From the NCBI GenBank assembly GCA_025360125.1, contig JANYCU010000045.1, positions 1 through 64,000 of the forward strand: DNA of 64,000 nt. Direction: 5' to 3'. The position numbers and the translations under genes were made by a program. Below the pieces are notes generated by a model. It searched no databases. It was not told where the DNA came from and was given only the letters and a program-made list of their open reading frames with translations. The stretch is from Armatimonadota bacterium. GTDB lineage: Bacteria; Armatimonadota; Fimbriimonadia; Fimbriimonadales; Fimbriimonadaceae. Positions 1 through 64,000 of this stretch are shown one piece after another. Position 1 is the stretch's first letter, and each line of letters begins with the position of its first letter.

Positions 1-38
1 ACCAACTCAAGGACTACTTGGGCTTTAAACTCGGCTGA
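1..38 (+). CDS. C-terminal tail of a gene cut by the window edge (tentative)
   Basis: Reading from base 3, the frame gives a short tail ending QLKDYLGFKLG followed by TGA at 36-38. The charged/aromatic composition looks like a normal protein end, and the next few hundred bases hold no gene, so a gene probably ends here. Nothing can be said about function, and with only 11 residues this could be chance. Confidence 0.35.
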   Translation, partial: QLKDYLGFKLG

Positions 39-139
39 ATGATGACGAAATGATCGTTTACTATCTGACATCTAAATGTTTGAACCTGAGGGCCAATACC
101 CCCTTTGACAGATGTCCAACTTTACCCGTCCCCTACACA

Positions 140-385
140 CCTACCTCTCTGTCCAGAGGAGGTATTCCGCTTCGCGGAGGGACTGTTGATCGAGGTTGTT
201 ATCGCTGGGTGCAGAGTGCAGACTGAGGGTACTGGAGTGCCAAAGATACCTATCTTGGGAACTCCGTTCCTCCCTGTTCCCAAGCTCAAAGCGTCAGCCA
301 TTCATCATGCAGTTGAAAGTATCTGTTGACGCTTCTCGCGGGAACTTCCTCTCCTAAGAGATGAGGAATTCCGTTCCCTTTCTGA
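140..385. repeat. Intergenic hairpin cluster, REP-like remnants
   Basis: The gap between the window start and the gene ending at 386 has no convincing coding frame but holds several short inverted repeats: CTCTG/CAGAG at 147-158, TCCGC-TTC-GCGGA at 166-178, CCAAAGATA/TATCTTGG at 240-258, GGGAAC-TCC-GTTCC near 258-270, and a long imperfect stem GGGAAC...GTTCCC at about 341-379. GGAGTGC at 234-240 just before the third hairpin matches the conserved leader of the REP-like elements found elsewhere in the window, so this may be an eroded cluster of the same kind. The last stem lies just downstream of the minus-strand gene and could also help end its transcript, but it lacks a T run. Confidence 0.4.
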
Positions 386-1552
386 TTAAACCGCTTCTTC
401 GCTGAATTTCAGTTTGATTCCACGTCGTTGGATTTCTTCGACGAAGCGGGTGCCTGTCATTGCTTGTTCGTAACGGAGGGCACCGGGCAGCATTTTTCCG
501 TTGGCGACGTCGATGGCGTAGGTCGTCAGTGAGAAGCCCGTGAGTCGTTCCATCGACGTGAAGCCAGTTTCATCGCATTGCTTGTCGTGGATGTCAATTT
601 GGAGTTTGGTCGGAATGCCGTTTTTGGTGCCTACGCCGATGGCTCGGATGACGCATTGATCGACGTCTTTGATCTTGCCAAGTTCGTCACCAAAGACTTT
701 GCACCACACATTTTTCGGGACGATTTTGGTGCCTTTGACTTCGATTTCCTGTTCGTTCCAAAAGCCAAAGTCTTTGAACATTTTCATGAATGCGCAATGA
801 CCGGGGAAGCGGATGGTTTTGTATTCGTAGTTGGCGACGGTGCCCTGAACGGTGTAAGGCGCCATGCTCGTTCCGCCCGAAGTGACAAAAGCCTCCATGG
901 TTCCGAAACCCTCGATTTCGAGAGATTCAAGTTCGGTAAGGGTCGGAATCATTTGGATTTCGCCGTTGCGCAGAGCGACCGCGCTGTAGTCGTACTCGGT
1001 GACTAAGCCTTCAACGTTAAAGGTTGTTTTGTAATTGAGCGGTGGTATTGGGTGCTGGGGCAGGACGCCGCAGAAGAGCTTTACCGAGTCGCATTTATCG
1101 AGATGTTCGATGAGCCAAAATCCGAGACTGTTGACAAAGCCCGGAGCCAGGCCACAGTCAGGAATCAGGGAGATTCCGGCGTCTTTGGCCCGTTGGTCTT
1201 TGGCCAACGTCTCGCGGGTGATCTCGGTATTGCCACCGAGGTCGAGCATATTGGTTTTGGTTGCGATTGCGACGTCGGCGATCTTAGGATGCATCCAGTA
1301 GGGGACGCAGCTTAGCAAGACATTTGCGCCTTCGATGAGGGCAGAAAGGTCGGCAGGATCGAGCGCGTTAACTTGTTTGGGCTCACAGAAATTGGTACCA
1401 AGGAGTCCATTCACTCTGGCGCAAGCTTTGGTAGCCTGCTCCAGCGAAGCGTCGGCTAACGTGATCGATTCTGGATCACCGAATTTGGCGAGATCGTATG
1501 CGGCGGCGGTGCCTTGCATACCCGCGCCAAGAATGACGTAGCGAATTTTCAT
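386..1552 (-). CDS. Saccharopine dehydrogenase-like NAD(P)-binding oxidoreductase
   Basis: A 388-residue cytosolic protein of the saccharopine dehydrogenase / lysine-6-dehydrogenase-like superfamily. The first residues form a Rossmann strand and glycine loop (VILGAGMQG), then a second strand ending in Asp (ADAS), as in NAD(P) binders; later parts (SCVPYWMHPKIADVAI, DCGLAPGFVNSLG, and a FETSGGTS-like stretch reading VTSGGTS) fit the family's substrate domain. The open frame extends upstream to a TTG at 1603, but the ATG at 1552 places the Rossmann strand at residues 4-9 as usual, so that start is preferred. It stands alone, with the divergent M48 gene upstream. Exact substrate (saccharopine, lysine or another amino-acid derivative) cannot be fixed from sequence. 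Confidence 0.82.
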   Translation of the reverse strand: MKIRYVILGAGMQGTAAAYDLAKFGDPESITLADASLEQATKACARVNGLLGTNFCEPKQVNALDPADLSALIEGANVLLSCVPYWMHPKIADVAIATKTNMLDLGGNTEITRETLAKDQRAKDAGISLIPDCGLAPGFVNSLGFWLIEHLDKCDSVKLFCGVLPQHPIPPLNYKTTFNVEGLVTEYDYSAVALRNGEIQMIPTLTELESLEIEGFGTMEAFVTSGGTSMAPYTVQGTVANYEYKTIRFPGHCAFMKMFKDFGFWNEQEIEVKGTKIVPKNVWCKVFGDELGKIKDVDQCVIRAIGVGTKNGIPTKLQIDIHDKQCDETGFTSMERLTGFSLTTYAIDVANGKMLPGALRYEQAMTGTRFVEEIQRRGIKLKFSEEAV

Positions 1553-1732
1553 ATTTTTCCCAACAACGCCTTTGTAGTTGGACAAAGGGACTTTTCTATT
1601 CAATTATCCTGAAATTACCATGAGACTTGCTGGGATTCTGGATAATGATTAACGTTCCTTTGCGTAACGGAGTCAAGACTCGCACGTTGGATAACTCTGG
1701 ATTAAGGCAAACAAAGTCCGAAGGCAAAACTT

Positions 1733-3580
1733 ATGAAATTTAACATGAAATGGATGTCCGTAGGGGCAGCAGCAATTCTCCTGACTTCGGTCGGATTCGC
1801 GCGAGGCGGAACTCATCACCAACAAGCAACTTTTACGGTTGCGGACCTACAAAAAATGGTGGACGAACTGAAGCCTTATCTTCCGGAAGATCCCCGATTT
1901 GCGTACCCTATCAAGTGCGTCGTGGTCGACAAGAAAGAAGTTAACGCCAACGCGAGCTTTGACCCAGTGGACCCGAAGGCACCAAAAGACACGAAGCCGC
2001 AAGCGAAGATGACGGTTTACACGGGCCTGCTCGACTTCATGAAGGATATTCGTCTTGTTCGAGCGGTTGTGGCTCACGAGCTTTCGCATCTTTCGAAGCA
2101 GCACTTGGGCAAAGGCATGAAGCCAAAGGACCTTGATCTGATTTTTACTCGTCAGCAAGAATATGATGCTGACGCGACCGGGGCCATCGTTCTCGCTAAA
2201 GCTGGATTCAAAACTCAGGACATGGTTGACATGTTGCTGAAGCTTGGTGAGTCCTCGGCCAGTTGGCCGGGTAGTGACAAGGTTCTTGGTGACCATGCCG
2301 ACACGGCTCGACGAGCGAGCGCGGTCGCGGGGAATAATTTGGTTCTTCGATCGATGGTGTCGTTCACCGACGGCGATGCGTTTATGGATTCGCGAAAGTA
2401 TCAAGCGGCGATGGGTGCGTACGACCGGGCTTCGAAAGAGGCGCCAACCTTTTACGAGTGCAAATATAACGCGGCAGTCGCGGCACTATTGAACTATTAC
2501 GGCCAGGTCTCGGACAACGTAATTGGTGCTTGGTATACGCCGGACTTTGGTCCACTGTTGATGTTTCCTAAGTCGGCTGGAAAGGCGGCGGTGATTGTGG
2601 ATGCAGACCGACAAAACTATGCGGTTGCGATGGCTCACGTTAAGGCAGCGTTTGATGCTTCGCCGAACTTGTACTTCTCGCTCGAAATTCAGGGATTAGC
2701 TCTCGTGCTTGACCCCGATGGAAAGTCTGAGAGCCTTCGAGAAGGGATTAAGTCACTCAATGATGCGATGGTCAAGGCTACGACGGATTCTCAGAAACTA
2801 CGGGTTGCGAATAACCTCGCTTTGGGCTATCAACGATCAGGTGACGTCACGAATGCCCTCAAGGTCATGATGGATACGCAGCGAAACACGACGACCTACA
2901 ACGCGTATTTGGCGGCTAATTTAGGCCAGCAAGTTCCCGGAGATGAGTTCAAAGCTGATGCGTCGAAAGCGGAAACGGTGCTTTTTACTTACTTAACTCG
3001 GACATCGAGTGCGGCCCGAGGCTACGACAAGGCGAAGTCAACATATATGAGTCTTTGTTCAAAGTTCAACTTGAAACCGCGTGACCTTAAGGAGGCGCCA
3101 ATTTACCTTTGCAACGTTCTGACGCTCACCGAAAAAGGCAACGTCGTTAAGATTCTTGACCCGCTCGACGATGTTCTGAAGACGTTTGGCAAGCCTCAAA
3201 ACGCTTTTCGATACAGCGACAGCTATGAGGGCATGAAGGAATACATCTGGGATGGCGGCAACTTCGCGATCATCACGGATGCCCGAAAAGTTGGCGACGA
3301 GGTCTTCTCGGAAGTTTTGCGAATCACCAGCTATACGGTTGGTTCTTCGTTTGACCTATTGCCGAAAGATCGAACCGTGAACGCCAGCTTTAAGATTACG
3401 GTTGGAATGACGGTTGCTGAGTTTTCCAAGATCATGGACCTTAAAGGCGGAGCCGTGACGAGCTTGGTACGGGCCGGAAAGCTTGAAGATTGGACATATT
3501 TTGCGGGTCTCAACATGGGAGTGCTGGTGAAGGACGATAAGATCGTTGGCATCACGGTTGCTCCTGTTCAGCAAGGATAG
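1733..3580 (+). CDS. Secreted M48-family zinc metallopeptidase with C-terminal extension
   Basis: A 615-residue protein with an N-terminal signal peptide (hydrophobic residues about 9-22). The zinc-protease motif HELSH is at residues 115-119, and the third ligand is likely E143 in EYDADATG, the usual ExxxD pattern of M48 peptidases. After the catalytic domain come roughly 250 residues of helical, TPR-like sequence (e.g. YQAAMGAYDRASKEAPTFYECKYNAAVAAL) and a C-terminal region of about 150 residues with two similar beta-rich halves (LDDVLKTFGKPQNAF...; the second around FKITVGMTVAEFSKIM). This resembles BepA-like periplasmic M48-TPR proteins involved in outer-membrane quality control; that role is inference. 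A strong terminator follows. Confidence 0.85.
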   Translation: MKFNMKWMSVGAAAILLTSVGFARGGTHHQQATFTVADLQKMVDELKPYLPEDPRFAYPIKCVVVDKKEVNANASFDPVDPKAPKDTKPQAKMTVYTGLLDFMKDIRLVRAVVAHELSHLSKQHLGKGMKPKDLDLIFTRQQEYDADATGAIVLAKAGFKTQDMVDMLLKLGESSASWPGSDKVLGDHADTARRASAVAGNNLVLRSMVSFTDGDAFMDSRKYQAAMGAYDRASKEAPTFYECKYNAAVAALLNYYGQVSDNVIGAWYTPDFGPLLMFPKSAGKAAVIVDADRQNYAVAMAHVKAAFDASPNLYFSLEIQGLALVLDPDGKSESLREGIKSLNDAMVKATTDSQKLRVANNLALGYQRSGDVTNALKVMMDTQRNTTTYNAYLAANLGQQVPGDEFKADASKAETVLFTYLTRTSSAARGYDKAKSTYMSLCSKFNLKPRDLKEAPIYLCNVLTLTEKGNVVKILDPLDDVLKTFGKPQNAFRYSDSYEGMKEYIWDGGNFAIITDARKVGDEVFSEVLRITSYTVGSSFDLLPKDRTVNASFKITVGMTVAEFSKIMDLKGGAVTSLVRAGKLEDWTYFAGLNMGVLVKDDKIVGITVAPVQQG

Positions 3581-3603
3581 GTCAGTAATTTTCCTCGTTA
3601 AAG

Positions 3604-3633
3604 GCCCCGAATCAGTGATTCGGGGCTTTTTTT
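3604..3633 (+). terminator. Rho-independent terminator after the M48 gene
   Basis: A perfect GCCCCGAAT / ATTCGGGGC stem with a five-base loop is followed by seven Ts, 24 bases after the M48 stop codon. It also separates that gene from the HTH-PAS gene that starts 40 bases later. Confidence 0.93.
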
Positions 3634-3673
3634 GTGACTTATTGGGTTCGAGGTCAGTATTCTTAATAGAGGG

Positions 3674-4348
3674 ATGACCCAATCCGACGAACCTGGAGTA
3701 CTGAGCAACCGCGAGCGACAAATTATCGTTTCGGCAGCCAAGGGACTCACTGATGCTGGCATAGCCCAAAAATTGGGGATTAGTGTCGCTACGGTCGGGA
3801 CATACTGGGGGCGCATTCGGGGCAAGAACGGCCAGCACAGCCGAACCGAATTAGTCGCAAATTATATGCGTGAGCGCGCAGCACACTCAATTGCTGAGCT
3901 CCGCGAAGAGAATGATCGCCTCATTCGTGAATTGGAAACGAAAACCAAAGCAGTTGACACGGTCAAAGCAACGGTTGAGCTTTTAAAGCGCGTGTTGAGT
4001 ACAGCTCCAGGTGCGATCATGCTGATCAATGATCAAGGTCAAATTGAATATGCGAATGAGGAAGCAGAGCGTTTGTTTGGCTATGAACGTCTGGAGCTAA
4101 ACGGAAAGCCTGTCGCGATCTTGGTTCCAAAGCGCTATCATGGCCTCCATCGTCAGCATCGCCGGAGATATTTGGCGAACCCGGCAAAGCGTCAGATGGG
4201 GGAGCACAATGGTACTCCGGCCACCCGCAAAGATGGCTCTGAGTTTTTGACGATAACGACTCTCAACACGGTCAAGACGGGAAATTCGACGATTGTGACG
4301 GTGTTCATTCGAGAACTTGACGAAGCCAAATTTGTTGACGAGAACTAA
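3674..4348 (+). CDS. LuxR-type HTH regulator with C-terminal PAS domain
   Basis: A 224-residue cytosolic regulator. Residues about 9-65 form a LuxR/GerE-type helix-turn-helix (LSNRERQIIVSAAKGLTDAGIAQKL then ATVGTYWGRIR). A coiled coil follows at about 72-100 (ELREENDRLIRELETK), then a PAS domain at about 103-215 (APGAIMLINDQGQIEYANEEAERLFGY). The HTH-first, PAS-last order is the reverse of the usual sensor-then-output layout. A close paralogue with the same order lies at 51932-52561. The ATG is preceded immediately by GAGGG with almost no spacing, so translation may be leaderless or weak. Signal and targets are unknown; the downstream MmgE/PrpD gene starts 14 bases later and may be co-transcribed. 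Confidence 0.85.
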   Translation: MTQSDEPGVLSNRERQIIVSAAKGLTDAGIAQKLGISVATVGTYWGRIRGKNGQHSRTELVANYMRERAAHSIAELREENDRLIRELETKTKAVDTVKATVELLKRVLSTAPGAIMLINDQGQIEYANEEAERLFGYERLELNGKPVAILVPKRYHGLHRQHRRRYLANPAKRQMGEHNGTPATRKDGSEFLTITTLNTVKTGNSTIVTVFIRELDEAKFVDEN

Positions 4349-4362
4349 GTACACTTTCGGTA

Positions 4363-5892
4363 GTGAGCACAGTCGTTCTTGGCCGTAATACCAATCAAGC
4401 CCTCGGCATCGGGCAATTTGCCGTCGATTTTCTAGCGGGAACGCTTGGATCCGGACCTTCTCCTGCGGTTTTAGAGCGAGTTCGGATGTTTCATACCGAT
4501 GCGCTGCTTTGCGGAGCCTCTGCTCTTGCCTTGCAAACGAACGCACCTTGCCTGCTTCGGGCCGAAGCACTTACTTACGCTGATACGTCCGGTGCATTTG
4601 TATTTGGTTCGTCGGTTCGAGTAAAAGCCGAAAAGGCAGTCGTGGCGAATAGCTCGGCGGTTCGAGAATGGGACAGCAACGGGACGAACTTTGGATTCAA
4701 CCCTTCTTTGGGTCACGTTGCGGGTGAGTTTGGGCACAACGATTATTATCCGGTCGTGATTGCGGCTTGCCAAGAGCAAGGATTAGACGGCGCAACCGCT
4801 TTGCGGGCGATGGTTTTGGTCGACGAGATTCGCGGTCGGCTGGCGGAAGTTTTCAGCCTCAAGACTTATAAGATTGACCACGTTGTTCACGGTGCGATTG
4901 CTTCGGCGACGGTTTATGTTGCGTTGCACGGCGGTACCGCGGAGCAAGCGGAGAGTGCGATTGGCATGTTCGTGGCGCACTACATTCCTTGGCGCGCGAT
5001 TCGGGCGGGTAAGCAATTGAGCGACTCGAAGGGAGCTTCGGCGGCGATCTCGGCCGAGGCAGCGGTCTTGTGCGCCAAGCGGGCTTTGAATGGTTTTGTT
5101 GGTCCGAAAGATATTTTTAGGAATCCAGAATCGATGTTCCGCCAATTCGAGCCGACTGACGGCTCTTCGCCATTTGACCTTCACTTGTCACATTCGGGCG
5201 ATGATTTTGCGGTGATGGGTATGCACTTCAAGCTTGGATTGTACGAGCACCAGTCGGCGGGTGCCTTGCAGGGGGCTTTAGACTTGTTGGTTTCCTCGCC
5301 TGGGTTTGTTTCGAACGTGAAGTCGATTGTGGTGAAGGCTTATGAGCCAGCTTTTGGCATTATTGGTGACCCGGCGAAGCGCGACCCACATACGCGGCAG
5401 TCGGCCGACCACTCTATGGTTTATATCCTTTCGACGCTGCTGCGAAAGGCTTCTTCCCTTGGTTTGGCGGCTTCTAATACGGATGAATTGTGGAAGGCTT
5501 TGATGCTGGCCCCGGTTGATTACGGCAAGGACGCGTTGGTGGACCCGGCGACACGGGCGTTGATGGCGAAGATTTCCTTTGAGCACGGCGGACCGGAGTA
5601 TGACGCGAAGTATCCGGACGGAATTCCGACCTCAATGGTCGTGACTTTGAATGACGGAACGACGTTGGATTCGGGATTTGTGATGTATCCGGGCGGGCAC
5701 GCACGGAACACGACGGCGAATTTAGGTTCGATTTTGGCGCATAAGTGGAACTTGCTTGGCTCGTTGGCATTTGCGGATGGTTCGGATGTTGCAGCAAATG
5801 TTGATCGTCTTAATACGATTGGGTCAATGTCGGCGAGTGAGTTGATGGGGATTTACCAGCTTGACTTGGCGAGCCGCGAAGCGGTGGATTGA
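4363..5892 (+). CDS. MmgE/PrpD family protein
   Basis: A 509-residue member of the MmgE/PrpD family, whose characterised members include 2-methylcitrate dehydratase (PrpD) and cis-aconitate decarboxylase. Family features visible here are the early segment ERVRMFHTDALLCGASALALQ, the conserved SAVREWDSNGTNFG region (family form NS..aHa.D.dD), GHVAGEFGHNDYYPVVIAACQEQGLDGATALRAMVLVDEIRGRLAE, and KGASAAISAEAAVLCAKRALNGFVGPKDIF. Length fits the family. Start is GTG at 4363, 14 bases after the HTH-PAS gene. No prpB or prpC is nearby, so a methylcitrate-cycle role is not supported by context; the substrate remains open. Confidence 0.87.
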   Translation: MSTVVLGRNTNQALGIGQFAVDFLAGTLGSGPSPAVLERVRMFHTDALLCGASALALQTNAPCLLRAEALTYADTSGAFVFGSSVRVKAEKAVVANSSAVREWDSNGTNFGFNPSLGHVAGEFGHNDYYPVVIAACQEQGLDGATALRAMVLVDEIRGRLAEVFSLKTYKIDHVVHGAIASATVYVALHGGTAEQAESAIGMFVAHYIPWRAIRAGKQLSDSKGASAAISAEAAVLCAKRALNGFVGPKDIFRNPESMFRQFEPTDGSSPFDLHLSHSGDDFAVMGMHFKLGLYEHQSAGALQGALDLLVSSPGFVSNVKSIVVKAYEPAFGIIGDPAKRDPHTRQSADHSMVYILSTLLRKASSLGLAASNTDELWKALMLAPVDYGKDALVDPATRALMAKISFEHGGPEYDAKYPDGIPTSMVVTLNDGTTLDSGFVMYPGGHARNTTANLGSILAHKWNLLGSLAFADGSDVAANVDRLNTIGSMSASELMGIYQLDLASREAVD

Positions 5893-5918
5893 GGAAAGGG
5901 TGAGGGCGTAGAGCCAGT

Positions 5919-5970
5919 TTGGGAGTGCGCGAACCTGTTCGCGCTTTGGGCTGCAAAGCCTGCTTTGCTG
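5919..5970 (+). repeat. REP-like element, type A (5' flank of RAYT pseudogene)
   Basis: Layout: GGGAGTGC leader, hairpin 1 GCGCGAACCTGTTCGCGC (5927-5944), spacer, hairpin 2 GCAAAGCCTGCTTTGC (5953-5968). Both loops read CCTG. An inverted copy lies at 6538-6590, so the pair brackets the transposase pseudogene. Other copies are at 8141, 34558, 35170, 50166 (half) and 55825. Confidence 0.85.
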
Positions 5971-5999
5971 AATTGGCCAGGACTAGCTACAATATTGTC

Positions 6000-6523
6000 A
6001 TGCACTCTTGGCCGCATGCACCAAGCAAATCTGTTACCGAGCCAGGCACCTATTTCATCACTGCTGCGACGTATCACAAGGAACATTTCTTCGATTGCAC
6101 GAAAAACTTAATTTGCTTCAGTCCGTAATATTCGAAAACTGCTTGGAGTTTGACTTTCAGTTGCAAGCGTGGGCAATATTTCCGAATCACTATCATCTCG
6201 TCGGATTCAGTCCGATCGATAACGGCGTGAAAAAGATGACCGGCAAGATTCACGGCGTTTCCGCTCGCGAGCTCAATCGACTTGACAATGAAGTCGGTCG
6301 AAAGGTTTGGTATCGAATGAGAGACACAAGATTGACATTTGAGCGATCTTATTTAGCGCGCCTCAACTACGTTCACAGCAACCCGACGAAACATGGATTG
6401 GGGTCCTCTTTGAATTACCCATTTTGTAGTTCCCACTGGTTTGAAACGCAAGGCAACGCATCATTTGTTAGTACCGTCAAGTCTTTCAAGATTGACCAAC
6501 TTGAGATAGAAGATGACTTCTAG
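6000..6523 (+). pseudogene. REP-associated tyrosine transposase (RAYT), frameshifted
   Basis: A Y1/HUH single-strand transposase of the RAYT (IS200-like, TnpA_REP) group, broken by a one-base loss. ATG at 6000 opens MHSWPHAPSKSVTEPGTY and runs to a stop near 6128; the rest continues in the next frame (HEKLNLLQSVIFENCLEF...). Alignment with the intact paralogue at 34641-35165 puts the missing base at about 6096-6097 (GAT TG- CAC). The HUH motif NHYHLVGF and the candidate catalytic tyrosine in YLARLNYVHSNP are intact in the second frame. The gene sits between inverted type A REP elements. Decay or a sequencing error could both explain the break. Confidence 0.85.
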
Positions 6524-6537
6524 TTGAACATTCTTTT

Positions 6538-6590
6538 CAGCGAAGCAGGCTTCGCAGTTTGAAAGCGCGAACAGGTTCGCGCACTCCCAA
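6538..6590 (-). repeat. REP-like element, type A (3' flank of RAYT pseudogene)
   Basis: Inverted relative to the copy at 5919. Read on the minus strand it gives the GGGAGTGC leader, a GCGCGAACCTGTTCGCGC hairpin identical to its partner, and a second hairpin GCGAAGCCTGCTTCGC. Compared with the 5' copy, the second stem has swapped an A-T pair for G-C (AAAG/CTTT to GAAG/CTTC), which preserves pairing. From here to 6688 no other feature is seen. Confidence 0.85.
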
Positions 6591-6688
6591 AATCGTTGTC
6601 ACTCTTTTTATCGTTCGCTTTGGTGCGGAATGACCCGGCGAGCAATTCCTTTTTCGTCGAGGTACCGCCTTAGATGCCCCATGGTGAG

Positions 6689-7369
6689 TCATCGTTCTTC
6701 GACCGGAAGCGATTCGATGAACACCATGGCGTCGTAGCAGTCGTCGCCCAGCTTTTTGCGAAGGGCTCGTTCGGACTCAGGTTTTGCCGTTACTCGATTG
6801 CAGTCGATGAGGACGAAGAGACTATGGGCCAGTTTAGCCTCGAAACTATTAAATTTGTTGAAATGTCCAACCCACTGGGTCTTGCCAGTCTGTTCATAGA
6901 ACCAGCCGCGAAGAAAAGTATCGGTACAACGCAAATCCTCCACCGAACGCCATTTGGACCAGTCGTCCCATTTCAACCATCCTTCGGCATCGGCACGAAC
7001 AGCATTCGCATAATTAACTCCTTCAAAAACGAGCCGGACAGGACTGAGAACGGGGTCTCTCTCTTGATTGGTCTCCGCGAAGTAATCTTGGCAAAAAATT
7101 TCAATCACGGAATTCTGTATTGTGATTTCCAACCGATCTGCGATTCGTTCGACGCCAAAAACGTATCCGTCATGAAGCCAACCTTCGAAATACTGAGCGG
7201 AAGCGTCATCGAGACATTTAGGTCGAAATGGAGTTTTTGCTAGGGCAAGCTCCTGTTCTTCCAATTCCCACTCCCGATCTTGCTCGTCGTGATGGCGAGG
7301 AAAGAAGTGCATGAATTTTGCGAGGTCATCTAACCTCTTCACATCCTTCAACCACGAGCGGTAAGCCAT
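6689..7369 (-). CDS. Hypothetical protein, first of two tandem paralogues
   Basis: A 226-residue acidic cytosolic protein that I do not recognise. It opens MAYRSWLKDVKRLDDLAKF and has a central segment FEGWLHDGYVFGVERIADRLEITIQN. A His-Asp pair in a GWLHDGxV context followed by a G/R-x-L-x-I-x-I strand recalls small domains of unknown function often found near immunity-type proteins; this is a weak resemblance only. The downstream-on-plus, upstream-on-minus neighbour (7378-8104) is a paralogue beginning with nearly the same residues. This gene starts 8 bases after the neighbour's stop with no obvious separate ribosome site, so the two were probably co-translated. Confidence 0.65.
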   Translation of the reverse strand: MAYRSWLKDVKRLDDLAKFMHFFPRHHDEQDREWELEEQELALAKTPFRPKCLDDASAQYFEGWLHDGYVFGVERIADRLEITIQNSVIEIFCQDYFAETNQERDPVLSPVRLVFEGVNYANAVRADAEGWLKWDDWSKWRSVEDLRCTDTFLRGWFYEQTGKTQWVGHFNKFNSFEAKLAHSLFVLIDCNRVTAKPESERALRKKLGDDCYDAMVFIESLPVEER

Positions 7370-7377
7370 TGGTTCAA

Positions 7378-8104
7378 TTATGACGTAGGCAAATTCGACT
7401 GCCGATCTCGGATGAAATCCTCAATCAAGTAGCATCCCCACGACCCAGTGCTGAAATGTTCTTTGCATGCAATCCATGCATCGAAACATTCGTGGCCCAA
7501 AGCCGAATCGATGGCTGAGTCTCGATTATCGACCGCGCTGACTTTGGCGCAATCAACAAGCAAGTGTGGATAGTAATACTTGGTTTTCGAATAGGCAGAT
7601 ATGCCTTGTGCATCTATTTCTGCGATCCATTGAATCCTGAAACCAGTCAGCTGCAAACCTGTTTGCATATGAGGGCTCTATTTGAATGGGCGCATTTGGA
7701 ATATCACACCCATGAAGGAACCCGTCCTGGTCCTGGATACAGTTGCCCGAATAGCAAACATCTTCAAATGTTAGAAAGATTGGGAGTAGAGGCATCTGAA
7801 ATTCAGTCCCCTGAACACGAAAGTATGCCTTTACAAACTCTTCCGCATAATCGTTGTGCAGCGTTATTTTCATTTTGGAACCAGTACGAACAATTGACTG
7901 AACGAAGCTGTCATGCATCCGACTTCCAAAGAATGCTTTTGAGTAGCTATCGACAGGCAAATCATCAGCAGTTATTCGTTCCAGCCACTTTTGATCAAAT
8001 GCTTCGATCAGAGCTTCGTTCTCTTCAGTCCATTCGAGGTTGTGACAAAAATCCCCAAGATCATTGATCCTCTTTACGTCCTCAAGCCACGAGCGGTACG
8101 CCAC
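7378..8104 (-). pseudogene. Frameshifted paralogue of the preceding hypothetical gene
   Basis: It starts with GTG at 8104 and reads MAYRSWLEDVKRINDLGDF, then GSRMHDSFVQSIVRTGSKMKITLHN, matching the HD-x-V region of the paralogue at 6689-7369. After ADWFQDSM the frame changes: the homologous continuation (QWIAEIDAQGISAYSK...LLVDCAKVSA...GHECFDAWIAC) is found one frame over and runs to a stop at 7378. The indel lies at about 7628-7645. The full-length product would have been about 240 residues. Function unknown. Confidence 0.7.
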
Positions 8105-8140
8105 GAAAGGATTATGACGGAGGAAATGGGGCCATCATTG

Positions 8141-8192
8141 CAGCGAAGCAGGCTTCGCAGGCCAAAGCTCAAGCAGGCTTGAGCACTCCCAA
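8141..8192 (-). repeat. REP-like element, type A, solo copy
   Basis: Minus-strand orientation. Hairpin 1 is GCTCAAGCCTGCTTGAGC and hairpin 2 is GCGAAGCCTGCTTCGC, after a GGGAGTGC leader. The first stem differs at several paired positions from the 5919 copy (GCGAA/TTCGC there, CTCAAG/CTTGAG here), while the CCTG loop is unchanged. It closes the accessory patch just upstream of rimO. Confidence 0.85.
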
Positions 8193-8240
8193 AGAGGCTA
8201 ACCCTCGTCCAAAGTCCGAAAATAGCTTCATAATCTAACT

Positions 8241-9629
8241 ATGTCCGCAGCCAATGTAAAAATCGTCACCCTCGGCTGCGCAAAAAATGACGTCGATAGC
8301 GAAGAGATTGCAGGCGTACTGATGAAGTCGGGATATACCATCGACGGACTCTCTAAGAATTCCGATGTCACCGTCATCAACACTTGCGGCTTTCTCGAGG
8401 CATCGAAGCAAGAGTCGATTGAAGCGATCAAGCAAGCTATTCGCGACAAAGAAGCGGGCCTAACCAGCAAGGTCATCGTTGCCGGCTGCCTTGCCCAGCG
8501 AATGGGTGCAGAACTCATGAGTCTCGCCCCTGGGGCCGATGCCTATATCGGGGTTGGACAAATGGGCCGATTTGACGAGATCGTCAAATCCACCTTGACC
8601 TCACAGGAACGCGTGGTCGACTTATCGCCACCTCATCACCGCTGGGCCGATGTCGAGACTCGCGCTCGTAGCGGAAAGCCGTGGAGCGCCTACCTCAAGG
8701 TCAGCGAGGGCTGCGACCATAAGTGCACCTTCTGCACGATCCCTAGTTTTCGCGGCAAGCACGACAGCAAGCCGATTGAGCGCGTACTTGCGGAAGCAAA
8801 GCATCTTGCGCGAATGGGAACGCGAGAGATTAACCTAATTGCCCAGGATGTGACTCAGTATGGGTACGACCTGTACAAGGAATTCACACTTCCCCGCTTG
8901 TTGCGCGAGCTGAATGGTGTGGATGGTCTGGACTGGATCCGGATCCTTTATTTCTATCCGAACCGATTGACGGATGAGGTGATTGAGGCGATGGCGACGT
9001 TGCCCAAAGTGGCGAAGTATATCGACATTCCGCTGCAACACGCGCATCCCGAAACCCTCAAACGCATGCGCAGGCCATGGGACGGTGAGCGGTATTTGAA
9101 GCTGTTGGAAAAGGTCCGAAATGCGATGCCGGATGTGGCGATTCGTACAACTTTCATCGTTGGCTTTCCTGGCGAAAACGACGCGGAATTTGAGTACCTG
9201 ATGGAGTTCATGAACGAGGCAAATCTCGATCGAGTTGGCGCTTTCGTCTACTCGCCGGAGCCCGGAACCCCGAGCGCGACCATGCCCGACCAAGTGCCGG
9301 ATTCGGTCAAGCAAGAGCGGTTTGACGAGCTGATGACGTTGCAGCAAGAAATCTCGCAGGACGTGAACAACTCCTGGATAGGCCGCGAACTCGACGTGCT
9401 CGTCGAAGATGCCCGTGATGGCTGGCTGATCGGTCGGTCTCACCGCGACGCTCCGGATATCGACGGCTTGGTGATCTTTAAGGGAACGGCTAAGCCGGGC
9501 GATATGGTTCGAGTCGAGATTAACGAAGCCGAACCGTACGATCTGTTCGGGGTCGAGAAAGATTCGGGGATAAAGGCGAAGAAGCGGCTGGAGCCTTTGA
9601 GGCTTGCCGCGCCACGCGCTCCGCAGTAG
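8241..9629 (+). CDS. rimO: Ribosomal protein S12 methylthiotransferase RimO
   Basis: A 462-residue radical-SAM methylthiotransferase that adds a methylthio group to a conserved Asp of ribosomal protein S12. N-terminal UPF0004 domain cysteines are C13 (TLGCAKNDVDSE), C49 (INTCGFLE) and C83 (VAGCLAQR), the ligands of the auxiliary 4Fe-4S cluster. The radical-SAM CxxxCxxC triad is C158/C162/C165 (EGCDHKCTFCTIP). A C-terminal TRAM-like region lies at about 375-440. GCAKNxVDSE and FCTIPxFRG favour RimO over MiaB. It is monocistronic in this view. Confidence 0.95.
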   Translation: MSAANVKIVTLGCAKNDVDSEEIAGVLMKSGYTIDGLSKNSDVTVINTCGFLEASKQESIEAIKQAIRDKEAGLTSKVIVAGCLAQRMGAELMSLAPGADAYIGVGQMGRFDEIVKSTLTSQERVVDLSPPHHRWADVETRARSGKPWSAYLKVSEGCDHKCTFCTIPSFRGKHDSKPIERVLAEAKHLARMGTREINLIAQDVTQYGYDLYKEFTLPRLLRELNGVDGLDWIRILYFYPNRLTDEVIEAMATLPKVAKYIDIPLQHAHPETLKRMRRPWDGERYLKLLEKVRNAMPDVAIRTTFIVGFPGENDAEFEYLMEFMNEANLDRVGAFVYSPEPGTPSATMPDQVPDSVKQERFDELMTLQQEISQDVNNSWIGRELDVLVEDARDGWLIGRSHRDAPDIDGLVIFKGTAKPGDMVRVEINEAEPYDLFGVEKDSGIKAKKRLEPLRLAAPRAPQ

Positions 9630-9837
9630 CACCTTGCTTTTGCAGGGTTTAAGGCGAGCGATTGCTGGAATGGTTTTGAGCCTCCGTAGCTAAACCTTAG
9701 ATGTCCATAAGTGATCGGATTCTCAGACATGCTTGGCTCGTGAGCGATTGAGGCAGCGAATCCGCGTCTCCCGTTTCTGCTCTTGCCTTGCCCTTGACGC
9801 AAGAATGCCGCCCCTAACGGCAGGGAGCGGCTGAGGT

Positions 9838-9855
9838 TTTCGCTTTTCGGCGAAA
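9838..9855 (-). terminator. Weak hairpin downstream of the flagellin gene
   Basis: On the minus strand, TTTCGC-CGAAAA-GCGAAA lies a few bases after the flagellin stop. There is no T run, so this is only a possible transcript end or mRNA-stabilising hairpin. The rest of 9630-9863 shows no gene. Confidence 0.35.
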
Positions 9856-9863
9856 TTGTCTTA

Positions 9864-11294
9864 TTAGCCCTTAAGCAAAGCAAGGACTGTTTGTGGCATT
9901 TGGTTTGCCTGAGCAAGCAGTGCCATTCCCGACTGTTGGAGCACTTGATAAGTCGTGTAGGCGGTCATTTCTGATGCCATATCAACGTCTCGGATCGTGC
10001 TTTCCGATGCGGTCATGTTCTCTTTGGCCGACTGAAGCGACCGGTTATTGGATTCAAGAACGTAGTTCGTAAATTGCCCGATCTGGCCCCGAGTTGAGGT
10101 GACCTGGCCGATGGCGCGATCCACCACTAAAAGTGCGCTCGTCAAATTTCCAGGAGTGGTGATATCGAGAGTCGCCATGCTCATGTTCGAAACGACGTCG
10201 TTTCCGAGCTGCGCGGCGGCCATATTTGGCAGAGTTAGCTGGGCGGTTTGTCCCGCGTTACCTCCAAATTGAAAGACTGCGCTTCCGGGGGTAATTTGGC
10301 CGATGGTCTTTGGGTAGCCCGCCGAAGAGTTTCCAACTGATGTGAGGCGAACCATATTGCCATCAAGGTCGAAAAGGCTCAGGCCATCGGTGCCTGCGCG
10401 TCCACCAGTAAAGAGGGCTGAACCCATTGCGCCGAGACTGATCGTTGCCACAGGATTGGTTCCGGTGACGGTGATCGGCGGACCAGAACTGATCACTCCG
10501 CTTGAGTCAGAGAAACTAAGCACGGCATTTTGGCCATAGGCCGTTGTGTTGAAATCAAGTTGATTTGTGCCAGTGTTCCAAACTGCAGTGACGCCAGTCG
10601 ACGATGCCGCGGCATTGACGGATGCGGCAACTTGAGCTCCGGTTGCGCCTGCGGTGAAGCTAAATGTTGAGCCGTTGATGCTGAAGGAGCCGGGGCTGAG
10701 AATCACGCCTCCGGTCAATGTCGCTGACGTAAGCGTTGCCTGCGTACCCGGAACAATGGAGGTTAGGGTCATCAGGCCTTGAGATGTGATTGGCGAGCCT
10801 TTGAACAGTCCGGCCAACGAAATTCCTTGGACCTCGTTGCCCGCACTGACTTGGGCCTGGATTCCTGAAGAGCCATCGAGCAATCGCTTGGAGCCGAACT
10901 GAGCCGTTTGAGCGATTCTTGTGATGCTGGAGGCAATACTTGAGAGCTGATCTTGGTTAGCTCGAAGCTGGGTCGATGAAAGCGTTGCGGTGTTGCCCGA
11001 AGAAATGATCAATCCGCGAGCGTCGCTGAGTAGTTGGTTGACTTCAGACAGAGCTGACTCGGCGGTCTTGGAGTAGTTGACCGCGTCTTGGTTGTTTCGC
11101 ATGGCGGCTTCGAGGCTGCCGATTTGGGACCGAAGGTTCTCGCTGGAGATGAGACCCGATGGGTCATCGCTTGCTTTGGTGATTCGGAGTCCGGAGCTGA
11201 GCCGCCCCATGGATGCTTGCAGCATGTCGGCATTCAGCGTCAAATTTGAATGCGCGGTTTGAGCCGCGAAGTTGTTGTTTATTCGAAATGACAT
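9864..11294 (-). CDS. Flagellin
   Basis: A 476-residue flagellar filament protein. The N-terminal coiled D0/D1 part opens MSFRINNNFAAQTAHSNL and contains the typical RLSSGLRITKASDDPSGLISSENLRSQ-like segment, with DDP conserved. The C-terminal part (QSAKENMTASESTIRDVDMASEM...QSGMALLAQANQMPQTVLALL) is the matching family signature. The middle (about 150-370) is Gly/Ser/Thr-rich and forms the variable surface domains. Start ATG is preceded by AAGG about 6 bases upstream. No other flagellar gene is in the window, so the filament gene is separate from the motor genes. I looked for a sigma-28 promoter and did not find a convincing one. Confidence 0.93.
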   Translation of the reverse strand: MSFRINNNFAAQTAHSNLTLNADMLQASMGRLSSGLRITKASDDPSGLISSENLRSQIGSLEAAMRNNQDAVNYSKTAESALSEVNQLLSDARGLIISSGNTATLSSTQLRANQDQLSSIASSITRIAQTAQFGSKRLLDGSSGIQAQVSAGNEVQGISLAGLFKGSPITSQGLMTLTSIVPGTQATLTSATLTGGVILSPGSFSINGSTFSFTAGATGAQVAASVNAAASSTGVTAVWNTGTNQLDFNTTAYGQNAVLSFSDSSGVISSGPPITVTGTNPVATISLGAMGSALFTGGRAGTDGLSLFDLDGNMVRLTSVGNSSAGYPKTIGQITPGSAVFQFGGNAGQTAQLTLPNMAAAQLGNDVVSNMSMATLDITTPGNLTSALLVVDRAIGQVTSTRGQIGQFTNYVLESNNRSLQSAKENMTASESTIRDVDMASEMTAYTTYQVLQQSGMALLAQANQMPQTVLALLKG

Positions 11295-11430
11295 ATCAGC
11301 CTTGAAGATTTTGCCAGCCGCCTTTCCATGTTACGAAGGGTTTTTAACCTAGCAAATCTACTAACACTGATTGTTGGCTGAATTTGAAAATAGATCAGCC
11401 CCAATCGCTGGCGAGCGGTAAATTAGTCTC

Positions 11431-12987
11431 ATGAGTTTGGTGAGCAAAGTTGGGAGAAAGCGGCCACGAGCACGAATCGCGCTCTTGGTTCTCTACACCG
11501 TTCTCACCCTCGGCGCGCTTACGACTCTATACCCATTTGTCCTAATGGTGAGTACGGGCCTAAAAGGGCCGACTGACCAGAGCGATAATTCTCTGGTCCC
11601 AAAATACTTCGGCGACAACCAAGAGCTTTTGGCTAAGTATTTGGATGACAAATATTCGGGTGAAGCCGGAATCATCGCCAGCACCCGAATTGGAGATCAA
11701 TCCAGCGAAGTTCAAAAATACAATGACTTCCTAATGGCTTTGCCTCTGGACCAATGGACGGCGGGATTTAAGCTTGCCCCGAACCAATTAAGCAGCAAAC
11801 TGATGGTTCGTTATCAAGCGTGGTTGCGCACCAAGTTCTCATCGATTGATGATTTGAACCGGGCATATGTGGAGGAAAACGTGGCGTTTCAGACCGTACC
11901 TGCTCCTTCTGAGCTGCTTGAGAGGGCGACGTGGAAGTCAGCCAACGACCAGAAGTATCGGGACTGGTTGGAGTTTAAGGCGACCTTGCCTGCCGAATTT
12001 CGGATTCCGGTCCGCCGGACGCGACTTTGGCAGGAGTACTTGAAGGTGAAGTTCAAGAATCGGATTGACGACGTGCCTGATTCGGTCAAGGTCAAGAAGG
12101 TCAAGAAATTTGAGGAAATTGAGATGCCACCAGTGTTGCTCAATGGGGTTGATTCCACCAAACCTATGGACCTTATGGACGAATTCAAAAAAAGCACTCC
12201 TGATCGGTATATGCAAGGCACATCTGAAGATTTGTGGGCATTAAATTCGTCCTCGGCGATGCCAATTGCGGCAGCTGAGAAGGCCTATGTTGCCGAGCAT
12301 GCGTCCGAATTGAAACGTGAGTTTGCGAGCCGAAATTATCGTTTTGTTTTGGACTACATTTTGCTTCACGGACGAGCCGTTTGGAACACGTTCCTTTTTT
12401 GCACTTTGGCGGTCTTGACTCAGTTGATTGTGAATCCGATTGCCGCGTATGCGTTGTCGCGGTACCCGATCAGGTCTTCGGGAAAGATCTTGTTGTTCTT
12501 GCTCGCGACGATGGCCTTTCCGGCCGAGGTCGCGATGATTCCATCGTTTTTAATGCTGAAAGAGCTTGGACTTCTGAATACCTTTGCGGCCCTGATCTTG
12601 CCGGGCGCGGCCAGCGGGTACATGATCTTTCTGCTCAAGGGATTCTTTGATTCGTTGCCGCCAGAGCTTTTTGAGGCCGGACAGTTGGATGGCGCGAAGG
12701 AGTCGACATTGATGATGAAGGTTGCGCTGCCGCTGAGCCGTCCGGTGTTGGGTTACTTGGCGCTATTGGCGTTTATGGGTTCATATTCCACATTCATGTT
12801 CGCGTTCTTGGTTATTCAGGACCAGAAGATGTGGACGTTGATGGTGTGGATCTACCAGTTGCAGACGTCGGCGCCGAAAGCGGTTGTGATGGCGGCTTTG
12901 GCTTTGGCGGCGATGCCGACCTTGATCGTCTTTTTGTTGGCTCAGCGGGTGATCATGCGCGGAATTGTGTTGCCGGGGGAGAGGTAA
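11431..12987 (+). CDS. MalG-type sugar ABC permease with large extracytoplasmic insert
   Basis: A 518-residue inner-membrane permease. TM1 is at about 15-40. The conserved MalG-family core resumes at about 305-515 (TM2 near VWNTFLFCTLAVLTQLIVNP). The EAA cytoplasmic loop that docks the ATPase is at about 415-433 (EAGQLDGAKESTLMMKVAL). Typical family members are about 270-300 residues, so residues about 45-300 are an insert in the first periplasmic loop. This insert contains two related stretches: QKYNDFLMALP...RYQAWLRTKFSSIDDLNRAY and QKYRDWLEFKATLP...LWQEYLKVKFKNRIDDV. No partner permease, ATPase or binding protein is adjacent. Substrate is probably a carbohydrate. Confidence 0.85.
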   Translation: MSLVSKVGRKRPRARIALLVLYTVLTLGALTTLYPFVLMVSTGLKGPTDQSDNSLVPKYFGDNQELLAKYLDDKYSGEAGIIASTRIGDQSSEVQKYNDFLMALPLDQWTAGFKLAPNQLSSKLMVRYQAWLRTKFSSIDDLNRAYVEENVAFQTVPAPSELLERATWKSANDQKYRDWLEFKATLPAEFRIPVRRTRLWQEYLKVKFKNRIDDVPDSVKVKKVKKFEEIEMPPVLLNGVDSTKPMDLMDEFKKSTPDRYMQGTSEDLWALNSSSAMPIAAAEKAYVAEHASELKREFASRNYRFVLDYILLHGRAVWNTFLFCTLAVLTQLIVNPIAAYALSRYPIRSSGKILLFLLATMAFPAEVAMIPSFLMLKELGLLNTFAALILPGAASGYMIFLLKGFFDSLPPELFEAGQLDGAKESTLMMKVALPLSRPVLGYLALLAFMGSYSTFMFAFLVIQDQKMWTLMVWIYQLQTSAPKAVVMAALALAAMPTLIVFLLAQRVIMRGIVLPGER

Positions 12988-13143
12988 GGGAAGCTGTTAG
13001 CCGTCAGCGAGAGTTACAAAGATTGAGATATGGAACCTTGAACTCCAGGAAATTGTTAAGGCTGAAGGGCCGAACTCGATTGCATCCTGAGCTAACAACT
13101 GAAGGCTGAAAGCTCGCCAAGCGAGTAGACTCGCACTTGCACA

Positions 13144-13827
13144 ATGGCCACCGCTGAAAAGACCAAGGATCCGATTCCCGTCCTCACGTGGACGTTGATT
13201 CTGCTGAACGTCATCATTTACTTGTGGGACCGCAAGATGGGCCTGATGGGCTCGGGTACGGTTTTCAGCGATTTAGCGATGCGGCCACCGGAGGTTATTT
13301 CGGCCATCACGGGTGCATCGGGCGGGGCGGGAACGGATCGATTTCCGATTGTGACCCTGTTTACCTCGATGTTTTTGCACGGTGGATTCCTCCATTTGTT
13401 TGCCAACATGATGTTTTTGGCGGTGTTTGGTCCGCCAGTTGAGCAGGCGGTGGGACCCTGGCGATTCGTTCTTTACTACCTAGCTTGGGGGGTTTTTGCG
13501 GCAATCTGCCACATCTATGCGTCGCCTTTGAAAAATGTGCCGACTTTGGGCGCCTCCGGTGCCATTGGTGGAGTGCTGGGATGTTACTTCCTGTTGTTCC
13601 CGTCAAATCGGCTCCATGTCTTGATCATGGGAATTTGGGAAATTGAAACGAAAGCATGGGTATTGCTTGGACTTTGGTTTCTGTATCAAATCTTTGTTAC
13701 CCAAGAAGGAGTGGCGACTTGGGCGCATGTTGGCGGGTTCTTAGCGGGTATGGTTACGGTGCTTGTCATCGGGGGAAGGGATGCTATTTTGCGTCATCAC
13801 CCTGAACTTATCGAAGCAGACGACTAA
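13144..13827 (+). CDS. Rhomboid-family intramembrane serine protease
   Basis: A 227-residue polytopic membrane protease. The catalytic serine is S138 in TLGASGAIGGVLG (family GxSG), the histidine is H195 in WAHVGGFLAG, and the HGGFLHLFANM segment (79-89) with N88 supplies the oxyanion/His-Asn part. About six TM helices are visible, the usual rhomboid core. Rhomboids cut TM segments of membrane proteins; the substrate is unknown. The gene is followed three bases later by the DUF5693 gene, heading a nine-gene run. The 156 bases upstream contain no gene, only short imperfect repeats such as CTCGC-CAA-GCGAG. Confidence 0.9.
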   Translation: MATAEKTKDPIPVLTWTLILLNVIIYLWDRKMGLMGSGTVFSDLAMRPPEVISAITGASGGAGTDRFPIVTLFTSMFLHGGFLHLFANMMFLAVFGPPVEQAVGPWRFVLYYLAWGVFAAICHIYASPLKNVPTLGASGAIGGVLGCYFLLFPSNRLHVLIMGIWEIETKAWVLLGLWFLYQIFVTQEGVATWAHVGGFLAGMVTVLVIGGRDAILRHHPELIEADD

Positions 13828-13830
13828 GGT

Positions 13831-15699
13831 ATGGCGTTCCTAAAATCTTCAAAATTCTTTTTGCTAGCGGCCTTGTTGACGTTAGCGTGTTGCCTCGTCT
13901 CGGTTCGAAAGCGCATACACGTCGAAAATGCCAATAAGAAGGTACTTGTTGCTACTGAGCTCGATAACTTGCAATCTTTAGCGGCGGCTCAAGGGCTCAC
14001 TATTGATCAAGCATTGACGATCCTCGAAAAGCAGGGTCTCAATGGAGTAGTGATCCCGGAGGAAACCATTGGTGAATTGGTTTTAGACGGACGAGCCCAC
14101 CTAAACGGGCTGACTGTTCAGCACGAATCTCAAATTTCGACGATGGCCTTCGAGGACAACGATACGGTTAAGCGAGTGGTGAGGGGGCTTTCGATCCGAT
14201 TCGGAAAGTTGGTTCAATCAACCTCGCTCAGGGACGGAAAATTAGCGATGCCCGCCGTGGATACGGCGACAATTCGAACGACCTCAATTGGCCTTGATCC
14301 CCAACTAGCGGCTATTGCCCAGAAGCATCACTTAACCATCATTGGTCGGTTTTCGAATCCGGTTGGCATCAATTCGAAGGCGATTATCGAAACGATCAAG
14401 TGGGCGAAAGATTCCGGTGCACGCATTTTCCTCGCCCAAGGCGAGCAAGTGCTTGGTCGACGCGACTCATTGGACACCCTTCGAGATAGTCTTTCGGCAA
14501 ACGGAATTTTGTACGCATCCCCGGAGTTTGCCAAGCTGGGTGGCGACCAAGAAATGTTGGTGAAGATGCCCGAACAAGTGGTTCGGCTTCACTCGGCACA
14601 GACGGCAGAATTGGATAAGCTGACCGAGGATGCTGCCCTCGAGCGATATTTGAAAGCGGCGAGCGAACGAAACATGCGAGTTTTGCTGGTCCGCAATATC
14701 TCGCAAGCATCGGATGCACCACTAGATGCTTTCGGGCTCTTTCTAGCCAAACTCTCCGATGGACTTGCTCATAAAGGAATGGCGCTGGGCGATCCGGCTC
14801 CTTACGCCGACCCTGAGGTAAGTAGGGTCATTCGAATTCTCATTGGCCTCTTTGGCGGAATCAGCGCGCTGTGGGTTGCGGTGCAGATGTTTGGTGAAAA
14901 GAATGGTTTGATTTTGGGCGGTTTGGGAGCCTTAGCAATTTTGGGCGGATCGGCCTTGCACGGGGCTGGGCTTGAAGTTGCTGCGCTACTGTTATCGATG
15001 GTCTTTCCGATTGGATCATATTACTGGCTGAAGTTGGAAAAGCCCAACCCTTATGTCGGGTTAATTGGCCTTGCAGCGCTTTCGATGATTGGCGGGTTTT
15101 GCGTAGCCGGACTAATGAATGGAATCCCTTATTACATCCGGGCTGAAGCATTTTCCGGGGTCAAAATTTCGGTGTTCTTACCAATTGCCATTGTTGGGGT
15201 CGTAGCTTTCGCCGACTTCAATAACTTTAAGGATTCGATGCGCGAACCGATCACGTGGGGCACGGCAGGTCTTGGTGTCGTTTTGTTAGCGGTGATTGGC
15301 CTCATGATGATGCGAACAGGAAATGATAACCCCAACACGGTGAGCGGGGGCGAATTGGCGTTTCGGGGAATTTTAGAGCAGATCCTTCCCGTTCGACCTC
15401 GATCGAAAGAATTCCTGCTCGGATTCCCAGTGTTGACGTTTGGCCTTTTCATTCTTCACCGGGCGAAGTACGATCCAAAAGCACTCGGAAAGTTTTCCGG
15501 TTGGGTTTCGCTGTGCCTAATGCTCGGGTTTGTTGGGCTAACCGACTCGGTAAACACGCTTTGTCATCTTCATACCCCTGTTATGGTGAGCTTCTTACGC
15601 GACATAATTGGATTGATCATCGGCGGAATTTTTGGTTTAGGTTTGTGGTTCGTATTTAAGAAGAAAGTGGTGGCGATATTAGGAGCAAAAGTTGGCTAG
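13831..15699 (+). CDS. DUF5693-family multi-pass membrane protein
   Basis: A 622-residue membrane protein. One TM helix is at about 7-23, followed by a roughly 300-residue extracytoplasmic domain (e.g. TELDNLQSLAAAQGLTIDQALTILEKQGLNGVVIPEETIG) and a C-terminal block of about eight TM helices (335-612). The layout and its position directly before csaB match DUF5693 proteins, which are known by neighbourhood to go with CsaB in cell-wall-polymer modification; its biochemical role is not established. It overlaps the csaB start by 8 bases. A plausible inference is a membrane partner for synthesis or export of the pyruvylated polymer. Confidence 0.75.
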   Translation: MAFLKSSKFFLLAALLTLACCLVSVRKRIHVENANKKVLVATELDNLQSLAAAQGLTIDQALTILEKQGLNGVVIPEETIGELVLDGRAHLNGLTVQHESQISTMAFEDNDTVKRVVRGLSIRFGKLVQSTSLRDGKLAMPAVDTATIRTTSIGLDPQLAAIAQKHHLTIIGRFSNPVGINSKAIIETIKWAKDSGARIFLAQGEQVLGRRDSLDTLRDSLSANGILYASPEFAKLGGDQEMLVKMPEQVVRLHSAQTAELDKLTEDAALERYLKAASERNMRVLLVRNISQASDAPLDAFGLFLAKLSDGLAHKGMALGDPAPYADPEVSRVIRILIGLFGGISALWVAVQMFGEKNGLILGGLGALAILGGSALHGAGLEVAALLLSMVFPIGSYYWLKLEKPNPYVGLIGLAALSMIGGFCVAGLMNGIPYYIRAEAFSGVKISVFLPIAIVGVVAFADFNNFKDSMREPITWGTAGLGVVLLAVIGLMMMRTGNDNPNTVSGGELAFRGILEQILPVRPRSKEFLLGFPVLTFGLFILHRAKYDPKALGKFSGWVSLCLMLGFVGLTDSVNTLCHLHTPVMVSFLRDIIGLIIGGIFGLGLWFVFKKKVVAILGAKVG

Positions 15700-16756
15700 G
15701 ATTGTACTTGCGGGATATATTGGTTGCGGAAACTTGGGCGATGACTCAGTCATGATCGGAGTTGTCGATGGGCTCGGAACCGGACATGAATATCTGGTTT
15801 TAAGTGGCGACCCGGACGACACCTTCCGCTATTATTCGATGCGCGGTGTGCCCCGAAAGAACCTAAAAGATGTTGAAGCGGCCATCAAGGAGTGCGATGC
15901 TCTAATTTTCCCTGGTGGCTCGATTTTTCAAGACGTAACGAGCGCGAAGAGTACGATTTACTATACGGGCCTCATTAAGATGGCCAAAAAGCATAACAAG
16001 CGTGTGATCTTGTTAAACCAAGGTGTTGGACCTTTGAACACATGGATTGGCAGGACTCAAACTCGCCTCGCGATGAGCTTGGCAGATTTGATCGTGGTTC
16101 GCGATCCTGGTTCTTTGAAATTGCTTCATGAGTTGGGCGTAGACAAAAAAATTCACGTTGGGGCGGATAGCGCATTGATTCTTCGAGAGCCAGTACGCGA
16201 CGACGACGGTTCGTCGTATGGAGTTGGAGGAATGAAAGCCGTTGCGTTGGCTCCTCGGCCTTGGAAACGGAAAGGAGTCGATATTGTGAACCTATTTGGC
16301 GAAACGTCTCGACTGCTGTTTAATGCGGGCTTTGTCCCTACCCTGATAGAAATGGACCCATTTGAAGATGGGAAAATGCTGGAGGATATCACGAAGCAAC
16401 AGGGCGGGCGCATCCCGTTCCTTCGGAACCTTGGCTCGTCTCGGATGGTGCAGTTTCGTTTGGCCCGCATGGATGGTGTCATCGGAATGCGGCTTCACGC
16501 GGGGATTTTGGCGACAACGGTTGGCGTTCCCCCGCTCATGTTGAATTACGATCCGAAGGTTGCAGCGTTTGCCCGGCAGATCGATATTGGACCTGCTCTC
16601 ACGATTGAGGGACTCACCCCCCAACGATTATTTGAGACATTTATGGAACATCATAAGGCAAAAGATGCCCATAAGCTTGTTATCCTAAAGAAGCGCGAAG
16701 AATTACGAGACCAAGCCATGAAGGGAATCGAGCTCGCAAACAACTTCTTTAAGTAG
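15692..16756 (+). CDS. csaB: CsaB-type polysaccharide pyruvyl transferase
   Basis: A 354-residue GT-B-like pyruvyl transferase of the WcaK/CsaB family. It opens ARIVLAGYIGCGNLGDDSVMIG, the family's N-terminal glycine-rich motif, and carries GGSIFQDVTS (70s), LLNQGVGPL and the C-terminal GMRLHAGILATTVGVP motif containing the conserved RxH. CsaB transfers pyruvate to secondary cell-wall polysaccharide, creating the anchor for SLH-domain proteins. Start is TTG at 15692, overlapping the DUF5693 stop. The next gene follows 8 bases later. No SLH protein is visible in this window. Confidence 0.88.
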   Translation: MARIVLAGYIGCGNLGDDSVMIGVVDGLGTGHEYLVLSGDPDDTFRYYSMRGVPRKNLKDVEAAIKECDALIFPGGSIFQDVTSAKSTIYYTGLIKMAKKHNKRVILLNQGVGPLNTWIGRTQTRLAMSLADLIVVRDPGSLKLLHELGVDKKIHVGADSALILREPVRDDDGSSYGVGGMKAVALAPRPWKRKGVDIVNLFGETSRLLFNAGFVPTLIEMDPFEDGKMLEDITKQQGGRIPFLRNLGSSRMVQFRLARMDGVIGMRLHAGILATTVGVPPLMLNYDPKVAAFARQIDIGPALTIEGLTPQRLFETFMEHHKAKDAHKLVILKKREELRDQAMKGIELANNFFK

Positions 16757-16764
16757 CAAAATCG

Positions 16765-19323
16765 ATGTCAAAACTTCTTCTCGTGTGTGGGCTTGGGATT
16801 CTGCCGCTCCTTGGTGTTGCCCAAGGCAACACGCCACACAGCAACGATTGGTGGGATCGAGAAGTTTGGTCGCGGCTGGCCTACAGCGGATCGCGAACCC
16901 TCGGTTACCAAAACTACAAGTTTGAAGGCGATGCCGAAACGTTCGGATCGTTGACGAACTATGGAACTGGCCTGAAGCACTTTACCGACATTGGCAGCTT
17001 CTCGGTTCAGGGCAACAAGGTACTTGGAATCTTTGATTTTCGTGCTGCATTTACGGATAACCGGTTCAGCGATCCCGAGCAGCAACAGTACACCCTGAAT
17101 TACAAACGTGGCTTTTATGACTTGAGTTACGGAACGATTCAAGCTTCGTTGTTGCCAGGAAATCGATTCATTAACTTCAGTCGGTCCCTGAAGGGATTTG
17201 TTGGCGACTATAAGAAGGGACGCTTTGAAGCAAAGGCACTGACGAGTACTGCGCGCGGCGCCGCCCGGACGATTACGATTGAAGGAAACAACACGACAGG
17301 GCCTTACTACTTAGCCGCAGGGCGCATCATTGGAGGTTCAGTTAAGATATTGCTCGACGGAGTGGAACTGAGGCAGGGAGTTGACTATGTAGTCGATTCG
17401 GCGGTTGGTTCGATTACCTTTGCAAACCGGACGATTCCGCCCACCAGTACGATTGTGGCTTCATACGAGTCTTACGACGTTACGGGCTCAAATGGTACCG
17501 TTACGGGTGTCGCCGCGACGTATGATTTAGGCAAAGCGGGAAAGATTGGGCTTACTTCTGAACAACAGAAGACAGGAACTAAGTCGGCCACCAATGAGCG
17601 GATTGAGCTGTTCCAAGGATTTGGAAATATTGGAGATCAATATAATCTTCAATTTGAACCAATTCCAGCGTCGATCGTCGTGACGGTAGACGGCATTGTT
17701 CGAACGTTTTCGGTGGTAGACAACGGCCTAGCGGAGTTCTATTTAAGTCCAACTGTTCCCAGCATTGTCATCTCGAAAGTAGCGGTGTTTTCGAGTCAAA
17801 CTCTTCAGATTCGCTATATTCCAAAGCTCATTTTGACGGTTGACGGTGACCGTTCGGTCACGGGTTTTAATTGGAGACTTCCTCTGGGAGGGAAAGGCAC
17901 CAGCAGCTTCCTCAATTACTCCCGAGCCACGGGGAGGCTTTCCGGTTCCGCTCCTTCGAGCGGAGAAGCGCAAGGCGTCGATTTGAACCTCAAGCAGGGC
18001 AAGAGTGAATTCAAATTGGGATTGCGACGAATTGATCCTGGCTTTCGAACCGTTGAGCAAACCGGATTCAATCGGAATGAAGATGTCGCAGAATACTCGT
18101 TTAACTACGGGACCAAAGGTATTGGCGCCACAGCAAATACGTCGAATAGCTTGATTTCGATCAACAACGGATCGAATGCGTCGGCTAGTCGGGTCGTAAA
18201 CACGGGATTGAACCTCACTTACAGTGACCCCACAAATATTAGCCGAAACATGTCGCGTTCTCAGGCGCTCAGTTGGACTCAGACCAATGTCCACAACACC
18301 GACAATACGCGGTTGACGACGCTTGGGTTCAAGGAGAATTATCACGCTAAAAAGCTGACTTTTGGCTATGGGGTGGAGGACTTGACCGGGCGTGGCCGGG
18401 TGGACGGAACCATGAGCGGATTGGGAATCCAGAGTTTCCACACCAATGCCACCTACGATGCCGGAAAGAATTGGGCCGTGACTGTGTCGGCAGCTAAGAG
18501 CAACGTCAAGACAGACAAGGACAAATCGGACGGCTATGACTACTCTCTACGGGCGAATATGGCCCAGACTGGCCCTTGGACCTTGGCGGCAGAGTACGCC
18601 TTGAGCGATTCAGGTGCCTTGGCTTCCCTTGGCGGGTTTCTCAATGGAAATTCCTTGGGATTTGGGAATAACGGATTTGGTGGCTCTGGAGGCAGCGGAA
18701 CCTTGAGTACCGGGCAACTGAAGGCCAGGCGCACTGGCTTTAGTGCCATCCATCAGGCAGGCGACAATTTTGCGATCACGTTTGCGTATAGCAATACGAC
18801 CGCGATTGGTTCTTCGACAAACAACGCGAAAATTGATGTATTGAGCATGGATGCCAGTTGGAGGATCAATTCGACTCATTCTTTTCAGCTTGATTATTCA
18901 CGCGTCAAATCAGACTTTCTGACCAACAGTGGTGGGACGGGAAATTCGGACGTCATCTCTGGACATTTTCAGGGCGAGCCTGGAAAGCTATGGCAATATT
19001 CGCTGGGATACAGCGTTTTGAAGTCAAGCGGTGCTCAGCTTAGTCAAGATAACTTGGGCCTTTCCTTTGGACTGAATTACTTGGTCGCTGCTCGCCAACG
19101 GTTGTTCTTCAACGCTGGGACGAGTAAGACTCGCGGTCTTTACCCTCAGAATGACAAGTCAATCGAAGCTGGATACGGTTATATGCTCGGGGCCGGAATT
19201 GGATTAGTCGGCAAATATAGCTACCGAAATCTTGAGAACCTTGATCCGGGTTCTTCTGCGGGCACTTTTAGGGCCAAAGGCTTTAGCATTGAACTTAAAT
19301 TTGATCTTGCGAGTCGACGGTGA
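16765..19323 (+). CDS. Predicted outer-membrane beta-barrel protein
   Basis: An 852-residue secreted protein with signal peptide MSKLLLVCGLGILPLLGVAQG. From about 30 onward it is built of short alternating strands rich in Tyr, Asn, Gly and Ser, typical of an outer-membrane barrel. Around 180-260 and 290-370 there are two Ig-like/plug-like stretches with ITIEGNNTTGPYYL, ILLDGVELRQGVDYVVDSAVGSITF and IVVTVDGIVRTFSV. The C-terminal 350 residues look like barrel strands, ending FSIELKFDLASRR, where the usual terminal aromatic residue is absent. I recognise no named family. Its place between csaB and lipoprotein genes supports an envelope role. Confidence 0.7.
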   Translation: MSKLLLVCGLGILPLLGVAQGNTPHSNDWWDREVWSRLAYSGSRTLGYQNYKFEGDAETFGSLTNYGTGLKHFTDIGSFSVQGNKVLGIFDFRAAFTDNRFSDPEQQQYTLNYKRGFYDLSYGTIQASLLPGNRFINFSRSLKGFVGDYKKGRFEAKALTSTARGAARTITIEGNNTTGPYYLAAGRIIGGSVKILLDGVELRQGVDYVVDSAVGSITFANRTIPPTSTIVASYESYDVTGSNGTVTGVAATYDLGKAGKIGLTSEQQKTGTKSATNERIELFQGFGNIGDQYNLQFEPIPASIVVTVDGIVRTFSVVDNGLAEFYLSPTVPSIVISKVAVFSSQTLQIRYIPKLILTVDGDRSVTGFNWRLPLGGKGTSSFLNYSRATGRLSGSAPSSGEAQGVDLNLKQGKSEFKLGLRRIDPGFRTVEQTGFNRNEDVAEYSFNYGTKGIGATANTSNSLISINNGSNASASRVVNTGLNLTYSDPTNISRNMSRSQALSWTQTNVHNTDNTRLTTLGFKENYHAKKLTFGYGVEDLTGRGRVDGTMSGLGIQSFHTNATYDAGKNWAVTVSAAKSNVKTDKDKSDGYDYSLRANMAQTGPWTLAAEYALSDSGALASLGGFLNGNSLGFGNNGFGGSGGSGTLSTGQLKARRTGFSAIHQAGDNFAITFAYSNTTAIGSSTNNAKIDVLSMDASWRINSTHSFQLDYSRVKSDFLTNSGGTGNSDVISGHFQGEPGKLWQYSLGYSVLKSSGAQLSQDNLGLSFGLNYLVAARQRLFFNAGTSKTRGLYPQNDKSIEAGYGYMLGAGIGLVGKYSYRNLENLDPGSSAGTFRAKGFSIELKFDLASRR

Positions 19324-19331
19324 AATGAATC

Positions 19332-20672
19332 ATGAGAATAAACGTTACTAATGTTATGAAACGCAATTGGATTGCTTTTGGAATTTTGATTTTAACCATT
19401 TTAGGTTGTGGTGGTGCAGGCGTAGGCGTCGGCAGCGTGGCTGGTTTAGTTCTCGATATTAACGGGAACCCAGTTCGAGGTGCTCGCGTCTTTGTTGATG
19501 ATGGTCAGCTTCGAGAGACGCTCAGCAACAGTTCTGGCTCTTACAATATCGCTGGAGTTTCGGCCCAGGACATTTTGATCAAAGCTGAATATGACAACGG
19601 ATCAACCTTCTTTCAGGGTCAAAACCTAGCTCGAGTCTTCGATAAAGAGCAAGTAAATAGCCACAATATTGTCTTAATTCCCTCGAACCAAATTGCAAGC
19701 CTTCAAGGGTTTGTCCAAAGTTCGAGTGGACCTCGAATTGCTGGCGCCCGAATTTCGGCAAAGCCTACGAATGGCAGTCAATTGACTTCGGTTCAGGCAT
19801 TGGCTGATGAGAACGGGAATTACGTATTAGGCGGTCTTGCTGGTGGAGTAACGTATCAAGTCATGGTGAGCTTCCCCGGATATCAATCCGCGGATGTAAC
19901 CCGGACTCCATCCGCCGGATCACCGATTACCGTCAATTTTTCGCTCGGGCTCAATGGTGACCCGCTGCTTCCTTCGCCGAAAAATTTGAGCCTCACCGCT
20001 TGGACCTCACCCGTCGAATTGACGCGAGATGTTGAGAAGTCGAAGGCGATGAATAATGTTAAGAAGTTCATCGAGCCTCGATATCGAAAATCGTCTACGA
20101 GTCGACTAACGAGTCAAGGAAATCCGGTTGAGGTCCAACTTTATTGGGATAAGTTTGACAGCCAGCAAATCCTGGGATACACCATTAGTCGAAAGCGAGG
20201 TTCGGATCCTTACCAAGGCGTGGACTTCTTGCGCGACCCGCTTGCCGAGTCGTTCATGGATAGCGACATTAATTTGTTGGACGGGATCAACTACAGCTAC
20301 ATCGTGAATGCGACGAACACGAATTATCCAGATACGAATAATTCGCTCAGTGATGACAGCAACGCAGTCTCTGTAACTCCGCTAGGAGATATGAATGTGC
20401 TGCCTGTAACGTTCGCAGGAAGTAACGTTACGTTCCATTGGAGTGCAGTGTCGAACGCGGCGAATTATACGATCTACGTATTTGACGTCTATCCCGGCAT
20501 CATGGTCAGCTCGTACGCCAATAACTTTAACAGTCCAGCGACGGGAACATCTTGGACCTATAATTTGACACCTTTAGCCAGCGGACATCTGTATTACTAC
20601 CTTATAATGGGTAGTAACTCTGGCGACTCGGCCAGAACTCTCAGCGCGATTGGGTCGTTTACCGCTCCTTAG
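19332..20672 (+). CDS. Lipoprotein with carboxypeptidase-regulatory-like and FN3-like domains
   Basis: A 446-residue predicted lipoprotein. The lipobox is LTILGC, with the acylated Cys near residue 27; an internal ATG at residue 9 gives a more usual signal length. Two carboxypeptidase-regulatory-like (transthyretin-like) domains follow: GSVAGLVLDINGNPVRGARVFVDDG... and ASLQGFVQSSSGPRIAGARISAKP... . The C-terminal half has fibronectin-III-like features (VQLYWDKFDSQQILGYTISRKRGSDPY and VTFHWSAVSNAANYTIYVFD). Such proteins are structural or binding components at the cell surface. It is 8 bases from the barrel gene and 24 before the next gene. Confidence 0.75.
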   Translation: MRINVTNVMKRNWIAFGILILTILGCGGAGVGVGSVAGLVLDINGNPVRGARVFVDDGQLRETLSNSSGSYNIAGVSAQDILIKAEYDNGSTFFQGQNLARVFDKEQVNSHNIVLIPSNQIASLQGFVQSSSGPRIAGARISAKPTNGSQLTSVQALADENGNYVLGGLAGGVTYQVMVSFPGYQSADVTRTPSAGSPITVNFSLGLNGDPLLPSPKNLSLTAWTSPVELTRDVEKSKAMNNVKKFIEPRYRKSSTSRLTSQGNPVEVQLYWDKFDSQQILGYTISRKRGSDPYQGVDFLRDPLAESFMDSDINLLDGINYSYIVNATNTNYPDTNNSLSDDSNAVSVTPLGDMNVLPVTFAGSNVTFHWSAVSNAANYTIYVFDVYPGIMVSSYANNFNSPATGTSWTYNLTPLASGHLYYYLIMGSNSGDSARTLSAIGSFTAP

Positions 20673-20696
20673 TCGTCAAACAAAAACCGAAAAAAC

Positions 20697-23426
20697 ATGC
20701 TACGCCGCCTACTTCTGTTGGCAGTTGCCCTTTCCGGGGCATCTGCCTCCTTTGGACAATCAAGCCTTTTCAAAATTGATCTTGGGACGAGAGTCGCTGG
20801 GTCACCAGTGGACCTTGCCGATGCTTCGTACAAGCTCTATCAGCAGAATCTGTGGAATCTGAACTATCTGAGTCGTAATGCGCGGCAATCTCGTGGTTTG
20901 ATCCAATCAAAGGCCCCGTATATTGCGCCCGCGATGATCCGGTTTACCAAAGGGAATCAGGTTTACAAGACGTATGGAGGGACCCGAGGAGGAGGTAGCG
21001 GCAACACCCTTACTCTGTCGATCGACGCAAGCTTCAACACCACAGGCGACCCAACCCGGGTTGCGTTTATGCAGAACGTTTACGATACGGCAAAGTTGAC
21101 CATCGAATCGATTTTTGGCGACGCTGCAATTCCTGGAACGGTTAACGTGATCAATGCTGATGCAACGATTGGCGATCGGAACGCGATTACGGGCGGTTAC
21201 TATTTGCCGAACAATGGTTCGGGCGGTCGAGAAATTCGACTCCCTCTCAACGCAAGTCGAGAGGTTGCTGCCGTCGCCCTGATTCATTGCATCTTGCTGG
21301 CTTATTTGCCCGACCCTGCTTACGCGTACGATGGCTATTTTGAAGGTCTGGTTCGAGCAACTACGCAAAAAATCGTGCGGATTCCGGCGGCAATTCCGGC
21401 AGGACTTGATCAAGAAGTTATTGAGAGCGTTTTAGAACAAACGTACGAAATTGGTGCATTTTACGATTGGGCAAACCAGAAGTCACTAGGAGGGCCCCGG
21501 TTTATCGCGCCTAATCTTTTGAGCGCACCCATTGTTCAGGGAACTCGAGGAGGACTGTTCTTTCAGCGGTATCAGATGTCGGGAACGGTTTGGGAAAAAG
21601 TCCTGGCCGAATATCCGACGTTCATCAAGAGCCTCAACCTTTTGTTGCGAGCAAACCCATCGGCGGCCAATGACGCTTCTCAGCTAGAATCTCTCTCCAG
21701 CAGCATTGTTGGGGCGGGAACGATCGAAGGGGATGCTTATTCGGATTGGGTCCGAAAGCAGCATATTTTAGACACTCAACTCACTGTCGGGACGAAGCTT
21801 CATTCCTTAATTACTCCGATCACGAGCGGACTTTCTGGCACCGATTTTGGCGTCTTCAATATTGAGGCGACCTTCTTTTCGACAGACAGTTCAGGTAACG
21901 AAACACTACTATCGAGTACTGCATACCCAGTCTTTTGGGATCGCACTTACAAGCGGGTCCTTCCTTCAACTCAAGATGAAGTGATGGATATTGCGGCTTC
22001 GTATGGATCGGTCGTGCCGAACTTTACCAATAATAACGGCGGGGTGCCTTATCGTATTGCCCTTGATCTACCCGTTCAGGATCGGATCGTTCGTCAATAT
22101 TTACCTGCGGGTAGCATTGCAACCCCAGCGTCCACGACCGTCAGTGACTTTTATGGCACCGTTGTTGGATTCGCAGTTCCGCTGGGAACGTCGCTAATTG
22201 TTCGGGTTCAAAACGGATCGGACACTTTTGATGCACCAGTTAATGCCTATGCTTTTGGGCTCAATGTTGGTACGGCAAACTTTTTGGCGTCCCGGTCATT
22301 AACCGTCCGCCTGATCAGAAAAGACTCGATGAACATTGAATCTGTATTACTGACTAAAACGGTCAACAAGGGCCCGGGACCGCTTTGCATTCAGATTGGC
22401 AATGAGCCAGTTTCGACAACAAGCTTCCCTTCTGGGCTATCCGGCGGAATCCAGATGGTTGGCTTTACGGGGAATCCCCTTTATTCCGGACTGGAATCAA
22501 TTTTGTCATCCAATAACTTCCTCGCTGCACGATATAGTTCTTCGAGGACTGCCTACGACCTCTATCCAAATTCAGGAACAGTGATGGGGAGCCAAGGATA
22601 TTTCATCCGAGTCCCGAGCTCAGGGCTTCCCTCTTGGAAAGCACGAATAGAAAGCGGCACGGCGGTCTCGGTTGCCTTGCGGCCCGGCTGGAATATGATT
22701 ACGTGTCCACTGGGAGTTTCGACACCGTTTTCGAACGTTGACGTTGTTCATACGACTGAGTTCCCTCGAACTTATCTCGGAGCTTCGGGAAATGATACGG
22801 GCGACACCAGCCCTCCGCTTCTCGGTAAGAATATTTTCCAATTTGTTCCGGGTGCTAATGACACATTTTCTGGAGTTCCAGAGGGTGGATCTTTTGTCCC
22901 AGCGACGTCGTTTGAGCCTGGCATCGGATATTTCGTTCGATGCTTGGCCCCAGAAGGTGCCGTTATGCTGTTCAATCCAAATGCGTCAGGGTCTTTTGTT
23001 CGTCAATCGGCTTCCTTGCCATTTGTGCACCTATTGAACGTACAAGTTCGGCGAAATGGCGAGTCATCGAATGCGTTGCTAGGTCAAGCCAACGGCGCAA
23101 CGGATGGGTTTGATGCTCGATTTGACAGTAACATTCCTCCATCAATTGGTGGCCTGCAGGTGACGGTTGACAACGGAGATTTAAGGTATTCGGATATTCG
23201 GAAACCGGGTCCTAGATTGACTTACAAGGTGAAGGTAGACGGTTGCGAGAGTGGCAAGCATTACACCTTTGACTTTTCGACCTTACAAGGGTTTGCTCCG
23301 CAGATATTGGTGAAAGACCTGAAAACTAATTTGACTCAGGCATTCCAAAAATTGACAGGCTCGTTTACCTTCTTGGCAACGAGTACAACGATGACGTTCG
23401 AAGTAACCGTCAAGGGTGCCCGATGA
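20697..23426 (+). CDS. Large secreted protein of unknown function, possibly a degenerate peptidase
   Basis: A 909-residue secreted protein with signal peptide MLRRLLLLAVALSGASASFGQ. Residues about 130-240 resemble the active-site region of gluzincin peptidases: REVAAVALIHCILLAYL takes the place of the HExxH helix, and YDGYFEGLVRATTQ resembles the downstream glutamate helix. The usual second His and catalytic Glu are absent, so enzymatic activity is doubtful. The C-terminal 500 residues are beta-rich, with two similar segments: GGIQMVGFTGNPLYSGLESIL and NMITCPLGVSTPFSNVDVV. No named family recognised. It overlaps the next gene by 4 bases. Confidence 0.65.
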   Translation: MLRRLLLLAVALSGASASFGQSSLFKIDLGTRVAGSPVDLADASYKLYQQNLWNLNYLSRNARQSRGLIQSKAPYIAPAMIRFTKGNQVYKTYGGTRGGGSGNTLTLSIDASFNTTGDPTRVAFMQNVYDTAKLTIESIFGDAAIPGTVNVINADATIGDRNAITGGYYLPNNGSGGREIRLPLNASREVAAVALIHCILLAYLPDPAYAYDGYFEGLVRATTQKIVRIPAAIPAGLDQEVIESVLEQTYEIGAFYDWANQKSLGGPRFIAPNLLSAPIVQGTRGGLFFQRYQMSGTVWEKVLAEYPTFIKSLNLLLRANPSAANDASQLESLSSSIVGAGTIEGDAYSDWVRKQHILDTQLTVGTKLHSLITPITSGLSGTDFGVFNIEATFFSTDSSGNETLLSSTAYPVFWDRTYKRVLPSTQDEVMDIAASYGSVVPNFTNNNGGVPYRIALDLPVQDRIVRQYLPAGSIATPASTTVSDFYGTVVGFAVPLGTSLIVRVQNGSDTFDAPVNAYAFGLNVGTANFLASRSLTVRLIRKDSMNIESVLLTKTVNKGPGPLCIQIGNEPVSTTSFPSGLSGGIQMVGFTGNPLYSGLESILSSNNFLAARYSSSRTAYDLYPNSGTVMGSQGYFIRVPSSGLPSWKARIESGTAVSVALRPGWNMITCPLGVSTPFSNVDVVHTTEFPRTYLGASGNDTGDTSPPLLGKNIFQFVPGANDTFSGVPEGGSFVPATSFEPGIGYFVRCLAPEGAVMLFNPNASGSFVRQSASLPFVHLLNVQVRRNGESSNALLGQANGATDGFDARFDSNIPPSIGGLQVTVDNGDLRYSDIRKPGPRLTYKVKVDGCESGKHYTFDFSTLQGFAPQILVKDLKTNLTQAFQKLTGSFTFLATSTTMTFEVTVKGAR

Positions 23427-24292
23427 TACGAAATATTCTTTTTGGCTTGCTTGTTTTGGTGCTCGTTTCCTGCGGAGGCGATAGTCCAATTCCCTCCATT
23501 CACATTTCTGGGCGAGTACTCGATATTTCGACGGGTGGGCCAACGACCACGGCATCCAGTATCCAGTCCAGTACCTCTACGGTTAGTACTTCACTCGTTG
23601 ACGGATCCTTTATTGTTGGGGGTTCGTCAGGAGAAATTGGCCTCTTGGTGAGTCCACCTTCCATCTTGGGATATCCAACGTTTTCGTACACTTTTCAACC
23701 GCTCATTCAGAGTCAAAATGATGTTGGGGATCTATGGGTTGGACCTCAACAGGTTGAGGTCACAGGGGTCGTTCAGAATGCAGCTGACAATTCGCCAATT
23801 GCCAATGCTTTGGTGAGATTTGGTGGCCAAAAAGGCACAACAGACGCTACAGGTACTTTTCACATTTTGCACGTGGCGTATTCCACAGCCAACACGTCGA
23901 GCTTCTTGGGCCTTACAGGTCGGGCCGAAGCAACCAACTTCTTGGCCAACGAATTTACGGCGGGCGGCAATACTGCCGTCGCGGGCGTGGTCGCGGTCGG
24001 CACCGTTCTGCTTTCGCCAGTTGACAGCAATACTCCACCTCCCCCTCCGTTTGACTTGTGGGGTCTCATTGCGCCCTCTAACCTTGCGAGCGGAACGATT
24101 GTGACGCTGAAGGATTCGGTGGGAACTCCGATACGGCGATTTACTGTTGGAGTTAATGCCCGGTATCAATTCTGGGTTCCAGCTGGACAATATAGTATTG
24201 ATTTTGCGAATGGTACGCACACAGCACCGACTCAAAACGTCACACTTAATAACAACACCGATGTCATCCGAAGAGACGCAACGCTTAATTAA
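23423..24292 (+). CDS. Lipoprotein with carboxypeptidase-regulatory-like domain
   Basis: A 289-residue predicted lipoprotein: the signal peptide ends VLVSCGG with the lipid-bearing Cys near residue 17. A carboxypeptidase-regulatory-like domain is at about 105-190 (VEVTGVVQNAADNSPIANALVRFGGQKGTTDATGTFHI). A second beta domain closes the protein (SIDFANGTHTAPTQNVTLNNN). It resembles the lipoprotein at 19332 in design. It overlaps the upstream gene by 4 bases and the next start (24261) by 32 bases, showing close translational coupling. Confidence 0.72.
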   Translation: MIRNILFGLLVLVLVSCGGDSPIPSIHISGRVLDISTGGPTTTASSIQSSTSTVSTSLVDGSFIVGGSSGEIGLLVSPPSILGYPTFSYTFQPLIQSQNDVGDLWVGPQQVEVTGVVQNAADNSPIANALVRFGGQKGTTDATGTFHILHVAYSTANTSSFLGLTGRAEATNFLANEFTAGGNTAVAGVVAVGTVLLSPVDSNTPPPPPFDLWGLIAPSNLASGTIVTLKDSVGTPIRRFTVGVNARYQFWVPAGQYSIDFANGTHTAPTQNVTLNNNTDVIRRDATLN

Positions 24293-25742
24293 GTCAAAAC
24301 AATTCAAAAAATGGATCGCCATTGGTTGTTTAGTCGCCACTGGCGCCGGAATTACAGGAATCGCAATGCGGGTCATGAAGCAGGACCCGCTAGCCACTTT
24401 TAAACGAACCTTGCCGGACGAATTGCCAGATTCGGTTGCGATACGCTCCACCGACTCTCAATTCAATCACTACGACGAAGGCAAGCCAAAGACCACTTGC
24501 AACGTCAAAACCATCGAAATTGCCCAAAACCGTCAGATGTACACCTTTACGGGCATAACGAACGGGAAGCTTGAATGGAAGAACGCGATGTACCAATTCA
24601 ACGCCGAGCGGGGTAGCTGGAATGGCTTTGTGAAGAAGCTCGTTTTAAGCGGAGCGTCTAAGTTTAAAGGCAAAGACTTTGACCTTTCGAGCGACGAGCT
24701 GACGTACGACGAGAATCAGCGCACGTTGAACATGATTCATCCCGTGACCGGGACGGCCTTTGGCGGCAAGCTTTCAGTCGCAAGCTTTCGTTATGAATTG
24801 GACCGCGAATCCTTCAAGGCCGGAAAGGGCGAGTGGATTGGCATTCCTTCGGGAGGAATGCAAAAGGATGTTCCGATTCAGACCAATCGAACGATTTGGA
24901 GTTTTACCGCTGACGAAACGGAAAGAAAACCAGAAGTAAAAGATGTCACCTTTTACACCAAAGTTCGGGCAACCGATGGCGACATCATTTTGGTTGCGCC
25001 TAAGATGGAAGTCAATAAGAAGACCGATGTTATTACCGCTACTGGACGAGTTCAATATTTTGGAACGAAAGCCAACCTCATCGCGGATAAGATCGTGATC
25101 TATCAAAAAGAAAAGCGTGCGGTGTTGACCGGGAACGTGACCATGTTGGTCAAGCCGAAAGACAAGCAAGAAGAGCCCGCCAAAGAGGTTGAACTTACCC
25201 CATTGCCACCAGCGGTGCCCGATTCCATTTCATCAACCCGACCGCCAGCCCCCGACGATGAGTCGACCAAGAAGAAAGAAGAAGAAATTCGGAGCATGAA
25301 GAATTTGCGCCAGTACCCCCTGATTATTCTTGCTCCCGCGATCGAGTATTGGTACAAGAAAGGCGAACGACACGCCATTATCACCGGCAACCCTCAGGCT
25401 CGCCAGGATTTGCCCGAAAGCGGTTGGCGATACGTTTGGGCCGACAATGCGAAATATGATGGTGAAAAAGAATTGCTAGCCTTGTTTAGTGCACCCACAA
25501 AAAAGGACGTCATCATGAAGAACTCGGTCGGCGACGAGATGTACGCCGAATCGGGCGTGCTTTCGACGAAGGAAGACGACGACACTTACTCGTTTAAGAA
25601 GAGTCGAGGCACGGCTCCCGTCCACGATGATGACCTACCCACTTCGGACAAGAAGAAGGGTGACGGTACAACTGGCACAGGCACAGATAAAGGCAAGGGC
25701 AAAGGCGGCGGACTGAATGGTCCAATCGGGCGCAAAGCTTAA
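24261..25742 (+). CDS. LptA/OstA-fold envelope protein with LptC-like N-terminus
   Basis: A 493-residue protein. The chosen ATG at 24261 gives a short cytoplasmic start and one TM helix at about 17-36, then a beta-jellyroll region. Residues about 250-310 are classic LptA/OstA sequence (DIILVAPKMEVNKKTDVITATGRVQYFGTKANLIADKIVIYQKEKRAVLTGNVTM, described here by position rather than in full). An earlier OstA-like part begins near residue 60. The tail is Lys/Gly-rich. LptA and LptC form the periplasmic bridge that carries LPS to the outer membrane, so a role in moving lipid or polymer is inferred. The frame is open further upstream to 24147, but that part lies wholly inside the previous gene. Confidence 0.78.
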   Translation: MSSEETQRLIKSKQFKKWIAIGCLVATGAGITGIAMRVMKQDPLATFKRTLPDELPDSVAIRSTDSQFNHYDEGKPKTTCNVKTIEIAQNRQMYTFTGITNGKLEWKNAMYQFNAERGSWNGFVKKLVLSGASKFKGKDFDLSSDELTYDENQRTLNMIHPVTGTAFGGKLSVASFRYELDRESFKAGKGEWIGIPSGGMQKDVPIQTNRTIWSFTADETERKPEVKDVTFYTKVRATDGDIILVAPKMEVNKKTDVITATGRVQYFGTKANLIADKIVIYQKEKRAVLTGNVTMLVKPKDKQEEPAKEVELTPLPPAVPDSISSTRPPAPDDESTKKKEEEIRSMKNLRQYPLIILAPAIEYWYKKGERHAIITGNPQARQDLPESGWRYVWADNAKYDGEKELLALFSAPTKKDVIMKNSVGDEMYAESGVLSTKEDDDTYSFKKSRGTAPVHDDDLPTSDKKKGDGTTGTGTDKGKGKGGGLNGPIGRKA

Positions 25743-25763
25743 GATTCTGAGCATAATGTCTCA

Positions 25764-26600
25764 GTGAAGGTCTTTATTTCAGCGGATATCGAAGGGGTCA
25801 CTGGCCTCATTTCATGGTCGCAAGCCGGGCGACCGAACAGCGATCACTACGATTATGCTTTTGCGCGGAGGATGATGACGCATGACGTCAATGCTGCGGT
25901 TCGGGGAGCCCGAATTGCGGGTGCGACGCATGTGGTCATCAAAGACTCTCACGGCAACTCGAAGAACCTTCTGATTGACGAACTGGAATCTGGAGTGGAA
26001 CTAATTTCGGGCCATGGCAGTGGACGTCACGGCATGATGGAAGGCATTGACGGGTCCTTTGATGCCGCTTTCCTGATTGGTTACCACGCCAAAGCTGGCT
26101 CCGGCGAGGGAATCATGGAGCACACCTACACCGGTCGCGCGCACCGACTTTTTATTAACGAAATTGAGCTTGGCGAAATGGGACTGTCGGCGGCGACGGC
26201 AGGTCGACTTGGAGTTCCCCTGGCGATGGTGAGTAGCGATGAGAAGGGTTGTCAGGAAGCGACTTCGATGATCCCGGGCGTTCATACCGCGGTGACCAAG
26301 TTTGGAATCGGACGATATATGGGTCGCTTGCTTCACCCGTCGGAGACTGGACCGTTGATTCAAAAGACGGCAGAAAAAGCCTTGAAGAATTTGAACAAGC
26401 CGTGGACGTTTAACGGCGAATGCGTGGTTCGGCTAGAAGTGAATCGGACCGAAGACGCAGATTGGGCCGCAAGGATCCCCGGCGTGACGAGAATCGATGG
26501 CTATAACGTCTCAGTGACGGTGGATAATTACACCGATGCGCAGAGTTGGGCGGTCGTCCTGATGAGCGTCGGCCAGTTGGGAATGGGCGCGCACGATTAA
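25764..26600 (+). CDS. M55-family metallopeptidase (D-aminopeptidase DppA-like)
   Basis: A 278-residue cytosolic peptidase of the M55 family, typified by the D-amino-acid aminopeptidase DppA. The zinc ligands line up with the known pattern: D8 and E10 (SADIEGVTG), H63 (DSHGNSKN), H108 (IGYHAKAG) and E133 (INEIELGE). The candidate nucleophile/acid region is MEHTYTG at 118-124. GTG start at 25764, 21 bases after the LptA-like gene, makes it the last gene of the run. It may recycle D-amino-acid peptides from the wall; this is inference. Confidence 0.9.
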   Translation: MKVFISADIEGVTGLISWSQAGRPNSDHYDYAFARRMMTHDVNAAVRGARIAGATHVVIKDSHGNSKNLLIDELESGVELISGHGSGRHGMMEGIDGSFDAAFLIGYHAKAGSGEGIMEHTYTGRAHRLFINEIELGEMGLSAATAGRLGVPLAMVSSDEKGCQEATSMIPGVHTAVTKFGIGRYMGRLLHPSETGPLIQKTAEKALKNLNKPWTFNGECVVRLEVNRTEDADWAARIPGVTRIDGYNVSVTVDNYTDAQSWAVVLMSVGQLGMGAHD

Positions 26601-26609
26601 TTAGCTGGG

Positions 26610-26645
26610 AAGCGGAAGAAGCGTGGGAAGCGTGGGAAGCAGAAA
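26610..26645. repeat. Short intergenic repeat GAAGCGTGGGAAG
   Basis: GAAGCGTGGGAAG occurs here, immediately followed by a further GCGTGGGAAGC, then AGAAAGCTAGC. The reverse complement of the same words occurs at 36288-36345 (GGAAAGCTAGC and CTTCCCACGCTTC). The two intergenic copies suggest a low-complexity dispersed repeat. Function unknown. Confidence 0.5.
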
Positions 26646-26646
26646 G

Positions 26647-27273
26647 CTAGCTACTCAATCCATCTTTGTCGTCACACAAGCGCCACATGTACCAACTGCC
26701 GACGGAACGGTAGGGGCTCCACGATTCGGCGAGGGCTTCCATTTCCTTTTTCTTGGGGCGATGGTCGAGGTTAAACAGGCGCTTGAATCCTTCTTGAACT
26801 CCCATGTCGTCAACCGGCAGCACGTCCATTCGCCCAAACGTAAACATGAGGAGCATTTCGACCGTCCAGCGACCTACGCCCTTGATGGGAATGAGGCGGT
26901 CAATGATTTCTTCATTGGTCAGTTGGTGCAGTTCATCGGGCGTTGGGATTGTGTGCGCTTTGGATGCAAGGTCAAGCAAGTAACCCGCTTTTTGCCGAGA
27001 TACTCCAACGGCGCGGAATTCTTCGAGGGATAGTTTCAAGAGTTCTTGAGCTGGGGGACATTCGTGGCCAGGAAACAATGCGTAAAGTCGACCTTGGATG
27101 GTCGATGCCGCTTTGCCCGAAAGCTGCTGAAATAATATTGCGCGCATGAGCGCCTGGTAGATGTTGGTTTCCCGCTCTTCGTCGATCAAAACGCACGGCC
27201 CGTGTTTTTTGATGATCGCGGCGAACTTTGGTTCAGCCTTGCTTAGGTGTTTCTCGGCTTTTTCAATGCTCAT
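26647..27273 (-). CDS. DNA-3-methyladenine glycosylase II (AlkA-like, HhH-GPD)
   Basis: A 208-residue base-excision repair glycosylase that removes alkylated purines. The early motif ALMRAILFQQLSGKAASTI (41-59) is the family's first conserved helix pair. The helix-hairpin-helix is LIPIKGVGRWTVEMLL (127-142), and the catalytic Asp lies in LPVDDMGV (D155 or D156). There is no N-terminal AlkA beta domain, as in the compact MAG/Mpg2-type enzymes. It is alone on the minus strand, divergent from the oxidoreductase operon. Confidence 0.9.
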   Translation of the reverse strand: MSIEKAEKHLSKAEPKFAAIIKKHGPCVLIDEERETNIYQALMRAILFQQLSGKAASTIQGRLYALFPGHECPPAQELLKLSLEEFRAVGVSRQKAGYLLDLASKAHTIPTPDELHQLTNEEIIDRLIPIKGVGRWTVEMLLMFTFGRMDVLPVDDMGVQEGFKRLFNLDHRPKKKEMEALAESWSPYRSVGSWYMWRLCDDKDGLSS

Positions 27274-27366
27274 GTGGTTCCATTACGTTATCTGATTTTT
27301 GTATGGTTGCGCCACAAGTACCAAAAGGCTTTATTTTAGGGTCCATTTCAAGCTATCCTATCCGCC

Positions 27367-28350
27367 ATGGTACGCGTTGGATTGGTTGGTTGTGGCTTTA
27401 TGGGTCAGATGCACGCGACGGTGCACGGGCTCGTGAAAAATTCCCAATTAGTGGGCGTTTTTGACTCTTCCCGTGAGCGTGGCGAGGCATTTGCGGCGAA
27501 GCATGGTTGTCAGTTTTACGACAGCTTTGAAGCGTTAGCCAACGATGTAGACGTCATCGATATCTGCCTTCCGACCTTCCGTCACCGAGAGTTTACGGTC
27601 AAGGCGGCCGCCCTGAAAAAGCACGTGTTGTGTGAAAAGCCGATGGCCCTCACGATGGATGACGCGGTCACAATGAAGCAAGCATGTGAAGATGCGGGCG
27701 TTCGGCTGATGATTGCCCATTGCATCCGATTTTGGCCCGAGTACGCGCTGTTGAAACAAATCGCGGTTACTGGTCACCTGGGCGACATCCTTTCGCTCAA
27801 CTTAACTCGCTACGGCGAGTTTCCGCACTGGGGCAGCGACAACTGGCTTGCCGATGAGTCGAGAGCGGGCGGCGGCGCGCTGGACATGCACATCCACGAT
27901 ACCGACTATGCCCTGTTCCTGCTTGGACAGCCAAAAGAGATTTTTAGTGCGGGAACGATCGACGCCCGCGGAGTGAGCCACATCTTTTCGACCTTTGTTT
28001 ATAACAAGGCTGTTTGCCACCTCGAGGGAGGTTGGAATATGCCACCCGGAACTCCGTTTAAGATGGCCTTTCGAGCGGTGTTCGAGCAAGGCGCGGTCAT
28101 CATGGACGACTGCCCGATGACGGTTTACGAGAAAGGGAAAGAGCCTTATATTCCGGAGTTTCCGAAGATGGAGGCAGCGGGTGGCGGCAATATTAGTGAC
28201 CTTGGTGGTTATTACCACGAAGTCGCGCACTTTATTGATCGCCTTGAAACGGGTGCGCCATTTGATGTTACCAATCCGGAAACATCATTGCAGTCACTTC
28301 AAGTGACGTTACGCGAAATTGAGCAAGTGAAGAGCCGAGCCGCACGATGA
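27367..28350 (+). CDS. Gfo/Idh/MocA-family oxidoreductase
   Basis: A 327-residue NAD(P)-dependent oxidoreductase. The Rossmann motif VGLVGCGFMGQMHA is at residues 3-16, the family CEKPMA loop at about 92-97, and the substrate domain contains GGGALDMHIHDTDYALFLLG with the conserved Asp-His residues. Members act on sugars, inositols or sugar-nucleotides. It overlaps the next permease gene by 4 bases (ATGA), so the sugar taken up by the two permeases may be its substrate or precursor. Confidence 0.92.
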   Translation: MVRVGLVGCGFMGQMHATVHGLVKNSQLVGVFDSSRERGEAFAAKHGCQFYDSFEALANDVDVIDICLPTFRHREFTVKAAALKKHVLCEKPMALTMDDAVTMKQACEDAGVRLMIAHCIRFWPEYALLKQIAVTGHLGDILSLNLTRYGEFPHWGSDNWLADESRAGGGALDMHIHDTDYALFLLGQPKEIFSAGTIDARGVSHIFSTFVYNKAVCHLEGGWNMPPGTPFKMAFRAVFEQGAVIMDDCPMTVYEKGKEPYIPEFPKMEAAGGGNISDLGGYYHEVAHFIDRLETGAPFDVTNPETSLQSLQVTLREIEQVKSRAAR

Positions 28351-29240
28351 ACCCTCGAACCCGATTCATTTTCGGGTTTTTGAGCCCGGCGGTCTTCCTC
28401 TACGGCTTTCTTGTCGGCCTGCCCTTGATTCAATCCTTTTACTATTCGCTGTTCCGATGGAAGGGCGTGTCGAGCAACATGAAGTTTATCGGGACGAAGA
28501 ACCTTACGACGATTGCCGCTGACCCGGTGATGCATACGGCGGGGCTTAACCAAATTCTCCTGTTGGTTTGCGGCGGAATCATGATCATCATGTTTGCGGT
28601 TTCGATTGCCCATGCCTTGCAAAAGCCAACCGTTTTGGGCAAGTCAGTCCAAGCAATCATGTTGTTCCCCCAAGTTGTTTCGATCGTGGTCATCGGCATC
28701 ATGTGGAATTTTATGTGGAATCCGTCGTATGGCTTGCTGCTGGTGGGCGGACGAAAGCTCGGAATACCGTATCCGAAAGACGGAGTTCTTGGATTAGCGG
28801 GATGGGCAAATATGGCGATCATGGTCGCATTTGTTTGGCATGCTTTAGGCTTTTACGTAATGCTGTTTGGGGCGGGGCTGAAGAATATCGACAGCGAAGT
28901 TATCGAAGCATCAGAGATTGACGGGGCTTCGGGTTGGGTCCGATTCAGCCGCATTTCGTGGCCATTGTTGTGGTCGGTGAAGCGCGTCGCGATTATTTAC
29001 CTCGTTTCGAACGTGATGGGCACCTTCGTTTTGGTAGAGATGATGACCAAGCATGGACCCGACAACGCGACCCAGACTTTGCTGACCTATATGTACGAGA
29101 AGGGGTGGGAAAGCTCTCGGATGGGAGAGGCGGCGGCGATCGCGGTTTATAGCTTTATGATCGCGATGGTGCTTGGGGCAGTTGCCTGGCGAGTCATCGG
29201 TAGGAACCCAGAAAACCCACGGAGGTCCGCGGCGATATGA
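28347..29240 (+). CDS. Sugar ABC transporter permease, UgpA/MalF type
   Basis: A 297-residue inner-membrane permease with six TM helices. The start TRFIFGFLSPAVFLYGFLVGLPLIQSFYYSLFRWKG is typical of MalF/UgpA partners. The EAA loop is at about 187-205 (EASEIDGASGWVRFSRISWPL). It overlaps both neighbours by 4 bases (ATGA), forming a pair with the following permease. The matching binding protein and ATPase are not in this window; a shared MsmK-like ATPase elsewhere is likely. Confidence 0.92.
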   Translation: MNPRTRFIFGFLSPAVFLYGFLVGLPLIQSFYYSLFRWKGVSSNMKFIGTKNLTTIAADPVMHTAGLNQILLLVCGGIMIIMFAVSIAHALQKPTVLGKSVQAIMLFPQVVSIVVIGIMWNFMWNPSYGLLLVGGRKLGIPYPKDGVLGLAGWANMAIMVAFVWHALGFYVMLFGAGLKNIDSEVIEASEIDGASGWVRFSRISWPLLWSVKRVAIIYLVSNVMGTFVLVEMMTKHGPDNATQTLLTYMYEKGWESSRMGEAAAIAVYSFMIAMVLGAVAWRVIGRNPENPRRSAAI

Positions 29241-30055
29241 CCCGATTCTTTGGGCAACTATTGTTGCTCCTCTTTGCAATCTCGATCGTCATTCCGTTTG
29301 CATGGGTGCTCATGTCCTCGCTGAAAACAAGCCATGAAATTACGGGAACACCGTGGGCTCTGCCTGCGGTTCCGCACTTTTCGAACTTCAGTCAAGCATG
29401 GTTTGATGGCGAGATCGGTGCCACATTTACCAATTCTTTGCTGGTCACGATTGGGACGCTGCTGATCCTCATTCCGGTCGGCTCAATGGCAGGCTACGTT
29501 TTGGTGAAGTATCCGTTTAAGGGTTCGCGGTTAATTTTGAACTCGTTCATGGGTGGATTAATGTTCCCGAATTTCTTGGTCATCATTCCGCTCTATTTAT
29601 TGGTATCGAAGCTGGGAATGCTCGATTCGAAGATGGGTTTGATTTTGGTTTACGTTGCGTACTCGTTGGCGTTTACTGTTTTTGTTCTGAGCGGTTTCTT
29701 TGAGCAATTGCCGAATGAGTTGATTGAGGCGTCGTTCCTGGATGGCTGCAGCCATTCGGGCTGTTTTTGGAAAGTAATGTTTCCCCTTGCGAGGCCAGGA
29801 GTCTTAGTCGTGGCGATTTTTAACGCGATTGGCCTCTGGAACGAATATCCGCTTGCCTTGGTCTTGGCCCAATCAAAGAATGTTCGCACCCTTCCAATTG
29901 GCATTGCGAATTTGACTCAGACCCAGCAGTATGCGGGCAACTGGGGCGCGCTTTTTGCCGGAATCGTGATCGTGATGCTTCCGGTCATGATTGTCTATTT
30001 GATCTTTAAGGATCAGATTCAGAAGACCATGTTGGCGGGCGCCCTCAAGGGATAG
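29237..30055 (+). CDS. Sugar ABC transporter permease, UgpE/MalG type
   Basis: A 272-residue inner-membrane permease. TM1 opens FFGQLLLLLFAISIVIPFAWVLMSSLKT, the family N-terminal pattern; the EAA loop is at about 162-180 (LIEASFLDGCSHSGCFWKVMFPL), and the C-terminus runs IQKTMLAGALKG, a typical UgpE/MalG ending. It forms the second half of a MalF/MalG-like channel with the preceding gene. Downstream to 30236 is a non-coding stretch with CTGAAAACTGAACTGAG-like short repeats. Confidence 0.92.
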   Translation: MTRFFGQLLLLLFAISIVIPFAWVLMSSLKTSHEITGTPWALPAVPHFSNFSQAWFDGEIGATFTNSLLVTIGTLLILIPVGSMAGYVLVKYPFKGSRLILNSFMGGLMFPNFLVIIPLYLLVSKLGMLDSKMGLILVYVAYSLAFTVFVLSGFFEQLPNELIEASFLDGCSHSGCFWKVMFPLARPGVLVVAIFNAIGLWNEYPLALVLAQSKNVRTLPIGIANLTQTQQYAGNWGALFAGIVIVMLPVMIVYLIFKDQIQKTMLAGALKG

Positions 30056-30236
30056 GCCAGAAGTGCCGAGTGCAAATGTAAGTCAAAACTGATGTTTTCT
30101 CGCTCGATGGGCAACTGAAAACTGAACTGAGCCCTGTGCCCTGAACCCTGAGCCCTTCTACACATAGTAAAGTTTCTCGGGTTTTGTGCCAATTATTAGA
30201 CCGTGGTAATGATTTTTGCCACAAAATGGAACAGTA

Positions 30237-30755
30237 ATGAATCGAGGAATAATTTTCGGACTTGCTCTTGTTACGCTGAGTGGCGCGGCAATGGCTCAGA
30301 TTAGCGTGAGTGCAGGCACATATATGCCGAAAGATGCAACGATCAAAAGTATTTTTGGTTCTTCATCGTTTGCCTGGGGATTTGGACTTGGTACGTCGGA
30401 TCGAACCCACCGAGACGGTCTTGGATTTGACGTTTCTGGCGTCAGTTTGTCGGCAACCAACAACCGCTTCTTTTCGGTAGGCGCGACTTACGGATACGAA
30501 GTTCAAAGCGGAAAAGGTTCGGCAACCATGACCTATGCTCGAATTGGAACCGGAATCGGTTACTACGACTACGACATGAACATTGGCCTAAGTAACTTGA
30601 CTGGTCACGTTGCCAAGCAGTTCTCTTCGGCTGAAGCCGGAATCGTTTTGAGCAACAAGGTTACGATCTCAGCTCAGTACATGTTGATGCCTAAGCTCTC
30701 TGGACTTGATTTCAGCGGACTTCGATTGTCAGCGATGTATTCGTTCGGCAAGTAA
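30237..30755 (+). CDS. Small predicted outer-membrane protein
   Basis: A 172-residue protein with signal peptide MNRGIIFGLALVTLSGAAMAQ, cut after AMA. The mature part consists of alternating strands with Gly/Tyr/Ser (VGATYGYEVQSGKG, MTYARIGTGIGYYDYD) and ends RLSAMYSFGK, consistent with a small eight-stranded barrel. The frame is open to a TTG at 30216, but the ATG at 30237 places the signal peptide correctly. It is monocistronic, with its own terminator. No named family recognised. Confidence 0.75.
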   Translation: MNRGIIFGLALVTLSGAAMAQISVSAGTYMPKDATIKSIFGSSSFAWGFGLGTSDRTHRDGLGFDVSGVSLSATNNRFFSVGATYGYEVQSGKGSATMTYARIGTGIGYYDYDMNIGLSNLTGHVAKQFSSAEAGIVLSNKVTISAQYMLMPKLSGLDFSGLRLSAMYSFGK

Positions 30756-30768
30756 ACGCACCGTTTTG

Positions 30769-30801
30769 AAAAGCCCCTTGGCCAACGCCAAGGGGCTTTT
30801 T
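30769..30801 (+). terminator. Rho-independent terminator after the small barrel gene
   Basis: AAAAGCCCCTTGGC-CAAC-GCCAAGGGGCTTTTT: a perfect 10-bp GC-rich stem with a four-base loop flanked by A and T runs, so it can act on both strands. Confidence 0.95.
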
Positions 30802-30840
30802 GCGTTAGAGGCACCAGGTTCATCCCTGCTATAATCACCC

Positions 30841-33800
30841 ATGCATCGTGCGTTTGCCGTTGTCGTAGCCTGTTGTGTTTCTGCCATGACACTTGCCCAA
30901 AGTCCAGTTCCTTCTCGGGCCCAACTTGAATGGCACAAGATGCAGACGTATGCGTTTGTACACTTTGGCCCAAACACGTTTTCGGGCAACGAGTGGGGCA
31001 ATGGAAAAGAGCGGCCAGAGACGTTTAATCCGACTCAACTGGACTGTAACCAGTGGGTTCGCACGTTTAAGAAAGCGGGAATGAAGGGCGTGATCATCAC
31101 GGCGAAGCACCATGATGGATTTTGCCTGTGGCCTTCGAAGCTCTCAAGCCATACCGTAGCGCAGTCGCCTTTCAAACGCGACATTTTGAAGGAGCTCTCG
31201 GTGGCTTGCAAAAAGGAAGGACTGAAGATGGGCGTTTACCTGTCGCCGTGGGACCGCAACCACCCAACGTACGGCACCGACGGCTACAACGACACGTTTG
31301 ACGGAATGTTGCACGAGGTTTTGTCGAACTACGGACCGATTTTTGAAGTGTGGTTTGACGGAGCCAATGGCGAGGGCCCGAACGGCAAGCGACAAGTTTA
31401 CGACTGGAAGCGATATATCGCCACGGTGCGCAAGCTGCAGCCTAATGCGGTGATTTTTAGCGATGCGGGCCCTGATGTGCGTTGGGTTGGCAATGAGGCG
31501 GGAGTCGCGCCAGAAACTTGTTGGTCAACGCTCAATCGGGATCGGTATGTGCCGGGCACCTCCCTTTCGAACGAATTGGGCGAAGGCGCAGCAAACGGAA
31601 CTCATTGGGTTCCGGCTGAGTGCGACGTAAGCATTCGTCCAGGCTGGTTTTGGCGAAAGACCGAAGATACCAAGGTTAAGACTCCGGCGCAACTTGAGGA
31701 CCTTTATTACAATTCAGTGGGCCATAACGGATCGTTCTTGCTGAACGTTCCGGCGAATGACAAGGGGTTGATTTCGAACGCAGACATTAAGGCTTTAAAC
31801 GGCTTTCACGAGCGGATATCGAAGACTTTTGAGAAGAATCTCACGTTCAAAACCGACGAGACGGACAACGCGTTTCCGTTCCACATGATCGCCAAAGGAG
31901 CGAGCACTTTTGACACTATCGAGATTGGCGAAGACATCAAGAACGGGCAGAACGTTGCCGAGTTCTCGGTCGAAGCGGAAATGAATGGCAAGTGGACGAC
32001 GATCGCCTCGGGCACGACCATTGGCAACAAGCGACTCATCCGTTGCAACCCGGTTTCGGCGACCAATGTTGCGGTTAAGGTCCTGAAGGTTAAGCCGGGC
32101 GCGAAGATGAAGGACGTTCGGATCTCATCGTTTGGGCTTTATGCCTCGCCGACATTGGGCAAGGACTTTACCCATGAGACGAAGGAGCAGAAAGACACGA
32201 GAATGGCATGGTGGCGTGAGAGCCGCTTCGGTATGTTCATCCACTGGGGCCTTTATTCGGTTCCGGCGGGAACCTGGAAGGGCAAGATTTATCCTGGAGC
32301 GGCTGAGTGGTTGATGTACTCGGCTCAGGTTCAGGCGATTGACTGGGAGCCGCTGCAAAAGCAGTTTAATCCGGTCAATTTTGACGCCAAGAAGATTGTT
32401 GGCGCAGCCAAGCAGGCGGGCATGAAGTACATCGTCATCACGAGCAAGCACCACGAGGGCTTCGCGATGTACCCTTCGAATGAGGGCACCTGGAATATTG
32501 GCCATACGCAGTTTAAGCGGGATCCGCTAAAGGAGCTGAGTGACGAATGTAAAAAGCAAGGCATCAAGTTCTGCACCTATCACTCGATCATGGATTGGCA
32601 CCATCCCGACTTTATTCCCAAGGAGAAATTTGACAAGCGCGATGTTTCTCACGCGGACTACGAGCGATACGACAAGTACATGCGGGCCCAACTCAAGGAG
32701 ATCATCACGCGATATGACCCGGCGGTGATGTGGTTTGATGGCGAATGGCAGAGCTCGTGGAACCACCAGCGTGGGGTTGATCTTTACAACTATTGCCGCT
32801 CGCTGAAGCCGGACTTGATCATTAATAACCGAGTTGATAACGCTCGGGCGGGGATGAGCGGAATGTCGAACAACGCAAGTGCGGTCGGCGACTTTGGCAC
32901 TCCCGAGCAAGAGATTCCGGCGAACGGAATTAAGGACGACTGGGAGTCGTGCATGACGATGAACGGCTCGTGGGGCTATCATGCCAACGACACGAATTGG
33001 AAGTCGGTCGATACGCTAATTTTCAACGCGGTGGATTGCGCCTCGAAAGGCGGAAACTACTTGCTGAACGTCGGTCCGACCGCGCTGGGTGAGATTCCTC
33101 CGGCGTCAATTGAACGGCTTCAGGGCGTGGGTGCCTGGTTGCGGGATAATGGCGAGGCACTTTATGGCACCCAGGCTAGTCCTTTCCCTCGACCGATGCC
33201 GTGGGGACGAGTGACGCGAAAAGGCAAGACGCTGTATTGCGTGGTGTTTAAGAACGATGAGTACTTGCCCGTTTTGACCGGACTAAAGACTTCGATTGTC
33301 TCGGCGTCGATTCTGGGGGTTCGAGAGCGAGTCACCGTTGTTGACACGATATCGGGCCCGGGACTTGACTTGCAGAGAAGCCCGCGAAAAGAGCCAATCG
33401 TCATTAAGGTGACGTTGGCGGGTGACCCAGTCGTCGAAGCGGTGCTGCCGAGCCAAGATGCCAATGGAGCGATTTCTTTTCCGGCGGCGGACGCGGTTTG
33501 CGTTGGAGCGGCGCATTTTGAGGATGCGAAGAAGGCGATTGGTTTTTGGACAGAAACGACCGACACGGTTACCTGGAATTTCAATGTCTCCCACCCAGGC
33601 ACTTTTCGTTTGACTGGCGAGGTGGCTTGCCAGGATGACTCATCTGGATCGTTGGTTTCGGCGGTGGTTGAAGGTCAAGAACGCCAACTTTCGATCAAGG
33701 GCACGGGCGGATGGGAGAAGTTCGTGACCGTCGATTTCGGGGATGTCACCCTTTCGAAGACGGGTAACACCAAGATCGTGGTCAAGGCCCGAATGAAGCC

Positions 33801-33855
33801 GGGATATGCGGTCATGAACCTGCGGTCGCTGCACCTGACACCAAATGCTCGTTGA
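30841..33855 (+). CDS. Secreted tandem GH29 alpha-L-fucosidase
   Basis: A 1004-residue exoenzyme with signal peptide ending AMTLAQ. It holds two complete GH29 catalytic domains. Domain 1 (about 25-335) has HFGPNTFSGNEWG, ITAKHHDGFCLWPS and the nucleophile region EVWFDG with D173. Domain 2 (about 455-800) has RFGMFIHWGLYSVPAG, ITSKHHEGFAMYPS and VMWFDG with D633. A beta-sandwich links the two (about 335-435), and another carbohydrate-binding-like domain closes the protein (about 885-1004). GH29 enzymes release alpha-L-fucose with retention. Two GH29 domains in one chain is unusual and suggests two linkage specificities. The cutC start overlaps its end by 11 bases. Confidence 0.93.
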   Translation: MHRAFAVVVACCVSAMTLAQSPVPSRAQLEWHKMQTYAFVHFGPNTFSGNEWGNGKERPETFNPTQLDCNQWVRTFKKAGMKGVIITAKHHDGFCLWPSKLSSHTVAQSPFKRDILKELSVACKKEGLKMGVYLSPWDRNHPTYGTDGYNDTFDGMLHEVLSNYGPIFEVWFDGANGEGPNGKRQVYDWKRYIATVRKLQPNAVIFSDAGPDVRWVGNEAGVAPETCWSTLNRDRYVPGTSLSNELGEGAANGTHWVPAECDVSIRPGWFWRKTEDTKVKTPAQLEDLYYNSVGHNGSFLLNVPANDKGLISNADIKALNGFHERISKTFEKNLTFKTDETDNAFPFHMIAKGASTFDTIEIGEDIKNGQNVAEFSVEAEMNGKWTTIASGTTIGNKRLIRCNPVSATNVAVKVLKVKPGAKMKDVRISSFGLYASPTLGKDFTHETKEQKDTRMAWWRESRFGMFIHWGLYSVPAGTWKGKIYPGAAEWLMYSAQVQAIDWEPLQKQFNPVNFDAKKIVGAAKQAGMKYIVITSKHHEGFAMYPSNEGTWNIGHTQFKRDPLKELSDECKKQGIKFCTYHSIMDWHHPDFIPKEKFDKRDVSHADYERYDKYMRAQLKEIITRYDPAVMWFDGEWQSSWNHQRGVDLYNYCRSLKPDLIINNRVDNARAGMSGMSNNASAVGDFGTPEQEIPANGIKDDWESCMTMNGSWGYHANDTNWKSVDTLIFNAVDCASKGGNYLLNVGPTALGEIPPASIERLQGVGAWLRDNGEALYGTQASPFPRPMPWGRVTRKGKTLYCVVFKNDEYLPVLTGLKTSIVSASILGVRERVTVVDTISGPGLDLQRSPRKEPIVIKVTLAGDPVVEAVLPSQDANGAISFPAADAVCVGAAHFEDAKKAIGFWTETTDTVTWNFNVSHPGTFRLTGEVACQDDSSGSLVSAVVEGQERQLSIKGTGGWEKFVTVDFGDVTLSKTGNTKIVVKARMKPGYAVMNLRSLHLTPNAR

Positions 33856-34543
33856 AGTCATCGCTTGCTCTGCGGAGGACATTCGGACCGCGCAGAGTGC
33901 GGGAGCGGATCGGGTTGAATTATGCTTGGCGATTGAGGTTGGTGGGCTTACTCCGTATTTAGAAAACATCGAAGAAAACTTCGAAGGGAGCACTATTCCG
34001 ATTGCGGTGATGGTTAGGCCTCGACCTGGTGGATTTGTAGGACTTACTGAGCTTATCCTTCAACAAATTGGTGTTTTACGGAAATTGAACTTGCCCAATA
34101 TGCAGGTTGTGACTGGATCTTTGTTGTCGTCGGGAGAATTGGACGTTGAGGGCCTTCGACGGATGCGATTGGATTGTTCTGAGGTGCCGTTGGTTTGTCA
34201 TCGGTGTTTTGATTTGACGCCCGATCCGTTCGATGCGTTGGAGCAGCTGATCGATCTCGGCTTCGACCGGGTCTTGACTTCTGGGAAAGGGGCGACGGCA
34301 CTAGAAGGGGCCGATGTCATTGCTCGTTTGGTTGAGCAGGCGAACGGTCGAATAGAGATTTTGGCGGGTTCCGGAATTCGTCCGCATAACGTGGGCGAGA
34401 TTATTCGCCGGACGGGGGTAACTCAGGTTCACGCGTCTTGCTTTGGTGATGCGATTTCGCACGGGGGACCTGTCGACTTTGGGTTGACATTGGAAGTCTC
34501 GGGTGAGAAGGTCAGAATTTTGGTGGATGCTGCAAAATCCTAA
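33845..34543 (+). CDS. cutC: CutC family protein
   Basis: A 232-residue TIM-barrel protein of the CutC family, historically linked to copper homeostasis. Family motifs are VEVIACSAEDIRTAQSAGADRVELC at the start, MVRPRPGGF (about 56-64), VCHRCFDLTPDPFDALEQLIDLGFDRVLTSG and AGSGIRPHNVGEI. The true activity of CutC is still uncertain. It overlaps the fucosidase end by 11 bases, so it is probably co-transcribed with it. Confidence 0.93.
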   Translation: MLVEVIACSAEDIRTAQSAGADRVELCLAIEVGGLTPYLENIEENFEGSTIPIAVMVRPRPGGFVGLTELILQQIGVLRKLNLPNMQVVTGSLLSSGELDVEGLRRMRLDCSEVPLVCHRCFDLTPDPFDALEQLIDLGFDRVLTSGKGATALEGADVIARLVEQANGRIEILAGSGIRPHNVGEIIRRTGVTQVHASCFGDAISHGGPVDFGLTLEVSGEKVRILVDAAKS

Positions 34544-34557
34544 ACAAGGAGAGTCCC

Positions 34558-34611
34558 TTTGGGAGTGCTCAAGCCTGCTTGAGCTTTCAAACTGCAAAGC
34601 CTGCTTTGCTG
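34558..34611 (+). repeat. REP-like element, type A (5' flank of intact RAYT)
   Basis: GGGAGTGC leader, hairpin 1 GCTCAAGCCTGCTTGAGC, spacer TTTCAAACT, hairpin 2 GCAAAGCCTGCTTTGC, ending GCTG. Both loops are CCTG. Its inverted partner is at 35170-35221, on the other side of the transposase. Confidence 0.88.
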
Positions 34612-34640
34612 ATAACCTTCCAATCAGTTAAGATTTGCAA

Positions 34641-35165
34641 ATGCATTCATGGCCCCATTCTCCGAGTAAATTGGTAACCGCGCATGGCACATACTTTATC
34701 ACCTCCAGTACATACAGGAAAGTACATCATTTCAATTCGGGAGAAAAGCTACGATTGCTTCAATCAACAATCTTTGAAACTTGTTTGGAATTTGAATTTG
34801 AACTACAAGCCTGGGCTATCTTTGCTAATCATTTCCATCTGATTGGGTTTTCAAAGGAAGACGGAGACGTTCAGAAGCTCAGCAACAAAATTCATGGCGT
34901 CTCTGCTCGAAAACTTAACTTTCTCGATGAGCAACAAGGTCGAAAAGTCTGGTTCCAGATGCGGGACACTCGTTTGACCTTCGAAAATTCGTATCTTGCT
35001 CGCCTGAACTATGTCCACAATAATCCAGCTAAACATGGATTTGGTGCGCCACTGAATTATCCGTTTTGTAGTGCTCACTGGTTCGAAACGAAGGGAGATC
35101 GCGCGTTTGTCGAAACGGTTAAGTCATTCAAATATGATGAACTAGAAATCGATGACGACTTCTAG
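34641..35165 (+). CDS. REP-associated tyrosine transposase (RAYT), intact
   Basis: A 174-residue Y1/HUH transposase of the RAYT group. It opens MHSWPHSPSKLVTAHGTYFITSSTY; the HUH motif is NHFHLIGF and the candidate catalytic tyrosine lies in YLARLNYVHNNPAKHG. An ATG at 34641 is chosen over the TTG at 34635 because the paralogue at 6000 begins with the same MHSWPH. It is bracketed by inverted type A REP elements, the expected arrangement for a RAYT with its cognate repeats. RAYTs act on single-stranded REP hairpins and are thought to spread them. Confidence 0.93.
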   Translation: MHSWPHSPSKLVTAHGTYFITSSTYRKVHHFNSGEKLRLLQSTIFETCLEFEFELQAWAIFANHFHLIGFSKEDGDVQKLSNKIHGVSARKLNFLDEQQGRKVWFQMRDTRLTFENSYLARLNYVHNNPAKHGFGAPLNYPFCSAHWFETKGDRAFVETVKSFKYDELEIDDDF

Positions 35166-35169
35166 ATTA

Positions 35170-35221
35170 CAGCGAGACAGGTCTCGCAGGCCAAAGCTCA
35201 AGCAGGCTTGAGCACTCCCAA
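35170..35221 (-). repeat. REP-like element, type A (3' flank of intact RAYT)
   Basis: Minus-strand orientation: GGGAGTGC leader, hairpin 1 GCTCAAGCCTGCTTGAGC, spacer, hairpin 2 GCGAGACCTGTCTCGC, so the second stem differs from the 5' copy at several paired positions while the loop stays CCTG. Confidence 0.88.
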
Positions 35222-35304
35222 ATTGGCTATTCCCTTCCATTAGGTTTACAGCATGAAAAGCAAAAGAAACGTAACATCAGCATTTTTTGCTATATAGTAA
35301 TTTC

Positions 35305-36228
35305 GTGATTACTTCGTGGGGGATGTTTATTGCACTGTCCGGTTCAACGGACAAGGTCAAGGTTGTTTCGGTTGATGAGTCGCCAGTGGTATTGAGTCAA
35401 AGCAACTCCTCTTCGACCAAAGTTCGAATGACGAGCGAGGCCGCGACTTACCTTATTGATAATGGGCATTTTACGAAAGATGAATTAGCCGCAGTGACCC
35501 CGTACTTGGAGAAGTCGGAGTTGGTTGTTCTCGCCTGGGCAGATAACGATCGAAGGATCATGTATTGGCTGCCAAGCGGAGAAAGAGTCACGATCCCGCC
35601 AGTAAAGGTTCCCGAAGCAATTGGGATTCAACCTGGTCAAACGATGGCATTCGTCCGGCAAACCCTCGTGCCGCAAAACTTCCATTACAACGGAAATGGG
35701 ACAGTTAACATTACCGAGAATGGGATGGTTCGGTTGTCGACCGAAGTCTCCACTTTCGTCCATCCAAAATTCAAGGAAGGTTGGGGCATCGTTCCCAAAT
35801 CGCCGGATGCATTTGTTGATGTTCCGTTTACCTTCGAATGGCAAGAGCCTGCCGTGGCGAAGTTAAGCCTCAAAGAAGGTGATTCGGCCAATCTTTCGGG
35901 AGTTCAGTTCACCGTCGCAGGGATCGCACCTGCGACCAAAGATGTTCACACCACCAACTCAGTTCACGTTTCGGTCGTTGGAAACCAGTACCCCCGCCAA
36001 TATCAGTTGAGCCCGGCGTTCGAGGGTAAGCCTAGCAACGAGAATCCGAGTCTGAAAAGCTGGATGCTGACCAGTGGGGGCAATAATCAGCTTGGTCAGT
36101 CACGGTTAGAATTAACGGTCTGCTCAGACGCCAAATTCTCGGACTGGCACGCGATAAACGTCGGTCGCAAGACGACGTTCATCGGCTTTTTCGGGCATGT
36201 CGCGCGAAGGCCAATCGAGAAGAAGTAG
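35305..36228 (+). CDS. Hypothetical secreted protein, start disturbed by a T-run frameshift
   Basis: I do not recognise this protein of about 307 residues. It is beta-rich and ends GHVARRPIEKK. The start is unclear: GTG at 35305 gives a short hydrophobic start (ITSWGMFIALSGS), but an ATG at 35253, with AGG 10 bases upstream, opens MKSKRNVTSAFFAI and stops just before. Removing one T from the TTTTTT run at 35283-35288 fuses the two frames into a regular signal peptide leading into this protein. So the true gene may be 35253-36228 with a homopolymer indel, slippage or sequence error. Downstream 36229-36411 is non-coding and pyrimidine-rich. Confidence 0.55.
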   Translation: MITSWGMFIALSGSTDKVKVVSVDESPVVLSQSNSSSTKVRMTSEAATYLIDNGHFTKDELAAVTPYLEKSELVVLAWADNDRRIMYWLPSGERVTIPPVKVPEAIGIQPGQTMAFVRQTLVPQNFHYNGNGTVNITENGMVRLSTEVSTFVHPKFKEGWGIVPKSPDAFVDVPFTFEWQEPAVAKLSLKEGDSANLSGVQFTVAGIAPATKDVHTTNSVHVSVVGNQYPRQYQLSPAFEGKPSNENPSLKSWMLTSGGNNQLGQSRLELTVCSDAKFSDWHAINVGRKTTFIGFFGHVARRPIEKK

Positions 36229-36411
36229 TGACAGCCTTGGTTGGAAATAAGATTTGGTTCCAATTCAAAGTCTTCTCCTGCCTAGAAATTGGAAAGCTAG
36301 CGAGCTCACTCATTGACTAGTTGCCTAGTCTTCCCACGCTTCTTTCGCATCTTCCACTCATCTCGCCCTCGCCCTTAACCCTCCTTTCGAGTCATAATCA
36401 TAAGCACTACC

Positions 36412-38319
36412 ATGTCTAAAGACGTTCGACGCATCGTTGCGACCGACTGTGGCTCAACGACCACAAAGGCCATCCTCATCGAGAGAAACGACCAGGGCGA
36501 GTACCGACTCGTCGCCAGGGGTGAAGCTCCCACTACCGTCGAACGACCGTTCGAAGACGTTACCATCGGCGTTCTCAACTCGATCACCGAGCTTGAGGAA
36601 ATCACAGAGCAAACTGTTCCCGAAGGATATGAAAAAGGGCGACGAACCCTCATCAAGGGCGGAACGGTCCACAGTTTAACCAAGGACGACAACAAGATTG
36701 CGGATTCATCCGGCACCCTCGACGGCTCCGAATATTATGTTTCGACGTCCTCCGCCGGTGGTGGACTTCAGATGATGGTCGCAGGCGTCGTCATGGCGAT
36801 GAGCGCCGAATCGGCCGAGCGCGCTGCGCTTGGTGCGGGTGCGATCCTCATGGATACCCTCGCGGTCGATGATGGTCGAAAAGAATTTCAAAAGGTTGAG
36901 CGGTTGCGACAGCTTCGACCCGACATCATCCTCATGTCCGGTGGAACCGACGGTGGAAACGTCGATCGACTACTCGAAATGGCGGAAGTTATTCGCCGAG
37001 CTGACCCCAAGCCGCGATTTGGCGACATGAAGCTTCCGGTCATCTTCGCAGGTAACAACGCAGCCCAAGACAAGGTCAAAACAGTCCTTGGCGAAACCAT
37101 CGAGACCAAGATTGTTGACAACCTTCGCCCAACTCTCGATTCCGAAAACCTCGGACCCGCACGTGAAGAAATCCACGAGATGTTCCTCGAGCACGTGATG
37201 CAACAGGCTCCAGGCTACTCAAAGCTGCTCGATTGGGCGAGTTTTGAAGTCATGGCGACGCCGAACGCGGTCGGCAAACTCCTCAAGGAATACGCCGTCC
37301 AAGAAGGCATCAACGTCCTGGGCGTTGACATCGGCGGAGCGACGACCGACGTCTTCTCTGTTTTCGAGTCTTCACCTGGTGGCGAGCGAATTTACAACCG
37401 AACGGTTTCGGCCAACCTCGGCATGAGCTATTCGATTTGTAACGTCTTGAAGGAAGCTGGCGTCGAGAATATCGCTCGATGGCTACCGTTCGAGATTGAC
37501 TCCGCTGAAGTTCGAAACCGACTGCGTAACAAGATGATTCGTCCGACGACGATTCCTCAAACGTACGAAGATTTGTTGATCGAGCATGGCGTTGCTCGAG
37601 AAGCCTTGCGACTGGCTTTCTTGCACCACAAGTCGCTCGCTCGAAACCTGACGGGATCGGCTCAGCAACGGGACGTTGGCCAGATTTTTGACCAACAAGC
37701 GAGCGGGCAGACCCTCGTCAACATGATGAAACTGGACATGGTTATTGGTAGTGGCGGAGTTCTTTCCCATGCGCCAAACCGCGCCCAAGCAGTGTTGATG
37801 ATGATGGACGCCTATCAGCCCGAAGGAATCACAATGATGACGGTTGACTCGATCTTTATGATGCCGCACCTTGGCGTTCTTTCTGAGCACCTGTACGATG
37901 CGGCGAAGGAAGTATTTGAGCGAGACTGTATTGTCCGAGTGGGAACCTGTATTGCCCCAGTCGGCATCGGCAAAGATGGCGAACATTGCGTTCGCGTCTC
38001 GGGTGGATCGATCGATGAGTCAGTGGCGTACGGCGAGATCAAAGTCGTGCCTTATTCGTACTCGATGGCCGAGTCACTGACGGTTGAGCCAGGCCGAAAC
38101 TTTGACGTAGGAGCAGGCAAAGGCAAGCCAGTAATCGTCACCCAGTTTGACAAGGCGCGCGGCAAGCGAGACCAAACGACGAACCTCATTGAGGGTACGG
38201 TTGGGTTGATTATTGACGCTCGTGGTCGAGGCGGACCAGAGATGTCGCTCGCGACTCCGGGACGAATCGAGAAGCTTCGTTCTTACCTGAAGGCCTTCGA
38301 TTTGCCGTTGCCGAAGTAG
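36412..38319 (+). CDS. Glutamate mutase L (GlmL/MutL-type) ASKHA protein
   Basis: A 635-residue protein of the methylaspartate-mutase accessory MutL/GlmL family, an actin-like (ASKHA) ATPase thought to reactivate or chaperone B12-dependent glutamate mutase. The N-terminal phosphate-1 loop is VATDCGSTTTKAILIE; the internal second site is VLGVDIGGATTDVFSVF (about 302-318). Further family sequence includes SSAGGGLQMMVAGVVMAMSAESAERAALGAGA and MSGGTDGGNVDRLLEMAE. No mutE or mutS gene is nearby, so it acts with genes elsewhere or has another partner in this organism. Confidence 0.9.
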   Translation: MSKDVRRIVATDCGSTTTKAILIERNDQGEYRLVARGEAPTTVERPFEDVTIGVLNSITELEEITEQTVPEGYEKGRRTLIKGGTVHSLTKDDNKIADSSGTLDGSEYYVSTSSAGGGLQMMVAGVVMAMSAESAERAALGAGAILMDTLAVDDGRKEFQKVERLRQLRPDIILMSGGTDGGNVDRLLEMAEVIRRADPKPRFGDMKLPVIFAGNNAAQDKVKTVLGETIETKIVDNLRPTLDSENLGPAREEIHEMFLEHVMQQAPGYSKLLDWASFEVMATPNAVGKLLKEYAVQEGINVLGVDIGGATTDVFSVFESSPGGERIYNRTVSANLGMSYSICNVLKEAGVENIARWLPFEIDSAEVRNRLRNKMIRPTTIPQTYEDLLIEHGVAREALRLAFLHHKSLARNLTGSAQQRDVGQIFDQQASGQTLVNMMKLDMVIGSGGVLSHAPNRAQAVLMMMDAYQPEGITMMTVDSIFMMPHLGVLSEHLYDAAKEVFERDCIVRVGTCIAPVGIGKDGEHCVRVSGGSIDESVAYGEIKVVPYSYSMAESLTVEPGRNFDVGAGKGKPVIVTQFDKARGKRDQTTNLIEGTVGLIIDARGRGGPEMSLATPGRIEKLRSYLKAFDLPLPK

Positions 38320-38326
38320 TTGTGGG

Positions 38327-38405
38327 GGTGGGCATCTTGCCCTACAGAAATTTCTCGACCCGAAAGGAAATCGAGATACTAGGAGGTTGGGCGTCCCGCC
38401 CTACA
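38327..38405 (-). repeat. GTAG-type REP elements upstream of the third RAYT
   Basis: Two copies, read on the minus strand: TGTAGGGCGGGACGCCC followed by AACCTCCT (38381-38405), and a more diverged TGTAGGGCAAGATGCCC (about 38327-38346). A GTAG lies just before a GGGCG-GGA-CGCCC hairpin. GTAG next to the hairpin is the classic mark of REPs recognised by RAYTs. Plus-strand copies follow the transposase, giving the inverted arrangement. Confidence 0.85.
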
Positions 38406-38457
38406 AATACCTTTGGACTTACAAAGGGTACATTTCTATTGTAAAATCTCGCTCACA

Positions 38458-39033
38458 ATGAGTGAACATCGTGGCTGGTTCCGACCGAGGAATCTTCTCC
38501 ACTTCGACGCCGAGGTGACGCAATCCATAACGATTCGCCTTGATGACAGTTTGCCAAAGGAAGTGCTTCTGCGCCTTACCGAGGAAATGAAGGATGTCAA
38601 GGCAAACCAAAGCATTGAGCGAGTCAAACGAATTGAAAGCTTGTTAGATAATGCACATGGTTCCTGCATCCTTCGCGAACCGAAGTGTGCCCAGATTGTT
38701 CAAGATGCACTATTGTTCTTGCACGAAAAGAGATTTGAATTGCGTGCGTGGGTTGTCATGCCCAATCACGCTCATTTCCTTGCTCGCTTTGAACCTGGTC
38801 AAACCCTTGAAAAAGCACTTCATTCACTAAAGTCTTACACGGCTCACGAGCTCAAGAAACTTCACCCTGAGATGCAAGGCATCTGGCAAATCGAGTACTT
38901 TGATCGATATATCCGGAACGAGAACCACTATTGGAATGCTGTGAACTACATCCATGGAAATCCAGTCGAAGCGGGATTATGCAAGAGGCCAGAGGATTTT
39001 CCATGGAGTAGTGCTTTTCATCAAGGGCCGTAG
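38458..39033 (+). CDS. REP-associated tyrosine transposase (RAYT), second subgroup
   Basis: A 191-residue Y1/HUH transposase: HUH motif PNHAHFLARF, candidate catalytic tyrosine in AVNYIHGNPVEAGLC, and the terminal PEDFPWSSAFH typical of RAYTs. ATG at 38458 is chosen; the frame is open to 38413 but adds an unlikely leader. It is only distantly related to the RAYTs at 6000 and 34641 and sits beside a different, GTAG-type REP. The C-terminal codons (GAGTAGTGCTTTTCATCAAG) recur as fragments in the array downstream. Confidence 0.92.
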   Translation: MSEHRGWFRPRNLLHFDAEVTQSITIRLDDSLPKEVLLRLTEEMKDVKANQSIERVKRIESLLDNAHGSCILREPKCAQIVQDALLFLHEKRFELRAWVVMPNHAHFLARFEPGQTLEKALHSLKSYTAHELKKLHPEMQGIWQIEYFDRYIRNENHYWNAVNYIHGNPVEAGLCKRPEDFPWSSAFHQGP

Positions 39034-39480
39034 GCTGTCTAAATTAATGTAGGGCGGGACGCCCAACCTCCTACCCCTTCGTCACCATAATATCAACGTT
39101 TGTGTCGCCGCCACCGTCGCAACGGACCTTGGCTTGGACCTCCATCTTGGGTCCCGCGGGGACGCCTTTGAGTAGTGCTTTTCATCAAGGGTCGTAGGCT
39201 GCCCAAATTAATGTAGGGCGGGACGCCCAACCTCCTACCACTTCGTCACGACAATATTGCCGTTTGTGTCGCCGCCACCGTCGCAACGGACCCTGAGTAG
39301 TGCTTTTCATCAAGGGCCGTAGGCAGTCTAAGTTAATGTAGGGCGGGACGCCCAATCTCCTAACCTTTCGTCACCATAATATCAACGTTTGCAGGCTGTC
39401 TAAACTAATGTAGGTCGGGACGCCCAACCTCCTACCGCTTCGTCACGGGACGCCCAACCTTCTAGCCCCGCGTCACGATA
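39006..39480. repeat. Chimeric tandem array: RAYT 3' end + GTAG REP + hexosaminidase 3' end
   Basis: Units start at about 39006, 39170, 39295 and 39391, with a short remnant at about 39446, so lengths fall 164, 125, 96 and 55 bases. Each full unit holds the RAYT end (GAGTAGTGCTTTTCATCAAG), the REP (TGTAGGGCGGGACGCCC and AACCTCCTA; copies at about 39049, 39212, 39337 and 39409), then, on the minus strand, a diverged copy of the end of the GH20 gene (reading ..KMEVQAKVRCDGGGDTN then a stop). The unit joins are at GAG/TTTGAG, a shared short word. The last unit merges into the real hexosaminidase end at 39462. Confidence 0.85.
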
Positions 39481-41333
39481 ATATCGCCGTTTGTGTCGCC
39501 ACCACCGTCGCCACGGACCTTGGCTTGGACCTCAATCTTGGCTCCCGCAGGGATGCCTTTGAGGGTCACATGCCAGACGTTGTCGACATTTTCGGCACCA
39601 GTTCGTCCGTAGTGCGAATCGGACCCGACGACAACTCCGTTGGCCAATATTTCAATTCCGTCGACGTCTAATCGGAACTGACCAGATGTGTATTGGAACT
39701 TGATTGTAGCCTTTCCGTCGCTGAGGCCAGCGGAGGAAATATCCCACTTTCGCACTTTATAGTCGTTTGAAACTTGACCTGCCTTCCACTCGGCGGTCGG
39801 CAATCCGAGGTCGGTATCCAACTTACGATAGTTGACATCGAGATGGGGGAGGTTAATCTTTAATCGCTCGACGAAGTCCCGGTAGTTCTTTTTGTTCTTG
39901 GGGGACCAGAAGATTTCTGCCGCTGCCAGTGCGCGCGGAAAAGCCATGTATTGGGCGTACTCTGGGGTTCGAATGTACTCGGTCCACACTTGGAACTGCC
40001 CGCCAATAATGTGCTTCCGTTTGTCGGCGGTGATTGCGGCGGGGACAATGTCAAAGTCATAGACTTTTCGAAGCGGCAAGTTTCCGCCGATGGCATGAGG
40101 TTCGGTCTTGGGGTCGCCTTGGTAGAAGTCGAAATACAAAGCACTGGTTGACGCCATCACGACATCGTGTCCCGCGTTGGCGGCTTCGATTCCATGTGAT
40201 TCTCCTCGCCAGGCCATGACGGTGGCTCCGGGGGCGAGTCCGCCTTCGAGGATTTCGTCCCATCCGATGAGGCGTCGACCTTTTGCGGCAAGATATTGGT
40301 CCATTTGCCTAACGAACCAGCTTTGCATCTCATGTTCGTCCTTCAGTCCGCGCTCTTTGATGAGCTGTTGGACGCGAGGGCTGGCCTTCCATTCGTCCTT
40401 CGGACATTCGTCCCCTCCAATGTGAATGAACTTGCTGGGGAAGATCGCCATCACCTCGTCCAGAACATTCTGCAAGAATTTGATCGTCGAAACGTCCGGA
40501 TTGAAAACGTGCTTATTCACGCCCCAATTCACGGCTACGTCGAGCTTCTGGTCGGTATTTCCAAGCTCGGGATAGGCCGCGATGGCAGCTTGTGAATGGC
40601 CGGGCATCTCGATTTCCGGCACGACATTGATGAACCGATCCGCCGCGTATTTGACAATCTCCTTCGCTTCTTCCTGCGTGTAGAAACCACCGTAGGGAGT
40701 TTCGTCGTAGGTAGCCGGACTGTATTTCAGCATCGTCTTTGCCCGCTTGGATCCAACCGATGTTAATTTCGGATACTTCTTGATCTCGATTCGCCAGCCC
40801 TGGTCTTCGGTTAGGTGCCAATGGAACGAGTTCATTTTGTGGAGCGCGAGGGTGTCGATGAACTTCTTGATGGCTTCTTTTGGCATGAAGTTTCGGCCGA
40901 CATCCAGCATGGCACCACGCCATTGGAATCTTGGTTGATCTTCGATGATGACGGCGGGGACGGAGAACGATTTTGCGCCTTTCCAGCCATCGGTTGGCAT
41001 AAGTTGGCGCAGGCTTTGGAGTCCGTAGAAGACTCCGGCGGGCGACTTGCCCTGGATTTCGACGGTGTCGGAATCAATCAAGAGGCGATAGCCTTCTTCT
41101 CCGAGATTCAGACTCTTATCGACCTTTAAAACAACTGCGTTCTTGGTTGCGGTGCCATCGGTTAAATGAAAGTACGACTTGGCCATGTCGGCGACGTTCT
41201 TGAGGCCCTTGTCGGCGACCAGGACGGTGCTTTCGTTGAATGAAAAGGATCCGGCTTGCTGGATGAGCGTTACCGGAGCCGGAATAATTGAATATTGTGC
41301 GGCCATAGCTACCACGAATGAACTCAGCATCAT
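39462..41333 (-). CDS. Beta-N-acetylhexosaminidase, GH20
   Basis: A 623-residue exported glycosidase; the short hydrophobic N-terminus (MMLSSFVVAMAAQ) acts as signal. A GH20b domain (about 14-130) is followed by the catalytic barrel with FQWRGAMLDVGRNFM, HWHLTEDQGWRIEI, and the catalytic Asp-Glu pair D308-E309 in HIGGDECPKDEW. A C-terminal beta domain (about 515-620) has WHVTLKGIPAGAKIEVQAKVRGDGGG. It removes terminal GlcNAc/GalNAc from glycans, peptidoglycan or chitin fragments. It is preceded on the minus strand by maf with an 11-base gap. Its 3' end has been copied into the adjacent repeat array. Confidence 0.93.
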   Translation of the reverse strand: MMLSSFVVAMAAQYSIIPAPVTLIQQAGSFSFNESTVLVADKGLKNVADMAKSYFHLTDGTATKNAVVLKVDKSLNLGEEGYRLLIDSDTVEIQGKSPAGVFYGLQSLRQLMPTDGWKGAKSFSVPAVIIEDQPRFQWRGAMLDVGRNFMPKEAIKKFIDTLALHKMNSFHWHLTEDQGWRIEIKKYPKLTSVGSKRAKTMLKYSPATYDETPYGGFYTQEEAKEIVKYAADRFINVVPEIEMPGHSQAAIAAYPELGNTDQKLDVAVNWGVNKHVFNPDVSTIKFLQNVLDEVMAIFPSKFIHIGGDECPKDEWKASPRVQQLIKERGLKDEHEMQSWFVRQMDQYLAAKGRRLIGWDEILEGGLAPGATVMAWRGESHGIEAANAGHDVVMASTSALYFDFYQGDPKTEPHAIGGNLPLRKVYDFDIVPAAITADKRKHIIGGQFQVWTEYIRTPEYAQYMAFPRALAAAEIFWSPKNKKNYRDFVERLKINLPHLDVNYRKLDTDLGLPTAEWKAGQVSNDYKVRKWDISSAGLSDGKATIKFQYTSGQFRLDVDGIEILANGVVVGSDSHYGRTGAENVDNVWHVTLKGIPAGAKIEVQAKVRGDGGGDTNGDIIVTRG

Positions 41334-41344
41334 CGCCTGAGAGT

Positions 41345-41932
41345 TTAACTCAAGTTCGGTTCGAAATAGCCGACATTGGTGAGAAGGATTTTGGTGAGTT
41401 CAAGTGGCAGGCCCACGACATTGTCAAACGGACCATCGAGGCTTTTGACAAGGAAGTGGCCCATGCCTTGGGCACCGTAAGCTCCGGCCTTGTCCAACGG
41501 TTCTCCGGTTTTTACGTAATCCTCGATTTCCTGGTCGGTCACATCGTTGAAGGTCACGTCGGTGACACAGTGACTGACCTCGGTTTGGGCGGGGGTTAGG
41601 ATCGCGACTCCAGTGATGACCTGGTGAGTTTTGTTGCGCAGAGATTTCAGGATGCGGATGGCGTCATCGTTATCGGTTGGTTTGGTGAATTGGGTCCAAG
41701 TGTCGCCTTGTTTGAGGGCAACGACAGTGTCACAACCGATAATTATTTGGGGGTTAGTTGGGTCGATCGCGGCCTTGGCTTTCTCGAATGCGAGGGTTTC
41801 GGCGGTTTGAAATGGGTCGTTGGTGGTTTGCGCATCTTCGTCGATATCAGTCGGTTTGATGATGAAATCTTGAACTAATTGCTTCAAGAGTTCATGCCTT
41901 CTCGGCGAAGCACTTGCGAGGACGACTTGCAT
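41345..41932 (-). CDS. maf: Maf family nucleotide pyrophosphatase
   Basis: A 195-residue house-cleaning enzyme that hydrolyses non-canonical or modified nucleoside triphosphates. Family motifs: LASASPRRHELL at 5-16, DIDED near 34, AFEKAKAAID, the active-site ICDT equivalent IIGCDTVV with Asp, and DKAGAYGAQGMGHFLVKSLDGPFDNVVGLPL near the C-terminus. Probably co-transcribed with the downstream GH20 gene. Confidence 0.94.
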   Translation of the reverse strand: MQVVLASASPRRHELLKQLVQDFIIKPTDIDEDAQTTNDPFQTAETLAFEKAKAAIDPTNPQIIIGCDTVVALKQGDTWTQFTKPTDNDDAIRILKSLRNKTHQVITGVAILTPAQTEVSHCVTDVTFNDVTDQEIEDYVKTGEPLDKAGAYGAQGMGHFLVKSLDGPFDNVVGLPLELTKILLTNVGYFEPNLS

Positions 41933-41949
41933 TCCCTTCTATTGTGAAC

Positions 41950-41980
41950 AAAAAAATGCCCGGCTAGTGAGGGCCGGGCA
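41950..41980 (-). terminator. Terminator of hsp20
   Basis: On the minus strand, TGCCCGGC/GCCGGGCA stem with an eight-base loop is followed by a run of Ts (A run 41950-41956 on plus). It lies 29 bases after the hsp20 stop and separates it from maf. Confidence 0.93.
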
Positions 41981-42008
41981 AGCATTTATTTAGGAGGTGT
42001 TGACAGGA

Positions 42009-42452
42009 TTAGTTTTCGGTTGAAATCGGAATTCGTAGCGACTTCGGTTTCTCCTCCTCGACCTTCGGAATAGTAATCGTTACGAAACCGTTTTTAAAGG
42101 TCGCGTTGATGCCTTCTTGGTTCAACTGAGGGGAGAGTCGAATCGAGCGGCTGAAGGTGCCGTACGTATTTTCTCGTCGGAAGACCTTGGTGGTTTCGGT
42201 GACCTCTTCGGTTTTGCTTTCGCCTTTGATGGTCAAGATGTTGTTTTCGATGTTGACTTCTAGTTCTTCGGGGTTGATTCCGGGAACGGAGGCCTTGATC
42301 GTCACTTTTCCTTCGTCTTCGATAACGTCGATTGGGACGCTGATCATGTTCGTGGTCGGTTGTTGGCATTGGGAGCCACCAAACAACTGGGCGAAGTAGT
42401 CGTCGAAGTTTCGGATGTCGTCGAGTGATCGGAATGGTATTAAAGTGTTCAT
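42009..42452 (-). CDS. Hsp20 / alpha-crystallin small heat-shock protein
   Basis: A 147-residue small heat-shock protein (holdase). The alpha-crystallin domain is at about 38-140: VPIDVIEDEGKVTIKASVPGINPEELEVNIENNILTIKGE and the family mark AxFKNGFVTITIPK near 122-134. The C-terminal I-x-I anchor is RIPIS. It has its own promoter with a HAIR-like operator and its own terminator, so it is a heat-regulated single-gene unit. Confidence 0.94.
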   Translation of the reverse strand: MNTLIPFRSLDDIRNFDDYFAQLFGGSQCQQPTTNMISVPIDVIEDEGKVTIKASVPGINPEELEVNIENNILTIKGESKTEEVTETTKVFRRENTYGTFSRSIRLSPQLNQEGINATFKNGFVTITIPKVEEEKPKSLRIPISTEN

Positions 42453-42491
42453 GTTTCAGTGTCCTTTGCGGTTACATTTGATACTTACGCC

Positions 42492-42521
42492 AGAATAAAT
42501 CTTGAGCGTTGCACTATCAAG
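42492..42521 (-). promoter_or_regulatory. hsp20 promoter with HAIR-like (HspR) operator
   Basis: On the minus strand TTGATA (42520-42515), a 17-base spacer and TATTCT (42497-42492) form a sigma-70-type promoter. Over the -35 and spacer lies a 21-base inverted repeat (42501-42521), on plus CTTGAGC-N7-TATCAAG, which matches the known HspR site HAIR (CTTGAGT-N7-ACTCAAG) in the outer five bases and spacing. HspR, a MerR-type repressor, would block the promoter until heat shock. HspR itself is not in the window. Confidence 0.7.
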
Positions 42522-42959
42522 TTATTTTTTTGAAATTTTTGTTGGAATCCTCAGAAGATAGACCGTCAGGGACAAAATGGTCACTCCGAGAAGGCCAACG
42601 GGAACCAACCTTGGCAAGTCAACATGCCAAACAGAGATAACCTGGGGAGCTTTGGTCAAGATTCGGTAAATCGTAACACTGATCGCGACCCAGATCATTG
42701 AGATGGCAACAATCTTGGTCGATCGCTTCATAGACCGCTCTTCTTCCCAATCTTTGAGAGTTGGGCCGATAAATCGATTCGCCAACAGCCACTCCTCTAA
42801 GCGAGGACTCGAGTTACGAAACGCCCATAAGGCAATCAGAAAGAAAACAAACCCAGGCAAACCGGGGGTGACAAGGCCAACAAAGCCAATCCCCACGCAA
42901 CCTAATCCAAAACCTGCAAAAAGGATTCGGACCAGGATCGGACGGTTGTGCTGGGTCAT
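42522..42959 (-). CDS. DUF454 (YbaN-like) membrane protein
   Basis: A 145-residue inner-membrane protein with about four TM helices. It carries the family core GFVGLVTPGLPGFVFFLIALWAFRNSSPRLEEWL (about 25-58), typical of YbaN/DUF454. Function is unknown. Its end is directly next to the hsp20 operator. Confidence 0.9.
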   Translation of the reverse strand: MTQHNRPILVRILFAGFGLGCVGIGFVGLVTPGLPGFVFFLIALWAFRNSSPRLEEWLLANRFIGPTLKDWEEERSMKRSTKIVAISMIWVAISVTIYRILTKAPQVISVWHVDLPRLVPVGLLGVTILSLTVYLLRIPTKISKK

Positions 42960-43032
42960 TAGACCTGATTATGGAACCTTTGCAACTGAATTCTATACGC
43001 AAACGCTTTCGCTAATAGAGGATAGATACGAT

Positions 43033-43542
43033 ATGGGACTTTCAACTATTGGCGATTCTTTTTCGATTGTAGCGACGCTTGGGGGCATCGCGGTCACGGC
43101 ATGGTCTTTCAAGATTGCATGTGCGCTCCTTTTTCCTGACCGGGTAGAGACCGCTCGACTTGCGGTTTCAACGAAGACGAGTGCAGTTGTCGGCATGGGC
43201 TTTGTTTCATTGCTGGCAGGGGTATTTTCGTTCATCGTTCTGGCCCTCCCGAACCCATTCACGAAGTTACTCGGGACGTTGTTTTTGGCGGGATATTTCG
43301 CTCTTGTCGCACTTGGAGCTTCGGGCATTGCAAAATTGGCAGCCGAACGGCTGCGCGATCTAAAGGGTGGGCAATCGAACCTCTTTGATTCGTACGCGAA
43401 AGCAGCTCTATACATCGTGATGGCGGCGATGCTGCCCCTCTTGGGTTGGTTCCTGTTTGCGCCATTGATGATTCTGTTCGCGGGCGGAGCCGGATTGATG
43501 GCGGTATTGAAGCCAGTCTCAGCAACAAACGAGGCTATCTAA
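43033..43542 (+). CDS. Small multi-pass membrane protein
   Basis: A 169-residue protein with four or more TM helices (about 8-30, 50-73, 78-100, 130-160), no recognised family. The ATG at 43033 is used because the longer frame runs over the divergent DUF454 gene. Its stop overlaps the start of the DUF1800 gene (TAATG), so it is translationally coupled to the DUF1800-DUF1501 pair and may be a membrane partner. Confidence 0.7.
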   Translation: MGLSTIGDSFSIVATLGGIAVTAWSFKIACALLFPDRVETARLAVSTKTSAVVGMGFVSLLAGVFSFIVLALPNPFTKLLGTLFLAGYFALVALGASGIAKLAAERLRDLKGGQSNLFDSYAKAALYIVMAAMLPLLGWFLFAPLMILFAGGAGLMAVLKPVSATNEAI

Positions 43543-44939
43543 TGTCGATTTCTCGGCGTGACGCGATATTGTTGGGTGGCGCGGCTGCCCTGGCAGCTTC
43601 AGGCTGTGGGCGCGTAGCGACCGAGGTTCGTCGACACAAGAAGACGGAACCATGGCGGGAGCCGAGTGACCCTAAAACCACTCGGCTGCTGGACCGAATG
43701 ACGTTTGGCTGGTCAGCAGATGAGGAAGCGACATTTTCCGCTTTAGGGAAAACCGCCTACATCGAGAGACAACTGAAGGCGGATTTTGAAGAGCCGATTG
43801 ACCTGACTTTTCAACTCTCAAATTTAGACTGTTTGCGAATGCAAGCCGTAGAGCTGATGGATATTCAGAGGGAAACGGTGATCTTGGAGCTTCAGTGCGC
43901 TGCGATCTTACGCGCAACGTACAGCCCTAATCAGCTCAAAGAACGAATGGTGGACTTCTGGAGTAACCACTTCAACATTTACTCAGAAAAGAAGGATGGA
44001 GCGTTTTTCAAGAGCACAGAAGAGGAAGAGATCATTCGAGAAAATGCCTTAGGCAGTTTTCATGTGATGGCAACGAAGATGTCGAAGTCTCCGGCAATGC
44101 TCATGTACCTCGATAACGAGCAAAATGTGAAGGAGCATCCCAACGAAAACTATGCTCGCGAACTGCTGGAACTCCACACGCTCGGAATTTATGGCGGCTA
44201 CACCCAAAAAGACATCCAGGAAGTTGCCCGGTGTTTGACGGGTTGGAAAGTTGAGGATCGACACATCTTGTCGCAACATCAATTTCCTCCGGTAGCCCAA
44301 GGCACCTTTCGGTTCGACAAAGACGCCCACGATGATGGAGCGAAATTTGTTTTGGGGCATGCTATTCCCGCAGGTGGGGGGGTAACCGATGGCGAGAGAG
44401 TCCTCGCGATCGCCGTAAACCACCCTTCGACGGCCAAGCATTTGGCGAAGAAGCTAGTGCTATTTTTTACTGGATCGCGGTCCGAATCCCTCGAGGCACG
44501 AGTTGCTGGTGCTTACGCTTCAAGCCAAGGAAACATCACGGAGATGGTGCAACCGATCTTGCTTTCGGATGAATTGATGAAAGGTGAGCCAATTGTTCGT
44601 CGTCCGTTCGACTTCGTTTGCGCTTCGCTTCGCCGGGCGGCGGCGATCACCGACGGCGGTCCCGACATCCAGAGGTATTTGCGAAAGCTTGGTCAGCCAA
44701 TTTACGAATGGCCAATGCCCGACGGCTATCCGGTCGATCAATTTAGTTGGGCGAATACTGTCCTTCCACGATGGCAGTTTTCCTATGATTTGTCGTTTGG
44801 CAAGATCGCTGGCACCACAATCAAAGCCGAAGCAATGCCTCTTATCTCGAAGATTGTAGGCGAAGGTTCGGGCTTGACCAAGGAGCGAATGAGGCTACTC
44901 GCCAACCATCTGTCGGCCCCAGAATTTCAGTACATGTGA
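43542..44939 (+). CDS. DUF1800 family secreted protein
   Basis: A 465-residue DUF1800 protein. The start MSISRRDAILLGGAAALAASGCG is a twin-arginine signal that ends in a lipobox-like SGC. Family features: LLDRMTFGWSADEEATFSALG, VDFWSNHFNIYSEKK, NYARELLELHTLGIYGGYTQKDIQEVARCLTGWKV, and FDFVCASLRRAA. DUF1800 genes are nearly always paired with DUF1501, as here, in diderm bacteria; the pair's function is not known. The stop overlaps the next start by 4 bases. Confidence 0.93.
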   Translation: MSISRRDAILLGGAAALAASGCGRVATEVRRHKKTEPWREPSDPKTTRLLDRMTFGWSADEEATFSALGKTAYIERQLKADFEEPIDLTFQLSNLDCLRMQAVELMDIQRETVILELQCAAILRATYSPNQLKERMVDFWSNHFNIYSEKKDGAFFKSTEEEEIIRENALGSFHVMATKMSKSPAMLMYLDNEQNVKEHPNENYARELLELHTLGIYGGYTQKDIQEVARCLTGWKVEDRHILSQHQFPPVAQGTFRFDKDAHDDGAKFVLGHAIPAGGGVTDGERVLAIAVNHPSTAKHLAKKLVLFFTGSRSESLEARVAGAYASSQGNITEMVQPILLSDELMKGEPIVRRPFDFVCASLRRAAAITDGGPDIQRYLRKLGQPIYEWPMPDGYPVDQFSWANTVLPRWQFSYDLSFGKIAGTTIKAEAMPLISKIVGEGSGLTKERMRLLANHLSAPEFQYM

Positions 44940-46183
44940 ACCCAGTGAATGACCACGCTTGCGACAGTTTCCGAGATGCAATGTCTCGAAGGTCCGCCCT
45001 CAAACTCGGCGCGATGGGCTTAGTTCCATGGCTACTCTCGTCGAGTGCCTTGAGCCAAATTAGGATCGACTCGAAACAGTCAGGGCACACCTTGGTTGTC
45101 CTCTTCTTGCGGGGTGGCTCCGATGGTCTAAACATGCTGGTTCCGTACGCCGAAGACGCTTACTTCCGTGCCCGACCTTCACTCGCGATTCCAAAACCAA
45201 ACGACTTAACTGTTCAGGAACAATATCGAAGCGTCAAAATCAACGATCACTTTGCCCTCCATCCGTCGTTGCGACCGCTGAAGAAATGGTACGACCAGGG
45301 TTCGATGGCTTTGGTTCATGCCGTCGGCTCACAAGACATGACACGGAGCCATTTCGAAGCCATGTCGGCGATGGAGCGCGGTGCTCCAAACGGAATTTCC
45401 GGTGAACCAAGTGGTTGGTTAGCGCGGTATTTGAACAAAACTCAATCAAACGAAGACACTCCGCTCCGTGTGGTGGCATGGGCAAATACGATGCCGGATT
45501 CGCTGCGCGGGGCTCCATCACCGATGGTGGTCCAGAGCATTAGCGACTTTAAGCTCGATGCTGATCCTGAGTTTTTGCAAATGCTGAAAGACCAGTACTC
45601 AACCCACGAATCTCAGACGAAAAGCCTCATCCACAATGCTGGCGCTCAAACCTTACAAGCCCTGTCAAAAATTGAAAGACTGGCCCCAAAAAACTACCAA
45701 CCCGCAGGTGGAGCCGTTTATCCGACTACCTACTTGGGCCAAGGCTTTCGGGAAGTGGCAAGCCTGCTCAAAAGCGACCTCGGTCTGGAAATCGCCTGCC
45801 TCGAGGACACTGGTTGGGACTCTCATTTTGCCCAAGGGGGCACAGTTGGTATCCACGCGAACAACCTTGATAGCGTTGCGACGACCGTCAATGCATTTCT
45901 GACTGACCTCGGTCCTCGCACAAAAGAGATCACTTTGATTGTCATGACTGAATTTGGTCGGCGGGTTGAAGAGAACGCAAGGCTAGGAACTGATCACGGG
46001 CGCGCAAGCGTGATGATGGCGTTCGGGGCGGTTGATGGCGGAAAGATACATGGCGATTGGCCAGGAATCGAGAAAGGACAGCTAGATGAGGTTGGAGATT
46101 TGAAGCCAGTTAATGACTATCGAAAAATGCTGACTCAGTTCTTGGTGCCGAAGATGCCTGAGATTGCAAATATTTGGGTCTAG
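44936..46183 (+). CDS. DUF1501 family secreted protein
   Basis: A 415-residue DUF1501 protein of the alkaline-phosphatase/sulfatase-like fold. A twin-arginine signal SRRSALKLGAMGL is near residues 17-30. Family motifs: LVVLFLRGGSDGLNMLVPY, HPSLRPLKKWYDQGSMALVHAVGSQDMTRSHFEAM and LIVMTEFGRRVEENARLGTDHGRASVMMAFG. GTG start at 44936 overlaps the DUF1800 stop (ATGTGA). Partner of the preceding DUF1800 protein in an export-dependent, still unknown function. Confidence 0.93.
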   Translation: MNPVNDHACDSFRDAMSRRSALKLGAMGLVPWLLSSSALSQIRIDSKQSGHTLVVLFLRGGSDGLNMLVPYAEDAYFRARPSLAIPKPNDLTVQEQYRSVKINDHFALHPSLRPLKKWYDQGSMALVHAVGSQDMTRSHFEAMSAMERGAPNGISGEPSGWLARYLNKTQSNEDTPLRVVAWANTMPDSLRGAPSPMVVQSISDFKLDADPEFLQMLKDQYSTHESQTKSLIHNAGAQTLQALSKIERLAPKNYQPAGGAVYPTTYLGQGFREVASLLKSDLGLEIACLEDTGWDSHFAQGGTVGIHANNLDSVATTVNAFLTDLGPRTKEITLIVMTEFGRRVEENARLGTDHGRASVMMAFGAVDGGKIHGDWPGIEKGQLDEVGDLKPVNDYRKMLTQFLVPKMPEIANIWV

Positions 46184-46263
46184 GAGGTCCGGCAGCATTT
46201 GCGAGAATGCGGAATTTAGGACGACCTAGTGACATTATCCGGATAATTCGCGTAAGTTTTGTC

Positions 46264-46920
46264 ATGAGTTTCATTTCGCTCGTTTTGGCCACCGCTTCGT
46301 TTGTAACAGGTGACGTGACGGTCCCCCCGAAAGTGCCATTTATTGTTGGTCAGGTTGCGAAGAGTTCATTTAAGATCTCGGTGCAAGAGCCAGGAAAGGA
46401 TAAGCCAACGGTGCTTCCAGGCAAATTGGAGCGCAAAGATACGCGAACTGAGGACAAAGGCGTTCGAGTCTATACGATCAGTCTGGATGCAATCGACGGC
46501 AAAGATGGTAAATCAAATTTTGAACTGAAGTTAGACGCGGCTGGGATTCCGATTTCGTGCCAAGAACTCGGCGATAAAGCACAACAGGACCAAATGAACT
46601 CGCTGATGCTTATGTTGCAGCAGCCGCTCTGGCCAAAGACAACCAATGCTTCTTCGTGGAAGGCAAGTTTGCCTAATCAATTCGACAAGACGATGCCCAT
46701 TTCAATCGATTGCTCGGCAGAGATGGACAAAGACGGGAAAGCGATTTTGGTGACTCAGAAGTTAACGCCCTCGAAAGAAATTGAAGCTGCGGGATTAAAA
46801 ATGCTGTCGGTGGTCAAGGTTGATGCAAAGACGGGCAAAGTATTGTCAGTACACGAGGAGCTTGAGGTTAAAATGGAAAAAAGCGATAACCTCAAAGTTC
46901 TGTTTGACATCGATAATTGA
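46264..46920 (+). CDS. Hypothetical secreted protein
   Basis: A 218-residue protein with N-terminal hydrophobic signal MSFISLVLATASFVTGD. It is otherwise hydrophilic and beta-rich, with KVPFIVGQVAKSSFKISVQEPGKDKPTVLPG at the start of the mature part. No family recognised. The open frame extends upstream to 46174, but the ATG at 46264 gives the clean signal. It is followed by a strong terminator. Confidence 0.65.
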   Translation: MSFISLVLATASFVTGDVTVPPKVPFIVGQVAKSSFKISVQEPGKDKPTVLPGKLERKDTRTEDKGVRVYTISLDAIDGKDGKSNFELKLDAAGIPISCQELGDKAQQDQMNSLMLMLQQPLWPKTTNASSWKASLPNQFDKTMPISIDCSAEMDKDGKAILVTQKLTPSKEIEAAGLKMLSVVKVDAKTGKVLSVHEELEVKMEKSDNLKVLFDIDN

Positions 46921-46929
46921 GCAGTAGGG

Positions 46930-46966
46930 CCGGGAATGAGTTCGGTGGAACTCACTCCCGGTTTTT
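46930..46966 (+). terminator. Rho-independent terminator
   Basis: CCGGGA-A-TGAGTTC / GAACTCA-C-TCCCGG stem with one mismatch, four-base loop and five Ts, ten bases after the upstream stop. It lies between two convergent genes. Confidence 0.92.
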
Positions 46967-46990
46967 GGTGAATCAGTGGGGATCCGACCG

Positions 46991-47323
46991 TCAGTTCTTG
47001 TCAAACTTGAGGGCTTCTCGACATTCGGCAATGGCAAGCTCGGTTGCTTGAACCGCCTTGGTTCGATGTCCACCAAAGTCTCGATCGGCGTGTTGAAGGT
47101 CATTTTTGGCTTGTTCGAGATTGCGAATCGCCTTCATGATTTCAGGATGCTTTTCCCGATGATCGCCTTTGCCGCCACCAGTTTTTGGGCCCTTTCCGCC
47201 ACTCTTTACCTGGCCATTTCCACCAACCGGGCCACCTTGTGCAACTGATTGTGAGGCAATGAGTCCACCAGTTGCTAGGCAAGCTGCGAGGGCAAAAGAT
47301 GCGATTTTCGATTTAGTTGTCAT
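46991..47323 (-). CDS. Small secreted helical protein
   Basis: A 110-residue protein with signal peptide MTTKSKIASFALAACLATGGLIASQSVA, a Gly-rich linker and a C-terminal helical module HPEIMKAIRNLEQAKNDLQHADRDFGGHRTKAV. The module has heptad-like spacing of charged and hydrophobic residues and the DFGGHR turn; similar small proteins recur in many bacteria with no known role. The ATG at 47323 has a good ribosome site (AAGGAG about 8 bases upstream). It is convergent with the previous gene. Confidence 0.75.
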   Translation of the reverse strand: MTTKSKIASFALAACLATGGLIASQSVAQGGPVGGNGQVKSGGKGPKTGGGKGDHREKHPEIMKAIRNLEQAKNDLQHADRDFGGHRTKAVQATELAIAECREALKFDKN

Positions 47324-47512
47324 TTTAAGTTTCTCCTTGTTCGACCGCTTCGATTTCGATTGTCGAATCGGCGTTGGAGTTCTGAACGAGGGTTCGAATT
47401 GGATGTTCAAATTCGCTGGAAGAGGTGAGGAATAGTACCTAGGTACTTAGTCACGGTTTGAGCCTACAGAGCGGTATGTTATCCGTATGTCGCTCGAACG
47501 AGATTTGGGCCT

Positions 47513-48180
47513 ATGAAATGAGTCGGCAGATGCCTGGATTCGGTCCCAGGGAGAATTCGGAGACAAATTTCGGCGGTTTCTTGACCCATTTGTTTTGGAG
47601 CTTTGTGGAGAGGTGAATGGCAAAGTCATTGCGGATATTGGGTGCGGAGAAGGACGTTTTCCCGCGTCTTGTCGGCTCTCGGCGCACGTGTGACAGGCAT
47701 TGAACCCGCCGAAAAGTTGTATCAAGCAGCCATCGAGCGAGGTACGGGTGAGATCTATCGGCAAGAAGCAGCTGATCAGTTATCTTTTGAAAACAATATG
47801 CTTGATATCGTGATCTTATACTTATCGATGATTGATTTTGATCCAGTCGAACCCGCCATTCTGGAAGCTCGCAGGGAGCTGAAACCGGGCGGGCGGTGCT
47901 TAGTTGTGAATACATTTGCGATGTACAGTGCTTCGAATTCGTTTTGGCTTCGGGACGAAAATGGAGCCAAGAAGGGGTGCCGCATGCCGTCAATGCCGAA
48001 TGGTCAGGAATCACCGTTACTAATTGTCATAAGCCCCTGTCCGCATATTTTCAGGCGTTCCTTCGAGAAGGGTTTCGATTGTTAGATTTTTTGGAGCCGA
48101 TTCCGAATGCCGCGCAGGAGGCAGCAGAACCAGGCCTAGCTGACTACTACGTTTCTCCTTTCTTCAACATCTTGCATTGA
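47513..48180 (+). pseudogene. Class I SAM methyltransferase, broken by three homopolymer indels
   Basis: A methyltransferase with the SAM motif IADIGCGEGR, then SALGARVTGIEP and a C-terminal ITVTNCHKPLSAYFQAFLREGFRLLDFLEPIP. The frame is broken three times: an extra A in ATGAAATGAG (47516-47518), a missing T in the T run at 47657-47660 (GEGRF|SRV) and a missing A in the run at 47958-47961 (DE|KWSQ). Correcting each by one base restores one continuous protein of about 220 residues. Real decay or uncorrected sequencing error are both possible. Confidence 0.8.
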
Positions 48181-48256
48181 GCCGATAGGTGGTCCTAGAG
48201 GTTAATAGGACTATTCCTTTCACGCTCAAAATCGCACTATAATCTATACTAAGATC

Positions 48257-49264
48257 ATGATTAAGCGGACTCTGACTCGCTGGCTCCTTGTGGTGACTGG
48301 TCTCACGGTTGGGGCCGCTGGCGTGTTTTCGGACGTCAAACCCGAAGAACTTGCCCTTGGCACTCCTGGTCCAGTCGTTTTTCCGAAGGAAAATCCTTAC
48401 ACCAAAGAAAAAGCCGATCTTGGTAAAAAGCTGTTCAATGAAGTAAAAATGAGCAGTTCGACCATGACGCCATGTTCGTGGTGCCACTTCAATGGCTTGG
48501 GCTACACCGACGGCAAAGTCGTTGGGCTCGGCGCCCCACGTATTCCGCTGAGCAGAAATACTCCTAGTCTTTACAACATTGGCTACAACGAGAATCTGTT
48601 CTGGGATGGTCGAACGCATAACCTCGAGGAACAAGCCCTCTTCCCAATCAAGCATCCGATGGAAATGGCGATGAAGTTGGAAGATCTGCCTCATAAGCTT
48701 GAGATGGAGCATTATGCCGAAGAGTTTGAGAAGGCATATGGCACCAAGGAAATCACGTTAGATCGAGTCGCTAAAGCCCTTGCGACGTTCGAACGGACCA
48801 TTACCGAAAATAACACTCCTTTTGATCGCTACATGAAAAGCGAAAAGAATGCGATGTCGAAAGACGCGATGGAAGGACTTCGAATCTTCCAGACGAAAGG
48901 ACAATGCATCACCTGTCACGCAGGCCCTCAATTTACGACCGCAATGATCAAAGGCGGCGCAGCATATAAGAACACTGGCGTCAAGAAATCGCCGAACATG
49001 AGCGAAGATGACGGTCGCCTCGCGGTCGACAAGTCTGATCCCGAACTGAAAGGTGCGTTTCGAATCCCAACCCTTCGAGGAGTTGGCAAGACAGCCCCCT
49101 ATATGCACAACGGATCTTTGCCGACGCTTGAGGCAGTTGTCGAGTTTTACGATCGAGGCGGAGACGAAGGAAGACTTCCGAAGTTGAATCTCACCGTACA
49201 AGAAAAGGCTCAATTAGTCGACTTCTTATTACACGGCATCACTGACTGGAACAACCGGTATTAG
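48257..49264 (+). CDS. Dihaem cytochrome c peroxidase (CcpA/MauG-like)
   Basis: A 335-residue periplasmic dihaem protein. Signal peptide at about 1-22. Two CxxCH haem motifs: C73-S-W-C76-H77 and C217-I-T-C220-H221. Other family sequence: FWDGRTHNLEEQALFPIKHPMEM, LATFERTITENNTPFDRYM, and FRIPTLRGVGKTAPYMHNGSLPTLEAVVEFYDRGG. These proteins reduce hydrogen peroxide or oxidise protein tryptophans (MauG type). It precedes an isomerase gene, with no obvious functional link. Confidence 0.93.
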   Translation: MIKRTLTRWLLVVTGLTVGAAGVFSDVKPEELALGTPGPVVFPKENPYTKEKADLGKKLFNEVKMSSSTMTPCSWCHFNGLGYTDGKVVGLGAPRIPLSRNTPSLYNIGYNENLFWDGRTHNLEEQALFPIKHPMEMAMKLEDLPHKLEMEHYAEEFEKAYGTKEITLDRVAKALATFERTITENNTPFDRYMKSEKNAMSKDAMEGLRIFQTKGQCITCHAGPQFTTAMIKGGAAYKNTGVKKSPNMSEDDGRLAVDKSDPELKGAFRIPTLRGVGKTAPYMHNGSLPTLEAVVEFYDRGGDEGRLPKLNLTVQEKAQLVDFLLHGITDWNNRY

Positions 49265-49295
49265 CTGTAGGCTGAGTCCTGATATACTCTCCCTC

Positions 49296-50156
49296 ATGCT
49301 TCTCAAGGGAATAAATTACTGGTGCTTTCCGGGCTCGTTCGAGGACAAGGTTGATCCATTTGACGCGATCAAGATGGCGGCTGAGCACCGTTACGAGGCG
49401 CTAGAGCTTTGCATTGGTGAGACTGGGACTCAGTTTGGGCTTGATGCCACCGAGAAACGGTGTCATGACCTGGTGCAGGCAGCAGGCGAAGCCAACATCG
49501 TGCTTAAAACGACCGCTTCGGGTCTTTATTGGGGGCGCTCGATGGGCGACCCAGACACCGCGGTTCGAGCTCAGGCCAAAGATGATTTGAAGCGAATGTT
49601 GCAGATTTCGAGCTGGTTGGGTTGCAAAGTTCACCTCACCATCCCTGCCGCCGTCGATGTTTTCTTCCTCCCTGATCGCCCGGTGCAAAATTACGACGAC
49701 TGCTGGAAATACGCCACCGAAGGCATCCACGAAATGCTGCCGCACGCCCAGGCGTGCAATGTCAAGATGGGCATCGAAAATGTTTGGAACAAGATCCTCA
49801 TCACTAGCGGCGAAATGGGTCATTTCATTGACCAATTCGAATCGTCGTATGTCGGTTGCCTGTTCGATGTCGGAAACGTGATGCCGTTCGGCTATCCCGA
49901 ACAATGGATCCGAAGCCTGAAGGACAAGATCGTTGCGATCCACTTTAAAGATTTCCGAAAGTCAGTCGGCACCGCCGACGGTTTCGTCGATCTGCTCGAA
50001 GGCGACGTGAACTTCCCTGAAGTCATCAAAGCGCTGAACGAAATTGGCTTTGACGGTCCAGTTGTGGCCGAAATGATTCCGCATTACAACTTGTATCCTA
50101 TCGCCCGAGTCGAAAACACCTCAAACGCTATGGACCACATTTTGGGAAGGAAGTAG
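49296..50156 (+). CDS. Sugar phosphate isomerase/epimerase family protein
   Basis: A 286-residue TIM-barrel protein of the AP-endonuclease-2-like sugar isomerase/epimerase family (xylose isomerase-like). Metal ligands are suggested by EALELCIGE, GIENVWNKILI, CLFDVGNVM, HFKDFRKS and VVAEMIPH: the regular Glu/Asp/His set of the family. Substrate is probably a sugar or inositol derivative. Downstream to 50420 is the hairpin cluster. Confidence 0.88.
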   Translation: MLLKGINYWCFPGSFEDKVDPFDAIKMAAEHRYEALELCIGETGTQFGLDATEKRCHDLVQAAGEANIVLKTTASGLYWGRSMGDPDTAVRAQAKDDLKRMLQISSWLGCKVHLTIPAAVDVFFLPDRPVQNYDDCWKYATEGIHEMLPHAQACNVKMGIENVWNKILITSGEMGHFIDQFESSYVGCLFDVGNVMPFGYPEQWIRSLKDKIVAIHFKDFRKSVGTADGFVDLLEGDVNFPEVIKALNEIGFDGPVVAEMIPHYNLYPIARVENTSNAMDHILGRK

Positions 50157-50165
50157 TTCTTATAT

Positions 50166-50380
50166 GGAGTGCTCGAATTTATTCGAGCTTTGTCCTGGAG
50201 GAACGAAGTTCCCAGGATTTATCTCGCTGTAAAGCGGTGAGGCCGTAAAATCTCCAAGGTCATTGCTGGTCTAGAAACTAGATCAAACTCGATCCTTCCC
50301 AAAGCATGGGAAGGTGGTGCGCCAGTCAATCCTATTTCTTAGTCACCGTTTGACTGGCGTGACTGAGGAACGAAGTTCCC
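50166..50380. repeat. Intergenic hairpin cluster with half REP
   Basis: Starts with half a type A REP (GGAGTGC and stem CTCGAA-TTTA-TTCGAG, 50166-50192; here the loop is TTTA). Then CCTGG-AGGAAC-GAA-GTTCC-CAGG (50194-50216), an imperfect CTCGC/GCGGTGAG stem (about 50223-50241), GGTCTAG-AAA-CTAGATC (about 50268-50284), CCTTCCC/GGGAAGG (50294-50314), a perfect CGCCAGTCAA/TTGACTGGCG (50320-50359, 20-base loop) and GAGGAACGAAGTTCCC again (50365-50380). No coding frame. The GGAAC-GAA-GTTCC hairpin appears twice and recalls the motifs at 258-379. Confidence 0.7.
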
Positions 50381-50420
50381 AAGGGACGGTTAACTAATCG
50401 GCATTAAGTCAAACTAAGTC

Positions 50421-51167
50421 ATGATCTGGATTGACCGACTTCCAAAAGCTCCGCTAGATCCACAACGGGTCCAGCGGGAAACCCGCGTACAATCGGTCGC
50501 AGACTGGATCGAGCTCTTCAACAGTTTTCATTCCGAACTCCCAGAACCGTTCGCGATCATCGACGTCCTTGAAGGTGAGGGATCAGAACTCTGTTGTGAG
50601 GCGCTTCGCGCCCTCAAAAGGAACCCACGAACCGTCAGATCTGCCGATGTCAACGTGGCATCAAATCGCATCTGGAAGATCAGTTCCGTCCTGTATGACA
50701 TTGCCAAGCGAGCGAACCCGGGAAGCGCCTTAGACTTAGGCTGTGGGGCGGGACGTGACTCGGTATGGTTGGCGGCAAACGGCTGGGAAGTCACCGCCGT
50801 GGACCGCCTCGAATCCAACCTGGACCAGCTCAGGAAACTACGAGCCGCCTACGCCCCTAACGATCCTATCCATTGGATCCAAGCCAATCTCAACGATACC
50901 GCCCCTCAAAATCTTTACGATCTTGTCTTGCTGCATTATTGTTGGGATCCGAATTACTTCCGACTTGCCAGGCAATGCGTCGCTCCGGGAGGAATTCTGT
51001 CCGTTTTGGCCCATTCGGAGACGAACCGAAAATGCTTTAACCATCCGCGCGAAAGCAAGACTCTAAAATCTACCGAACTTGATCGGAGCGGATTTGAAAC
51101 GGTTATCGAGCGCCAGTTTTGGCAGCGCGACCGCCACTCTGTTTCAGTCGTTCTGCGACGACAATAG
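50421..51167 (+). CDS. Class I SAM-dependent methyltransferase
   Basis: A 248-residue enzyme. Motif I is SALDLGCGAGRDSVWLAANGWEVTAVDRLESNLDQL (about 102-137); later DLVLLHYCWDP (motif IV) and CVAPGGILSVLAHSE. The N-terminal 90 residues are a separate small domain (LPKAPLDPQRVQRETRVQSVADWIEL) without a recognised family. It resembles TehB/thiopurine-type small-molecule methyltransferases, but the substrate is unknown. Its last 65 bases overlap the convergent gene ending at 51103. Confidence 0.85.
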   Translation: MIWIDRLPKAPLDPQRVQRETRVQSVADWIELFNSFHSELPEPFAIIDVLEGEGSELCCEALRALKRNPRTVRSADVNVASNRIWKISSVLYDIAKRANPGSALDLGCGAGRDSVWLAANGWEVTAVDRLESNLDQLRKLRAAYAPNDPIHWIQANLNDTAPQNLYDLVLLHYCWDPNYFRLARQCVAPGGILSVLAHSETNRKCFNHPRESKTLKSTELDRSGFETVIERQFWQRDRHSVSVVLRRQ

Positions 51168-51927
51168 CTGAGTCGTATTCAATTTTGACGCGCTCCATCT
51201 TTTTGGCAGGATCGAAAGTCAAAAGATTTTCCGGATGAGTTAGTCGGGTGAAGACCAGGCCAGACATGCTGGAGAGTGAGCTAATTTGGTCACCGAGGCC
51301 ATTAGTTCCCTTTTGACTTGACCAATACCGCATGGTCGGCTCGCCTTCGGGAGTAGAGTCCCATCCAAGGAAGACGACGGAATGTCCGAGACCGCTCTTC
51401 CAGTTAATATTGCAGAAATCGCCCGGCTCGGCATCGAGAGCGCCAATTCGTTCGCCCATTTTTGTGTACATGGTTAAAGCGTAGAGAGTGCCAGGTCCAT
51501 CGGCATTCCACCACCCCCAAAGCTTCACCATGTCTTCCCTTCGGCCCCCATTGAGTTCTTGCATTCGGGTTGCCTCGAGTCGGTCGGGGGTGAGTTCGCC
51601 TTTGCGCTCTGCCAGCAAGACATCTAATGCACCGATGAAAGCCGAATAAGAAGCACCAGAACAATAGCTGCTGGGTCGGGATGGATTGAGTAGTGGGGCG
51701 CTGAAGAGAGTCACGGGTGTGCCAATGGGTGATTCGGGGGGGCTTGCCTTTAATCCCGTAAAGTAGCCACCACCGAGCGGCGCTGTAGCCTGAATCCGGT
51801 CAACTGCAGCCAGGACCGCTCGGTTAATTTCGCTGGTACTTTCGGCATAAAGATGCTCATGCTGAAGGTGATACGTTGGGAGTTTGACTCCGAGAATCGT
51901 TAGCACGGCAATGGCGATGTTCTTCAT
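51103..51927 (-). CDS. Secreted papain-like cysteine peptidase/amidase (predicted)
   Basis: A 274-residue protein with a short N-terminal hydrophobic signal (NIAIAVLTILGV). The likely catalytic Cys is in SSYCSGASYSAFIGAL (about residue 88), the His in GLGHSVVFLGWD (about 188) and a supporting polar residue in MRYWSSQKGTNGLGD. This Cys/His order and the YWS-S-x-x-TNG strand resemble NlpC/P60-CHAP-like or transglutaminase-like papain folds acting on cell-wall peptides or proteins. That assignment is inference. It starts 4 bases after the stop of the HTH-PAS gene, so both form one transcript. Confidence 0.6.
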   Translation of the reverse strand: MKNIAIAVLTILGVKLPTYHLQHEHLYAESTSEINRAVLAAVDRIQATAPLGGGYFTGLKASPPESPIGTPVTLFSAPLLNPSRPSSYCSGASYSAFIGALDVLLAERKGELTPDRLEATRMQELNGGRREDMVKLWGWWNADGPGTLYALTMYTKMGERIGALDAEPGDFCNINWKSGLGHSVVFLGWDSTPEGEPTMRYWSSQKGTNGLGDQISSLSSMSGLVFTRLTHPENLLTFDPAKKMERVKIEYDSAIVVAERLKQSGGRAAKTGAR

Positions 51928-51931
51928 TCGG

Positions 51932-52561
51932 CTACCTTCCGCTCACAACAATTCGCTTTCCATCGGGAGTGTCGTAACGGGCCGAATTACAGCTAAACTC
52001 GACCAGACTGCCGTCGGCGTGCCGAACATAGACTTCTCGGTTTTGCCTAATATCGGGATCTGGATTTTCTGAAATCATTCCTTTTAGCCAGGTCTGGATT
52101 CTTTCCATTCGACCTTCGGGATAGAACTTGAGGAAGCTTTGGCCAATGACGTCGCTTGGCTCATATCCAGTGAGTCGACAAAACTTTTCATTGACGTAGT
52201 GGACCATCACCTGATCGTCAACGACGACAACCGCATCGGGAAACTTATTGAGGGCAAGCAAGAGCATCGTGTCGCCGTCTCGGGCAGTTTCGAGTTGTTC
52301 TCGAAGGATTTGAGCTTCGTTTTGCAGGTCAGATATCTCTTCGCCGGACTTGAATTCGAGATATCTTGCGACTAGCTCTGTTCGGTTTAGGGGGCCAAGT
52401 TTAATGCGAATGCGGCCCCAATAAGTGGCAATTGTGGCTAAACTGATGGCAAGTTCGTTCGCGATGGCCTGATCAGTGAGACCCTTTGAGGCATGAACCA
52501 GGAGCTGAAGTTCCCGCTGGCTCAGTTCATTCTCGATATCAAGCGAGATACGACGCGACAT
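51932..52561 (-). CDS. LuxR-type HTH regulator with C-terminal PAS domain (paralogue)
   Basis: A 209-residue regulator with LuxR HTH (LSQRELQLLVHASKGLTDQAIANEL, ATIATYWGRIRIK; about 13-68), a coiled coil (about 72-95) and a PAS domain (about 100-209; FPDAVVVVDDQVMVHYVNEKFCRLTGYEPSDV). It shares TYWGRIR and RTELVA with the protein at 3674-4348 and has the same reverse domain order. It heads an operon with the papain-like gene and may control it. Two ACATGT words flank its start codon. Confidence 0.85.
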   Translation of the reverse strand: MSRRISLDIENELSQRELQLLVHASKGLTDQAIANELAISLATIATYWGRIRIKLGPLNRTELVARYLEFKSGEEISDLQNEAQILREQLETARDGDTMLLLALNKFPDAVVVVDDQVMVHYVNEKFCRLTGYEPSDVIGQSFLKFYPEGRMERIQTWLKGMISENPDPDIRQNREVYVRHADGSLVEFSCNSARYDTPDGKRIVVSGR

Positions 52562-52578
52562 GTTGCATTATACATGTC
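52557..52578. promoter_or_regulatory. Inverted repeat over the HTH-PAS start codon
   Basis: GACATGT-(seven bases)-TACATGTC spans the ATG of the minus-strand HTH-PAS gene. ACATGT is itself palindromic and is repeated 14 bases apart. Such a repeat at the gene's own start could be an autoregulatory operator. Just upstream are direct repeats of TAATGACA (TACTAATAATGACA, TACTAATGACA). Purely pattern-based. Confidence 0.45.
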
Positions 52579-52799
52579 GTTACTAATAATGACAAGATAC
52601 TAATGACATTCTCTTAATGGCATGATTCAACTGACTTGGTAATATTGACCTCCAACCGAGGATATATAGCGGTAGTATCTAACCGTAAATAGATTGAAAT
52701 TGACTTAATTCCAATCTTGCCTCATCCTACAGGTCATTTGCATAAGGGGGAACGTAATAACTTGGCGCATTGGCGCGGTTATGGGTTTTCGACTGTGCA

Positions 52800-53369
52800 A
52801 TGGAAGTATTGATTCACACACCAAAAGGAATTGACCGAAATCGCGTCGAAGATTTTTTGACGAGACTTAGGTTCAAAAAACTCTCATTTCAAGCTGAAGG
52901 AGATGCGGCCCCGCACTTTAGTGAACCTGCTGGTTACTGCATCAATGTAATCGATGGTCAAGATGACCTCAAAGCGAAAGCCTTAGAGCAGATGCTCAAT
53001 GTCGGTGAATGTAGTTTGCTGGTTTTTAACCCAGAAGCCAGAGAACTTACTGAGCCGAAAGTCATTTTTGCAACCGACCACTCGACCCAAGCCACAATTA
53101 ATCTCGAAAAATTCAAATTATTGAAGCCAGCGGGCTTTGCTGGTGCGACGGTGATTTCGGAAACAGAAACCGCAGGCCCAGCATTTGCGATTCACGAACG
53201 GACCCGAAAGTTTCTTGAGCAAACCAAGACCGCCGCTCAATCAACCCAGGCTAACCTCATCATTGCGAATTTCGACCTCAAAAACTTTAAACGTAACACC
53301 GCTCAAGCGGCAAACCTCGTGAAAATGGTGCTTCAGAACCAATGCCACGTGCTCATTCTCAAATCTTAA
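52800..53369 (+). CDS. Universal stress protein-like (tentative)
   Basis: A 189-residue cytosolic protein. The second half resembles UspA: KVIFATDHSTQATINLEKFKLLKPAGFAGATVISE and the ending CHVLILKS (UspA form: kilvAtDgS...cpVLvvr). The N-terminal part (TPKGIDRNRVEDFLTRLRFKKLSFQAEG) is not recognised. The UspA-type nucleotide loop G-x2-G-x9-G is absent, so nucleotide binding is doubtful. ATG at 52800 is used. A strong terminator follows. Confidence 0.55.
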   Translation: MEVLIHTPKGIDRNRVEDFLTRLRFKKLSFQAEGDAAPHFSEPAGYCINVIDGQDDLKAKALEQMLNVGECSLLVFNPEARELTEPKVIFATDHSTQATINLEKFKLLKPAGFAGATVISETETAGPAFAIHERTRKFLEQTKTAAQSTQANLIIANFDLKNFKRNTAQAANLVKMVLQNQCHVLILKS

Positions 53370-53399
53370 TGACTGCTCCAATAAACCCCACATGCATTG

Positions 53400-53433
53400 C
53401 CCCGGTAAGTCTTCGAACTCCGGGGTTTTTTTT
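53400..53433 (+). terminator. Rho-independent terminator
   Basis: CCCCGG/CCGGGG stem, inner AAGT/AACT pairing, six-base loop and a run of eight Ts, 30 bases after the upstream stop. Confidence 0.95.
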
Positions 53434-53499
53434 GACTCAGAGTCGAGGTTTTCGTCAACCGGGTACCCTTAACATTGATTTGTTAGGTTGGAGCTTCGC

Positions 53500-53937
53500 G
53501 TGTTAGATATTCAGCAGTTATTATCCGTCTTACCTCATCGATATCCCATCCTTCTTGTTGACCGAATTCTGGAGATCAGTGAGGACAACATGAAGTGCAA
53601 GGGGTTGAAGAACGTCACTATCAATGAGCCTTTTTTCCAAGGTCATTACCCTGGCATTCCGATTATGCCCGGCGTTCTCATCATGGAATCGATGGCTCAA
53701 GTCGGGGCTGCCCTCTTGATGACGAATCCAAAACTGGTTGGAAAGATTCCGCTTATCGGGGCAATTGAAAATGCCAAGTTTCGACAAATTGTGCAACCTG
53801 GCGACCAATTAATCCACGAAGTTGAAATTTTGTGGGTGAAAGGACTCGTCGGAAAAATGAAGGGGTTTGCCACGGTAAATGGCAAAGTCGTTGCAGAGAT
53901 GGTAATGCTCTTTAAGATGGCTGACAGGGAAGGTTAG
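53500..53937 (+). CDS. fabZ: 3-hydroxyacyl-ACP dehydratase FabZ
   Basis: A 145-residue hot-dog-fold dehydratase of fatty-acid synthesis. The catalytic His is H49 in FFQGHYPGIPIMPG and the Glu is E63 in LIMESMAQ. The frame is open to TTG at 53488, but GTG at 53500 has GGAG about 7 bases upstream and gives the usual FabZ length, so it is preferred. FabZ is often next to lpxA because both use 3-hydroxyacyl-ACP; lpxA starts directly at the next base. Confidence 0.94.
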   Translation: MLDIQQLLSVLPHRYPILLVDRILEISEDNMKCKGLKNVTINEPFFQGHYPGIPIMPGVLIMESMAQVGAALLMTNPKLVGKIPLIGAIENAKFRQIVQPGDQLIHEVEILWVKGLVGKMKGFATVNGKVVAEMVMLFKMADREG

Positions 53938-54726
53938 TTGGCGAAGATACACCCACTTGCTTTTGTTGATCCTAAAGCTGAACTGGCTGATGATGTTGTC
54001 GTCGGTCCCTTTTCATTCATCGACGCCGGAGCCGTGATCGGGGCTGGAACCGTCATTGACTCTCACGCGACGGTCAAGAATTGGACCACCGTCGGCAAGA
54101 ATAACTACATCGGACAAGGCAGTGTCATCGGCGGCGACCCCCAAGACCGAAAGTACGACAACGAGCCTACTTACCTCACTATCGGCGACAACAATATTTT
54201 CCGCGAATACGTCACGATTCACCGTGCCACTGGCGAAGGCAAGTCGACCATCATTGGCAACGATTGCTTCATCATGGCTTATTGCCACATTGGTCACAAT
54301 TGTCACGTTTACGACAAAGTCACGATCGCAAACTCGGTTGGCGTCGCCGGGCACGTCACCATCGAAGAGCTCGCCAACATCGGCGGCATGTCGGGCATCC
54401 ACCAATTTTGCCGAATCGGCAAAGTCGCGATGGTTGGCGGTTTTACGAAAATCACTCGCGACGTTCCGCCATTCTGCCTCGTTGATGGCGCGGATGAAGA
54501 AGTTCGGGATATTAATGCGGTTGGGCTTCGTCGGCTTGGAGTGACTCAAGATGAGCGTCTGGCCTTGCATAAAGCCTGTAAGTTGCTGTTTAAATCCAAG
54601 ATTGGTTTGACCAATGCTTTGGAAATCGTCCGAGAGGAAGTGATGCAGACCACGGAAGTTAAGTACTTGGTCGCCTTTGAAGAGCGCCGATTTAGCGGTC
54701 GCAACGGTCGCGGCGACCAGCGCTGA
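53938..54726 (+). CDS. lpxA: UDP-N-acetylglucosamine O-acyltransferase LpxA
   Basis: A 262-residue left-handed beta-helix acyltransferase, first step of lipid A synthesis. Hexapeptide repeats begin at IHPLAFVDPKAELADDVVVGPFSFIDAGAVIGAGTVIDS; GGDPQDRKY matches the LpxA signature; the catalytic-region His residues are H117 and H120 in AYCHIGHNC (E. coli H122, H125). It starts with TTG right after the fabZ stop and overlaps lpxB by one base. Confidence 0.95.
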   Translation: MAKIHPLAFVDPKAELADDVVVGPFSFIDAGAVIGAGTVIDSHATVKNWTTVGKNNYIGQGSVIGGDPQDRKYDNEPTYLTIGDNNIFREYVTIHRATGEGKSTIIGNDCFIMAYCHIGHNCHVYDKVTIANSVGVAGHVTIEELANIGGMSGIHQFCRIGKVAMVGGFTKITRDVPPFCLVDGADEEVRDINAVGLRRLGVTQDERLALHKACKLLFKSKIGLTNALEIVREEVMQTTEVKYLVAFEERRFSGRNGRGDQR

Positions 54727-55811
54727 TGGACGTTCTGTTTTGCGCGGGTGAGGCGTCGGGAGACCTTTACGCCGCTTCGCTGGCCAGCGAGCTCCTTCGA
54801 CTCGATCCCACGATTCGCATTGGGGGAATTGGGGGAGCCAGATTTGCCCAAGTCGCCAACGAACCGCTGATTGCGGATTCCAGTAAATGGGGGGCGATTT
54901 CGATTGTGCAATCCTTCCGCGAAGGGTTCAAAGTACTGCGCCACTTTCATGCCTTTAAGCGGGCACTGCGCTCCAGTAAGCCAGGCGTATTCGTCCCTAT
55001 CGACTTTGGATTTGTGAACCTCAAGTTTTGCCGTGCCGCGAAAGAAGCTGGGTGGAAGGTCGTGTACTTTGTGCCGCCGGGGTCTTGGCGACGTGATCGG
55101 CAAGGGGCTGATATTCCTGGTTTGACCGACGCAGTAGTGACTCCTTTTCCGTGGAGTGCGGAGATATTGAAGGAAATGGGTGCGAACGTACATTTCTTTG
55201 GCCATCCGCTCAAGCAGATTCATCGAGAACTGATCGAGACTTCGTTTGACCGTTCGGGTTTAGCGGTTTTGCCGGGTTCTCGTCGCAGTGAATTGGAGCA
55301 ACTCGTTCCTGTCCTAAACCCTGCTCTGGTTGACTATCCAAAGTCTGCCCAACTTCCGGTTCCGCCCACCCATATTCCTTTTCTTGAGCAGAATTGGCGG
55401 CGCAAGCAAGATTCCATCATCGATGGCCGTGGAACGGGAGCGGTGATGCGCGCGCTCCGCACAAGTGAAGCGGGCGTGATTTGTAGCGGAACTGCGACGC
55501 TCGAAGCTGCGCTTGCCCAGACTCCGATGGTCGTGGTTTATAAAGTCTCGCAACTGGTTGCCCTCGAAACCAAACTCATCGGGTTCAAACGCCCCCAGTT
55601 CGTCAGCCAGCCCAATATTCTGCTTCAGCGGGAAGTGGTGCCGGAGTTAATCCAAGAGAACTTCACCGTCGACATTCTCAAACGCACCCTCGACGAAATC
55701 CAGACCCCAGCGGCGGTCGAGAAACAACTGCAGGGTTTCGAGGAGATCAGCGACCTCCTCGGTGGCACCGACTGCATCACCAAGACGGCTGAATTGATTC
55801 TTGGTCTTTGA
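54726..55811 (+). CDS. lpxB: Lipid-A-disaccharide synthase LpxB
   Basis: A 361-residue GT19 glycosyltransferase joining UDP-2,3-diacylglucosamine to lipid X. Family motifs are CAGEASGDLYAASL at the start, GIGGARF, FVPIDFGFVNLKFCRAAKE, VYFVPPGSWRRDRQ (family form: Y.sPq.WAW...R), PFPWSAEILKEMG and VLPGSRRSELEQL, plus CSGTATLEAAL near 245. The PPGSWRR stretch deviates from the usual SPQVWAWR, so it may be an LpxB-like variant. Single-base overlap with lpxA (TGATG). The presence of fabZ-lpxA-lpxB argues for a lipid-A outer membrane. Confidence 0.88.
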   Translation: MDVLFCAGEASGDLYAASLASELLRLDPTIRIGGIGGARFAQVANEPLIADSSKWGAISIVQSFREGFKVLRHFHAFKRALRSSKPGVFVPIDFGFVNLKFCRAAKEAGWKVVYFVPPGSWRRDRQGADIPGLTDAVVTPFPWSAEILKEMGANVHFFGHPLKQIHRELIETSFDRSGLAVLPGSRRSELEQLVPVLNPALVDYPKSAQLPVPPTHIPFLEQNWRRKQDSIIDGRGTGAVMRALRTSEAGVICSGTATLEAALAQTPMVVVYKVSQLVALETKLIGFKRPQFVSQPNILLQREVVPELIQENFTVDILKRTLDEIQTPAAVEKQLQGFEEISDLLGGTDCITKTAELILGL

Positions 55812-55876
55812 TCGCGAAGCGATCTTTGGAGTGCGCTTGCCTGCAAGCGCCTTGGCCTGCGAAACCTGTTTCGCTG
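55810..55876 (+). repeat. Hairpin plus type A REP after lpxB
   Basis: GATCGC-GAA-GCGATC at 55810-55824 overlaps the lpxB stop. A REP follows: GGAGTGC, hairpin GCGCTTGCCTGCAAGCGC, CTTGGCCT, hairpin GCGAAACCTGTTTCGC (55825-55876). Both stems differ from all other copies but pair perfectly, and both loops are CCTG. Confidence 0.85.
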
Positions 55877-55891
55877 TCTTCTTAGGCATAC

Positions 55892-57151
55892 CTACGCCGG
55901 AGCCAACTCATCTTCCTCGTGATGCTTCACTTCCGGCATGGTGAAGGCGAGGATGATCACAATCACGTACAAGAATCCGACGTACATGAAGCCCATCCTC
56001 GGTTCGCGTAAACTCCCGGCGGCAAAGATGCCTATGGCGGTGAGAATCCGCCCAAAATTGTAGCAGAATCCCGCGCCTGTCGTGCGCAATAAGACCGGGA
56101 AAAGGGTTGGGAAGTACAGCGGGAATGCGCCAAAAACCCCGAGGCCAAAGAACGCGGCTGCCGTGACCCATATTCGATATTCATCAACGGAGCGAGGCTG
56201 CGAAAACCCGTAGACGAAGACAATCAATGCGCCAGTGAGCATGATCGCGAACCCCTTGCGAAAACCCACATAGCGGGTGAGAAAGGCAGAAAGGAAGTTG
56301 CCGCCAATATTCCACAGCGTGTACATAATGGTAAGGCTCGACACCATCGCCGCGACCTGATTCGGCTTAAAATGTCCCTTCACGTCGGGGTGGGTCTGAA
56401 TGAGTTGAGGTGCGAAAAATAGGATCGTCCAGGCTCCGCAAAGTGTGATCGAGGACATGACTAAGACTTTGAGGGTGGTCTTGATGACGCCGGGAGCGAA
56501 CAACGCGGAGATTGGCGGGGTCTCTTCCTTCTCCTTCGCGCCCGACCACTCTTCGGGCTCTTTGACGGCCTTTCGAATCCAGATAGTGGCAAACGCGGGC
56601 AACACGCCGACCAAGAAAACTAACCGTGGTTCATGGATAATGGTCGTGGCAAACGAGGCCATCAACATTCCCGCCATGTATCCGCTTTGGAGGAGAGCTC
56701 CACCGAGATATCGATGCTTTTTATTCAGGGTTTCCGAAACTAGCGCTGCACCCGCCGCCCATTCGCCCCCGATGCCAAGTGCGGCGAGAAATCGGAAAAT
56801 GAGGAGGTGCCACCACTCGGTTGAAATTGCGGATAGACCCGTGAAACAGGCGTAAAACAGGATTGTTAGGTTAAGCGTCTTTGCCCGGCCCCATTTGTCG
56901 CCCAGCCGCCCGAACACTGCGCCACCAAGAGCCCATCCAACCAAGAATACGCACTGGATCAGGGCCGCTTTCGACTTGTCCGCCGCGTCGAATGGGGTTG
57001 CCGATGTCTTGCCGAGAAGCTGATGGATGAATGGCAAAGCCACCAACCCATACATGAAGCCGTCGAGGCCGTCAAAAGCCCAGCCGAGCCAGGCGGCGAG
57101 AAACGCCGTCCCCTGCTTCTTTGTGATCTTCGTTGATCCTGTTGCTTCCAT
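55892..57151 (-). CDS. MFS transporter, SHS/sialate-lactate-like
   Basis: A 419-residue major-facilitator with 12 TM helices. TM1 reads FLAAWLGWAFDGLDGFMYGLVALPFI, matching the sialate:H+ symporter group; the loop 2-3 motif is FGRLGDKWGRAKTL (GDxxGR). TM4-5 has RFLAALGIGGEWAAGAALVSET, a common SHS pattern. It likely imports an organic acid or sugar acid by proton symport. Monocistronic on the minus strand. Confidence 0.88.
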   Translation of the reverse strand: MEATGSTKITKKQGTAFLAAWLGWAFDGLDGFMYGLVALPFIHQLLGKTSATPFDAADKSKAALIQCVFLVGWALGGAVFGRLGDKWGRAKTLNLTILFYACFTGLSAISTEWWHLLIFRFLAALGIGGEWAAGAALVSETLNKKHRYLGGALLQSGYMAGMLMASFATTIIHEPRLVFLVGVLPAFATIWIRKAVKEPEEWSGAKEKEETPPISALFAPGVIKTTLKVLVMSSITLCGAWTILFFAPQLIQTHPDVKGHFKPNQVAAMVSSLTIMYTLWNIGGNFLSAFLTRYVGFRKGFAIMLTGALIVFVYGFSQPRSVDEYRIWVTAAAFFGLGVFGAFPLYFPTLFPVLLRTTGAGFCYNFGRILTAIGIFAAGSLREPRMGFMYVGFLYVIVIILAFTMPEVKHHEEDELAPA

Positions 57152-57196
57152 CAGTTGCCCTTCAGTACTGGGACTGATTATAGCGGGTTTTACTCG

Positions 57197-58054
57197 TTAG
57201 TGGGAGGCGAGAACGCGTTTCATCACGCTTTCAACATGATCGATGTAAGCATCGCCTTCGTCTTGGCATTTGCCGTGCTCACGACTTTCAGGAGACCAAA
57301 GTTCGGCTCCCGAAACTTTGGCAAGTTCTTGCCCTTGGCTGTAGGGGATCAGCGAGTCGATCGGGCCATGAATGATCAAAGCGGGCTTTTTGTGGTCCCA
57401 CTTCGCTGCCGTCTCAACCGGATTGATGTCGCTTGGGTTGAGCCCTAGTTTGTTCGATGCGATCCACACCGCGGGTCGAAAAAGAATGTCGCCGCCCGTC
57501 AAGACACGATTAAACCAGATGTGGGTGATCGGCTCAAATCGACCATAAGCACTCTCAGTCACCACGCCATCAACCCGAGGATGGTCCGAGGCGAGCCAAG
57601 TTCCTGCTCCACCCATCGAACAGCCAACTAAGACGATGTGGTCCGCCTTGACCGCATCAATGGTTTGCTTGATGAGCTTCGACTCGGTTACGCCGAACCC
57701 AATGTGCGGATCGGGATTCACATCGTGGCCGGGCATCGGTAAAAGGACGACATCATAACCCCGCTTCATGAGGACGGTCGCAGTGTTGGCGAAAAAGGTG
57801 CGGTCAGCCTTGATGCCGTGGGCAAAAATGAACAGGTTTTTGGCTTTGCCCTCCGAAACCGCTGGTGAAGTCCACGCCACAATGTTGGAAACTGGCTCCC
57901 AGGTTGAGAATTGAGGAGGCTTGATCGACGGGACCCGCTTCCGGGTGATGATCATGTCGGCGATGGCGAAACAGCCGAACACGTATGCGGCTAAGAGTCC
58001 GCACAGGAAAAAGACTAATCTACGAAACCATTTTTTCTGCCGCATCGACTGCAT
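57197..58054 (-). CDS. Membrane-anchored alpha/beta hydrolase
   Basis: A 285-residue protein with an N-terminal TM anchor (about 11-32). Then an alpha/beta-hydrolase domain: HGIKADRTFFANTATVLMKRGYDVVLLPMPGHD, nucleophile elbow VGCSMGGAGTW, and the late LIIHGPIDSLIPYSQGQELAK with Asp, followed by ESREHGKC with the His. Substrate unknown. It starts inside the end of folD (35-base overlap), so it is the last gene of the nusB-folD unit. Confidence 0.88.
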   Translation of the reverse strand: MQSMRQKKWFRRLVFFLCGLLAAYVFGCFAIADMIITRKRVPSIKPPQFSTWEPVSNIVAWTSPAVSEGKAKNLFIFAHGIKADRTFFANTATVLMKRGYDVVLLPMPGHDVNPDPHIGFGVTESKLIKQTIDAVKADHIVLVGCSMGGAGTWLASDHPRVDGVVTESAYGRFEPITHIWFNRVLTGGDILFRPAVWIASNKLGLNPSDINPVETAAKWDHKKPALIIHGPIDSLIPYSQGQELAKVSGAELWSPESREHGKCQDEGDAYIDHVESVMKRVLASH

Positions 58055-58865
58055 TACTCAGGAGGCTTGCCACCGTCATCGGGCCGACTCCGCCAGGTAC
58101 CGGAGTAATCGCTCCAGCTACTTCAACCGCAGATTCGAAGTGAACGTCCCCAACATCTCCGGTTTTACCTTCCACTTTGTTATATCCTGCGTCGATCACG
58201 ATGGCTCCGGGCTTGATCCAGTCACCTTTGATCATTTCGGCCCGACCCACGGCGGCGACGAGAATGTCAGCTTCGCGACATCGATCGGCAAGGTCAACGG
58301 TCTTTGAATGGGCGATGGTTACAGTGGCGTTGCGCTCGAGCAACATGAGGGCCATTGGCTTTCCGAGAATGTGGCTTCGACCGATGACGAGAGCCCGCTT
58401 ACCCGTCACGTCAATTTTATAGTGATCGAGGATTTTGGTGATTCCGAGCGGAGTTGCACATCGGAAACCAGGAAGACCGGCTACAAGACGACCAAGAGAA
58501 GCGGGAGTGATTCCATCGACATCTTTCGCTGACCCGAGCGCTAGCAGTGCGGCATTTTCATCGAGATGCTTGGGAAGCGGGTGTTGAAGAAGAACTCCGT
58601 GAACCTTGCTATCGGCATTCAACTTGAAGATGGTTTCAATCAGTTCTTCTTGGGTGGTTTCATCGGTGATCTCGTAAGAGTCGCCCGTCATTCCGATTTG
58701 CTCGGCCCAGCGATGCTTCATCTTCACATACGAAACGGAGGCCGGGTCTTGGGCGGCAACGATGACATCGAGCTTGGGAATGATCCCCTTTGAACGCAGA
58801 TTGTCGACGCGAACTTTGAGTTCGGCTCGAAATTCCTTTGATAGTGCTAATCCATCCAATATCAT
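58020..58865 (-). CDS. folD: Methylenetetrahydrofolate dehydrogenase/cyclohydrolase FolD
   Basis: A 281-residue bifunctional one-carbon enzyme. Family motifs: DPASVSYVKMKHRWAE with the catalytic YxxxK pattern, GVLLQHPLPKHLDENAALLALGSAKDVDG, and VIGRSHILGKPMALMLLERNATVTIAHSKT for NADP binding; C-terminus PVPGGVGPMTVASLL. ATG at 58865 overlaps the nusB stop (ATGA), so the shorter start is used instead of the open frame to 58892. Confidence 0.95.
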   Translation of the reverse strand: MILDGLALSKEFRAELKVRVDNLRSKGIIPKLDVIVAAQDPASVSYVKMKHRWAEQIGMTGDSYEITDETTQEELIETIFKLNADSKVHGVLLQHPLPKHLDENAALLALGSAKDVDGITPASLGRLVAGLPGFRCATPLGITKILDHYKIDVTGKRALVIGRSHILGKPMALMLLERNATVTIAHSKTVDLADRCREADILVAAVGRAEMIKGDWIKPGAIVIDAGYNKVEGKTGDVGDVHFESAVEVAGAITPVPGGVGPMTVASLLSNAVDAAEKMVS

Positions 58866-59476
58866 CTGTTTTCGTCTCTTCGGTTTTTCCAAACCCCATA
58901 TCGGGAAGCGATTTTGCCTTCTTCAGAGTCGGCTTGAACCGTTTCTTCTTCAATTTCAGGGATCGGAGTTTTAGAAATCTTTTCCATTTCGCCAAGGTCG
59001 GGGTCGGTTGGCGCCTTTCGTTGGTCGTAGTTCGCCTTTTCCGTCTGGTTGAGGAGAGTGTGCATGACCCCGTTGACAAACTTGCCACTTTCCAATGTGG
59101 AATACTTCTTGGCCAATTCGATGGCTTCGTTCAGCGACACTGCAGGGGGAATGTAGTCGTAATTTTGAAGCTCATACAACGAGAGGCGCATAATGCATCG
59201 ATCAATCAGGGCGAGCCGACTAAAATCGTAGTCGGGAATCGCGGCACTAATCATACGATCAAGGGCGACTCGTCCACGCCAAGTCCCTTCAGCCAAAGAA
59301 GTCGCAAACTTGAATACCAGTTCTTGGGTTGCATCGTTGAGCGTGACTCCGTCGGTGAGGTCACCAGACTGCTCGTCATCGCCAAACGAATCGAGGGTCA
59401 GGTTAAGCGCGTCGGCGAGAGAGCCTTGTCCAAGGTCCGCCGTATACAAAGCCCTGAGAGCACACTCTCGGGCCAT
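58862..59476 (-). CDS. nusB: Transcription antitermination factor NusB
   Basis: A 204-residue NusB, needed for rRNA antitermination with NusE. The core starts ARECALRALYTADLG and contains RLALIDRCIMRLSLYELQNYDYIPPAVSLNEAIELAKKYSTLESGKFVNGVMHTLL, the typical C-terminal half. Usual length is about 140; here an acidic, charged tail of about 50 residues (GEMEKISKTPIPEIEEETVQADSEEGK) and a longer internal loop account for the difference. It follows accC by 20 bases and overlaps folD. Confidence 0.92.
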   Translation of the reverse strand: MARECALRALYTADLGQGSLADALNLTLDSFGDDEQSGDLTDGVTLNDATQELVFKFATSLAEGTWRGRVALDRMISAAIPDYDFSRLALIDRCIMRLSLYELQNYDYIPPAVSLNEAIELAKKYSTLESGKFVNGVMHTLLNQTEKANYDQRKAPTDPDLGEMEKISKTPIPEIEEETVQADSEEGKIASRYGVWKNRRDENR

Positions 59477-59496
59477 CCGACGCCAGCCGAATGGAG

Positions 59497-60852
59497 TCAG
59501 ACTGCCTCCCCATCGAGAAACTTCGGTACGAATCCGGTATCAAAGTTTCCGGCTACATAGGACGGGGTTGCGACCAATCGTCGCAAGAATGGAATATTGG
59601 TCGAAATGCCTTCGACCTCGAATTCATGAAGAGCGGCCTGAAGCTTGGTGACCGCGGTGGCTCGATCTTCTCCCCAAACAATGAGCTTGGCCAAAAGCGG
59701 GTCGTAATAAGGTGAAACGACGAACCCGGCGTAGCAATGACTTTCCATGCGGACGCCGCGCCCCATTGGGGTTCGCCATCCGGTAATCGTTCCGGTTGAA
59801 GGCGAGAAATCGTTGTCGGGGTCCTGAGCAGTGATTCGCGCTTCGATCGAATGGCCTTTCAACTCAATATTCTTTTGGGTGATCGGCAGTTTCTCTCCGC
59901 TGGTCGTTCTCAGCATCATGTGGACCAGATCAAGGCCCGTCACTTCTTCGGTTACTGGATGCTCGACTTGAAGCCTTGTGTTCATCTCTAAGAAGTAAAA
60001 GTTAAACTTATCGTCGACCAAGAACTCCACGGTTCCGGCGTTTTGGTAGCCTACGCTCTTGGCAACGCGGACGGCGGCTTCGCCCATTTTCTTGCGCACT
60101 CGCTCGGGCAATTGAGCATAGGGCGCTTCTTCAACAATCTTTTGGTGGCGAAGATTTTGGATCGAACATTCGCGCTCGCCTAGGTAGACCATGTTGCCGA
60201 ACGAGTCGCCAAAGACTTGGATTTCCACGTGTCGAGGATTCTCGACAAATTTCTCGACGAGCATTTCACCGGAGCCAAATGAAGCCTGGGCTTCGGCGGT
60301 AGCGATTTTCCAGGCATCAGGCAATTCTTCTGGAACATTGACCTTTCGAATTCCGCGTCCTCCGCCGCCTGCGACGGCCTTGAGTAGGATTGGGTAGCCA
60401 ATCTTCTCCGAGACCTTCAACGCCTCAGTGTCGGTTGCCACTGGTCCATCGGAACCAGGTACGACTGGGCACTTCACCGCGATTGCGGCCTTCTTGGCGC
60501 TCGCCTTGTCGCCCATTGATTCGATTGCGGCGGTTGGTGGGCCAACAAACTTGATTCCCAGGGCACTGAGAGCAACGGCGAAGTTTGCCCGCTCGCTAAA
60601 GTAGCCATATCCGGGGTGAACGGCTTCCGCTCCGCTGATTTGGGCCGCCATTAAAACGTTCGCGAGGTTCAAATATGAATCACCGTTGGTTCCGGCACCC
60701 ACACAGATCGCTTCGTCTGCGAGTTTGACGTGGAGGCTTTCGCGATCCGCTTCTGAGTAGATTGCGACGCTAAGAACACCTAGCTCTCGGCATGCGCGGA
60801 TGACTCGACAAGCGATTTCTCCTCGATTAGCAATTAAGACTTTCTTTAACAT
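59497..60852 (-). CDS. accC: Acetyl-CoA carboxylase biotin carboxylase AccC
   Basis: A 451-residue ATP-grasp biotin carboxylase. Motifs: KKVLIANRGEIACRVIRACRE at the start, HPGYGYFSERANFA, the glycine-rich GGGGRGIR loop, EKFVENPRHVEIQVFGD, CSIQNLRHQKIVEEAP, and FLEMNTRLQVEHPVTEEVTG with metal ligands. ATG at 60852 is used; the frame upstream overlaps the pilin-like gene. The TGATG overlap suggests translational coupling with that gene. Confidence 0.95.
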   Translation of the reverse strand: MLKKVLIANRGEIACRVIRACRELGVLSVAIYSEADRESLHVKLADEAICVGAGTNGDSYLNLANVLMAAQISGAEAVHPGYGYFSERANFAVALSALGIKFVGPPTAAIESMGDKASAKKAAIAVKCPVVPGSDGPVATDTEALKVSEKIGYPILLKAVAGGGGRGIRKVNVPEELPDAWKIATAEAQASFGSGEMLVEKFVENPRHVEIQVFGDSFGNMVYLGERECSIQNLRHQKIVEEAPYAQLPERVRKKMGEAAVRVAKSVGYQNAGTVEFLVDDKFNFYFLEMNTRLQVEHPVTEEVTGLDLVHMMLRTTSGEKLPITQKNIELKGHSIEARITAQDPDNDFSPSTGTITGWRTPMGRGVRMESHCYAGFVVSPYYDPLLAKLIVWGEDRATAVTKLQAALHEFEVEGISTNIPFLRRLVATPSYVAGNFDTGFVPKFLDGEAV

Positions 60853-61217
60853 CAAAATTTTTCGTGTCCTGGGTGGGGGCAATGAACAGTTCCAGCCGCA
60901 TCGATCGTGTAAGGTTCCTTTCCTACCGGGCAAGTTGAAACACTTTTCGCGCCGGGAATATCAGCTACCGTTGTGAACTTTGATTCTTCATCGGTCGACT
61001 TTGCAACCGCGAGAAATTGTCGGGCTTGACCAAGGTTGGCTCGGCACACTTCGTCTTGGGCAGAGGCTCGAACGTTGCCAAGAGTCGTGGTGCCACGTCC
61101 ATCGGCTTTGGGAGTGGGCTTAGTATCGCTGGTGCCACGCATAAAGAACACAATGCAAACAAGAATGATTGCAACAACAACCAAACTCGCGATGATCGTT
61201 TGGCCCCGATTCTTCAC
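60852..61217 (-). CDS. Pilin-like small membrane protein between accB-like and accC
   Basis: A 121-residue protein with one TM helix at about 9-26 (TIIASLVVVAIILVCIVFF). The C-terminal domain has ASAQDEVCRANLGQARQFLAVAK, then STCPVGKEPYTIDAAGTVHCPHPGHE, with paired Cys residues. This C-x-N-L...CP-x-G...CP-x-H-G layout is typical of minor type IV pilin-like or competence pseudopilins, although no clear prepilin-peptidase site (G/A before F-T-L-x-E) is visible. Position between accB-like and accC is surprising for a pilin. The stop overlaps the accC start. Confidence 0.6.
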   Translation of the reverse strand: MKNRGQTIIASLVVVAIILVCIVFFMRGTSDTKPTPKADGRGTTTLGNVRASAQDEVCRANLGQARQFLAVAKSTDEESKFTTVADIPGAKSVSTCPVGKEPYTIDAAGTVHCPHPGHEKF

Positions 61218-61627
61218 TGGACCTCCACAACCGCAATAACTTGACCGTATTCGACGGGCTCATTATCCAAAACGTTTACTTCGGAGATTCGGCCCTGAAC
61301 ACTCGAAACAACATCGTTGGAAATGCCTAGTGCCACAACAGCTCCAAGCACGTCGCCGACTTCGACTTCGCCGCCAATTTTCATGTTGTCGCCCTTATCG
61401 CGGAATATTCCCACGTTATGGCTTTTGATTGGTTTTTGATTCGAAGCTGCTTCCTCAGCGATTTGAGCCGCCGTTTGTTTGGGAGGCGCGGGAGCCGGCT
61501 TTTTGGCCTTTTCGTCAAAAATAGCGTGAAACTTCGAATCCCCAAGTTCCAAATCTACTTCGTCCATGCCTGTCTTCTTGGCCAAGTTCAAAGCATGGCG
61601 GACGAGTGCAAAGTCCAGCGGTGCCAT
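61214..61627 (-). CDS. AccB-like protein lacking the biotinyl lysine
   Basis: A 137-residue homologue of biotin carboxyl carrier protein. It has the AccB-like N-terminus with an Ala/Pro-rich linker and a C-terminal lipoyl-like fold ending NEPVEYGQVIAVVEVQ. In normal BCCP the hairpin turn reads EAMKM with biotin on Lys. Here the aligned segment is VVALGISNDVVSS, with Gly in place of Lys, and the DNA shows no indel around it. So it cannot be biotinylated at the usual place. It heads the unit with the pilin-like gene and accC. Confidence 0.8.
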   Translation of the reverse strand: MAPLDFALVRHALNLAKKTGMDEVDLELGDSKFHAIFDEKAKKPAPAPPKQTAAQIAEEAASNQKPIKSHNVGIFRDKGDNMKIGGEVEVGDVLGAVVALGISNDVVSSVQGRISEVNVLDNEPVEYGQVIAVVEVQ

Positions 61628-61796
61628 GACAACAGTGTACCAATGTCCGCGATCTCCGGGTTTGCGTTGAACGAAGGTTCAAGTCCGATCAATAAAGTGA
61701 CGTCCTAGCATTAATACCGAATCACCACCCGCGAATGTTATGGTATTAGTTGTACTGGGTAGACGAAAGGACTCTCGTAGAGTCAAAGGGGTTTTA

Positions 61797-62648
61797 GTGG
61801 ACATTAAAACAATTATTCAAAGGGCCAGTGATTTACCGTCTATGCCGGAGGTCGCGTTCGAGGTCATTCGTATTGCCGACCATCCTGAGTCGAGCGCGCT
61901 GAAAGTTGCGAATACGCTCTCCAAAGATCCAAGCTTGAGTGCCCGCGTTTTGAGGTTAGCGAACTCTGCGTTCTACGGTATGTCGCGAGAAGTAGGATCG
62001 GTTCAAGAATCGGTGATCGTTCTAGGAATGCGAACCACCAAGAGTTTGTCGTTGGTTGCCGCCAGTTTTCCTTGGCTTCATGTCGCCCTGAAAGGCAAAG
62101 GGCTGAAGCCAGAATTACTTTGGAATCACTGCATTAGCTGCGCCCACTTTAGCAAAGCAATTGCAAAAAATGTCGACAATGCGGATGCCGAGCAGGCATT
62201 TTGCATAGCACTGCTCCACGATGTTGGAACCGTGGCCCTGTATTTGACTTTAGAAGCTGAATTTAATCAGTTGATCATCAAGGCAAGAACCAGCGAGGTC
62301 GCATTTGATGAGCTAGAGCGAATTGAATTCGGATTTGACCATGCTGAACTTGGGGCAGCTTTGGCGGAAAGTTGGAACCTGCCTAAGATTTACTCCCAAG
62401 CCATTCGATACCACCACCGACCATCCGATCTCGAAACTCCGGATACGCTGGCCGATATCATTCACGTCGCGGATATTTTGGTCCGGGGCCGGGGCATCTC
62501 CGAAGGACTTGATGGCGCATTTTATTTAAAGGATCAAGGAGCATTCGATAGGCTCGGGTTCGAATCTGAGGCACTCGAAGAGTTGCTAACTGAGACACTA
62601 GATCAATTCAAAGAAGTCGATTCGGATCCATTTGCGAGGGCTGCCTAG
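61797..62648 (+). CDS. HDOD-domain protein
   Basis: A 283-residue HDOD protein. The family core is LPSMPEVAFEVIRIADHPESSALKVANTLSKDPSLSARVLRLANSAFYG (about 13-62), followed by ESVIVLGMRTTKSLSLVAA and FCIALLHDVGTVAL. HDOD domains are HD-like domains that usually lack catalysis and act in signalling. GTG at 61797 has AAAGGGG 5 bases upstream and is chosen over the long open frame from 61740. Next to a CheX-like gene, supporting a signalling role. Confidence 0.9.
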   Translation: MDIKTIIQRASDLPSMPEVAFEVIRIADHPESSALKVANTLSKDPSLSARVLRLANSAFYGMSREVGSVQESVIVLGMRTTKSLSLVAASFPWLHVALKGKGLKPELLWNHCISCAHFSKAIAKNVDNADAEQAFCIALLHDVGTVALYLTLEAEFNQLIIKARTSEVAFDELERIEFGFDHAELGAALAESWNLPKIYSQAIRYHHRPSDLETPDTLADIIHVADILVRGRGISEGLDGAFYLKDQGAFDRLGFESEALEELLTETLDQFKEVDSDPFARAA

Positions 62649-62663
62649 ACCGAAACCTTTCCG

Positions 62664-63146
62664 ATGAAAGCTCAATTCATCATTCCGTTCGTTGATGCCG
62701 CGATTGTCGTTGGCGAACAAATCGCAGGCGTAAAATCCATACGTGGAACCCTTTCAATTCTTGACGAACTCGTCACGTCGGAACCGATCAATTACGTTTT
62801 CAGCATTTCGGGTGACCTTGAAGGAATTGCTCTTTTTGCATTCTCAAAAGATTGCGCAATGAAGTTTGCCTCGAAAGTTGTCGCGAAAAAATTGGTGGTC
62901 TTTGATCGAACAGTGTCTGAAGCTATTGTGAGCGTAGCTCAGCAGATTTCGTCATCATTTGTTTCATCCCTCGCGAGCCAGGGACACACGATTGAGTTGG
63001 CGGAGTCGGCTCTAGTTCGGGGAATGTATCTTCCCGTGCCTACTCTGGGGGCACGAGTCCTGGAAGTCCCCTTAGAGTTTAGAGGAGTTGGGATGATCAA
63101 AGTCATTGTTAGTGTTCGGAAGCGGGACGTAAGTCTTGCCGCCTAG
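62664..63146 (+). CDS. CheX-like chemotaxis-phosphatase-fold protein
   Basis: A 160-residue CheX/CheC-like protein (ITIEDELVTSEPINYVFSISGDLEGIALF region, then AIVSVAQQISSSFVSSLASQGHTIELAES). CheC/CheX/FliY phosphatases use an E-x2-N pair on the central helix. Here the corresponding helix reads SEAIVSVAQQISSS and no E-x2-N is obvious, so activity may be lost. It starts 15 bases after the HDOD gene. Confidence 0.75.
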   Translation: MKAQFIIPFVDAAIVVGEQIAGVKSIRGTLSILDELVTSEPINYVFSISGDLEGIALFAFSKDCAMKFASKVVAKKLVVFDRTVSEAIVSVAQQISSSFVSSLASQGHTIELAESALVRGMYLPVPTLGARVLEVPLEFRGVGMIKVIVSVRKRDVSLAA

Positions 63147-63204
63147 GCTTAATATGACGATGCGTGCAACCCAATAGAGCGAGAGCCGTATTCTAATTCA
63201 CATC

Positions 63205-64000
63205 ATGAGCGAACGAAAGATTTTGACCGGAATAACTGCCGACGCCTTCATTAGCGATTCGGACAAATGGGCACTGAACAAGCTCCGCAGTTTGCCGCTG
63301 GTTCCCCAATTGGTTTCGAAGTTTTACGAGGTCGGCATTGACCGATGGTTATATTGCTACAACATGAGCAGTTCGATTCGGTGCGGGCCAAACCAATATC
63401 CAACTCTTTATGGCATCATGCGCGAGTCGGCCAAGGTGATGGATATGCCCGAGCCGGAGCTTTACGTCTCGAACAATCCGTTCACCAACGCGTTTGCGGG
63501 GGGCGTCGAACGTCCTTACGTCACGCTGCGTTCGTCGATGATCGACACCATGACCGACGAAGAGCTTTACTTCATCATGGGTCACGAGCTGGCCCACATT
63601 AAGTCTCAGCACGTGCTGTACTTCTCCGTTGGTTCCCTACTCTTTCCGTTGCTGGACCTGTTGGGTCGGCGCACAATGGGAGCCTCAGACGTGGCAACTT
63701 ATGCGCTGGTTCTCGCTTTTTATGAATGGTCTCGTCAAGCTGAGTTTTCGTCCGATCGGGGCGGACTCCTGGTTGCCCAAGATCTGAATGTCGCGACGCG
63801 GTCACTCATTAAGCTTGCCGCAGGTCCATCACGGCTTTCGCACGAGTTGAACGATGAAGCGTTTATGGAGCAGGCCCGTGCCTATCAAGATGCTGATTCG
63901 CTAGATAAGCTTGGAAAGTTTGTGCTGTTTGCGACGATGGGTAAGACCATGACGCACCCGATGCCCGTCCATCGAACCCAAGAACTCGAGCGATGGACGC
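63205..64000 (+). CDS. M48-family peptidase, cut by the window end
   Basis: ATG at 63205 opens MSERKILTGITADAFI. The frame stays open to the last base (265 residues seen). HELAH is at residues 127-131 (IMGHELAHIKSQH); a downstream SRQAEFSSDRGGLL supplies the third ligand Glu. A hydrophobic segment after the motif (VLYFSVGSLLFPLLDLL) suggests a membrane-associated peptidase. It differs from the secreted M48 at 1733. The C-terminus is missing. Confidence 0.88.
   Translation, partial: MSERKILTGITADAFISDSDKWALNKLRSLPLVPQLVSKFYEVGIDRWLYCYNMSSSIRCGPNQYPTLYGIMRESAKVMDMPEPELYVSNNPFTNAFAGGVERPYVTLRSSMIDTMTDEELYFIMGHELAHIKSQHVLYFSVGSLLFPLLDLLGRRTMGASDVATYALVLAFYEWSRQAEFSSDRGGLLVAQDLNVATRSLIKLAAGPSRLSHELNDEAFMEQARAYQDADSLDKLGKFVLFATMGKTMTHPMPVHRTQELERWT

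Follow-up and report, generated by a model that had tools for sequence, protein, structure and literature searches.

Nine open reading frames, all on the plus strand and with positions that we checked, occupy positions 13144 to 26600 of the window (the whole stretch of 64,000 nucleotides analysed) in a Fimbriimonadaceae genome of the phylum Armatimonadota. The spacings between successive genes are 3, -8, 8, 8, 24, -4, -32 and 21 bases, so that the same-strand run of nine genes with tight gaps and overlaps described in the first-pass annotation is confirmed, with a range of -32 to +24 bases; the reading frame of the LptC-LptA fusion is taken from its first ATG at 24261, while a longer frame with a TTG start opens at 24147. 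A scan of the run for promoters and terminators gave no excess over shuffled background and no consensus promoter that stood out, and it is thus from the spacing that we infer a single transcript.

Table 1. Genes of the run, with positions in the window.
Gene product	Position	Strand	Features
Rhomboid-family intramembrane serine protease	13144..13827	+	PF01694, 111 bits; GASG and AHVGG motifs
DUF5693 membrane protein	13831..15699	+	PF18949, 370 bits; AF2 model
CsaB polysaccharide (ketal-)pyruvyl transferase	15692..16756	+	TTG start; PS_pyruv_trans / TIGR03609
Outer-membrane beta-barrel, 852 aa	16765..19323	+	SprA-like by predicted fold; AF2 model
Lipoprotein A	19332..20672	+	Lipobox ILGC; CarboxypepD_reg-like domains
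Secreted 909-aa protein (sec909)	20697..23426	+	N-terminal signal-like segment
Lipoprotein B	23423..24292	+	Lipobox LVSC; weak CarboxypepD_reg-like domain
LptC-LptA fusion, membrane-anchored	24261..25742	+	PF06835 and PF03968 over cut-off
M55 D-aminopeptidase	25764..26600	+	PF04951, 294 bits

To see which genes belong together, we counted distinct loci, defined as clusters at 95% identity with enough sequence to tell. The csaB gene lies directly downstream of the DUF5693 gene in 98 of 104 such loci, and the rhomboid gene upstream of it in 69 of 97, so that the run is more than a chance arrangement; DUF5693 itself is present in 147 of 151 Armatimonadota genomes. Rhomboid, DUF5693 and CsaB form a phylum-wide core. 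The LptC-LptA fusion makes up a second layer, found in distant families as separate lptC and lptA genes that adjoin csaB and are fused in the present genome. The third layer, the block of barrel, lipoproteins and secreted protein, is movable and partly absent even within the genus: among the 59 loci whose downstream sequence extends for 9.5 kb or more, 20 have barrel, sec909, lipoprotein B and fusion all together, and a search of 17 genomes for a full-length barrel found none in 6, of which one (G123) belongs to the same genus. The M55 peptidase follows the run in one other sampled locus only (L037); we therefore regard it as a closely spaced neighbour outside the conserved unit, and it was dropped as a member. 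Scattering of the genes in close relatives was looked for and did not occur. The expectation that the operon is kept in relatives thus held in that the genes stay together around a phylum-wide core, but not for the M55 gene, which is not conserved, nor entirely for the block, which is partly lost.

Within the core, the rhomboid has the GxSG serine (GASG at 136) and the transmembrane histidine (AHVGG at 194) of rhomboid proteases, and its score against the rhombosortase model TIGR03902 is below cut-off (24.1 vs 84 bits). CsaB scores 219 bits against TIGR03609 (cut-off 213.1) and is the sole CsaB-family match in the genome. In Paenibacillus alvei CsaB, residues R148, R306, H308 and K328 have been shown to matter (PMC10435577). 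When mapped by motif and spacing, the equivalents of the PEP-binding Arg148, Arg306-x-His308 and Lys328 are present here, with VVRD at 135, RLH at 267 and a lysine 20 residues after the histidine; the RLH-19-K pattern is kept in 115 of 117 relatives. The enzyme shares these conserved residues with the product of the P. alvei SCWP locus csaB-tagA-tagO (PMC6030368, PMC10435577). That organism is, however, a monoderm which anchors an S-layer, whereas in Armatimonadota tagA has a different place in the genome, and the genes linked to csaB are rhomboid, DUF5693 and outer-membrane genes.

The presence of CsaB predicts a pyruvylated ligand for SLH domains. The genome holds two SLH matches, one per protein (41 and 30 bits), in neighbouring genes whose products read as signal peptide, SLH domain, stalk and barrel, the last two assigned by inspection of the sequence, and end in Phe. 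Both domains contain HW(A), G and TRYE, in keeping with the Trp, Gly and TRxE residues through which SLH domains bind SCWP sugar and pyruvate (PMC10628300), and the two proteins look like OmpM porins carrying pyruvate-binding residues. In known OmpM/SlpA tethers (PMC10628300; PMC9388160) the same layout of single SLH domain, stalk and C-terminal barrel and the same HW/G/TRYE motif are seen, and OmpM-like proteins have been listed in Armatimonadetes (PMC9388160); Veillonella parvula OmpM, however, binds polyaminated peptidoglycan, whereas a pyruvylated ligand is predicted here, where the OmpM genes also lie outside the csaB operon. The genome search for SLH proteins and OmpM-like porins thus found two rather than none, and the CsaB/SLH tether proposed in the first-pass annotation gains support, both from these porins and from the genes being together in relatives. 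All 16 of the Armatimonadota genomes that were searched for CsaB, SLH and TagA/WecG have a match to each of the three. In Bacillus and Paenibacillus, it is S-layers that pairs of CsaB and SLH proteins keep in place (PMC6030368), and CsaB could in principle serve a protein S-layer instead of the outer membrane; given that the only two SLH matches belong to one OmpM-type protein each, and that no multi-SLH proteins typical of S-layers were found, we consider this extremely improbable. A similar tether is known from the diderm cyanobacteria, where a pyruvylated wall polymer holds SLH outer-membrane proteins and where knock-down of Synechocystis slr0688 suppresses pyruvylation of the peptidoglycan-linked polysaccharide and detaches the outer membrane (PMC9163127). 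For the Armatimonadota, we found no report of the enzyme activity, the polymer structure or a tethering phenotype.

The gene that the first-pass annotation had left aside, DUF5693, became the most informative one. Its AF2 model (pLDDT 94, pTM 0.91) predicts one transmembrane helix, a TIM/NodB-like alpha/beta outer domain (about residues 34-323) and some nine further transmembrane helices. All 25 polar residues that are conserved in at least 95% of 62 DUF5693 sequences, among them R495, E508, R512, R522, R524, H579 and H581, map in this model to loops on the outer side or close to the outward-facing ends of transmembrane helices. In Pfam, DUF5693 was the sole match at E <= 1, leaving no sequence match to Wzy or WaaL; matches to the outer domain took up the fold lists, which held neither WaaL/Wzy nor another relative of the transmembrane part. 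We found no mention of DUF5693 in the literature searched.

The gene also keeps informative company outside the phylum. In a plasmid collection, DUF5693 occurs in three Bacillota records, each of which also has csaB, in the orders DUF5693-csaB-tagA (Acetoanaerobium), DUF5693-csaB-tagA-tagO (Paenibacillus) and csaB-tagA-tagO-DUF5693 (Pontibacillus), and searching the plasmids with the Bacillota DUF5693 proteins as queries returned these three records again, which make up the whole of the Bacillota link to wall polymers. In P. alvei, the characterised SCWP unit consists of csaB-tagA-tagO (PMC6030368). The csaB-tagA(-tagO) cluster known from that organism carries DUF5693 in other Bacillota, so that the protein is in the same company in Gram-positives, where it may fill a gap among the enzymes of the pathway. 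A strict co-loss of DUF5693 with CsaB and SLH did not hold: CsaB and SLH persist in three genomes of a single family (f14) that have no detectable DUF5693, and a Synechococcus control matched SLH and CsaB but not DUF5693, a difference from the cyanobacterial tether. DUF5693 is thus not indispensable for the pathway.

As to what it does there, we propose that DUF5693 acts on the flipped, pyruvylated, lipid-linked polymer, probably as a polymerase or ligase. A comparable role, outer-face SCWP polymerisation and ligation, has been proposed for WpaA/WpaB of Bacillus anthracis, members of the O-antigen polymerase/ligase clan, and is called unproven there (PMC6030368); the likeness is one of proposed role only. 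The sequence of DUF5693 does not match that clan, and the protein has the additional TIM/NodB-like outer domain. Alternatively, the part of DUF5693 in the SCWP pathway might be to flip lipid-linked repeats, or its outer domain might modify or trim the glycan, for example by removing acetyl groups. The many transmembrane helices would suit a flippase, and the best fold match of the outer domain is BH1492 (2nly, DUF610; Z 13.5, 194 residues aligned, rmsd 3.6), ahead of generic TIM barrels at Z 11.7 and below. BH1492 is a member of the divergent polysaccharide-deacetylase family, although a shared fold shows no function. No Asp is conserved in at least 95% of the 62 sequences, however, and an Asp/His/His metal site of the NodB type is thus not evident. 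Conserved residues that line a route across the membrane would be expected of a flippase, but the conserved polar residues of DUF5693 cluster on the outer side only. We thus regard both variants, taken together, as rather unlikely.

The genes that follow csaB can be read in several ways. The fusion scores 36.5 bits for LptC and 32.0 bits for LptD_N, over the Pfam cut-offs, has two OstA-type regions and resembles the split lptC/lptA pair of distant families. Since LpxC and LptF/G are present in 16 of 16 genomes and the Pfam models LptD and LptD_2 match in none of them, the barrel and the LptA-like protein might together be the main LPS exit route of the phylum, LptA with a substitute for LptD. 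This is very unlikely, as LptF/G of the present genome has a 773-aa LptD candidate for its immediate neighbour, with homology (219 and 174 bits) to proteins that bear LptD_N and lie next to LptF/G in two other genomes (G130, G034), and the six genomes in which no full-length barrel was found all have LpxC and LptF/G. LptB and LptF/G are not beside the fusion but on contigs 6 and 54, contig 6 having a separate set of LptC-like, LptA-like, LptB and LptF/G genes. The barrel, which neither LptD nor LptD_2 matches, was accordingly rejected as LptD, and the fusion is unlikely to be the main LPS bridge; it is a second, extra set besides the other Lpt genes and the diverged LptD elsewhere. The earlier suggestion of an export role for the two proteins, with the pyruvylated polymer as their cargo, is not supported either: the barrel is SprA-like, with no full-length copy found in six of the 17 genomes, and the fusion is supernumerary.

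The AF2 model of the barrel (pLDDT 82, about 35 strands) aligns with SprA, the outer-membrane translocon of the T9SS (6h3i, 8gl6), over 536 residues of 6h3i (Z 19.9, rmsd 6.0), compared to only about 230-275 residues for ordinary porins. By this predicted fold it is SprA-like and not LptD. The likeness consists of the whole-length match to a very large barrel and a shared region of ~90 residues: against the SprA model TIGR04189 the barrel scores 31.5 bits, far below the cut-off of 200, over residues 178-265 and thus short of full length, and its 852 residues compare with a SprA chain of more than 2,100. Both lipoproteins have CarboxypepD_reg-type domains, that of lipoprotein B below the Pfam cut-off. 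The secreted protein has no Pfam or NCBIfam match; in its alignment, a conserved H(C/T)LLLAY...EGxVRA region has the look of a degenerate metallopeptidase helix pair. PDB sequence searches with the barrel, the LptC-LptA protein, CsaB and DUF5693 returned nothing useful.

It is quite conceivable, at somewhat less than even odds, that the genes after csaB are a separate secretion or surface module of the outer membrane, in which the SprA-like barrel would serve to export or display the lipoproteins and the secreted protein and which merely shares a transcript with the core. The whole-length SprA match together with the HMM match would suit such a module, as would the movement of the block as a unit (lipoprotein A, sec909, lipoprotein B and the fusion are inverted beside the core in L063/L064) and the core of G123, which exists without a full-length barrel. 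On the other hand, barrel and sec909 stay beside csaB in families that are far apart, including two of the f14 genomes that lack DUF5693 (L075, L077). A PorV search had no match in the genome, but neither had the controls, and it tells us nothing about a T9SS partner. The co-inheritance of fusion and barrel module with the core, from which they are nonetheless separable, suggests that outer-membrane building and anchoring are co-regulated.

Starting from the linkage and families of the genes, the OmpM-type proteins and their motifs, the uniqueness of CsaB, the cross-phylum linkage of DUF5693 to wall-polymer genes, its predicted topology and the conservation, all of them results of the analysis, we suggest, with a probability of roughly 60%, that the run makes a pyruvylated wall polymer which is the wall-side anchor for the outer membrane via the OmpM SLH domains, with DUF5693 acting after CsaB; every enzymatic step, the order of the steps and anchoring as the outcome are what we infer. 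CsaB would add pyruvate to a lipid-linked repeat in the cytoplasm, as is established for the P. alvei enzyme. DUF5693 would take the flipped lipid-linked product as its substrate at the outer face of the inner membrane, where it most likely joins repeats or transfers them to the wall in a polymerase- or ligase-like manner while its outer domain holds the glycan. The SLH domains of the two OmpM-type porins would then grip the ketal-pyruvate of the polymer and thereby keep the outer membrane attached to the wall. The fusion may form a second periplasmic bridge of the OstA type, and the SprA-like barrel, the two lipoproteins and the secreted protein an accessory outer-membrane module.

More tentatively, and as something we would not yet bet on, DUF5693 could represent a new glycosyltransferase family, membrane enzymes that act at the outer face as polymerase or wall ligase of pyruvylated SCWP. 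The family would be common to the monoderm Bacillota, the diderm Armatimonadota and, probably, Thermus/Deinococcus and Thermotoga: an unrecognised, ancient and general enzyme of SLH anchoring, be it of an S-layer or of an outer membrane. How pyruvylated polymers are polymerised and attached to the wall is unsettled even in Gram-positives, and DUF5693, which accompanies CsaB in two phyla and whose conserved polar residues are all predicted on the outer side, can be tested directly as a candidate for this step. The envelopes of Armatimonadota are little studied, and the operon gives a concrete pathway by which their outer membrane may be anchored; it fits the idea that SLH-pyruvate anchoring predates the split between bacteria with one and with two membranes.

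All nine open reading frames of the run were found where the first-pass annotation had placed them, each on the forward strand, with spacings of 3, -8, 8, 8, 24, -4, -32 and 21 bases. HMM searches recognized the rhomboid, DUF5693, CsaB (above the TIGR03609 cut-off), a protein with LptC and LptD_N matches, and the M55 peptidase; both lipoproteins (A and B) carry CarboxypepD_reg-like domains, while no full-length family was returned for the barrel or for the secreted 909-residue protein (Sec909). In the Sec909 family, a kept H(C/T)LLLAY...EGxVRA region resembles a metallopeptidase helix pair, minus the catalytic Glu and the second His. Immediately upstream of the run is an ABC permease of 518 residues with an unusually long N-terminal part, its permease-domain match starting at about residue 353. 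The host is an Armatimonadota genome of 4.1 Mb, and the closest named relatives of its DUF5693, from Fimbriimonas and Fimbriimonadaceae MAGs, share at most 56% identity.

From the phylum's whole genomes and a named genome collection, 120 DUF5693 loci were gathered, 108 of them distinct at 95% identity. The genes are kept together in relatives: of 104 testable loci, 98 have csaB directly after DUF5693 in the same orientation, and a rhomboid gene lies ahead of DUF5693 in 69 of 97. Many Fimbriimonadaceae loci retain the order rhomboid-DUF5693-csaB-barrel-lipoA-sec909-lipoB-lptCA, the last encoding an LptC-LptA fusion; in two genomes (L063, L064) the block lipoA-sec909-lipoB-lptCA lies inverted beside the remaining genes, so these four genes move together. 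The csaB gene of distant families (L034, L037, L044, L047, L126, L141, L148) has downstream of it a lipoprotein gene and separate lptC and lptA genes; by HMM and pairwise scores, these last two correspond to the window's fusion protein in unfused form. Two genomes of family f14 without DUF5693 (G028, G042) have csaB followed by barrel and sec909 (L075, L077), and G123, from the window's own genus, has the rhomboid-DUF5693-csaB core, with no full-length barrel found anywhere in its genome. M55 was seen in just one other locus. Conservation thus splits the run into layers; the operon is real, but its nine-gene unity was overstated. Armatimonadota-type DUF5693-csaB loci occur on two public contigs (L099, L160) whose labels, Methanoregulaceae archaeon and Actinomycetota, look wrong.

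The barrel and the LptA-like protein had been proposed as an exporting bridge, a view that is not supported, as a diverged LptD and an LptB-LptF/G set are encoded elsewhere. LpxC and LptF/G are present in 16 of 16 genomes, and Pfam LptD and LptD_2 had no match in any of the 16 searched; a role of the barrel as stand-in for a seemingly missing LptD is nonetheless rejected, given a 773-residue LptD-like protein beside LptF/G in the host, a clear homologue of the LptD_N-bearing proteins adjoining LptF/G in other families. Such diverged proteins escape both Pfam LptD models, and LptD_N reaches cut-off only in those of L191 and L192. Contig 6 of the host has the LptB-LptF/G set, accompanied by one LptC-like gene and by another that counts as LptA-like from its position only, with no Pfam match; the operon fusion is therefore an additional pair. 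The barrel model (pLDDT 82; about 35 strands by our count) retrieved generic barrels only in Foldseek. In a second structural comparison SprA ranked first, with Z 19.9 and an alignment of 536 residues that spans the whole length, against some 230-275 residues for ordinary porins. The SprA HMM also matches one 90-residue region, far below the full-length cut-off. By shape, the barrel is a very large pore; membership in the T9SS is not supported.

Coordinates of features in and around the loci discussed
Feature	Locus	Coordinates	Strand
Nine-gene run	window	13144-26600	+
ABC permease	window	11431-12987	
Sec909	window	20697-23426	+
164-residue stalk-like protein	L001	2048-2542	-
LptB-LptF/G-DUF3084-OmpM run, G081	L083	2655-8532	
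DUF3084 after LptF/G, host genome	L190	4986-6539	
Diverged LptD-like protein beside LptF/G	L189	6112-8433	-
Diverged LptD-like protein beside LptF/G	L191	2073-4409	+
Diverged LptD-like protein beside LptF/G	L192	4454-6799	-
Sulfatase-family membrane protein, Acetoanaerobium	L197	5123-6931	

According to the first-pass annotation, an absence of SLH proteins would refute the proposal; the host genome has two, encoded by adjoining genes on contig 26 and both OmpM-like. In each, a signal peptide and a single SLH domain lead into a helical stalk and then a long region rich in strands whose last residue is Phe, a layout known earlier from Armatimonadetes (PMC9388160). Both contain HW, G and TRYE, the residues that touch the sugar and ketal-pyruvate in SLH structures bound to the pyruvylated secondary cell wall polymer (SCWP) (PMC10628300). 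The operon CsaB, with its PEP-binding signature, is the sole family match in the genome; in Synechocystis, suppression of the pyruvylation step leads to detachment of the outer membrane (PMC9163127). SLH and CsaB occur in 16 of 16 phylum genomes searched, as does TagA/WecG in a largely overlapping set of 16. The LptB-LptF/G-DUF3084 genes of G081 run on into an OmpM gene, a further indication of a link in this phylum between anchoring and the building of the outer membrane; in the host, DUF3084 likewise follows LptF/G. A 164-residue signal-peptide protein that resembles an OmpM stalk, its SLH domain decayed and the barrel absent, sits between the two contig-26 OmpM genes if L001 has the contig orientation.

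DUF5693 is named in no paper found in our literature search. Of the 151 genomes of the phylum, 147 have it. Among 14 named controls it matched in Thermus, Deinobacterium and Thermotoga, all SLH-positive, and in Bacteroides; three of the four matches, not individually named in the output, exceed the cut-off. Among plasmid-labelled records it turned up in three Bacillota: Acetoanaerobium (DUF5693-csaB-tagA), Paenibacillus (DUF5693-csaB-tagA-tagO) and Pontibacillus (csaB-tagA-tagO-DUF5693). These clusters share csaB-tagA(-tagO) with P. alvei, where csaB-tagA-tagO is a co-transcribed SCWP unit and the TagA and CsaB steps have been reconstituted (PMC6030368); together they tie DUF5693 to the wall polymer without the need of an outer membrane. 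In Acetoanaerobium, an LtaS-like membrane protein of the sulfatase family is encoded directly upstream of DUF5693-csaB.

The AF2 model of DUF5693 (62 sequences) is confident, with a mean pLDDT of 94.2 and a pTM of 0.91; one TM helix is followed by an alpha/beta domain (~34-323) and nine further TM helices. The top structural match of this domain is BH1492 (2nly, DUF610; Z 13.5, 194 residues), followed by a plateau of unrelated TIM barrels (Z no higher than 11.7). Assuming that the N-terminus is inside, with which loop charges broadly agree, all 25 of the polar residues conserved in at least 95% of sequences lie in outer loops or no more than a few residues from outer TM-helix ends; RTGN, RPRTKE and NTFCHIHTP are among the motifs they form. 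The simplest reading is an enzyme that works on the flipped, lipid-linked product. We favor a polymerase or ligase, which would act on this product, because a conserved Arg/His pattern would, on general grounds, be expected for the handling of a lipid diphosphate.

From sequence, gene context and predicted structure, we suggest that the system is of a known kind, namely outer-membrane anchoring through CsaB and SLH domains, with an operon that is conserved yet built in layers. On the same grounds, a role of DUF5693 as the outer-face enzyme of pyruvylated wall-polymer assembly would be new, and we consider it a strong lead.
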